From an uncultured Thermoleophilia bacterium (GTDB lineage Bacteria > Actinomycetota > Thermoleophilia > UBA2241), in the NCBI GenBank assembly GCA_903927755.1, contig CAIYOD010000018.1:1-34620 (forward strand): DNA of 34,620 nucleotides. The letters run 5' to 3'. The position numbers were made by a program, and so were the translations under genes. The notes below the pieces were generated by a model. It saw only the letters and a program-made list of their open reading frames with translations. It did not search any database and was not told the DNA's origin. Below, in pieces: positions 1-34,620 of the stretch; position 1 is the stretch's first letter, and every line of letters begins with the position of its first letter.

Positions 1-2045
1 CAGCCCGGCTCGACGACCGTCGTGCTGGTGGCCTCGCAGACGATGGCCGGCCCTTCGACGGAGGCGCCCGGCCCGAGGTCCTCGCGCGCGAAGACCGGCG
101 CCTCGTGCCGGCGGCCACCGGTGAAGACGGTCGCTATCTCTCGGGGCGTGACCGCGCCGTCGTCCGCCGGGGCCGCCGGGGCCGCCGGGCGAGGCTGATC
201 CCGTTCGTCAGCCAGGCGTTCGCCGACCCCCACCGCCTCGACGGCGACGGCTTCCAGCGTCAGGCCGCGACCGGGCATCAGGAACCCGTAGCGGGCGTGA
301 TGCTGGTCCAGGAACGCCGCGGCCATGTCCTGGGGCGCGGCCCAGGGCACCGGCAGCGCGACGTCGGTGCCGCGGTACTTGACGTGGCCGCGGCGCTCTA
401 CGCGTACCTCCGCGGCCGCGATGCCCTGTCGCCCCAGCTCGTAGAGAGTCGCCGCCTCCAGCTCCGCCAGGGCAGCGGCCGTCGCGGGGCCGCCCGCCTC
501 CTCGAGCGGCGCCTCGACGCTGCGCTCGCGCAGCGCGCGCACATCGGCGAGGCCCATGCCGTAGGCGCTGAGCACGCCGGCGAGCGGGTGCAGGAGCACC
601 TGCGTCATCCCGAGCGCGTCGGCGACCAGGCAGGCGTGCTGGCCTGCCGCGCCGCCGAAGCAGCAGAGCACGTGGTCGGTGATGTCGTGCCCGCGCTGCG
701 TCGAGATCCGCTTGATGGCGCGGGCCATGGCCTCGCAGGCCACGCGGACGAAGTCGTCGGCGAGCTGCTCCGGCGCCGGAGGCTCGACGCCGGCGGCGCG
801 CATGCTCGCGGCCACGGCCGCGAGCGCCTCGCGCGCCGCCGCTTCGTCGATAGGGTCGCCGCCGTCCGGCCCGAACACCCGTGGGAAGAATGACGGCCGC
901 AGCTTGCCGGTCACCAGGTTGCAGTCGGTGACCGTGAGCGGCCCGCCCCTGCCGTAGCACGCCGGACCGGGATCGGCGCCGGCGCTCCGTGGCCCCACGC
1001 GGTAGCGCCCGCCCTCGAAGGCGCAGACGGACCCGCCGCCGGCCGCTACGGTGTGCACGCGCAGCATCGGCGCCCGCAGCCGCACGCCGCCGACCACGCT
1101 CTCGTAGCTGCGTTCCAGCTCTCCGGCATAGTGGCTCACATCGGTGGAGGTCCCGCCCATGTCGAACGCGATGACCCTCTCGAAGCCGGCCCGCCGGCTC
1201 ACGGCCACGGCGCCGACGACTCCGCCGGCGGGCCCTGAGAGGATCGCGTCCTTCCCGCGGAAGAGGCCGGCGTCGGTCAGGCCGCCGTGCGACTGCATGA
1301 AGCGGAGCCGGACGTCACCGAGCCGCGCCGCGACGCTGCCGACGTAGCGGCGCAGGATGGGGGAGAGGTAGGCGTCGACGACGGTGGTCTCGCCGCGGCC
1401 GACGAGCTTCATGAGCGGGCTGGTCTCGTGCGAGACGGAGACCTGCGAGAAGCCGGCGGCGCGCGCCAGCTCCGCCACGCGCCGCTCGTGCTCCGGGTGT
1501 GCGTAGCCGTGCATGAAGGCGATCGCGACCGCGTCCAGACCGGCGCGGCGGGCGTCTTCGAGCCCGCGCCGCGCCCCCTCCTCGTCGAGCGGCCGTACGA
1601 TCTCGCCGTGCGCGCCGACCCGCTCGTCGACTTCGAGCACGCTGGCGTAGGCCGGCGCCGGCAGGCGGATGTCGAGCGCGAAGATGTCCGGCCGGTCCTG
1701 GTAGCCGATCCGCAGGGCATCGCCGAACCCACGCGTGGTCACGTAGAGGGTCGGCGACCCCTCGCGCTCGAGGAGCGCGTTGGTCGCCACCGTGGTGCCC
1801 ATGCGGACCTCGGCGACGAGCTCCGCCGGGATCGGCTCGTCGCTCTCCAGACCGAGCAGACGCCGCACCCCTTCGACGGCGGCGTCCTCGTACCGCGCCG
1901 GGTCCTCCGAGAGCAGCTTGCGCGTGCGCAGGCCGCCGCCCGGCGGGCGCGCCACCACATCGGTGAACGTGCCGCCGCGGTCGATCCAGAAGCGCCAGCC
2001 CTCGGTGGCGCCCGTCCGCCGCTGTCCGCGCTCGTCGTCCATCAT
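1..2045 (-). CDS. Hydantoinase A / 5-oxoprolinase family protein (3' end cut by window)
   Basis: Reading leftward from the tandem ATG codons at 2045/2042, the frame stays open to the window edge (about 681 codons). Near the N-terminus is [11 protein letters not shown], the phosphate-binding loop of the actin/HSP70-like ATPase fold of this family. Further on come [33 protein letters not shown] and [15 protein letters not shown], all typical of HyuA/OPLAH proteins. Family members carry out ATP-dependent opening of cyclic amides (5-oxoproline, hydantoins) or, with partner subunits, carboxylation of acetone or acetophenone; the substrate here cannot be told. A HyuB-type partner would be expected just beyond the left edge. 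No strong ribosome binding site is visible before the start. Family assignment is secure, substrate is not. Confidence 0.9.
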
Positions 2046-2086
2046 CGGGCGAGGCTACCACGGGCGCGCCGGACGTCGGCGTCCCG

Positions 2087-2401
2087 TCACCTGCCCGCCA
2101 GCACGTGCTGGTCCTCGAACAGGATGTGCTCGCCCAGGTCGCGCAGCGACAGGTTCAGGAAGATCCGGTGCCCGTCGAAGTCCAGCACGCGCATGTCGTC
2201 GCGCCGCTCGAGCTGCTCCGCGATGTCGCGGAAGCTGTAGCCGTAGAGGTCGCGCAGCCTGTCGACGGGGACCTCCCAGGCCAGGAACTTTGCCAGGCCC
2301 TTGGCGCGCAGCTTGGCGATGAGCGCCGTATCGTCGATCGCCGGGTACGAGCTCAGGAGCAGCAGCGGTCCCGAGCCGCTGAGCACGAGGATGCCCTTCA
2401 T
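2087..2401 (-). CDS. Small uncharacterised protein, 104 aa
   Basis: I do not recognise a named family. The protein begins MKGILVLSGSGPLLLLSSY and ends EHILFEDQHVLAGR. It has a short hydrophobic N-terminal stretch that looks like a buried beta strand and glycine turn rather than a signal peptide, then a mixed charged body (LRAKGLAKFLAWEVPVDRL), consistent with a small soluble alpha/beta protein. The ATG at 2401 is preferred over the one at 2407 because GAGGGGG lies about 8 bases upstream of it; the much longer open frame extending upstream to 2797 crosses a repeat and is not protein-like. It lies 41 bp upstream of the oxoprolinase gene on the same strand and may be co-transcribed with it. The function is unknown. 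Confidence 0.7.
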   Translation of the reverse strand: MKGILVLSGSGPLLLLSSYPAIDDTALIAKLRAKGLAKFLAWEVPVDRLRDLYGYSFRDIAEQLERRDDMRVLDFDGHRIFLNLSLRDLGEHILFEDQHVLAGR

Positions 2402-2411
2402 GTCCATCACC

Positions 2412-2435
2412 CCCTCAAGCAGACCCTCAAGCAGA
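2412..2435 (-). repeat. 12-bp tandem direct repeat duplicating a Shine-Dalgarno-like motif
   Basis: The plus-strand unit CCCTCAAGCAGA occurs twice in direct succession at 2412-2423 and 2424-2435. On the minus strand each unit carries CTTGAGGG, a Shine-Dalgarno-like motif, just upstream of the small gene starting at 2401. Confidence 0.8.
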
Positions 2436-2463
2436 TTCTCACCGGCATGGTTCCCGCCGCCAA
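2435..2463 (-). promoter_or_regulatory. Candidate sigma-70-type promoter for the 104-aa gene
   Basis: On the minus strand TTGGCG (2463-2458) is followed after exactly 17 bases by GAGAAT (2440-2435), each matching consensus at four of six positions. A transcript would start near 2428 and have a leader of about 27 nt containing the duplicated SD-like motif. Prediction by eye only. Confidence 0.35.
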
Positions 2464-2521
2464 GTCGTCGGAAATGCGTTGCGGCGCCGTCGGGAGGGAC
2501 GCCACCATGTCGCTTCCCGCT

Positions 2522-2674
2522 CAGATCCGTGTGCGGTGCCGTTCGCAGTCCTGTGGTGCCGTCTGCGGCTCTGCGCCGCCGGCAACGGCACCGGCGCGGA
2601 GTCGAGGGTCGTCCCTGGTCCGCGGTGCCATCCGCGACCCTGCGGTGCCGAGCATGGCACCGCCGGCGGTGCTG
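2522..2674 (+). repeat. ~153-bp dispersed intergenic repeat, copy A
   Basis: This copy aligns end to end with the reverse complement of 6599-6750. The left end (about 45 bases, including GCGGTGCCG and CTGTGGTGCCG) and the right end (about 41 bases, starting GCGACCCTGCGGTG) are nearly identical, while the centre has diverged. It contains repeated GGTGCC/GGCACC words. A perfect 7-bp hairpin (2643-2649 with 2656-2662, 6-nt loop) overlaps a perfect 16-bp palindrome at 2657-2672, so two alternative foldings are possible. No transposase is linked. With its flanks it fills the 358-bp gene-free stretch between the 104-aa gene and nth. Confidence 0.85.
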
Positions 2675-2751
2675 GGCCAGAAGCGCATACCTATGCCCCC
2701 GCCGGTCATCGCCGGCGTCGGGATCGTCACCCTGCGGGTACGTCGGCCCGG

Positions 2752-2757
2752 TATACT
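2752..2757 (+). promoter_or_regulatory. -10 element TATACT of nth
   Basis: TATACT matches consensus at five of six positions and lies 8 bases before the GTG start of nth, so transcription would begin at or next to the start codon (leaderless mRNA). No convincing -35 is seen at 17 bp. Confidence 0.5.
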
Positions 2758-2765
2758 CAGTCGCC

Positions 2766-3443
2766 GTGAGCGCACCGTCACCCAGGAAGAGGCTCAAGCA
2801 GGCGACCGACCTCCTCGACGACTTCTACGGTCGCCCCGTGCTCTCGCCGCGCTACCCGCCGGTGGACGAACTCGTCTTCACGGTGCTCTCCCAGAACACC
2901 GCCGACGTGAACACCGAGCGCACCTTCGCGTCGCTCAAGGCGCGCTTCCCGGGGTGGACGGCGGCGCGCGATGCGTCCGCCGAGGAGATCGAGGAGGCCA
3001 TCGCCCTCGGCGGCCTCGCCCACACCAAGGCACCGCGCATCAAGCGCATCCTCGAGGCGATCAGCGCGCGGACCGGTGCGCCCGAGCTGAGCGAGCTCGA
3101 CGACATGACCGACGCGGAGGCGCAGGACTACCTGGTCGCGCTGCCCGGGGTCGGGCCGAAGACGGCCGCGTGCGTGCTGCTCTTCGCACTCGAGCGGCCC
3201 GTCATGCCCGTCGACACGCACGTGCACCGCATCGCGAGGCGGCTCGGCATCATCGGCGAGAAGGTGACCGCCGACCAGGCGCACCCGCTGCTCACGGAGC
3301 TCGCCGGAGCGGACGACGCGGAGCAGGTCTACGCCGTGCACGTGGACTTCGTGCGGCACGGCCGCCGCATCTGCCACGCTCGGCGGCCGGCGTGCGGGGA
3401 GTGCCCGCTGGCGCCGATGTGCCCGTCGGCCGGGCTCGCCTAG
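2766..3443 (+). CDS. nth: Endonuclease III (DNA glycosylase/AP lyase)
   Basis: This 225-residue protein removes oxidised pyrimidines from DNA and cleaves at the resulting abasic site in base excision repair. The helix-hairpin-helix is LPGVGPKTA (residues 126-134), with the catalytic lysine at 132 and the catalytic aspartate at 150 in PVDTHVHR. Four cysteines at 203, 210, 213 and 219 give the C-x6-C-x2-C-x5-C signature of the [4Fe-4S] cluster. Length is normal for the family. The frame is open far upstream, but homology begins only just before residue 10, and the GTG at 2766 follows a TATACT box, so I chose it as the start of a probably leaderless message. The gene stands alone between the two copies of the intergenic repeat's bracketed segment, with the diguanylate cyclase gene downstream. 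Confidence 0.93.
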   Translation: MSAPSPRKRLKQATDLLDDFYGRPVLSPRYPPVDELVFTVLSQNTADVNTERTFASLKARFPGWTAARDASAEEIEEAIALGGLAHTKAPRIKRILEAISARTGAPELSELDDMTDAEAQDYLVALPGVGPKTAACVLLFALERPVMPVDTHVHRIARRLGIIGEKVTADQAHPLLTELAGADDAEQVYAVHVDFVRHGRRICHARRPACGECPLAPMCPSAGLA

Positions 3444-3650
3444 CGGCGCGCGCCCGCTTCCGCGCCCGCCCTTGGACGGCGGCAGGCTCGGCCCGGCGAC
3501 GCGAGACGGCACGCTCGTGGTTGCCGAGCGGGCGCGGGGGGCAGTCTATACACCAAGCGTACGTACTCCCCGTTTGCGCGCGCCGCACATATGGACGCTC
3601 GCTGTAGGCTACGCCGCCGAGGGAGCGGGGAGGACGCAAGGGGGCGACAC

Positions 3651-3728
3651 GTGTGGACTGCTGAGCGTGCTCTGGGCGCCACGCTTCATCTGCCGCTCGC
3701 GGCCATCGGCCGCGGGTTCTCCGCCTGA
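3651..3728 (+). CDS. Possible 25-aa leader peptide overlapping the diguanylate cyclase start
   Basis: A GTG at 3651 follows AGGGGG at a spacing of about 6 bases and opens a 25-codon frame ending ...GRGFSA, with TGA at 3726-3728. That stop overlaps the ATG of the next gene (TGATG). The downstream gene has no Shine-Dalgarno of its own, so translational coupling is plausible. The peptide has no recognisable similarity; the evidence is only RBS, length and overlap. Confidence 0.4.
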   Translation: MWTAERALGATLHLPLAAIGRGFSA

Positions 3729-6586
3729 TGCCCGGCCCGGGAGACTCGCACACAGATCAGGTCACGGCGGGCGGGGCCGCCGAGCCGCACCGGCCGCCCT
3801 CGTCCGGTGAGTTGCGCCGGCAGGCCGAGGAGCGCCTCGGCGGGCTCTCCGCCGCCGGAGCGTTCGCGCCCGAGGACCCGACCGCCGTCGTCCACGAGTT
3901 GCGCGTCCACCAGGTCGAGCTCGAGATGCAGAATGAGGAGCTGCGCCGCGCCCACCTCGAGCTGGAGGCGCAGCGCGCCAAGTACTTCGAGCTCTTCGAC
4001 CTGGCGCCGGTGGGCTATCTCACCCTGAGCGACACGGGCATCGTCGATGAGGCGAACTTCACGGTCGCGCACCTGCTGGGCGTGGATAGGCAACAGCTCG
4101 TCGGGCGGCCGTTCAACGCCTTCATCTTCGCCGGGGACCAGGATGTGTTCTACCGGCACCAGCGGTCGCTCGCGAAGGCCGAGGCGCCGCGGACCTGCGA
4201 GCTGCGCCTGCAGCGCGCCGGCGCCGAGCCCTTCTGGGCGCACCTCGAGTCGCGGCCTCAGGGCGCCGACGACGGCTCCCCGCCGCGCCACCTCCTGACC
4301 GTCACCGATGTCCCCGAGAGAGCCTTGGCGGAGGAGAAGCTGCGCGCCAGCGAGGAGCGCTACCGCGGACTGTTCGAGGGCAATCACGCCGTCATCCTCC
4401 TCATCGATCCGCGGAGTGGAGCCATTGCAGACGCCAATCCTGCCGCCTGCGCCTGGTACGGCTGGAGTCGTGAAGAACTGTTCGCCATGCGCATCGACCA
4501 GATCGACACGCTCTCGCGGTCGGAGATCCGCGAGGAGATGGCGGCGGCGGGCGCGCGAAGGCAGGGCGTCTTCCATGTCAGGCACCGCCGCGCCGACGGC
4601 AAGATCCGCGACGTGGAGGTCTACAGCGGGCCGCTCGAGTCGCAGGGCAAGACGCTGATCTACTCCCTGATCCACGACGTCACCGCGCGCAAGCAGGTGG
4701 AGGCGGCGCTGCGCAGGAGCGAGGAGAAGTACCGCACCATCCTCCAGACGACCATGGACGGCTTCTGGGTGGTGGACGCGGGGGGGCGTTTGCTGGAGGT
4801 CAATGAGGCCTACTGCCGGATGAGCGGCTACAGCATGGAGGAACTCCTTGCCATGACCATCGGCGACGTGTCGGGCGCCGAGACCGCCGCCCAGATCGAC
4901 AAGATCAGCGGACATGGCAAGGGCCGCTTCGAGTCCTGGCATCGGCGTAAGGACGGAACGGTCTTCAACGTCGAGATCAGCGTCCAGCTCCTGCCCGGCG
5001 GCGGAAGGCTCACGGCCTTCGTGCGCGACATCACGTCGCGCAAGCAGGCGGAGTCTTATCGGGAGATGAGTCGCCAGGTCCTGCAGATCCTCAGCGTGCC
5101 GGGCGATCTGCGGGAGTCCATCCATCGCGTCCTGGCGGCGGTGAAGACGAAGACCGGGTTCGACGCCGTGGGCATCCGCCTGCAGAGCGGGGACGACTAC
5201 CCGTACTTCGCTCAGCAGGGCTTCTCGACGGGCTTCGTGCGGACTGAGGACACGCTGGTCGAGCGCGGCGCGGACGGCGGGCTTTGCCGCGACGCGGATG
5301 GCCACGTCAGGCTGGAATGCACCTGCGGCCTGGTCATTACCGGCGGGACCGACCCGGCCAGTCCTGTCTTCACGGCGGGGGGCAGCTTCTGGATCAACGA
5401 CTCCTTCCCGCTGCTCGACCTCCCCGCTGATCAGGACCCCCGGCTGAACCCGCGCAACCGATGCATGCACGACGGCTATGCTTCCATGGCGCTGGTGCCC
5501 ATACGCAGCGGCGGCAGGATCGTCGGCCTGATCCACGTGAACGACCGACGCAAAGGACGCTTCACTCTCGAGACGATCGAGCTCATGGAAGAGCTCGCTG
5601 CGCACATCGGCGCAGCGCTGATGCGCAAGCGCGCCGAGGAGGAGTTGCGCGAGACCCGGGACTACCTCGAGAGCCTCTTCAGCTACGCCAACGCGCCGAT
5701 CATCGTCTGGGACGCGGAGCTGCGTATCACGCGCTTCAACCATGCCTTCGAGGAGCTCACGGGACGGTCTGCCGTCGAGGTCATCGGTGAAAGCCTCGAG
5801 CTCCTCTTTCCCGCGGACGAGCGGCGTGCCAGATCGCTCGAGCTCGTCACCCGGGCGTTGTCCGGCGAGCGCTGGCGGGTGGTCGAGATCCCCATCCTGC
5901 GCACGGACGGCGAGGTGCGCACGGTTCTGTGGAACTCGGCGACCCTGTACGCCGACGACGGCACGACGCCGGTGGCCACGATCGCCCAGGGCCAGGACAT
6001 CAGCGAGCGCAAGCAGGCGGAGGAAGAGCTGGCCAGCCTGAACCAGGAACTGGAGCGCGAGACCGTGGCCCTGGCGAAGGCCAACGCCACCATTGCGCTG
6101 ATCGCCGCCACGGACGAACTCACCGGCCTCGCCAGTCGGCATCACTTCTCTGAGGCCCTCGAGAAAGCGGTCTCGCTGGCGCGCCGGCACGGCAGCCCTC
6201 TGGCGCTCGTGAGCCTCGATCTTGACGGCCTCAAGCAGGTCAACGACACCTTGGGTCACGAGGTCGGCGACGAGGTGCTGGCGAGCTTCGCCGCACTCCT
6301 CGCCGCTCTGTGCCGCGCCGAGGACCTGCCGGGCCGGCTCGGCGGCGACGAGTTCAGCTTGCTGCTGCCGGGCATCGACCTGGGCGGCGCGTGCTCGGTT
6401 GCTGAGAGGGTGCTGGCTGCGGTGCGCTCCTGCGAGACGCTTGCGCAGCAAGGCGTCACGGTCAGCGCCGGAGTCGTCGCCCGGTCGCCCGACGAGCTCC
6501 CCGTCGACCTGCTGCGCCGCGCCGACGAGGCGCTGTACGCGGCCAAGCGCAGCGGCGGCGACGCCGCGGCAGCGGCGACAGGGTAG
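3728..6586 (+). CDS. Multi-PAS/GAF diguanylate cyclase (GGDEF), 952 aa
   Basis: Predicted cytoplasmic sensor that makes cyclic di-GMP from two GTP. No membrane segment is seen. Order: N-terminal helix with HELRVHQVELEMQNEELRR (residues 56-74), a linker common before PAS domains; PAS at about 85-200, 210-325 and 335-445; GAF at about 455-635; a fourth PAS at about 645-765; a short coiled coil; GGDEF domain at about 790-945. The active-site loop GGDEF is intact at 872-876, metal-binding aspartates lie in LDLDGLKQVND (about 831/833), and R863-x-x-D866, five residues before GGDEF, forms an inhibitory I-site, so product feedback is expected. The GAF domain carries cysteines at 520, 531, 533 and 579 that might bind a cofactor or sense redox. 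There is no EAL domain. Start at 3728 overlaps the stop of the leader ORF. Confidence 0.93.
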   Translation: MPGPGDSHTDQVTAGGAAEPHRPPSSGELRRQAEERLGGLSAAGAFAPEDPTAVVHELRVHQVELEMQNEELRRAHLELEAQRAKYFELFDLAPVGYLTLSDTGIVDEANFTVAHLLGVDRQQLVGRPFNAFIFAGDQDVFYRHQRSLAKAEAPRTCELRLQRAGAEPFWAHLESRPQGADDGSPPRHLLTVTDVPERALAEEKLRASEERYRGLFEGNHAVILLIDPRSGAIADANPAACAWYGWSREELFAMRIDQIDTLSRSEIREEMAAAGARRQGVFHVRHRRADGKIRDVEVYSGPLESQGKTLIYSLIHDVTARKQVEAALRRSEEKYRTILQTTMDGFWVVDAGGRLLEVNEAYCRMSGYSMEELLAMTIGDVSGAETAAQIDKISGHGKGRFESWHRRKDGTVFNVEISVQLLPGGGRLTAFVRDITSRKQAESYREMSRQVLQILSVPGDLRESIHRVLAAVKTKTGFDAVGIRLQSGDDYPYFAQQGFSTGFVRTEDTLVERGADGGLCRDADGHVRLECTCGLVITGGTDPASPVFTAGGSFWINDSFPLLDLPADQDPRLNPRNRCMHDGYASMALVPIRSGGRIVGLIHVNDRRKGRFTLETIELMEELAAHIGAALMRKRAEEELRETRDYLESLFSYANAPIIVWDAELRITRFNHAFEELTGRSAVEVIGESLELLFPADERRARSLELVTRALSGERWRVVEIPILRTDGEVRTVLWNSATLYADDGTTPVATIAQGQDISERKQAEEELASLNQELERETVALAKANATIALIAATDELTGLASRHHFSEALEKAVSLARRHGSPLALVSLDLDGLKQVNDTLGHEVGDEVLASFAALLAALCRAEDLPGRLGGDEFSLLLPGIDLGGACSVAERVLAAVRSCETLAQQGVTVSAGVVARSPDELPVDLLRRADEALYAAKRSGGDAAAAATG

Positions 6587-6598
6587 TACGTTTCCATG

Positions 6599-6750
6599 CA
6601 GCACCGCCGGCGGTGCCGTGCTCGACACCGCAGGGTCGCAGCCGGCACCGGCGCCGACGGCGGCAACGCCACTCGACCTCGGCACGCGGTCTGCAGCGCG
6701 GAACGGCAGGCGGCACCACAGATCTGCGAGCGGCACCGCGTGCGGCTCTG
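6599..6750 (-). repeat. ~153-bp dispersed intergenic repeat, copy B (inverted relative to copy A)
   Basis: Read on the minus strand from 6750 to 6599, this 152-bp stretch aligns with copy A over its whole length, about 85 percent identical at the left end and 39 of 41 at the right end, with a diverged middle. The hairpin is kept (6611-6617 with 6624-6630), with one C-to-T change that still allows a wobble pair on the minus-strand RNA, and the 16-bp palindrome at 6601-6616 is identical to that in copy A. It occupies most of the 267-bp gap between the convergent diguanylate cyclase and P-type ATPase genes. Confidence 0.85.
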
Positions 6751-6782
6751 AGTGCCAAACGACTATGGCCTATGGCGGTCCG

Positions 6783-6807
6783 TCCGCGGTCTGCCTCCGC
6801 GGTCTGC
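6783..6807. repeat. Two direct copies of a 12-bp word
   Basis: TCCGCGGTCTGC occurs at 6783-6794 and again at 6796-6807, separated by one base. Part of the word recurs inside repeat copy B. It lies between copy B and the end of the ATPase gene; no function is evident. Confidence 0.6.
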
Positions 6808-6853
6808 GCAACCTCGCCCGTCTCGCGTGCGTCGACCTCTGCGGCCGAACGGT

Positions 6854-9502
6854 CTAGCGCCCGTCGGCCTCCGCGGCGGCAGCGGCCGCCGCCTTGGCGC
6901 ACACGTTGCCCGGGTCCTCGGCCGACCCCAGCCAGCGGTCGAGCAGGCGCGTCTTCCACACGAGCAGGCAGAGCTGGCTCCACGCGAACGCGAGCCCGAG
7001 GAGCGCGAAGTACTGCCACCACGGCAGCTTCGCGAGCTCGAACAGGGTGCGCCCCAGAGGGACGGCGAGGACGACGGCCATGCAAGCGAACAGGAAGCCG
7101 ACCACGGCCACCATGCGCCAGTCGTCGCGCACCACCGGGGCGCCGCCGGCCCACCACTTGTTCGGCGGCACGATCAGCAGGATGAGGAAGATCGCGGCGA
7201 AGCAGGCGAAGACGGTGAGGGCTGTCATCGCCGGCAGGTAGCCGGTCTCGGCCAGTTCCTTCTCGGTCGCGCCGGCGACGGCCGCGACGCCGTGCTCGGC
7301 CGGGATGGCCCAGATCAGGTACACGGCCGTCCCGATCCCCGCCATGAACACCACCGCCGGCGCGACGAAGCGCGCGAGCAGCTTGAACAGCCCGACCTTG
7401 GGCGTCGGTCCCGGCTGCGCCCAGAGCGCGAACGCGATCGCCGGCACCGTCGCGCCGAAGAACGAGAGCAGGGCGGACTGCCGAGGCGCGAACGGGAAAC
7501 CGCCGATCCCCATGACGATGGCGATCATCGTCGCCTTGAAGAAGATGCGCACCATGAAGATGCGCAGGATGTCGTTCATGCCGTTGATGATCCGCTGGCC
7601 CTCGCGGAAGGCGTAGGGGAGCGGGGCGAAGGTGTCCTTCATGAGGATGAGGTCGCCGACGCTGCGGGCGGCCTGGCTGCCGCCCTGCATGGCGACGGCG
7701 ACGTTGGCCTGCTTGAGCGCGATGACGTCGTTGACGCCGTCACCGATCATCGCGACGTAGCGCCCGCGGTCGCGCAGGGCCTCGACGAGGTCCTGCTTCT
7801 GCTCGGGCGTCACGCGGCCGAAGATGCCGGCCTCGTCGGCCTTGGCGGCGAAGTCCTCGGGCGAGAGCTCTGCGAGTTCGGCCCCGGAGACGGCGACGAG
7901 CGCGCGCTCCGCAGGCTCGGCAGCGCCGGGCGCCGCCGCGGTCGAGGCGTCGGCGGTCGCCGCGTCGCCGGCCACCATGTCGCAGTACGAGTCGACGCCC
8001 TCGCGGCGCCGCAGCGTCTGCACGCCGGCCTGTGTGGCGAGGGCGACCACCGTCTTGGGGTTGTCGCCCGAGATGATCTTGACGTCGATGCCGGCGTTCG
8101 AGAACTCCTCAAGCGTGCCGCGCACGCCGGGACGGAGCTCGTCGCTGAAACAGATGAGCGCGAGCGCCTGGAGGCCCTGGGGGAGGACGGGTGGGGCATC
8201 CGGGTCGTTCGAGAAGGCGACCGGCTCGTCGAGCCCGGCGAACATGACGACGCGCAGGCCGCGGGCGGCCCAGGCATCGGCCTGCTCGCGCCAGTCGGCG
8301 CCGGCGCCGAGCGCCGGCGCGAGCACCTCGGGCGCGCCGAGCACGTAGGTCCCGCGCGCGTCCCCGTCCGCGAAGGCGAGGCCGCTCCACTTGCGGTCGG
8401 ACGAGAAGAACGCCTCGTGTGCGGCCGTCACGCGCTCCGCCGGGAGGGCGGTGCGGAGCGCCTCGATCGTCCGGTTGGCGTCGGTCGTGCTGGCGGCGAA
8501 GGCGCCGAGCAGGCGCGCTGCGCGCGCGTCGTCGGCGCCCAGCCCCGCCAGCTCCTCGAAGGTCACGACGCCCGAGGTCAGCGTCCCCGTCTTGTCGGTG
8601 CAGAGGACGTCGACGTTGCTCAGGCTCTCCACGGCGTTGAACTGCTGCACCAGCACGTCCTTGCCCAGCAGCCGGATGGCCCCGAGCGCGTAGGTGAGCG
8701 CGATGCTCAGCACGAGCCCGTTGGGGATCAGCGCCAGGATCACCGTCGACATGCGCACGCTCTCCACGAACGGGACGCCGCCGATGACGTTGCGCACCCA
8801 CACCAGGACCTCGAACACGATGACCACGATGAGCAGGATGCGCACGATCTGCACGACCTGCTTCTGCAGCGGGGTGAGCTCGCGCTTGAAGACCTTGGCC
8901 TTGGCGGTGAGCTTGTTGGCGAAGCTGTCCAGGCCGACCTGGGCGGCCTCGTAGTAGCCGCCGCCCGTCATGCAGAAGCTGCCCGACATGAGCTCGTCGC
9001 CGGGGTGCTTGGTGACCAGGTCCGACTCACCGGTGAGCAGCGACTCGTCGACCTCCATGCGGCCCTCGCCGACCATCGGCCCGTCCACGACCACTTGGTC
9101 GCCGGGCTCGAGCCGCAGGACGTCGCCGAGTACGACCAGCGACGGGTCGATCTCCACCACCTGCCCGTCGCGCAGCACGTCCGCCTTGGGCCGCAGGAGG
9201 ATCGCCATCTTGTCCATGACGCGCTTGGCGCGGATCTCCTGGAAGAGGCTGATGACGGTGTTGGCGCCGATCACGAACACCACGGCGAACGCGTCGAGCG
9301 GCTTGCCCAGGATCAGGAGCAGGATCCCGAGGAAATAGAAGAGGTTGTTGATGAAGTTGAAAGCGTTGTCGCGGACGATGCGACCGTAGGTGCGGCCGGC
9401 CTTGATCTCGACGTCGTTGCCCTGGCCGGCGGCGCGCCGCCGCTCGGCCTCAGCGGTGCTGAGGCCCTGGAGCCCGGGGGGGAGGCTGTCTGCGGTCGCC
9501 AT
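6854..9502 (-). CDS. Cation-translocating P-type ATPase, CtpE-like
   Basis: An 882-residue membrane ATPase. The phosphorylated aspartate is D303 in CTDKTGTLTS; the actuator loop LLTGES is at 155-160; the hinge motif is MIGDGVNDV in the C-terminal part of the HAD domain. Two hydrophobic segments precede the actuator domain, a pair flanks residue 215-275, and six further segments follow, the normal P-type layout. The M4 ion-site motif reads IPNGL (259-263) instead of the PEGL seen in Ca2+ pumps, so substrate is uncertain; Mycobacterium CtpE (Ca2+ uptake) is the nearest type I know. No N-terminal heavy-metal domain or CPC motif is present, arguing against copper or zinc transport. I prefer ATG 9502 over TTG 9508 because a TACCGT box ends 9 bases upstream. 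Confidence 0.92.
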   Translation of the reverse strand: MATADSLPPGLQGLSTAEAERRRAAGQGNDVEIKAGRTYGRIVRDNAFNFINNLFYFLGILLLILGKPLDAFAVVFVIGANTVISLFQEIRAKRVMDKMAILLRPKADVLRDGQVVEIDPSLVVLGDVLRLEPGDQVVVDGPMVGEGRMEVDESLLTGESDLVTKHPGDELMSGSFCMTGGGYYEAAQVGLDSFANKLTAKAKVFKRELTPLQKQVVQIVRILLIVVIVFEVLVWVRNVIGGVPFVESVRMSTVILALIPNGLVLSIALTYALGAIRLLGKDVLVQQFNAVESLSNVDVLCTDKTGTLTSGVVTFEELAGLGADDARAARLLGAFAASTTDANRTIEALRTALPAERVTAAHEAFFSSDRKWSGLAFADGDARGTYVLGAPEVLAPALGAGADWREQADAWAARGLRVVMFAGLDEPVAFSNDPDAPPVLPQGLQALALICFSDELRPGVRGTLEEFSNAGIDVKIISGDNPKTVVALATQAGVQTLRRREGVDSYCDMVAGDAATADASTAAAPGAAEPAERALVAVSGAELAELSPEDFAAKADEAGIFGRVTPEQKQDLVEALRDRGRYVAMIGDGVNDVIALKQANVAVAMQGGSQAARSVGDLILMKDTFAPLPYAFREGQRIINGMNDILRIFMVRIFFKATMIAIVMGIGGFPFAPRQSALLSFFGATVPAIAFALWAQPGPTPKVGLFKLLARFVAPAVVFMAGIGTAVYLIWAIPAEHGVAAVAGATEKELAETGYLPAMTALTVFACFAAIFLILLIVPPNKWWAGGAPVVRDDWRMVAVVGFLFACMAVVLAVPLGRTLFELAKLPWWQYFALLGLAFAWSQLCLLVWKTRLLDRWLGSAEDPGNVCAKAAAAAAAEADGR

Positions 9503-9511
9503 GGTCAACGC

Positions 9512-9517
9512 ACGGTA
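9512..9517 (-). promoter_or_regulatory. Candidate -10 box (TACCGT) for the P-type ATPase gene
   Basis: On the minus strand TGATACCGT places a -10-like hexamer 9 bases before ATG 9502, again predicting a leaderless or nearly leaderless transcript. No clear -35. Confidence 0.3.
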
Positions 9518-9616
9518 TCAGCGCAGTCGCGGGCGGTCCAACGAGCGCCGCGAGGCAGAGGCGCGCCCGCCGCGGGAGCGGGCTTCCACGCGTCCCCGTT
9601 CGTCCGGCGCCTGCGA

Positions 9617-9622
9617 TACACT
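9617..9622 (+). promoter_or_regulatory. -10 box (TACACT) of the mntA-hepT operon
   Basis: GATACACT precedes a short leader of about 18 nt that holds a GAGGGC Shine-Dalgarno-like motif about 9 bases before ATG 9647. It lies in the 144-bp divergent region shared with the ATPase gene. Confidence 0.4.
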
Positions 9623-9646
9623 TCGGGGTATGAGGGCAGCGACCAC

Positions 9647-9946
9647 ATGAGCCTGCGCATTGAGGTCGACCACGAACGGATCGGTGAGTTCTGTCGCCGA
9701 AACCACATCGACCGGCTCTCGTTCTTCGGCTCCGTGCTGCGCGATGACTTCGGCCCGGAGAGCGACGTCGACGTGCTGGTTCAGTTTGCCTCCGGGCACA
9801 CCCCGAGCCTCTTCGGTCTGGTGCGCATGCAGCGCGAGCTCACCGACATCGTCGGCCGCCAGGTGGATTTCAAGACTCCGGGGTTCTTGAGTCGGTATAT
9901 CAGGGACCATGTGGTGGCCGAGGCGCTGGAGGAATATGTCGCATAG
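9647..9946 (+). CDS. mntA: MntA-type minimal nucleotidyltransferase (antitoxin)
   Basis: A 99-residue protein of the minimal nucleotidyltransferase fold. The active-site signature GSX10DXD is exact: G28-S29, ten residues, then D40-V-D42 within SFFGSVLRDDFGPESDVDVL. In characterised MntA-HepT systems this enzyme silences the HepT RNase toxin by adding AMP units to a tyrosine next to the toxin's active site. The next gene starts 11 bases before this one ends and has the matching toxin features, so it is an antitoxin by context. The start ATG follows a GAGGGC motif. The length is typical for antitoxin MNTs. Confidence 0.9.
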   Translation: MSLRIEVDHERIGEFCRRNHIDRLSFFGSVLRDDFGPESDVDVLVQFASGHTPSLFGLVRMQRELTDIVGRQVDFKTPGFLSRYIRDHVVAEALEEYVA

Positions 9947-10292
9947 CGACGACTCCGTACGGCTCCACCACATCCTCGACGCCGCGAGGAAGGCGCAGGC
10001 CATTCTGAACGGCCGGTCGCTTGAGGAGCTGGCACACGACGAGATCGGCAACCTGGCGCTCGAGCGGCTCTTGGAGATCATCGGAGAAGCGGCGAATCGC
10101 GTCGGCCCGTCGACGATGGCCGGCCTTGGCGAGCTGCCTTGGCGCGACATGATCGACATGCGCAACGTCATCATCCACGCGTACCCCGACGTGGAGCTCG
10201 AGACAGTCTGGCGCACGGTCGTCGAGGACCTGCCTTCCCTCGTCGATACGCTCGGCCGCTACTTGGAGGACGTCCAGGGCGACGTCACGTGA
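9936..10292 (+). CDS. hepT: HepT-type HEPN ribonuclease toxin
   Basis: A 118-residue helical HEPN-fold protein overlapping mntA by 11 bases. The catalytic motif RX4HXY is present as R76-NVII-H81-A-Y83 in DMRNVIIHAYPD; R and H form the RNase site and the tyrosine is the residue AMPylated by MntA in studied systems. Upstream helices contain DEIGNLALERLLEIIGEAANR, typical for the DUF86/HepT family. ATG 9936 is chosen over an upstream in-frame start at 9909 because GGAGG lies directly before it (9928-9932) and family similarity begins there. It is expected to cleave RNA (tRNA in at least one studied homologue) when not neutralised. All key residues are intact, so the module is probably active. 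Confidence 0.9.
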   Translation: MSHSDDSVRLHHILDAARKAQAILNGRSLEELAHDEIGNLALERLLEIIGEAANRVGPSTMAGLGELPWRDMIDMRNVIIHAYPDVELETVWRTVVEDLPSLVDTLGRYLEDVQGDVT

Positions 10293-10356
10293 CGAGCATG
10301 CAGTTCCGGTTTCGCGCCGACCAGCCGGACGCCGTCTGACGGCAGCGGCGGCGGCG

Positions 10357-11706
10357 TCAGCCCGCGGCCCCGTCCGTCATCGGGAGGGTGACGCGGAAGG
10401 CGGACCCCTCCCCCGGCGTGCTCTCCACGGCGATCGCGCCTCCGTGCGCCTGCACCAGTTCCTTGACGATGGCGAGCCCGATGCCGGCCCCGCCGGTGTC
10501 CCGGGAGCGCGACTTCTCTCCGCGCCAGAACCGCGCGAACACACGCGGCAGGTCCTCGGATGCGATCCCGATGCCCGTGTCCGTCACCTCGAGGAGCGCC
10601 GTCTCGCCGTCCTTGCGCACGACGACGCGCACCGCGCCGCCGGCATCGGTGTAGCGCAGGGCGTTCGAGAGCAGGTTCACGACGATCTGCTCGAGCCGCC
10701 TCGGGTCGCCGTCCACGATCGCCGACTCCAGGTCGGAGGAGAGGGCGATCTCCTTGTCGGCGAACGCTGCGGCGAACGCCGCCGCCTGCGACCCGGCGAT
10801 CGCGGCGAGGTCGATCGGCTCCGCGTCCAGCAGCAGACCCGGCCGCTCCGCCTCGGCCAGGGCCGAGAGGTCGTCGAGGAGGCGGGCCAGGCGCAGCGCC
10901 TCGTCGTGCATCGCCGAGAGGTTGGCCTTCTCGTCGTCGAGCACGCCGTCCTGCGCGGCCTCCACGCGGGCGAGGATGCCCTGCACGGGCGTGCGCAGCT
11001 CGTGGGCCAGGTCGGCGACGCTCTCCTTGCGCAGGCCCTCTTCTTGCTGCAGTGTCTCGGCGAGGCGATTGAGGGCGTCGGCGACCGCGGCGATCTCGTC
11101 GCCGCCGCTCTCCGGGACGCGCGCGTCCAGGTCGCCGGCGATCATGGCGTCGGCGCCGGCACGGATGCTTCGCAGCGGCCGCGACAGCGTCACGGCCAGG
11201 TAGAGCGCGACCAGCACCGCGATCACCGCGGACAGCGCGCCGGCCACCAGGTGCATGCGCAGGAGCTCCTGGCGGAGCTGGATCTCCTCAACGGTGAACA
11301 GCCTGCCGTCGTCGCGGCTCACGACCACGCCGCCGATGCGCTCGTCACCCACCTTGACCGGCGCCGTCGCCGCCGCGCCCTCCTGCACCGGCGCCGACGG
11401 CGGATGCGAGAACACGAGCTTGCCGCTCGCGTCGTACAGGTCCACCGCGAGGAAGTCGATCTGGGCCAGGTGGTGCAGTTCTTCGATGCTCTGCCGAGGC
11501 CAGGCGCCGGCCTGCGAAACGACCGCCGCCACGTCGCCGAAGTGGACGGCGGAGTTGTGCAGCCGCGTGCGCGCCGAGGTCTCGAGGTGGGACGAGAGGC
11601 TGACGCTCGAGTAGATGGTGGTCACGAGCGTGCCCAGCAGTGCAACGGCGACGAATGCGATGAGCAGGCGGCCGCGAAGGCCTCCGCGCCGGCGGCCTGC
11701 GCTCAC
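10357..11706 (-). CDS. Sensor histidine kinase (HAMP, HisKA, HATPase)
   Basis: A 449-residue membrane kinase that would phosphorylate the adjacent response regulator. Membrane segments lie at about 14-36 and 152-172, enclosing a roughly 115-residue extracytoplasmic sensor region without a family I recognise. HAMP follows at about 173-225. The phosphoacceptor is H235 in LAHELRTPVQ; the ATPase domain shows the N box (VVNLLSNALRYTD), G1 box DTGIGI, F box (FARFWRGE) and G2 box GGAGIGLAI. The GTG start overlaps the stop of the response regulator gene by 4 bases (GTGA), implying translational coupling. The signal cannot be deduced. It converges on hepT with a gap of 64 bp. Confidence 0.93.
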   Translation of the reverse strand: MSAGRRRGGLRGRLLIAFVAVALLGTLVTTIYSSVSLSSHLETSARTRLHNSAVHFGDVAAVVSQAGAWPRQSIEELHHLAQIDFLAVDLYDASGKLVFSHPPSAPVQEGAAATAPVKVGDERIGGVVVSRDDGRLFTVEEIQLRQELLRMHLVAGALSAVIAVLVALYLAVTLSRPLRSIRAGADAMIAGDLDARVPESGGDEIAAVADALNRLAETLQQEEGLRKESVADLAHELRTPVQGILARVEAAQDGVLDDEKANLSAMHDEALRLARLLDDLSALAEAERPGLLLDAEPIDLAAIAGSQAAAFAAAFADKEIALSSDLESAIVDGDPRRLEQIVVNLLSNALRYTDAGGAVRVVVRKDGETALLEVTDTGIGIASEDLPRVFARFWRGEKSRSRDTGGAGIGLAIVKELVQAHGGAIAVESTPGEGSAFRVTLPMTDGAAG

Positions 11707-12401
11707 AGCTTCGCCAGCCGGTAGCCGACGCCGGTGACCGTCTCCACGAAGCGCGGCTTGGACGGGTCGGGCTCGATCTTCTTGCGCAGATTCTTGACGT
11801 GCACGTCGATGGTCCGCTCGTAGCCCTCGAAGTCGTAGCCCTGCACGCGGTTCACGAGCTCGAAGCGGGAGTAGGCGCGTCCGGGGTACCTCGCCAGCGC
11901 CAGCAGCAGTTTGTACTCGTTGGGCGTGAGGTCCACCGGCTCTCCGTCACGCAGGACGGCTCGCTTGACCGTGTCGATCTCGAGGCGCCCCTCGTCGAAG
12001 CGAAGGATCTCCACGAGGGGCGTCTCCACGCCTCTGGTCCTGCGCAGGACGGCGCGTACGCGCGCCACCAGCTCGCGCGGGCTGAACGGCTTCACCAGGT
12101 AGTCGTCGGCGCCGGCGACGAGTCCGCCGACCCGCTCCTCTTCGCTCGCCTTGGCGGTGAGCATCACGATGGGCACGTCCGAGCGGCTGCGCACCTCTTG
12201 GCAGATCTCCTCGCCGGACACGTCCGGCAGCATGAGGTCGAGGATGATGAGGTCGGGGTTGCGCCGCTCCGCGAGCGCCAGGCCCTCGCGGCCGTTCGCG
12301 GCCACGTACACCGTGAAGCCGTCCTTCTCCAGGTACGCCTTGACGACGTCCCGCACGGACTCCTCGTCGTCGATCACCACGATCTTGCCGGACTCGCTCA
12401 C
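11703..12401 (-). CDS. OmpR/PhoB-family response regulator
   Basis: A 232-residue DNA-binding regulator. The receiver domain (about 6-118) has the acidic pair D11-D12, the phosphoacceptor D55 in LIILDLMLPDVSG, the conserved threonine in MLTAKASE and the lysine in VKPFSPREL. The C-terminal winged helix (about 135-230) contains LTPNEYKLLLALARYPGRAYSR and RTIDVHVKNLRKKI, typical of the OmpR class. It is the first gene of a two-gene operon with the histidine kinase. The GTG start at 12401 has a strong GGAGGAG site upstream. Its target genes are unknown; the neighbouring divergently oriented ABC operon at 13518 and the TPR gene are candidates only by proximity. Confidence 0.94.
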   Translation of the reverse strand: MSESGKIVVIDDEESVRDVVKAYLEKDGFTVYVAANGREGLALAERRNPDLIILDLMLPDVSGEEICQEVRSRSDVPIVMLTAKASEEERVGGLVAGADDYLVKPFSPRELVARVRAVLRRTRGVETPLVEILRFDEGRLEIDTVKRAVLRDGEPVDLTPNEYKLLLALARYPGRAYSRFELVNRVQGYDFEGYERTIDVHVKNLRKKIEPDPSKPRFVETVTGVGYRLAKL

Positions 12402-12434
12402 GGGTCTCCTCCGGGTAGCGGCGCCACACGCGCC

Positions 12435-12440
12435 AACATA
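12435..12440 (-). promoter_or_regulatory. Candidate -10 box (TATGTT) for the two-component operon
   Basis: TATGTT on the minus strand lies 33 bases upstream of the GTG start, leaving a leader that contains the GGAGGAG ribosome binding site. The -35 is weak. Confidence 0.35.
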
Positions 12441-12474
12441 CCCCGAAGGCGGCGCGGCGAACGGGCGCCCGTGC

Positions 12475-13326
12475 TCAGAGGCCCTTCAGCGACTCGGCCG
12501 CCTTGGCGCCCGCGCTCGAGCCGGGATCGATGGACGCCGCCTTCTCGTACGCGGCCTTGGCTTGCGCCAGCAGAGAATCGGCCTCGGCCGTCTGCCCGCC
12601 TTCCCGGGCCACCTGCGCGGCGGTCTCCAGGTACACGCCCTTGTTGAGGTGGGCCGTCTGGAAGTCCGGGCTCCGGGCCAGAACCTCGTTCACCCGGTTC
12701 AGCGCGCCGTCCGTGTCACCCGAGTAGAAGAGCGAGGTCGCGTAGTCCGTGCCCACGTTGGGGTCGGTGGCCTGTTGCTTCCAGGCCGCCGCATAGACCT
12801 TGGCGGCGGCGGCGAAGTGCTGCACGCCGGCGTTCTGGTCGTCGTCCTGGAAGGCCTGGGCGCCCTTGTCGTAGAGCCCGTTGGCGCGCTGGACGAGCTC
12901 GGCGAACGAGCCCGATGTATCGGCAGTGATCGAACTCGTCGTCTGGCCGCCGGACGGCGCACCGTCCGCGGCGTCCGACGGGGTTCGAGCGAAGGCGAAC
13001 ACGGCGATGACGACCACGGCCGCCACTGCCGCGAAGCTCATCCAGATAACCGTGGGGGAGATGTGCCTGGGTCCGCCTGTGCGGGCAGCGCGAGCCGGCT
13101 CTGATCGTTCCGGCTGCGGTCGCGTCTTCGGCGGTCGCGGCGGCGACTTCCGCGCCGGCCTCTTCCCGCGGGAGCCGGTCGTGCGCGCCGCCGGGCTTCG
13201 CGCGGGCCCGGTCTCGTCCCGGAGGTCCGCCTGGCCGGCGACGGTGCGGACCGGATCGAGGCTCGTTCCGCAGTCCGGGCAGAAGCGCGCCTCTTCGGCG
13301 TCAGACCCACAGTGTGGACAGAACAT
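12475..13326 (-). CDS. Zinc-ribbon, single-pass membrane protein with TPR-like C-terminus
   Basis: A 283-residue protein with three visible parts. An N-terminal zinc ribbon has C3-x2-C6 and C16-x2-C19 (FCPHCG...FCPDCG). A basic, proline-rich linker (about 40-88) follows, then a membrane helix at about 92-113 (IWMSFAAVAAVVVIAVFAF). The extracytoplasmic part from about 135 on consists of helical pairs resembling tetratricopeptide repeats (YATSLFYSGDTDGALNRVNEV, AHLNKGVYLETAAQVAREGG), suggesting protein-protein contacts. ATG 13326 is preceded by GGAGGAG. It lies downstream-to-upstream of the response regulator on the same strand, with 73 bp between. Zinc-ribbon plus TPR membrane proteins of this kind are common but functionally undefined. 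Confidence 0.8.
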   Translation of the reverse strand: MFCPHCGSDAEEARFCPDCGTSLDPVRTVAGQADLRDETGPARSPAARTTGSRGKRPARKSPPRPPKTRPQPERSEPARAARTGGPRHISPTVIWMSFAAVAAVVVIAVFAFARTPSDAADGAPSGGQTTSSITADTSGSFAELVQRANGLYDKGAQAFQDDDQNAGVQHFAAAAKVYAAAWKQQATDPNVGTDYATSLFYSGDTDGALNRVNEVLARSPDFQTAHLNKGVYLETAAQVAREGGQTAEADSLLAQAKAAYEKAASIDPGSSAGAKAAESLKGL

Positions 13327-13517
13327 GCACTCCTCCGATGGTGCGGTTGGCGCCCGGAGTGTCGGGCACGGGCATGAAGAGGATGTGAAGGCCGCGGCCG
13401 GCTTGCTGCCTGCGGGTCGCCCGTCTACACGGCTTCTTCATCCCGCCTCTCTACGATGCGCCCACTGTCTATCCAGGCGGCCGGCGTGGACTCCGGCCAC
13501 TCACAGGAGGAAGGCCC

Positions 13518-14048
13518 TTGTCACGGAAGCAGAACACCACGACGGCGCGCGACGAGAAGCGGGCTCAGTTCGAGCAGCCCAAGAGCCGCGCGGCGCTTCA
13601 TCTCACGCTCGCCGGCATCGCGCTCGTGGCCCTGATCGCGGTCGCCGCTCTGGTCGTGCTGAACCGCGGTGGCGCAGAGACGGCCACGGCCACGGCTGCC
13701 GCGCCCGGCGGCGACGTCGTCATCCCGCTCACCCAGGTCGAGGACGGCAAGGCGCACTTCTACAGCTTCGACGCCGGCGGCACGACCGTGAAGTACTTCG
13801 TGCTCGCCGACAAGAAGGGCGAGGTCCGCGCCGCCCTCGACGCCTGCGAGGTGTGCTTCGCGCAGAAGAAGGGCTATCAGCAGGAGGGCGACAGCATGGT
13901 GTGCAACAACTGCGGCCAGGTGTTCCCCAGCGACCAGATCAACGTCGTCACCGGCGGCTGCAACCCGATCCCGCTCGACAAGACCATCTCCGGCGGCCAG
14001 CTGACGATCACCACCGACAGCCTCACCCAGGGCGCGCAGTACTTCTGA
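13518..14048 (+). CDS. DUF2318 / FtrD-like cysteine-rich membrane protein
   Basis: A 176-residue protein with one membrane helix at about 26-48 and an extracytoplasmic DUF2318 domain. Five cysteines are arranged as C110-x2-C113, C129-x2-C132 and C148 (ACEVCFAQKKGY, VCNNCGQVFP, TGGCNP), a conserved pattern of this family, which has been annotated as iron-sulfur or heme binding and linked to ferrous iron uptake (FtrD, Campylobacter Cj1660). It heads an operon with two FtsX-like permeases and an ATPase, the same order as Cj1660-Cj1663. The start is a TTG at 13518 with an excellent AGGAGGAAGG site 5-7 bases upstream; no in-frame ATG gives as good a fit. Iron-related function is inferred from family and context. 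Confidence 0.85.
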   Translation: MSRKQNTTTARDEKRAQFEQPKSRAALHLTLAGIALVALIAVAALVVLNRGGAETATATAAAPGGDVVIPLTQVEDGKAHFYSFDAGGTTVKYFVLADKKGEVRAALDACEVCFAQKKGYQQEGDSMVCNNCGQVFPSDQINVVTGGCNPIPLDKTISGGQLTITTDSLTQGAQYF

Positions 14049-14077
14049 TTGTCCCGAAGCGCACCGAGGTCTGACCC

Positions 14078-15235
14078 ATGAGACTGCACACCGTCGCCTT
14101 CAGCAATCTGCGGCGCCGCAAGTCACGGGCGGCGTTCCTGGTCGCCGGGCTGCTCGTCGGGGTCGGCACCGTGGTCGCGCTGCTCACGCTCAGCCAGGCG
14201 CTGACCGTGCAGGCACAGAACAACCTGGAGACGTACGGCGCCAACATCATCGTCGCGCCGCGGACGGACGGGCTCTCGCTGACCTACGGCGGGGTGACTG
14301 TGGCCGGCGTCTCTGTCGGCGCGGAGGACATCCGGCAGTCCGACCTGGCGCGCATCGCGACGATCGCCAACCGCAGGAACATCGCCACCATCGCCCCTGA
14401 GCTCCTCGGCGCCGTCAGCGTCGGGGGTCGGCCGGGTCTGCTGATGGGCGTGCAGCCCGAGAACGAGTTCGACCTCAAGAAGTGGTGGAGCGTGGACGGG
14501 CGGCCGCCGCGGAACGGCCCCGAGCTCGTGGCCGGCTCGGCGGCCGCCGCCGCCCTCAAGCTTCGCACGGGCGCCACCGTCAGCGTGGACGGCCGGCCGT
14601 TCACCGTCACCGGCATCCTGCGTCCGACCGGCTCACAGGACGACGACCTGCTGATCACCGAGCTCGCCACCGCGCAGGGCGTGCTCGACAAGCCGGGCAG
14701 GGTCTCGATGATCCAGATCGCCGCCCTCTGCAGCGACTGCCCGGTGGAGAAGATCGTCGCCCAGCTCGGCGGCGTGCTGCCCGGCACCAGGGTCACCGCC
14801 ATGCAGGACAAGGTCAAGAACCGCATGCACGCCATCGACCAGTTCCGCGCTTTCAGCTGGCTCGTGGCCGGCGTGATCATCGGCATCGAGGCGCTGGTCG
14901 TGTTCGTCACCATGATGGGCTCGGTCAACGAGCGGACGCGTGAGATCGGCATCTTCCGCGCGCTCGGCTTCCGGCGGCTGCACGTGACCGGCCTGATCCT
15001 CATCGAGGCGGCCGTCGCGAGTCTGCTCGCCGGCGCGCTCGGCTACCTCGCCGGCATGGGCGTCAGCTACGCCCTGCTGCCGCTGCTGGCCGGCGACGGC
15101 GTGTCGGTGACGTGGGCGCCGGCGCTCGCCCTCGGGGCCGTCGGCCTCGCCGTCCTCGTCGGCGCCGTCGCCTCGCTCTACCCGGCGCTCCGCGCCAGCC
15201 GCATGGACCCGACCGTCGCCCTGCGGGCGCTCTGA
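14078..15235 (+). CDS. FtsX/MacB-type ABC transporter permease 1
   Basis: A 385-residue permease with the MacB topology: a membrane helix at about 19-40, a large extracytoplasmic domain at about 45-258, then three helices at about 262-285, 305-335 and 348-372. The cytoplasmic loop GSVNERTREIGIFRALGFRR is the coupling region of FtsX-family proteins, and SLYPALRASRMDPTVALRAL is the usual C-terminus. The periplasmic part carries C218-x2-C221 (ALCSDCP), absent from the next gene's product. It is 29 bp after the DUF2318 gene and 7 bp before its paralogue. Together with the ATPase it forms a mechanotransmission-type ABC system rather than a classic importer; substrate unknown, iron handling likely by context. 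Confidence 0.9.
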   Translation: MRLHTVAFSNLRRRKSRAAFLVAGLLVGVGTVVALLTLSQALTVQAQNNLETYGANIIVAPRTDGLSLTYGGVTVAGVSVGAEDIRQSDLARIATIANRRNIATIAPELLGAVSVGGRPGLLMGVQPENEFDLKKWWSVDGRPPRNGPELVAGSAAAAALKLRTGATVSVDGRPFTVTGILRPTGSQDDDLLITELATAQGVLDKPGRVSMIQIAALCSDCPVEKIVAQLGGVLPGTRVTAMQDKVKNRMHAIDQFRAFSWLVAGVIIGIEALVVFVTMMGSVNERTREIGIFRALGFRRLHVTGLILIEAAVASLLAGALGYLAGMGVSYALLPLLAGDGVSVTWAPALALGAVGLAVLVGAVASLYPALRASRMDPTVALRAL

Positions 15236-15242
15236 GGCCCCG

Positions 15243-16400
15243 ATGACGCTGCTCACCGTCGCGCTGAACAACCTGCGCCGCCGCAAGGGCCGCGCCGCGT
15301 TCCTGGTCGCCGGCCTCCTCATCGGCGTCGGGACTGTGGTCGCGCTCCTCTCGGTCACCCAGTCCATGACCGCGGAGACCAAGACCAACCTCGAGAGCTT
15401 CGGCGCCAACATCGTCGTCACGCCGCGCACCAAGGACGTGACCCTCAGCTACGGCGGCATCACTGCCGGCGGGGTCTCGGTGGGACGGCAGTCGCTGTCC
15501 CAGGCCGACGTCGCCAGCATCGGCTCCATCCCGAGCCGCGCCGACATCTCGGCGGTCGCGCCGCAGCTGGTCGGCGCCGTGCAGGTCAAGGGCCGGCGCG
15601 TCTTGCTGCTCGGCGTGCGGCCGGAGCAGCAGTTCAAGCTCAAGCGCTGGTGGTCGGTCGGGTCCGGGCATGCGCCGGCCAACGACCACGAGCTCATCGC
15701 CGGCTCGGCCGCGGCGCGGACGCTCGGCCTCGCCATGGGCGACTACGTGCGTCTCGGCGGGCGCCGGTTCACGGTGACCGGCGTCCTGGGCGAGACGGGC
15801 TCCCAGGACGACAGCCTGCTCATCGTCGACCTCGGCGCCGCCCAGCAGGTCCTGCGCCGGCCGGGCCAGGTGACGCTGGTCGAGATCGCGGCGCTCTACG
15901 CCGGCGCGCCCGTGGACAGGATCGCCGCCGAGATCGGCGCCGCGCTGCCCCAGGCCGAGGTCACGGCGATGCAGGAGGCGGTCAAGAGCCGTCAGCACGC
16001 CGTCGATCAGTTCCGCCGCTTCAGCTACGCGATCGTCGGGGTGGTCATCGCCATCGAAGCGCTCGTGGTGTTCCTCACCGTGATGGGTTCGGTCAGCGAG
16101 CGCACGCGCGAGATCGGCGTGTTCCGCGCCATCGGGTTCCGCCGGGTCCACATCACGCGACTGATCCTCATCGAGGCGGTGCTCGCCAGCGCCGTCGCCG
16201 GCGTGCTCGGCTACGCGGCGGGCATGGCGGTCACGTACGCGGCGCTGCCGCTGATCGCCCAGGGCGCCGAGGTGGCGTGGGCGCCTTTGCTCGGCCTCGT
16301 CGCCGTCATCCTGGCCGTCGCCATCGGCGGCCTGGCATCACTGTATCCGGCGCTGCGCGCCGGCAAGATGGATCCCACCGAGGCGCTCCGCGCGCTGTGA
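15243..16400 (+). CDS. FtsX/MacB-type ABC transporter permease 2 (tandem paralogue)
   Basis: Also 385 residues and alignable throughout with the preceding permease (both share NNLRRRKxRAAFLVAGLL-type N-termini, WWSV in the extracytoplasmic domain, GSVSERTREIGVFRAIGFRR and the SLYPALRA...MDPTEALRAL end). The same four membrane helices are seen. It differs in lacking the CxxC: the equivalent site reads ALYAGAP. The two probably arose by tandem duplication and form a heterodimer, as in the Campylobacter Cj1661/Cj1662 pair. It is followed after 29 bp by the ATPase gene. Confidence 0.9.
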   Translation: MTLLTVALNNLRRRKGRAAFLVAGLLIGVGTVVALLSVTQSMTAETKTNLESFGANIVVTPRTKDVTLSYGGITAGGVSVGRQSLSQADVASIGSIPSRADISAVAPQLVGAVQVKGRRVLLLGVRPEQQFKLKRWWSVGSGHAPANDHELIAGSAAARTLGLAMGDYVRLGGRRFTVTGVLGETGSQDDSLLIVDLGAAQQVLRRPGQVTLVEIAALYAGAPVDRIAAEIGAALPQAEVTAMQEAVKSRQHAVDQFRRFSYAIVGVVIAIEALVVFLTVMGSVSERTREIGVFRAIGFRRVHITRLILIEAVLASAVAGVLGYAAGMAVTYAALPLIAQGAEVAWAPLLGLVAVILAVAIGGLASLYPALRAGKMDPTEALRAL

Positions 16401-16429
16401 CGCGCGAGTCCCCTGCAAGGAGAGAGAGC

Positions 16430-17218
16430 ATGGCTGTCGTCATCAGCGAGACCGACCAGGAGACCCGGCCGCGGGAAGTCGCGCCGGCGGCCCCGTCCGG
16501 GCAGGACGAGCGGGCCGCGCGCTTCATCGACGTGCGCGGCCTGCAGAAGACCTTCGAGGGCGACGGAGCGCCCGTGCACGCCCTCCGTGGCCTCGACCTC
16601 GTTGCCCCCGAGGGGTCGTTCCTCGGCGTGATGGGGCAGTCCGGGTCGGGCAAGAGCACCTTTCTCGCCATGCTCGGCGGCCTCAGCCACCCGACCGGCG
16701 GATCGATCGCCGTCGACGGCATCGATCTGTATGCGCTCCCGGGCGAGCGGCTGGCCGACTTCCGCCGCGAGTACCTCGGCTTCGTCTTCCAGTCGTTCAA
16801 CCTCGTGCCGTACCTGACGGCGCTCGAGAATGTCACCTTGCCGCTGGCGGTCAAGAAGATGCCGTCGGCGGACAAGCGCTCCCGGGCGCTCGAGGTGCTG
16901 GAGCGCGTGGGGCTGGCCGACCGTGCCGGCCACCTGCCGGGCAAGCTCTCGGGCGGCGAGCAGGAGCGCGTCGCCATCGCCCGGGCGCTCGTCAACGAGC
17001 CGCCGCTCATCCTCGCGGACGAGCCCACCGGCGCGCTGGACAGCGAGACGACGGTGGAGATCATGGACCTCTTCGCCGCTCTCCACCGCGAGGGCAACAC
17101 GATCGTGATGGTGACGCACAACCCGGAGATCCAGCCGTTCTTCGACCGCACGATCGTCCTGCGCGACGGCCGGCTGGACTGCGAGCTGCCGGCCTGCCCG
17201 GTCGACACTCCGGTCTGA
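16430..17218 (+). CDS. ABC transporter ATPase of the MacB/LolD class
   Basis: A 262-residue nucleotide-binding subunit that would drive the two permeases encoded just upstream. It has Walker A GQSGSGKST (residues 69-77), Q-loop FVFQSFNLVPYLT, signature LSGGEQERVAIARAL, Walker B ILADEPTGALD and the switch histidine in VTHNPE. The family-typical ADEPTGALDSET tract places it with LolD/MacB proteins. ATG 16430 is preceded by AAGGAG, and similarity begins near residue 30; the first 30 residues are a variable extension. The C-terminus CELPACPVD has two cysteines of unknown meaning. It is the last gene of the DUF2318 operon. Confidence 0.93.
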   Translation: MAVVISETDQETRPREVAPAAPSGQDERAARFIDVRGLQKTFEGDGAPVHALRGLDLVAPEGSFLGVMGQSGSGKSTFLAMLGGLSHPTGGSIAVDGIDLYALPGERLADFRREYLGFVFQSFNLVPYLTALENVTLPLAVKKMPSADKRSRALEVLERVGLADRAGHLPGKLSGGEQERVAIARALVNEPPLILADEPTGALDSETTVEIMDLFAALHREGNTIVMVTHNPEIQPFFDRTIVLRDGRLDCELPACPVDTPV

Positions 17219-17258
17219 TCCGGACGTCGCACCGGCGGCGCGCGCTTGCCGGTTGGGC

Positions 17259-17264
17259 TACACT
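17259..17264 (+). promoter_or_regulatory. -10 box (TACACT) before the SGNH-like gene
   Basis: TACACT ends 6 bases before GTG 17271 and 9 before ATG 17274, predicting a leaderless mRNA. No -35 is recognisable. Confidence 0.4.
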
Positions 17265-17273
17265 ACGAGCGTG

Positions 17274-18230
17274 ATGAAGGGGCAGTTCACACAGGTACGC
17301 CGCACCGGCGCGGCGCGCGCCGCGCTGGTCCTCGCGGCCGCCGCGCTGTCCCTGCTCATCCTCCTGCCGACGGCTCCTGCCGTGGCCGGCGTCGACGACT
17401 GGCGGCACACGTGGGAGGTCGTCCAGCTCGTCGAGGTGCTGCAGGAGCGGGCCATTCCGCCGAACGGCGCCATGGTCTACTACCTGGGCGACTCCATCGC
17501 CCGCGAGTCCACCGTGAACGACGGTTCGTGGACCGACATGCTCGGCAGGAAGACGGCGCGAGCCGGCAAGGTCCGGGCGTTCGGCTACACCGTGGCCGGG
17601 CACAACCAGACCTTCGGGATGGACAGCAAGATCGTCGAGGGGCTGCCGGCGACCCGCCTGCCCGAGCAGCCCAGGGGCATCCTGCTCATCGGCGTCGGCA
17701 TCAGCCGCTTCATCGGCCCGCCCACACCGCAGGCGCCCATCTCGCTCGACCCGCCGCCTGGCGATCTGCCCGAGCTCAGCCCGTGGGAGCAGCACCACTA
17801 CGACGGGCGCGCACCGCTCTCGTCCACGCGCAAGCGCGAGCTGGTACAGCGCTGGATGGACCGTCGCTGGGCGGGCTTCAGGGCCAACAAGGCAGCCAAC
17901 CTCGACGCCATCGGTCGTCTCATCGTCGCCGCCAAGGCCAAGGGTCTGCGTCCGGTGCTCATGGACCTGCCGCTCAACGTCGCCGTCGTCGGCGGCGGCC
18001 TGGACAAGCCGCGCACCCAGATCCGGGAGGGCTGCGCCGCCCTCGCCCGCAGGCACGGCATCAAGTACGTGCAGTTCACTCGGGCCATCGGTCTTCCCAG
18101 CTCGGACTACTGGGACCTCCACCACCTGCTCAGGCCCGGCTACAGGCGCTGGCAGGCGCGTCTCTCAGACGAACTCGTGAAGATGCTCCCGGCGAAGGCT
18201 GCCGGGTCCGGGTCTCCCGACAGGCTCTAG
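17274..18230 (+). CDS. Secreted SGNH/GDSL-hydrolase-like protein
   Basis: A 318-residue protein with an N-terminal signal peptide: basic MKGQFTQVRR, a hydrophobic core to about residue 33 and a likely cleavage site after APAVA. The GDS block with the nucleophile candidate S74 appears in VYYLGDSIARES, and DLHHLLRPGY near the C-terminus supplies a DxxH-like block, as in SGNH hydrolases (lipases, esterases, acyltransferase-associated domains). The asparagine and glycine blocks are less clear, so catalysis is not certain. The substrate is unknown; proteins of this type often act on acyl or acetyl groups of cell-envelope polymers. The GTG at 17271 is an equally possible start; the TTG at 17253 overlaps the promoter and is unlikely. 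Confidence 0.7.
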   Translation: MKGQFTQVRRTGAARAALVLAAAALSLLILLPTAPAVAGVDDWRHTWEVVQLVEVLQERAIPPNGAMVYYLGDSIARESTVNDGSWTDMLGRKTARAGKVRAFGYTVAGHNQTFGMDSKIVEGLPATRLPEQPRGILLIGVGISRFIGPPTPQAPISLDPPPGDLPELSPWEQHHYDGRAPLSSTRKRELVQRWMDRRWAGFRANKAANLDAIGRLIVAAKAKGLRPVLMDLPLNVAVVGGGLDKPRTQIREGCAALARRHGIKYVQFTRAIGLPSSDYWDLHHLLRPGYRRWQARLSDELVKMLPAKAAGSGSPDRL

Positions 18231-18300
18231 CTCGTCCCCCGCGGCCGGCGCCGCATCACTGCCTTGGGTTGCGGCGCTCACTGCGGGGAACAAGCTGCCC

Positions 18301-19659
18301 ATGACCTCGCAGCGCATCATCCGCACGTACTACGGCATCGCCGCGACGACCACTCTCGCACAGGCGCTGATCTGGGGTGTCAACACCCTGTTTCTGCTCT
18401 CGGTGGGCTTCGACATCTTCGAGGTGATGCTGATCAACGCCGCCTACACCGTGGCGCAGGTGATCTTCGAGGTGCCGACCGGGGTGGTCGCGGACACGGT
18501 CGGCCGCCGCGTCTCCTACCTGCTCGCCGTGGCCACGATCCTCATCTCGACGCTGCTCTACGTCGGGTTCGGGCTCGCCGGGTACGGCCTGTGGCCCTTC
18601 GCCGCGGCCTCGGCGCTGCTCGGGCTCGGCTACACCTTCTACACCGGCGCCGTCGATGCGTGGATGGTCGACGCGCTGCACTCCGTCGGGTACGAGGGGC
18701 GCCTGGAGCCGATCTTCGCCCGCTACGGGATCGTGTTCGGCATCTTCATGCTGATCGGCACCACGCTGGGCGGCTTTCTCGGTCAGCTCGACCTCTGGAT
18801 CCCCTACGTCGTGCGGGCGGTCGTGCTGGTGCCCGCGTTCCTGCTCGGCCTCCTCGTGATGCGCGATCTCGGGTTCAAGGCTCGCGCGCTCACCGTGGGC
18901 AGCTTCGGGCGCGAGACGCGGCGCATCGCCAAGGAGGGCGTCACCTACGGCCTCAGCGACCGGGTGGTCCGCTTCATCATGTTCGCGTCGCTGATCCAGG
19001 GCGTCTTCTTCATGTACGGCTTCTACTCGTGGCAGAAGTACTTCCTCGACCTGCTCGGCAGCGATCTGGTCTGGGTCACCGGAGTGATCGCCGCGCTGGT
19101 CGGGCTCACGCAGATCTTCGGCAACCTGCTGGTCGGACGCATCACCGCATGGGTGCCCGACCGCGGCCTCATCCTCATGGTCTGCAGCGGAGTGACGACG
19201 GTGACCATCGTCGGGGCCGCGCTGATCCAGGACTTCTGGGTCGCGGTGCCGCTCTACCTCGTCGCGACGATCGCGTTCGGCATCTCGCTGCCGGTCAAGC
19301 AGGGCTGGCTGAACGCGCGCATCCCGTCGCAGCAGCGCGCGACCATCATCTCCCTGGACGCGCTGTTCGGCGACGGCGGCTCCACCGCCGGCCAGGTCGG
19401 GCTCGGCTGGCTCTCGCAGACGATCTCGATCCCGTTCGCGTGGCTGGTCGGCGGCCTGGTGCAGGGCGTGAGCGTCCCGCTGCTCGCCGTGGCGCGCAAG
19501 GCTGAGAAGGCGGATCCGGCGGAGAGGCTCGTGGGCATGCGGGCGGCCGAGCCCGGCCTCACAGCGGAGACGCCCGGCTGCTTCGGCCCCGAGCCGGCGG
19601 CCACGTGCGTCCCGGGCGACGGGCCGGCCGCCGGTTCCGGCGGCGAGCGCGTCGCCTGA
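18301..19659 (+). CDS. MFS transporter, 12-helix type
   Basis: A 452-residue integral membrane protein of the major facilitator superfamily. The motif-A loop between helices 2 and 3 is seen as GVVADTVGRRVSY, and the N-terminal half shows regularly spaced hydrophobic segments (ALIWGVNTLFLLSVGFDIFEV, INAAYTVAQVIFEVPTG). About twelve segments are present, ending near residue 405, followed by a polar tail of some 45 residues. Substrate is unknown; drug efflux is typical for related proteins. It starts 70 bp after the SGNH-like gene on the same strand and converges on the DHA2 transporter gene with only 7 bp between. Confidence 0.88.
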   Translation: MTSQRIIRTYYGIAATTTLAQALIWGVNTLFLLSVGFDIFEVMLINAAYTVAQVIFEVPTGVVADTVGRRVSYLLAVATILISTLLYVGFGLAGYGLWPFAAASALLGLGYTFYTGAVDAWMVDALHSVGYEGRLEPIFARYGIVFGIFMLIGTTLGGFLGQLDLWIPYVVRAVVLVPAFLLGLLVMRDLGFKARALTVGSFGRETRRIAKEGVTYGLSDRVVRFIMFASLIQGVFFMYGFYSWQKYFLDLLGSDLVWVTGVIAALVGLTQIFGNLLVGRITAWVPDRGLILMVCSGVTTVTIVGAALIQDFWVAVPLYLVATIAFGISLPVKQGWLNARIPSQQRATIISLDALFGDGGSTAGQVGLGWLSQTISIPFAWLVGGLVQGVSVPLLAVARKAEKADPAERLVGMRAAEPGLTAETPGCFGPEPAATCVPGDGPAAGSGGERVA

Positions 19660-19666
19660 GCGGAGG

Positions 19667-21373
19667 TCAGGAGGCCGACGCGGGCGGCGCGTTCGCCTCC
19701 GGCTCCGCCGCCGGCTTCTTGCTCTTGCCGCCGGGCAGGAAGCAGCTCATCACGAAGCCGAACAGCCCGAGCACGCCGATCGCGATCAGCGCGTTCTGCA
19801 GGCCCTTGTTGCGCGCTTCCTGGTTGAACTGGACGAACTTCTCCGCCAGCGGCGCCGGCTCGTTCTTGCTCTTGAGGTAGGCGGCGACCTGTGCGTTGCT
19901 CACCGTCTGCGCGTCCTTGCGCAGGTCGTGGATGACCACGGCCTTCTCGCTCTGCGGGATGCCGTTGAACTGCTGCACCGCGCCGCTGAACGTCGCGATC
20001 AGCGTGCTCATCAGCACGGCGCCGGCCACAGCCGTGCCGAACGCTCCGCCGAGGTTGCTCATCGCCCGTGACAGGCCGGAGATCTCGCTCTGCTCCTTCG
20101 CCGGCACCGCGCCCTGGGTGATGTTCATCAAGGGCGCGTTGATCAGCCCGATGCCGATGCCGGAGACGATCATGCCGGGCAGGAAGGCCCACTGCTCGGC
20201 GGTAGCCTTGAGCTCCATCGCCACCAGCAGGATGCCGGCCACGAACACCAGCATGCCGATCTGCACGATGAGCTTGGGCGCCACGATCTGAGTCAGCTTG
20301 CTGACCCGCGTGGCCACGATGATGATCATGACCGTCATCGGCAGGATCAGCAGGCCGCTGTGGAAGGCGGTGTAGCCGAGCGCCATCTGCATGAACACCG
20401 GGCCGACGAAGAGGAAGCCCGCCTGCATGAACATGAAGGCGATGATGGCGAGCAGGCCGAACAGCACGGCGCGGTTCTTCAGCATGGTGATGTTGAGCAG
20501 CGCGTCCTTGCCGGCGCGCAGCATGTGTCGCTCCCAGAGCGCGAACAGCAGGAGCACGACGACGCCGGCGACGACGAACGGGATGACCGGCGAGATGCCG
20601 TCCTCCGGGATCAGCGTGCGGCCCCAGCCGACCACGGGCACGCGTGCGGCGGTCCACCCGTACTTGCTCGCCTGCAGTACGCCGAGCACGACGAGCGCCA
20701 GCCCGAGCGCGGAGAGGAAGGCGCCGAGGTAGTCGAGTCGCGCCTTCGGCCGCGGCTGCTTGGGCACCTTGATGCGCGTGGAGAGGAGGAGCGTGGCGAT
20801 GACGACGCAGACCTCCAGCAGGAACGAGACGCGCCAGGTGGCGTAGGTGGTGAGGAAGCCGCAGATGAGCGGCCCCAGAGCGGCGCCCATCGCGGCCATG
20901 GCGCCGACGGCGGCGAACGCCGCGACGCGCTGCTTGCCGGCCGGGTAGATCGTGCCGACGATGGCGAAGATCGCCGGGATCATCAGCGCCGAGCCCAGGC
21001 CTTCGAGCAGCGACCAGCCGAAGATCATCATCGGCAAGCCCATACTGAAGGCGGTGATCAGCGCGCCGACGCCGTACATGGAGATGCCGAGCGTGAACGT
21101 CGTGCGGCGGCCCCACACGTCGCCGAGCTTGCCGCCGATGAGCATGAACGACGCCATCACGAGCGAATACAGGACGAGCGCGGACTGCACGCCGGAGACC
21201 GTGGTGTCCAGGCTCTTGACCACTGAGGTCACCGCCACGTTCATCGCCGTCGTGTCGTAGGCGTTGATGAACTGCGCCATGCACAGCGCGACGAGGATCA
21301 GTTTGAGCGGCAGTGCGGTCGCGCCCGCAGCCGGCTTGGTCACGGCCGCAGCCGAGCCTGATGTTGACGCCAT
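19667..21373 (-). CDS. MFS transporter, EmrB/QacA (DHA2) family
   Basis: A 568-residue protein of the drug:H+ antiporter-2 type with about 14 membrane segments. Helix 1 carries YDTTAMNVAVTSV (DHA2 motif D1), the loop between helices 2 and 3 has GGKLGDVWGRR (motif A), and GAALGPLICGFL in helix 5 matches motif C of antiporters. A long non-membrane loop before the last helix (about 480-530) and a polar C-terminus are seen. ATG 21373 is chosen because GGAGGG lies about 5 bases upstream; ATG 21385 is an alternative. The longer open frame upstream to 23170 crosses two other genes in antisense and is a shadow. No regulator gene is adjacent. The exported compound cannot be inferred. Confidence 0.9.
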   Translation of the reverse strand: MASTSGSAAAVTKPAAGATALPLKLILVALCMAQFINAYDTTAMNVAVTSVVKSLDTTVSGVQSALVLYSLVMASFMLIGGKLGDVWGRRTTFTLGISMYGVGALITAFSMGLPMMIFGWSLLEGLGSALMIPAIFAIVGTIYPAGKQRVAAFAAVGAMAAMGAALGPLICGFLTTYATWRVSFLLEVCVVIATLLLSTRIKVPKQPRPKARLDYLGAFLSALGLALVVLGVLQASKYGWTAARVPVVGWGRTLIPEDGISPVIPFVVAGVVVLLLFALWERHMLRAGKDALLNITMLKNRAVLFGLLAIIAFMFMQAGFLFVGPVFMQMALGYTAFHSGLLILPMTVMIIIVATRVSKLTQIVAPKLIVQIGMLVFVAGILLVAMELKATAEQWAFLPGMIVSGIGIGLINAPLMNITQGAVPAKEQSEISGLSRAMSNLGGAFGTAVAGAVLMSTLIATFSGAVQQFNGIPQSEKAVVIHDLRKDAQTVSNAQVAAYLKSKNEPAPLAEKFVQFNQEARNKGLQNALIAIGVLGLFGFVMSCFLPGGKSKKPAAEPEANAPPASAS

Positions 21374-21543
21374 GTGTCCCTCCATCTCCCTGCTCTTTCC
21401 CGGCCCCTCGCTCTTCTGTGTACAACAATCGACAGCCGTAACCCTGTTCTTGACCCCGGAAAGTACTGAGAAGGTCGTTGGGGCCGACGAAGAGACCGCG
21501 ACCGCCGTGGCCGGAGGCTCGACGGCGCCGCCGCTGCACCGCG

Positions 21544-22410
21544 CTACCTGTCGGCGTCCTGAGGCTCGTCGGGTTCCGGTTCGTGCTCGTCGGGTCCTGG
21601 TTCGACTGCTGCCCGCGCGGCCGCCGCGCCCTTCGCCGCCTTGCGCGCGGCGATCTCGGCTTTCGCCGCGCGCCGCCGCCGCTGGTCGGCGATCAGCGCG
21701 TGCGCCAGCGTCACCTCGAACACGCCGACGAGGCCGCCCACGACGATGGTGGAGCCGATGTCCAGCGGCAGCTGGATCCAGGGATGCGCGTACCAGGCGA
21801 AGTGTTCGAGCCAGGAGGAGAGCTCCTCGTCCAGCGTCGTGGGGATGAGCACGGTGACGATCACGAGGAGACCGTGGCGTGCCGTCAGGCCGGCCGAGCG
21901 CCTGAGGCCGGCCCAGACGCCGAGTCCCTCGATCACGATCACGGGGCCGACGACGGCGAAGAGGACCATGAGCGCGAAGCCTGGCAGCAGGAACAGGATC
22001 AGGCCCACCACGGTCAGCACGGCCGTCAGGATGCTGGCGAGGATCAGACGCATCGTCGGCAGTCCCCGCAGGATGTCGGTGAGGGGGAGGTCCTCCTCGC
22101 CCTTCTGGTCGACGGCGACGATGCGGTCGATGACGCCGGCGAAGAAGACCAGGCTGAGCACGGTGCCGGCGACGCTGAGCGCCGTGCCGGACGTCCACAG
22201 GAACAGGCTGAGCACGTCTGACTGCTCGGCGAAGTCGGTGGCCGCCATGGTCGCGAGGGAGACGACGAGGTCGATGGGCGCGAACACGAGGACGGCCGCG
22301 GCCACGATCCGCCAGAACGAGCGACGGTAGGTGCCCAGGCCCGTGACGACGACGCTCGAGATGCGCGCCCGCGCCGTGCGCTCCGCTCCTCTGCTCCCGT
22401 CGCTCTCCAT
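21544..22410 (-). CDS. Polytopic membrane protein, glycerophosphodiesterase-membrane-domain-like
   Basis: A 288-residue protein with about six hydrophobic segments (starting IVAAAVLVFAPIDLVVSLA) and a charged C-terminal tail of about 50 residues rich in Ala, Lys and Glu. The stretch LPGFALMVLFAVVGPVIVIE followed by GLRRSAGLTARHG resembles the PG...P...E...RS...L pattern of the YciC/DUF975/GDPD membrane-domain group. Function of that group is poorly defined. ATG 22410 follows GGGAGAG; the frame continues upstream but loses membrane-protein character. It is divergent from the DUF218 gene, with 67 bp between. Confidence 0.75.
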   Translation of the reverse strand: MESDGSRGAERTARARISSVVVTGLGTYRRSFWRIVAAAVLVFAPIDLVVSLATMAATDFAEQSDVLSLFLWTSGTALSVAGTVLSLVFFAGVIDRIVAVDQKGEEDLPLTDILRGLPTMRLILASILTAVLTVVGLILFLLPGFALMVLFAVVGPVIVIEGLGVWAGLRRSAGLTARHGLLVIVTVLIPTTLDEELSSWLEHFAWYAHPWIQLPLDIGSTIVVGGLVGVFEVTLAHALIADQRRRRAAKAEIAARKAAKGAAAARAAVEPGPDEHEPEPDEPQDADR

Positions 22411-22460
22411 AGCTCTCCCAGTTCGCCGCGAGGCGCTCTGAGCCTCGCCGACGCGGGGCC

Positions 22461-22470
22461 ATGATACAGT
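22461..22470. promoter_or_regulatory. Overlapping divergent -10 boxes
   Basis: ATGATACAGT reads as TACAGT (22465-22470) toward the DUF218 gene, ending 7 bases before its ATG, and the other strand reads CTGTATCAT, giving TATCAT toward the membrane-protein gene. Two polymerases could not use both at once, so the genes may be transcribed alternately. Confidence 0.35.
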
Positions 22471-22477
22471 CCGCCGC

Positions 22478-23608
22478 ATGAGCGCTGACGCCGGACTGGG
22501 TGGGGTCCCCGGCGCGGGCGCGCCGGCTCCCGAGCCGGCGGCCGGCCCGCCACAGGCGCCCGCGGAGCCTGGATCCCCGGTCGCCCCGGCGCTTTCGTCG
22601 CCTCCGCTCGACAAGCATCGCAACTGGGCCGTCGCGGCCGCCGCCCGCGGGCTCGCCCTCTTCATCGGTGGCTTCACGCTGGTCGGCGTCTACGCGTCGT
22701 GGCGTCACGAGACCCTCGACTTCAACATCTGGTGGGTGGCGCTGCCGCTCGGCGGCTGGATCGCCCACGTCGGTCTGCTCGCCCTGTTCGGCGTCGTGCT
22801 GCTCGCCTACACCGTCGCGCCGCGCATGCGCCCCTGGCGGCGGTGGACGACCATCGCCCTGGTGCTCATCTTCGCCGCCGTCACCGCCTGGAACGGGGTG
22901 GACTTCTACCTCGCCTGGCGCGCCGGCGAGCTGCGGCCGGGCCTGCCGGTCCCGCTCTCCTTCGTCATCTGCGCCCTGCTGGTCTTCATCGCCTGGGCCG
23001 CGCTGCGGCCGCCGGCGCCGAAGCGCCGGCGGCTCCTCGCGGCCGCCGTGCTCGTCGCCACTGCCGCGGCCTGCGTGCTCCTCTTCCCGGTCGCCCAGGT
23101 CTTCTTCTTCGGCGGCTCGGACTACCGCCGGCCCGCGGACGCCGTCGTCGTCTTCGGCGCCCAGGTCCACGAGGATGGGCAGGCCTCCACCTCACTGCGC
23201 GACCGCATGGCGACGGCGGTCGAGCTGTACGAGCAGGGGCTGGTCGAGCGCGTGATCGTCTCCGGCGGCGTGGGGGACAGCGGCTTCAACGAGGCGCTCG
23301 TGATGCGCGACATGGCCGTGGAGGCCGGAGTGCCGAAGAAGCGCGTGGTGGTCGACTCGAATGGGGTCAGCACCAACGCGACCGTCGCCGACACGGTGCC
23401 GTTCTTTGGCGCCGAGGGCTGGACGCGGATCCTCGCCGTCAGCCAGTACTACCACCTGCCGCGCATCAAGCTGGCCTACCAGCGCGCGGGCGTGAATGTC
23501 TTCACGGTGCCGGCGGGGACGTCTTCGCCCATCCCGCAGACGCCGCGGTTCGTGGTGCGCGAGATCCCCGCCTTCTGGGTCTACTACCTGGAGGCGGTCT
23601 TCCGCTGA
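22478..23608 (+). CDS. Membrane protein with C-terminal DUF218 (YdcF/SanA-like) domain
   Basis: A 376-residue protein. A proline/alanine-rich cytoplasmic N-terminus (1-45) is followed by five membrane helices at about 56-75, 85-113, 122-140, 155-176 and 184-206, then a DUF218 domain at about 219-360. That domain shows DAVVVFGAQVHEDGQAS, SLRDRMATAVELYEQG, VIVSGGVGDSG and VSQYYHLPRIKLAYQRAG, conserved in YdcF/SanA/ElyC proteins, which are linked to envelope integrity and lipid-carrier metabolism, with no firmly established enzyme activity. ATG 22478 follows the TACAGT box closely, so the message is probably leaderless. Confidence 0.87.
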   Translation: MSADAGLGGVPGAGAPAPEPAAGPPQAPAEPGSPVAPALSSPPLDKHRNWAVAAAARGLALFIGGFTLVGVYASWRHETLDFNIWWVALPLGGWIAHVGLLALFGVVLLAYTVAPRMRPWRRWTTIALVLIFAAVTAWNGVDFYLAWRAGELRPGLPVPLSFVICALLVFIAWAALRPPAPKRRRLLAAAVLVATAAACVLLFPVAQVFFFGGSDYRRPADAVVVFGAQVHEDGQASTSLRDRMATAVELYEQGLVERVIVSGGVGDSGFNEALVMRDMAVEAGVPKKRVVVDSNGVSTNATVADTVPFFGAEGWTRILAVSQYYHLPRIKLAYQRAGVNVFTVPAGTSSPIPQTPRFVVREIPAFWVYYLEAVFR

Positions 23609-23645
23609 CGGGCGGCCGGCGCGCACGGCGGAGCGGCGGGCGCCC

Positions 23646-24284
23646 TCACTCGCCGAGCTCCCAGGTGGCCGAGCGCGGCAGCGATCCTTCGACCGGCGTG
23701 CAGACGAAGCGGATGGGAGCGGCCGCCCCGACCGAGAAGGCGAGCGCCGTGACGAAGGTCTCACCGGGCGCCGCGGTGGCGCCGAGCAGGTCGTCGCCCG
23801 CGAGCTGCGCCACCGTCAGGGTGTCGTCCTCGGCGACCAGGATGAAGGAGGCGGCCTTCTCGAAAGGCAGGGGGATCTCCGCCGTGCCCTCGGCGCCCTC
23901 GGGCGTGACGCTCAGCTCGAGGGTGACGAGGCGCTCTCCGGCCGCGGGGGTCACGCCGGCCAGGGTGGCGCCCGGATCCTCGTAGTCGCGCGCGGTCACG
24001 CGGACCACGGCCCCGTCTGGTGTCTGAAAGCGCACGGTGTCGCCCATGCCGACGAGCGGCGGAGTGGTGGAGACGGGCTTCGGCGACCGCGTCGCCTCCG
24101 CCGTGGCCGCGGCATCCGGGGTGGCCGTCGCCTGCGGTCCAGCCTGCTCGTCCGTCGTCCCACCGCCGCAGCCGCGCACGAGCAGCGCGATCACGACGAT
24201 CACGGCGACGAGGACGGCGATGGCGGCGGCGAGGCGGATGTGCCCCTTGCGCCGTCGCCGGCGGCGCTCTTCGGCTCGGTCCAC
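23646..24284 (-). CDS. Membrane-anchored DUF4352-like protein
   Basis: A 212-residue protein with a very basic start (RAEERRRRRRKGHIR), a membrane anchor at about 17-37 (LAAAIAVLVAVIVVIALLV), a Thr/Ala/Pro-rich linker and a C-terminal beta-rich domain from about 78. The latter (GDTVRFQTPDGAVVRVTARDY, ERLVTLELSVTPEG, FVTALAFSVG) resembles the immunoglobulin-like DUF4352 domain found in exported proteins of Gram-positive bacteria. C39 follows the helix, but VRGC is not a good lipobox. GTG 24284 has CAGGAG 4 bases upstream. Function is unknown. Confidence 0.75.
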   Translation of the reverse strand: MDRAEERRRRRRKGHIRLAAAIAVLVAVIVVIALLVRGCGGGTTDEQAGPQATATPDAAATAEATRSPKPVSTTPPLVGMGDTVRFQTPDGAVVRVTARDYEDPGATLAGVTPAAGERLVTLELSVTPEGAEGTAEIPLPFEKAASFILVAEDDTLTVAQLAGDDLLGATAAPGETFVTALAFSVGAAAPIRFVCTPVEGSLPRSATWELGE

Positions 24285-24310
24285 GATGCTCCTGACGGAC
24301 GGGTGACGCG

Positions 24311-24316
24311 ATTGTA
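24311..24316 (-). promoter_or_regulatory. -10 box (TACAAT) for the DUF4352-like gene
   Basis: TACAAT on the minus strand matches consensus at five of six positions and predicts a leader of about 20 nt that contains the CAGGAG site. A weak -35 (GCCGAC) lies 17 bases upstream, inside the hairpin at 24321-24348. Confidence 0.45.
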
Positions 24317-24320
24317 CCGC

Positions 24321-24348
24321 GCCGGCCGGGATCGTCGGCCCGGCCGGC
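24321..24348. other. GC-rich hairpin between the oxidoreductase cluster and the DUF4352-like gene
   Basis: GCCGGCCGGG (24321-24330) pairs perfectly with CCCGGCCGGC (24339-24348) around an 8-nt loop. It has no T-run and overlaps the upstream part of the next promoter, so it may be a second terminator or a structural element. Confidence 0.5.
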
Positions 24349-24360
24349 AGATCGTAGAAG

Positions 24361-24394
24361 CGAGAGGGGCGGGCCCGAGGGCCCGCCCCTCTCG
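24361..24394 (-). terminator. Strong inverted repeat ending the oxidoreductase cluster
   Basis: A perfect 16-bp inverted repeat (24361-24376 with 24379-24394, sequence CGAGAGGGGCGGGCCC) lies 28 bp past the stop of the fusion gene. On the minus strand it is followed by CTTCT rather than a real U-tract, as often seen in GC-rich genomes. Position and stem strength support termination of the whole leftward cluster. Confidence 0.65.
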
Positions 24395-24422
24395 GCGGTT
24401 CAGCAGTCTGCCGTCTGCGCGT

Positions 24423-27400
24423 CTACCGCAGGAGGCACCCGTTGGATTGCAGGTACGCCTGCCACTCGGCCTCGCTGGGCTCGCCGCACTTGCGCAGGAG
24501 CTTCTCCCACTCGTTGTCGACCCAGGCCTCGAGATTGAGCAGCGACTCCTCGTTGCCGGGCTTGAACAGGTGGGCGAACCGGCCCTGGCGCTTGAGCCAC
24601 GGGATCAGGGGCTTCTTGTGGTGCGGCCGGTACGTCAGGCGATACTCGCCGTCCACGACCTCGAAGAGCGGCCAGTAGCAGGTCTCCACGGCCTCGCGGG
24701 CGAGGTCGATGGTCTCCGCACCGTCCGCGCGCCAGCCGCGGGGGCAGGGCGCCAGCACGTTGATGAACGTGGCGCCCGGCGTGTCCAGCGCCTTCGCCGA
24801 CTTGCGCACCAGATCGCGCGGGTCGTGCGGCGAGGCCTGTGCCACGTAGCCGAGCTCGTGGGCGATCATGATGTCGGTCAGGTTCTTGCGGTTCTGGATC
24901 TTGCCCGACTGGGCCTTGCCCACCGGGCTGGTGGTGGTCCAGGCGCCCTGCGGCGTCGCGCCGGAGCGCTGGAACCCGGTGTTCATGTAGGCGCCGTTGT
25001 CGTAGCAGACGTAGAGCATCTGGTGGCCGCGCTCCATGGCGCCGGAGAGCGACTGCAGACCGATGTCGTAGGTGCCGCCGTCGCCGCCGAAGGCGATGAA
25101 CTTGGTGTCCTCCTCGACGAGACCCTTCTTCTTGAGGGCGCGGTACGCGGTCTCGACGCCGGAGAGCGTCGCGGCCGAGTTCTCGAAGGCGGTGTGGATG
25201 TAGCTGCCCTTCCACGAGGTGTAGGGGTAGATGGTGGTGCTCACCTCGAGGCAGCCGGTGGCCGCCGAGACGACGACCGGGTCTTCCGTGCCCATCAGGA
25301 TCTGGCGCACGGCGATCGGGGCTCCGCAGCCGGCGCACATGCGGTGACCGCCGGCCAGCTCACTGCCCTTGGCGACGAGCTCGCGCCACTTGGTGCGTGC
25401 GTCCTCGAAGTGGTTGGTGTCCTTGAGCGCGTCCACCGGACATACGTCCACGCACTCGTGGCACAGGATGCAGCGGCTCTCGTCGACCCTGAACGAGGCG
25501 AGTTCGCGCTCGTTGAAGGTGAGCGAGCCGGTGGGGCAGGACGTGACGCAGCGGCCGCAGCTGATGCAGTCGGCGAGTTGCAGCGCGTCGCTGTAGGGGG
25601 TGTCGACGTTGATCGTGAAGCCCCGGCCCGTGAAGTCGTAGCAGGCCGGGCCGGCGACGTCGCGACACACGCGCACGCACTTGCCGCAGGCGATGCAGCG
25701 GCTCATGTCGCGGCGGATGAAGGGGTGCTCGTACTGGGGCTCGACCTGGCGCACCAGGTTCCCCTTCACGACGAGGTCGTTGTCGGTGACGTCGTACTCG
25801 ACGCCGAGCTTCTGGAGGTCGCAGGCGCCGTTGCTCGGGCACTCGCACTGCAGGCAGCGTGAGGCCTCCGCGCGGGCGGCGGCGAGGCTGTAGCCCTTTT
25901 CGACCTCGAGGTCGGTGGCCGTGAGGCGCTTCTGCTTGCCGACCTTGGGCATGGTGGCGCGAGCCGCAGACTCGGCGCTCGCGCCCATCTTGAGCCACAC
26001 GGGGCTGCGCTCGGCGAGACGCTCGCCGAGCTCGCCGAGCTGTGCCTCGTCCTTGAGCTGATCGAGGTACGGCAGGCCGTTGAACACGGCGAGGCGTGCC
26101 TCGAGGTCTTCGAGGTCCTCGCCACGCAGCCAGGCGTCGACGGCGAGCGCCGAGCGCTTGCCGCCGGCGACCGCGTGGATGACGGACCGGGAACCCGTGA
26201 TGGCGTCGCCGGCGGCGAACACGCCCTCTTCGGGCGTGCGCCCGGTGTAGTAGTTGGCGATGAGCCGGGAGTCGGCCAGCGGCAGGTAGTCGGCGCTGTC
26301 GCCGAGCCTGGGCGCGTAGCCGGTCGCCATGACGACGGTCGTCGCGGCGAGCTCGAAGCGCGAGCCGCGGACCTCCTTGCGGCGGCCCTTCTCGCGCACG
26401 ACGCGGACGCACTCGACGCCCTGCGCCTTGCCGCCCTTGGTCTTGACCTTCTTGGTCAGGGCGCCGAACTCGACCTTGACGCCCTCCTCGAGGGCGGCGG
26501 CGAGGTCGCGCGCGCCGACCGGGATGTCGTCGGCCTCGTGCTGGGCGACCACGACGACGTCCTTGGCGCCCTTGCGGCGCGCCGTGCGGGCGACGTCGAA
26601 GGCGGTGACACCGTCGCCGATCACGACGACCTTCTGCGTGAACTTGACGGCCCGACCCTCGCGCACGCGCTTGAGCAGCTCGAGGCCGTTCAGGGCCGCG
26701 TCGTCGCCGGGGATGACGTGCTTCGACTCCTCCCAGTTGCCGACGCTGATGATCACCGCGTCGAACCCGGCGTCGAAGAGCCCGTCGGGGTCGACCTCGT
26801 AGCCCAGTTCGGACTCGCCGATGAAGCGGACGCCGGCCTCCCAGAGGGGCTCGAGCTCCTTCTCCACGACCTTCCCGGGCAGCCGGAACTCGGGGATGCT
26901 GTAGCGCAGCGTCCCGCCCGGCTCCTCGTTGGCGTCGTACATGGTGACCTCGTGACCGCCCTGCGTGAGGAACCACGCGGCGGCGAGGCCGGCCGGGCCC
27001 GCGCCGATGACGGCGACCCGCCGGCCGGTCGGCACGCCCGGCACCAGCAGCGTGTTGCTGTGGTCGGCGGCCGCCCGGTGCAGGGCGCAGATGGCGATGG
27101 GTTCGTCGACGTCGCCGCGGCGGCAGACGGGCTCGCAGTAGCGCGGGCACACGCGCCCGAGGATGCCGGGGAACGGCAGGTCCTCGCGCACGATGCTCGC
27201 CGCGCCGCCGGCGTCGCCGGAGGCCAGCGCCGCCATGTAGGCCGGGATGTCGATGTGCGTGGGGCACGCGTGCGAGCACGGGGCCTCACAGTAGGCGTTG
27301 TGGTCCGAGAGGTACATCTTGAGGTAGCTCTCGCGGCGCGCGCGGACGCGCTTGGTGTTCGTCTTGACGACCTGGCCGTCCTTGACCCACGTGGTGCAGG

Positions 27401-27602
27401 CCGCCTGGAGCTTGTCGAGGCCTTCGACCTCGACCATGCACAGGCGGCAGGCGCCCCACGCGGCCATGCCCTCCTGGTGGCAGAGCGCGGGGATGTCGAT
27501 CCCTTCGCGCCGCGCCACATCGAGCACGGTCTCGCCCTCGCGGGCGGTGAGCTGGCGGCCGTCGACGGTGAGCTGGACGGCAGCCTTGGTACGCGGGCTC
27601 AT
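24423..27602 (-). CDS. Fusion: NuoG-type [2Fe-2S] + GltD/NfnB-like FAD/NAD(P) module + ferredoxin motifs + PorB (TPP beta subunit), 1059 aa
   Basis: One uninterrupted frame joins four parts. (1) [2Fe-2S] domain, about 8-85, cysteines 41, 52, 55, 69 in C-x10-C-x2-C-x13-C spacing as in NuoG/HydA. (2) GltD/NfnB-like flavoprotein, about 100-560: cysteines 105, 109, 113 and 152, 156, 160, FAD loop VIGAGPAGLAAAW (198-210), NAD(P) loop VVVIGDGVTAFDVA, FAD-binding VFAAGDAITG. (3) Fe-S region, 580-725: RCLQCECPSNGACDL, then CIACGKCVRVC, CISCGRCVTSCP and CILCHECVDVCP, three [4Fe-4S] motifs. (4) PorB, about 735-1040: CAGCG (756-760), C784, TPP motif GGDGGTYDIG (839-848) and CYDNGAYMN. No separate porB gene exists in the cluster, and no credible internal start is seen. 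ATG 27602 overlaps the upstream gene's stop (ATGA). Predicted role: catalytic and electron-distributing core of a 2-oxoacid:NAD(P) oxidoreductase complex. Confidence 0.9.
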   Translation of the reverse strand: MSPRTKAAVQLTVDGRQLTAREGETVLDVARREGIDIPALCHQEGMAAWGACRLCMVEVEGLDKLQAACTTWVKDGQVVKTNTKRVRARRESYLKMYLSDHNAYCEAPCSHACPTHIDIPAYMAALASGDAGGAASIVREDLPFPGILGRVCPRYCEPVCRRGDVDEPIAICALHRAAADHSNTLLVPGVPTGRRVAVIGAGPAGLAAAWFLTQGGHEVTMYDANEEPGGTLRYSIPEFRLPGKVVEKELEPLWEAGVRFIGESELGYEVDPDGLFDAGFDAVIISVGNWEESKHVIPGDDAALNGLELLKRVREGRAVKFTQKVVVIGDGVTAFDVARTARRKGAKDVVVVAQHEADDIPVGARDLAAALEEGVKVEFGALTKKVKTKGGKAQGVECVRVVREKGRRKEVRGSRFELAATTVVMATGYAPRLGDSADYLPLADSRLIANYYTGRTPEEGVFAAGDAITGSRSVIHAVAGGKRSALAVDAWLRGEDLEDLEARLAVFNGLPYLDQLKDEAQLGELGERLAERSPVWLKMGASAESAARATMPKVGKQKRLTATDLEVEKGYSLAAARAEASRCLQCECPSNGACDLQKLGVEYDVTDNDLVVKGNLVRQVEPQYEHPFIRRDMSRCIACGKCVRVCRDVAGPACYDFTGRGFTINVDTPYSDALQLADCISCGRCVTSCPTGSLTFNERELASFRVDESRCILCHECVDVCPVDALKDTNHFEDARTKWRELVAKGSELAGGHRMCAGCGAPIAVRQILMGTEDPVVVSAATGCLEVSTTIYPYTSWKGSYIHTAFENSAATLSGVETAYRALKKKGLVEEDTKFIAFGGDGGTYDIGLQSLSGAMERGHQMLYVCYDNGAYMNTGFQRSGATPQGAWTTTSPVGKAQSGKIQNRKNLTDIMIAHELGYVAQASPHDPRDLVRKSAKALDTPGATFINVLAPCPRGWRADGAETIDLAREAVETCYWPLFEVVDGEYRLTYRPHHKKPLIPWLKRQGRFAHLFKPGNEESLLNLEAWVDNEWEKLLRKCGEPSEAEWQAYLQSNGCLLR

Positions 27603-29500
27603 TGCTGCCTCCCCTCGACCAGCGCCGGTTGCGCGTCGACGACGGGAATGGCGTCGAACTTGCACACCTGACGGCAGGTATCGCACTTGATGCAGAGCTT
27701 CTGGTCGATCACGTGGAGCTGCTTCTTCTCGCCGCTGATCGCCTGCGTGGGGCAGGCCCCGAGGCAGACGTGGCAGCCGGTGCAGGCGTCCTCGTCGATG
27801 ACGTACTTGATGAGCGGCCGGCACACCTTGGCCGGGCAGCGCTTCTCGACCACGTGGGCCATGACCTCGTCGCGGAAGTACCGTAGCGTGGTCAGGACCG
27901 GGTTGGGGGCGCTGCCGCCGAGCTGGCACAGCGACCCTTCGATGATGTCGTCGCTGAGCTGCTCGAGCAGCTCGACGTCGTGCTCCGTGCCCATGCCGGC
28001 GGAGATGCGCTCGAGGATCTCGAGCACGCGCTGCGTGCCGACGCGGCAGGGTACGCACTTGCCGCAGCTCTCCTGGGCGGTGAACTCGAAGAAGAACTTG
28101 GCGAAGTCGACCATGCAGGTCTCGTTGTCGACGACGACCATGCCGCCGGAGCCCATCATGGAGCCGTGCTTCGCGAGGTTCTCGAAGTCGATCGGGGTGT
28201 CGAGCAGGTCGGCCGGCAGGCAGCCGCCGCTCGGGCCGCCGAGCTGGACGGCCTTGAACTCGCGGCCGTCCTGCATGCCGCCGCCGACGTCGAAGATGAC
28301 CTCGCGCAGGGTGGCGCCCATGGGCACCTCGACGAGGCCGGAGTTCCGCGCCTTGCCGGTGAGCGAGAAGATCTTCGTGCCCTTGGATGCGTCGGTGCCC
28401 AGCGCCGCGAAGGCGTCGGCGCCGTGATTCACGATCCACGGGACGTTGGCGAACGTCTCGACGTTGTTGAGGTCGGTCGGCTGCTGCCAGAGACCGTGGG
28501 CGACCGTGCGGATGTGCTTGCCGCGCGGCATCCCGCGATGTCCCTCGATGGAGGCCGTGAGCGCCGTGGACTCGCCACAGACGAACGCGCCGGCGCCCTG
28601 GTTGATCTTGAGGTCGAAGCTCCAGCCGGTGCCGAGGATGTCGTCGCCCAGCAGGCCGCGTTCGCGCGCCTGCTCCAGAGCGTGGCGCAGGCGCGAGACG
28701 GCCAGCGGGTACTCGTGGCGGACGTAGACGTAGCCCTCGTCGGCGCCGATGGCGAAGGCTCCGATGAGCATGCCCTCGACGAGCGAGTGCGGGTTGTCCT
28801 CGAGGATGGCCCGGTCCATGAAGGCGCCGGGGTCGCCCTCGTCGCCGTTCGCGATGAGGTAGTGCTTCTCGCCGGGATTGGCGCGGCAGTAGCGCCACTT
28901 GGTCCCGGTGGGGAACCCGGCGCCGCCGCGGCCGCGCAGGCCCGAACGCTCGACCTCGTCGACGACCGCGTCGGGCGCCTCGTCGGCGAGCACCTTGGCG
29001 AGGGCGGAGTAGCCGCCGCGCGAGAGGTAGTCGTCGATCGACGTGGGGTCGATGAAGCCGTTCTCGGCGCGCACGATGCGCGTCTGGCCGGCGTAGAACG
29101 GCACGTCCTTCTCGAGCGCGATCGCGTCACCCGTCTCCGGGTCGCGATAGAGGAGACGCTCGACGACGTCGTCGCCGACCACGCTGGTCTCGACGATCTC
29201 CGCCATGTCCTTGGCCTTGAGGCGGGGGTAGAAGACGCCCTTGGGGTGGACGACGGCGATGGGGCCTTCCTGGCAGAGGCCGTGGCAGCCCGTGAGGACG
29301 ACCTCGACCTTGTCGGAGAGGCCGCGTTTGGCGAGCTCCTTGGTGAGCGCGTCGCTCACGGCCGCGCGCCCGGTGGCGTTGCAGGTCGAGCCCGCGCAGA
29401 CGCGGATCTTGACCGTGTCCTCTCCGCCCGTCGCGAGCTCGGGGTGGAAGGCGGCCTTCATGGCCTTCTTGATGCGGGTCTGCCTGCTCGTCGCGGCCAT
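27599..29500 (-). CDS. NuoF/HydB/HndC-like NADH-binding flavoprotein, 633 aa
   Basis: Predicted NAD(H) and FMN subunit. An N-terminal thioredoxin-like [2Fe-2S] domain has C35, C40, C72 and C76. The NuoF core has the glycine loop GRGGAGFPTGTKW (190-202), NGDEGDPGAFMDR (218-230) and GAGAFVCGESTAL (302-314; NuoF usually has GEETAL). The [4Fe-4S] motif ESCGKCVPCRVG gives C479, C482, C485, with C525 as fourth ligand. The C-terminus has two ferredoxin clusters (C573/576/579/583 and C603/606/609/613). This architecture matches HydB of bifurcating hydrogenases and HndC, rather than the shorter complex I NuoF. It starts one base after the NuoE-like gene stops and overlaps the fusion gene. No hydrogenase catalytic subunit is nearby, so NAD is likely the acceptor for the linked PorABCG module. 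Confidence 0.93.
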   Translation of the reverse strand: MAATSRQTRIKKAMKAAFHPELATGGEDTVKIRVCAGSTCNATGRAAVSDALTKELAKRGLSDKVEVVLTGCHGLCQEGPIAVVHPKGVFYPRLKAKDMAEIVETSVVGDDVVERLLYRDPETGDAIALEKDVPFYAGQTRIVRAENGFIDPTSIDDYLSRGGYSALAKVLADEAPDAVVDEVERSGLRGRGGAGFPTGTKWRYCRANPGEKHYLIANGDEGDPGAFMDRAILEDNPHSLVEGMLIGAFAIGADEGYVYVRHEYPLAVSRLRHALEQARERGLLGDDILGTGWSFDLKINQGAGAFVCGESTALTASIEGHRGMPRGKHIRTVAHGLWQQPTDLNNVETFANVPWIVNHGADAFAALGTDASKGTKIFSLTGKARNSGLVEVPMGATLREVIFDVGGGMQDGREFKAVQLGGPSGGCLPADLLDTPIDFENLAKHGSMMGSGGMVVVDNETCMVDFAKFFFEFTAQESCGKCVPCRVGTQRVLEILERISAGMGTEHDVELLEQLSDDIIEGSLCQLGGSAPNPVLTTLRYFRDEVMAHVVEKRCPAKVCRPLIKYVIDEDACTGCHVCLGACPTQAISGEKKQLHVIDQKLCIKCDTCRQVCKFDAIPVVDAQPALVEGRQQ

Positions 29501-29501
29501 G

Positions 29502-30314
29502 TCAGGCCTCCTTCTTGCGAAGGGTGCGGACGAGCTTGCGCGCCGCCTGCGGCGTCATGCGCGCGTGCGTCACCTCGTCGCCCACGCGGACCGCGGGGGC
29601 GAGGGCGCAGGCGCCGATGCAGTTGACCGTCTCGAGCGTGAAGAGCAGGTCGGGCGAGGTGCTGCCGACCGGGATGTCGAGCTCCTGCGCGAACGCCTCG
29701 GCCACCAGGGGAGCGCCGGCGACGTGGCAGGCGGTGCCCATGCACACGCTGATGACGTGCTTGCCGACCGGCGTGAGCCGGAACTGGGCGTAGAAGCTGG
29801 CGACGCCGAAGACGCGCGAGAACGGCAGGTGCGTCTCCGTGGCGATGTTCTCGAGCGCGACGCGCGGCAGGTAGCCGTAGGCGTCCTGCGTCGTGTGCAG
29901 CGCCTCGACGAGGCCCGAGCCGGCGCGGATGCCCGCGATGACCGGGTCGAAGAGCTTCATGTCGATCTCGGGCACGAAGCCCGCCGGCTGCTCGCCCATG
30001 ACACAGGCGGCATTGGCGCCGCAGCTCTCACCCGGCAGGGTGAGCAGGGCGGCGGCGCGTTCGGCCTCGACGTCGAAGGGCAGTTCGTCGAACTCGGGGC
30101 AGTAGTCGATCTCGATGCAGTCCACTGGGCAGGTACGCTCGCACAGCGTGCAGGCGTAGCACTTGTAGGCCCCGGCCTTGTCCTTGACGAGGTCGAAGAG
30201 CCCCACACCGCGAGTCTTGTCCACGAGCTCGCGGCGCTCGAAATCGATGCCCTTGAGGACTTCGTAGAGGGCCGAGCCACGGGGCTCGGTAGTCGTGCCG
30301 TTCCTTCTCGGCAT
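29502..30314 (-). CDS. NuoE/HydC-like protein with N-terminal ferredoxin motif, 270 aa
   Basis: The C-terminal part (about 115-265) is a NuoE-type thioredoxin-fold [2Fe-2S] domain with cysteines 191, 196, 232 and 236 (SVCMGTACHVAG, NCIGACALAP); GYLPRVALENIA and RVFGVASFYAQF are also typical. The N-terminal 110 residues are additional: one [4Fe-4S] motif KCYACTLCERTCP (C52, 55, 58, 62) and further cysteines at 66, 72, 98 and 104 of unknown role. NuoE-type proteins pass electrons between NAD-flavin and other centres. ATG 30314 is preferred to GTG 30323, as GAGGTGA, overlapping the porA stop, is correctly spaced for it. It forms a pair with the NuoF-like protein encoded next. Confidence 0.9.
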   Translation of the reverse strand: MPRRNGTTTEPRGSALYEVLKGIDFERRELVDKTRGVGLFDLVKDKAGAYKCYACTLCERTCPVDCIEIDYCPEFDELPFDVEAERAAALLTLPGESCGANAACVMGEQPAGFVPEIDMKLFDPVIAGIRAGSGLVEALHTTQDAYGYLPRVALENIATETHLPFSRVFGVASFYAQFRLTPVGKHVISVCMGTACHVAGAPLVAEAFAQELDIPVGSTSPDLLFTLETVNCIGACALAPAVRVGDEVTHARMTPQAARKLVRTLRKKEA

Positions 30315-30324
30315 CCGTGTCACC

Positions 30325-31527
30325 TCAGTCCTTACGCAGGTTCAGGTAGCGGCGCTCGGTCGAGGCGCGCTTCTTGCTCTTGGCGGTCTTCTCGAGCTCG
30401 GCGAACGCCTGCTCGATGTTGTCGGGGTAGATGTCGCGTCCGCCCAGGCCGTAGATGAACGGCAGGACCTGCGGGCGCGGGTCGCAGTCGTAGAGGGCGC
30501 TGCGGACTTCCAGGAAGACGGGGCCGCCCTGGGCGCCGAACGAGTCGGCGCGGTCCATGACGCCCACGACCTTCACGTGCTGGAGCGCCTCGGCGTACGC
30601 CGCGTGCGGGAACGGCCGGAAGGCGCGCACGCGCACCATGCCGGCCTTGACGCCGCGGGCGCGCAGCTTGTCGACCGTCATCCGCGTCGTGCCGGCGGTG
30701 GAGCCGACCACGACGATGGCGATCTCGGCGTCCTCGAGCTGGTACGTCTCGAGCAGGCCGTACTTGCGACCGCTGATCTCGGCGTACTCGTCGGCGACGT
30801 CCTGGATGACCTGGAACGCGCGGTCCATCGCCCGGTTCTGAGCGACCTTGTGCTCGAAGTACCAGCCGTGCAGGCCGTCGAACGGGCCGACGGTGACGGG
30901 GTTCTTGGCGTCGAGCATGGGGTTCGTCGGCCGGTACGGCCCGATGAACTGCTGCACCTGGTCCTTGGTGAGCATCTGCAGCGGGCCGATGGCGCCGCTG
31001 ATCACGTAGCCGTCGTACATGTGCATGACCGGCAGGCGCACGTCCAGGTGCTCGGCGATGCGGACGGCCTGGATGCAGTTGTCGTAGGCCTCCTGGTGGT
31101 TCTCGCCGTACAGCTGGACCCAGCCGGTGTCGCGGCCGCCCATCGTGTCGCTGTGGTCGCAGTGGATGTTGATGGGGCCGCTGAGGGCGCGGTTCACGGT
31201 GGTCATGACGACCGGGAGCCGGTAGCTCGCGGCGACGAAGAGGACCTCCCACATGAGGGCGAAGCCCTGGGAGGAGGTCGCGGTCATCGTCCGCGCGCCG
31301 CCGGCGGCGGAGCCGATCACGGCGCTCATGGCGCTGTGCTCGCTCTCGACGGTCACGAACTCGGTGCCGACCTTGCCATCGGCGACCATCTGCGCGTAGA
31401 GCTGGACGACCTCGGTCTGCGGGGTGATGGGGTAGGCGCAGACGACGTCGGGGTCGATCTGGCCCATCGCCTCGGCGACGGCCTCGTTACCGGTGACCGC
31501 GAGGATCTCGGATTGGGTGATGGCCAT
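30325..31527 (-). CDS. porA: 2-oxoacid (pyruvate):ferredoxin oxidoreductase, alpha subunit
   Basis: A 400-residue subunit carrying the pyrimidine-binding and CoA-related domains I/II of the oxidoreductase. Features: CAYPITPQTEVVQ near residue 30, FVTVESEHSAMSAVIGSAAGGART, TSSQGFALMWEVLFVAAS, and INIHCDHSDTM, all typical of PorA. The catalytic glutamate needed to activate TPP is probably in VESEHS. The wording of these motifs is closest to pyruvate enzymes, but 2-oxoglutarate or branched-chain acids cannot be excluded from sequence alone. It starts 2 bp after the delta-subunit stop. The TPP-diphosphate-binding half (PorB) is encoded as the C-terminal part of the fusion protein three genes further on. 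Confidence 0.93.
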   Translation of the reverse strand: MAITQSEILAVTGNEAVAEAMGQIDPDVVCAYPITPQTEVVQLYAQMVADGKVGTEFVTVESEHSAMSAVIGSAAGGARTMTATSSQGFALMWEVLFVAASYRLPVVMTTVNRALSGPINIHCDHSDTMGGRDTGWVQLYGENHQEAYDNCIQAVRIAEHLDVRLPVMHMYDGYVISGAIGPLQMLTKDQVQQFIGPYRPTNPMLDAKNPVTVGPFDGLHGWYFEHKVAQNRAMDRAFQVIQDVADEYAEISGRKYGLLETYQLEDAEIAIVVVGSTAGTTRMTVDKLRARGVKAGMVRVRAFRPFPHAAYAEALQHVKVVGVMDRADSFGAQGGPVFLEVRSALYDCDPRPQVLPFIYGLGGRDIYPDNIEQAFAELEKTAKSKKRASTERRYLNLRKD

Positions 31528-31529
31528 GT

Positions 31530-31919
31530 TCAATCCTTCTTGTCGATCAGCATGACGATGGCCTTGGTCGGGCACTCCTTGGCACAGATGCCGCAGCCCT
31601 TGCAGTGCTCGAGGTCGATGCCGACGGCCTTGTTGTCCTCGACGAGGATGGAGGCGTCGGGGCAGTAGAAGTAGCAGAGCATGCAGCCGTCGCACTTCTC
31701 CACGTCGATCTCGGGGACGAGCGAGCGCCAGCCGCCGGTCTCGTTGTAGACGGAGTTGCCGGCTTCGATGATCGTGGCGCCGAGCTGGTGGCGCTCAGGA
31801 CCCCACGTGTCGACGTCGCTGATGTCCCACGTCGGCTTCTTCTTGGCCGGCGCCTTGCGCACGGCGGGCTTCTTGAGCGGCGCCGGCTTCTTGGCGCCTG
31901 CCTTCTTGTCCACGGTCAT
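31530..31919 (-). CDS. porD: 2-oxoacid:ferredoxin oxidoreductase, delta (2[4Fe-4S]) subunit
   Basis: A 129-residue ferredoxin-like subunit. Eight cysteines form two classic motifs: C76-x2-C79-x2-C82-x3-C86 (KCDGCMLCYFYCPDA) and C106-x2-C109-x2-C112-x3-C116 (HCKGCGICAKECPTKA). The first 30 residues are an unusual Lys/Ala/Pro-rich tail that resembles a flexible or nucleic-acid-like extension and is not needed for the fold. PorD normally relays electrons from TPP/PorB to external ferredoxin; here it may pass them into the NuoEF/flavoprotein part. The gene overlaps the gamma-subunit gene by 4 bases (ATGA). Confidence 0.92.
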   Translation of the reverse strand: MTVDKKAGAKKPAPLKKPAVRKAPAKKKPTWDISDVDTWGPERHQLGATIIEAGNSVYNETGGWRSLVPEIDVEKCDGCMLCYFYCPDASILVEDNKAVGIDLEHCKGCGICAKECPTKAIVMLIDKKD

Positions 31920-32524
31920 TCGCCCTGGACCTCCTCGTAGCTGCGCGTGATGGCGGCGATGTTGCCCTCGACGACCTTGGGCGGGAACTTCTTGCCGAAG
32001 TCCTCGCGCAGGAACGTGACGACGTCATCGATGTCGAACAGACCGGTGATGCGCGTGAGCGCGCCGACCATGGGCGTGTTGGGGATGGGGCGCTTGATGG
32101 TCTCGACCGCGATGCGGGTCGCGGCGATGGTGTAGAGGCGGCCGTCCTTGAGGGCGGAGTCCTTGCGGAGCTGGGCCGGCGTGCGCTCGCTGTTGACGAG
32201 CACGATGACGTCGTCCGGCGCGCCCTTGGTGACGTCGACGATCTTGAGCAGGGACGAGTCGAGCACCACCACGATCTGCGGGTGCTCGATGCCCGAGTAC
32301 ACCTGGATCGGCGCGTCGCTGACGCGTGTGAACGCGACGATCGGCGCGCCGGAGCGCTCCGGTCCGTACTCGGGGAAGGCCTGGAAGTACTTGCCTTCGC
32401 CGAGGGCGAGCTCCGCCACCATCTTGGCCGCGGTGACGGCTCCCTGTCCGCCGCGGCCGTGCCAGCGGATCTCCGTGAGGGCGGGCGTCGCCTCCCCCTT
32501 CTTCGCTCCGGTCTTCGTGGCCAT
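31916..32524 (-). CDS. porG: 2-oxoacid:ferredoxin oxidoreductase, gamma subunit
   Basis: A 202-residue protein with the family hallmarks IRWHGRGGQGAVTAAKMVAE near the N-terminus, QAFPEYGPERSGAPI, and VVLDSSLLK. PorG/PorC forms domain III of the complete pyruvate:ferredoxin oxidoreductase and contributes to CoA binding. ATG 32524 is selected over GTG 32530, since GGAGAGGAG lies at the correct distance from it. It starts 3 bases after the recR stop codon region and is the first gene of the oxidoreductase block. Confidence 0.92.
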   Translation of the reverse strand: MATKTGAKKGEATPALTEIRWHGRGGQGAVTAAKMVAELALGEGKYFQAFPEYGPERSGAPIVAFTRVSDAPIQVYSGIEHPQIVVVLDSSLLKIVDVTKGAPDDVIVLVNSERTPAQLRKDSALKDGRLYTIAATRIAVETIKRPIPNTPMVGALTRITGLFDIDDVVTFLREDFGKKFPPKVVEGNIAAITRSYEEVQGE

Positions 32525-32526
32525 CG

Positions 32527-33129
32527 TCACTCCTCTCCGTGCCTCACGTCGCGACGCCCCGCGAGGGCGCGGCCCAGTGTCAGCTCATCGGCGTATTCAA
32601 GGTCGCCGCCCACCGGCAGGCCGCTGGCGAGACGCGTGACGCGCACGCGCTCCGGCAGCAGGTCGGCGACGTACATCGCCGTCGCCTCGCCCGTCATGGT
32701 CGGGTTGGTCGCCACGATCACCTCGGTGACGTCGTCGTCGACTCTCGCGAGGAGCTCCACCATGTGGAGGTTCTCCGGGTCGACGCCGTCGATGGGGCTG
32801 AGCGCCCCGCCGAGGACGTGGTAGTAGCCGTGGAATTCGCGCGTGCGCTCGATGGTGACCACGTCGAACGGCTGCTCGACGACGCAGAGCATCCGTGGGT
32901 CGCGGCGCGGGTCGGCGCAGATGGTGCAGAGGTCACCCTCGGCCAGGTTGAAGCACCGTGAGCAGAACCCGATCTTCTCCTTGACCTCGGTGATCGCCGC
33001 GGCCAGCGGCAGCACCTCGTCCGGGCGCAGCCGGAGCAGGTGGAAGGTGAGGCGCTGGGCAGTACGGGGACCGATGCCGGGGAGCTTGGAGAACTCCGTG
33101 ATCAGGCGCTCGACCGATTGTGCATACAT
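32527..33129 (-). CDS. recR: Recombination mediator protein RecR
   Basis: A 200-residue protein of normal length. It has the N-terminal helix-hairpin-helix (LPGIGPRTAQRLTFHLL, residues 16-32), the zinc finger with C56, C59, C68 and C71 (FCSRCFNLAEGDLCTIC), the Toprim core (MLCVVEQPFDVVTIERT, then ATNPTMTGEATAMYVADLL) and the Walker-B-like C-terminal TRLASGLPVGGDLEYAD. With RecO/RecF it loads RecA at gaps. The synteny dnaX-ybaB-recR is widespread; here a 595-bp stretch separates ybaB from recR. porG follows after only 2 bases, so recR and the oxidoreductase genes could share a transcript. Confidence 0.96.
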   Translation of the reverse strand: MYAQSVERLITEFSKLPGIGPRTAQRLTFHLLRLRPDEVLPLAAAITEVKEKIGFCSRCFNLAEGDLCTICADPRRDPRMLCVVEQPFDVVTIERTREFHGYYHVLGGALSPIDGVDPENLHMVELLARVDDDVTEVIVATNPTMTGEATAMYVADLLPERVRVTRLASGLPVGGDLEYADELTLGRALAGRRDVRHGEE

Positions 33130-33181
33130 CTACGCAGAGTCTCCCTGGACATGACTCGGTATGCAGTGCTCTTGCAAGATC

Positions 33182-33203
33182 AGGGCGCCGATTCCGGCGC
33201 CCT
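33182..33203. other. Perfect 9-bp hairpin 53 bp upstream of recR
   Basis: AGGGCGCCG (33182-33190) and CGGCGCCCT (33195-33203) pair around an ATTC loop. No T-run follows on either strand, so it is not an obvious terminator; an attenuator or leader structure in a readthrough transcript into recR and the por genes is possible. Confidence 0.5.
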
Positions 33204-33397
33204 CAGACCAACTCGTTACTTTACTCGCTTGCGTCGGATGCGGCAACGCGGCGGACGCCGGTTTCGCTTCGTCCCTTCTCGCAATGGTCCGCGGGAGCGC
33301 CGTTCTGTCGGGGTCCGCGCCGGAAGACCCGAGTGACGCGCCTGCCGAGCCGCGTTCAGGACTGTTTGAGTCCGGTATACACAGTCTAAACGCGGGC

Positions 33398-33412
33398 TTT
33401 GCGGGCCGCAAA
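33398..33412. promoter_or_regulatory. Operator-like palindrome
   Basis: TTTGCGG-G-CCGCAAA is a perfect 7-bp inverted repeat around a single base, the size and shape of a dimeric repressor site. No promoter is securely placed next to it. Confidence 0.3.
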
Positions 33413-33538
33413 CCTGGGGCGGTGCCGGCAGCCTCGCCGCCCGCCCCGCGCCGCCCGGCGGCGCATGCCGGGGACCTCGCCAGGCTACGCTTCGGCCGGA
33501 CACCTCAAGCTGGGTCGGGGGTATGTACCGCGCCGAGT

Positions 33539-33622
33539 GGCGCCACCAATGATGCCACCCATGACGCCACCCATGACGCCACCCATGACGCCACCCATGA
33601 CGCCACCGGTGATGCCACTCGC
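33539..33622. repeat. 12-bp tandem repeat, seven units
   Basis: The unit GACGCCACCCAT is repeated head to tail. Units at 33563-33574, 33575-33586 and 33587-33598 are identical; the one at 33551-33562 has one change; flanking units at 33539-33550, 33599-33610 and 33611-33622 have diverged. There are no spacers, so it is a minisatellite, not a CRISPR array. Homogeneity in the centre suggests recent slippage or unequal exchange. Confidence 0.9.
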
Positions 33623-33724
33623 GATCGACACCTACCGGCCGCCCGCTGGCGCCGGGCCGGCGGCAGTCTCCGGCCGTACGTCAGGCCGGACAACGCAGAG
33701 GGCCTCGGCGGAGCGCCGTGCTGC

Positions 33725-34051
33725 TCAGAAGAGGCCTGGGATGTTGGGCAGGTCGAGTCCGCCTGTCGCGCCGCCGAGCTTGGTGCTGGCGAGGTCCTGG
33801 GCGGCGCGCAGCGCCTCGTTGGTCGCCGCCACGACGAGGTCCTGGAGCATCTCGACGTCTTCGGGATCCACGGCGTCCGGGTTGATGCGCACTTCCTTGA
33901 TCTCGAGCGAGCCGGTGACGACCACGGTCACGACGCCGCCGCCGGCGCTGGCCTCGACGGTCTCGACGGCGAGCTCTTCCTGAGCCTCCGCCATCTTGCG
34001 CTGCATCTCCTGGACCTGCTTCATCATCTTGTTGTACTGGGGATTCGCCAC
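33725..34051 (-). CDS. ybaB: YbaB/EbfC nucleoid-associated protein
   Basis: A 108-residue DNA-binding protein of normal length. The N-terminal helix (PQYNKMMKQVQEMQRKMAEA), the central strand-rich part (SAGGGVVTVVVTGSLEIKEVRINPDAV) and DLVVAATNEALRAAQDLAS are diagnostic. The C-terminal tail is glycine-rich and ends LPNIPGLF, as in many homologues. The start is GTG 34051 with AAGGAG 7 bases upstream; it follows the dnaX stop by 13 bp, so the two are co-transcribed. YbaB dimers coat DNA and influence expression; the dnaX-ybaB-recR order fits. Confidence 0.95.
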   Translation of the reverse strand: MANPQYNKMMKQVQEMQRKMAEAQEELAVETVEASAGGGVVTVVVTGSLEIKEVRINPDAVDPEDVEMLQDLVVAATNEALRAAQDLASTKLGGATGGLDLPNIPGLF

Positions 34052-34064
34052 GGTGGTCTCCTTG

Positions 34065-34620
34065 TTACTCGTCGGGCAGCAGTTCGGCGTCGAGCTTGGC
34101 CTGCGCCGCACGGATCTGGTCGGTGAAGTCGGGGAGGGCGCCCTGGGTCTGTGGCGCGGCATCCGGAGCGGCGCTCGGCGCGGAGGCCGGAGCCAGCGCG
34201 CCGGAGGCGAGCTCGAACCGCGCCGTGATGCGGTGTCCGAGGACGCTCTCCACCGCGGCGGCGAGGACCTCGGCGTTGTCGCCCTGGCTTGCGTTGCGAA
34301 GCGCGAACTCCGAAGGCAGCGCGACGGTGAGCGCGTCGCCCTCGAGGGCGGACGGGCGGCCGTCGCGCAGGAAGCCGTACAGCGGCACACGGACTGCCTG
34401 CACCCGCTGGAGGACGAGCTCCCAGGCGCGCTTGACGCGCTCGAGGGTGAGCTCCTGCTCGGCGGCGGCGGCCGGAGCCGGCGGTGGCGCCGGCGGCTCC
34501 TCGGCGGCCGGCGCCTCTTCTGCCGGAGGCGCGGCATCGGGCGCGGGCGTGGCGGGTCCTGCGGCCTCCGCGCCCGGTGGCGCCTTCTTCGGCGCGGCCG
34601 CCTTCTTGTCGGCGCCGGCC
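34065..34620 (-). CDS. dnaX: DNA polymerase III gamma/tau subunit, C-terminal part (5' end cut by window)
   Basis: The frame enters from the right edge and ends in TAA at 34065, giving 184 C-terminal residues. It starts in an Ala/Pro/Glu-rich, low-complexity linker, then has the conserved segment LTLERVKRAWELVLQRVQ and a compact domain (VPLYGFLRDGRPSALEGDAL, VALPSEFALRNASQGDN, AAVESVLGHRITARFEL) typical of the tau C-terminus that follows the ATPase and clamp-loader domains. The ATPase part lies outside the window. Identification rests on this domain plus the dnaX-ybaB-recR order. Confidence 0.88.
   Translation of the reverse strand, partial: AGADKKAAAPKKAPPGAEAAGPATPAPDAAPPAEEAPAAEEPPAPPPAPAAAAEQELTLERVKRAWELVLQRVQAVRVPLYGFLRDGRPSALEGDALTVALPSEFALRNASQGDNAEVLAAAVESVLGHRITARFELASGALAPASAPSAAPDAAPQTQGALPDFTDQIRAAQAKLDAELLPDE

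Follow-up and report, generated by a model that had tools for sequence, protein, structure and literature searches.

Two of ten copies of a dispersed, MITE-like repeat family flank nth and a diguanylate cyclase gene in a Thermoleophilia genome

The nth locus and its two inverted repeats

The window, a stretch of 34,620 nucleotides, is contig 18 of a Thermoleophilia MAG (3.54 Mb in 188 contigs, ~87% complete) whose close relatives, judged by the neighboring P-type ATPase, are Thermoleophilia/Actinobacteria MAGs. Two copies of a repeat lie in opposite orientation around nth (endonuclease III; 2766–3443, plus strand; Pfam HhH-GPD and EndIII_4Fe-2S) and a PAS/GAF/GGDEF diguanylate cyclase gene (3728–6586, plus strand; Pfam PAS, GAF and GGDEF), both of which are outside the element itself. 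Copy A (2507–2688, plus strand) occupies the divergent intergenic region between a 107-aa ORF (2087–2410, minus strand) and nth, and copy B (6585–6764, minus strand) lies between the convergent GGDEF and P-type ATPase genes, its outer end overlapping the TAG stop of the GGDEF gene (6584–6586). These extents were obtained with R1, a sequence-only model of three copies (A, B and one on contig 91), at E = 2.9 × 10−41 for A and 1.6 × 10−39 for B, both copies being in the training of the model. BLAST of A (2500–2690) against the whole genome returned B at 75% identity (E = 6.7 × 10−23), and a repeat search of the window recovered two inverted-arm pairs, 2623–2674/6599–6650 (52 nt, 90% complementary) and 2509–2579/6693–6763 (71 nt, 77%). 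The initial annotation had described these repeats as an inverted pair with similar ends and a diverged middle, and this description holds, the center being more variable than the subterminal blocks. The ~153-bp stretches that it had marked (2522–2674 and 6750–6599) form a strong core, and alignment of the three copies showed that homology runs ~15 bp further outward on both sides.

Within each copy the two ends are themselves inverted relative to each other. With R2, an ends-only model trained on the copies of this family, the 5′ arm of copy A was placed at 2508–2549 (plus strand; E = 8.5 × 10−8, this arm being in the training set) and its 3′ arm at 2647–2685 (minus strand; E = 2.7 × 10−7); in copy B the 5′ arm lies at 6723–6764 (minus strand; E = 8.5 × 10−7) and the 3′ arm at 6585–6625 (plus strand; E = 1.9 × 10−8). 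The 3′ arms of both copies contain the palindrome GCACCGCCGGCGGTGC. When the arms of a copy were aligned with each other, 31 of 49 positions were identical in A (1 of 1,000 shuffles as good) and 35 of 51 in B (0 of 1,000). A coding reading of the element was rejected by eye: A and the copy on contig 91 share an apparent ATG frame over their first ~20 codons, A frameshifts midway and B is without a start. Just beyond copy B, at 6783–6807, the 13-bp unit TCCGCGGTCTGCC is present in 1.9 tandem copies.

Ten intergenic copies in one genome

The initial annotation had proposed a BLASTN search of the genome for further copies, and such copies exist: BLAST of A yielded a third full copy on contig 91 (C91; 75% identity, E = 1.7 × 10−23), and profile models brought the number to ten. 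R1 detected full-length copies on contigs 28, 42 and 73 (C28, C42 and C73; E = 1 × 10−16 to 1 × 10−19), none of which it contained, together with weaker copies on contigs 59, 134 and 163; a model of nine copies then identified the tenth on contig 166 (C166; E = 1.3 × 10−10), again a copy absent from the training sequences. The family therefore comprises 10 full-length copies of ~165 to 182 bp in one genome, the multiple short noncoding copies expected of a miniature inverted-repeat element (MITE). All of them are intergenic, 0 of 10 overlapping a predicted gene. Of the weaker model matches that were inspected, both here and in congeners, nearly all fell wholly inside predicted genes and are thus chance matches in GC-rich coding DNA; matches of R1 in congeners were all coding and were rejected as family members, and a BLAST match at C42:3087 was discarded as a copy, its alignment showing no real similarity. 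The exceptions among the weak matches were a minus-strand match on the C163 copy itself and C73:25181–25244 (E = 0.0135, full-length model R3), a possible solo family end in an intergenic gap. No family ends were found in 298 other Thermoleophilia genomes under strict filters; this absence outside the genome is based on the ends-only R2, trained on these copies, over 299 genomes including its own, together with R1 in the genus. Plasmids, phages and viral contigs gave no family match.

The copies are GC rich (~72%) and strongly diverged, with pairwise identities of 48 to 73% among seven copies compared (27 to 52% divergence). Across all ten, mean pairwise identity was 0.39 to 0.45 in the center versus 0.67 to 0.71 in the best subterminal blocks; in the outermost 5′ part it was 0.46, the outer ~15 bp being less conserved than the subterminal blocks. 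Most copies nonetheless keep a length near 180 bp despite this divergence. A whole-genome search with R2 located both arms where expected in seven copies. In five of the seven, namely A, B, C28, C42 and C163, the ~45-bp imperfect arms beat shuffles, as would be expected of the terminal inverted repeats of a MITE; the arms of C91 and C73 were no better than shuffles. Within a copy, the two ends showed no significant coordinated variation when 48 bp were compared (P = 0.35) and a weak one over the outermost 19 bp (P = 0.03). With the nine-copy model, several copies gave near-full-length matches in both orientations; the element is therefore quasi-palindromic overall (dyad symmetry). The signal for an internal 20-bp tandem periodicity was only modest (z = 3.4 at lag 20, z = 7.0 at lag 12), these scores being inflated by shared ancestry, and such a periodicity is not put forward. 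On contig 73, from about position 1663 on, a near-exact 38-bp tandem duplication doubles the 3′ terminus of the copy. The tree of the copies is star-like, with only the grouping of C134 with C166 supported, the shape that a burst and subsequent decay would give. A literature search found no study of such short dispersed repeats in Thermoleophilia, and the family adds an undescribed one for this class.

Empty sites in relatives and the segment between the copies

The neighborhood is kept to varying extents in relatives, where sites A and B occur without the element. In one of them (L105), the genes for hydantoinase, the 107-aa ORF, nth, GGDEF protein and ATPase match those of the window in relative order and orientation, and neither copy is present. 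The gap between the GGDEF and ATPase genes at site B is 32 bp in L105 versus 267 bp here, and that between the 107-aa ORF and nth at site A is about 110 bp versus 355 bp. Both sites are therefore empty in relatives, as they would be for a MITE, with flanks too diverged to give exact junctions. The element-free relatives fit A and B having been gained as insertions, the alternative being losses in all of the relatives.

The inverted orientation of A and B had also led to the suggestion that they bracket an invertible segment (2675–6598), and on this point the evidence is unfavorable. The identical gene order and orientation in L105, which carries neither copy, argues against inversion of the segment. 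The copy nearest to B is C28 (0.73) rather than A (0.69), and neither these values nor the star-like tree clearly makes A and B nearest to one another, so that they are not demonstrably a pair. Repeats at ~69 to 75% identity are, moreover, poor substrates for homologous recombination. Their inverted orientation speaks for A and B as a functional pair that would delimit a composite or invertible unit with nth and the GGDEF gene inside. Against this, the segment contains no recombinase gene, the other eight copies lie elsewhere, and by our own estimate the chance that any two of ten copies (45 pairs) fall within ~4.1 kb in 3.54 Mb is about 0.1. We regard a functional pair as very improbable indeed, and the placement of the two copies around these genes is most simply a coincidence. 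An arrangement that seems to frame genes with inverted repeats can come from two copies of a family dispersed through the genome.

Origin and possible function of the family

We consider it reasonably probable (roughly 60%) that A and B represent, in decayed form, an old, lineage-restricted, MITE-like family of ~180 bp that spread by transposition in trans and then decayed independently. One or a few master sequences, each a short noncoding quasi-palindrome with ~45-bp imperfect inverted arms, would have spread to at least 10 intergenic sites of the lineage, most likely by transposition in trans in the manner of MITEs; the arms would have been putative binding and cleavage sites of the transposase, each copy would have decayed independently after the spread, and the mobilizing transposase would now be lost or unsampled. 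The family resembles bacterial MITEs (nonautonomous IS derivatives) in being short, noncoding, dispersed between genes, bounded by inverted arms and missing at orthologous sites in relatives. It differs from them in its high divergence, in a conservation that drops from the subterminal blocks to the outer ends, and in that neither a parent IS or transposase nor a target-site duplication was found. The low conservation of the outer ~15 bp is unlike a sharp transposon end and counts against a mobile origin.

A mobilizer was sought in several ways. No target-site duplication was detected at any copy, the longest flanking repeats being no better than those at random positions (the copies are old and their boundaries uncertain by several bases). 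R2 detected no solitary arm anywhere in the genome at E < 0.01, so the assembly holds no longer element with recognizable ends of the same kind. The single DDE_Tnp_1 gene of the genome (contig 81) was rejected as a parent, with no significant arm at its flanks, and Y1_Tnp (RAYT; PF01797) had no match in this 87%-complete genome, control genomes being positive. A cognate transposase or parent was accordingly found neither among the Y1_Tnp and DDE_Tnp_1 families of the genome nor through arms in the 298 other genomes of the class. The earlier proposal of a nonautonomous mobile, REP- or MITE-like element is thus upheld as far as ten dispersed intergenic copies and sites empty in relatives are concerned; the matching transposase and target-site duplications that it proposed to look for were not found. 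Since these two defining tests of a MITE failed, we call the family MITE-like, not MITE. Tn3-derived miniature elements (TIMEs), of similar size and with ~40-bp inverted ends, offer a lead; the Tn3 terminus is of GGGG type, and the family ends do not begin so.

Membership among REP/BIME repeats, paired inverted palindromes mobilized by RAYT (REP-associated tyrosine transposase), would account for inverted arm pairs with local palindromes at extragenic sites near gene 3′ ends. An end overlapping a TAG stop, as in copy B, has been described for GTAG REPs, which belong with the GTAG- and CGTC-tagged palindromes (PMC3733652). The assignment fails, however, on unit size (~180 bp versus 20 to 40 bp), on the tag (GTAG stands only at the ends of B and C73 and is not common to the copies) and on the RAYT gene, none having been found in the 87%-complete genome; the family also has about ten copies, versus the more than 100 usual for REPs (PMC2817692). 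A REP/BIME-type origin is therefore unlikely.

The main rival to the MITE-like reading is a palindromic 3′-region element kept by its function, whatever its origin, which could be a bidirectional terminator, an mRNA 3′-end protector or a protein-binding site. By simple gene calls, convergent genes flank six of the ten copies, divergent genes two and codirectional genes two. Eight of the ten copies thus adjoin a gene 3′ end on one side or both; in the window, by comparison, about 4 of 28 boundaries are convergent. The near-constant length of ~180 bp at 27 to 52% divergence could likewise reflect selection. On the element strand, folding exceeded that of shuffles in A (z = −4.9), C42 (−3.7), C28 (−3.0), C163 (−2.6) and, less clearly, B (−1.9), and not at all in C91 or C73. 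Hairpin potential of the alignment exceeded that of column shuffles on both strands (reached by 0 of 100 and 1 of 100), and the covariation score on the consensus fold was reached by 1 of 500 shuffles; this fold, however, was derived from the same alignment, the RNAalifold covariation term was unfavorable, and no covariation was seen when the other copies were given the fold obtained for copy A. As the fold signal is strand-symmetric, palindromy of inverted-repeat DNA explains it equally well. Visual inspection showed no T-run terminator, a known RNA family was rejected for want of any Rfam match, and the same gene ends in relatives manage without the element. We consider such a selected element possible, at rather low probability. 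If the bias toward convergent genes does reflect selection, the copies become candidate 3′-end control elements; a bolder version, in which a lineage-specific quasi-palindrome with an almost invariant length of ~180 bp, selected at convergent gene ends, would be a new bidirectional 3′-end or chromosome-organizing site in Thermoleophilia, seems to us improbable.

Elsewhere in the window, two adjacent same-strand genes (14078–15235 and 15243–16400), both encoding 385 aa and with DNA stretches 69 to 75% identical, represent an apparent tandem duplication, and 6.5 copies of the 12-bp unit CGCCACCCATGA (90% matches) occupy 33541–33618.
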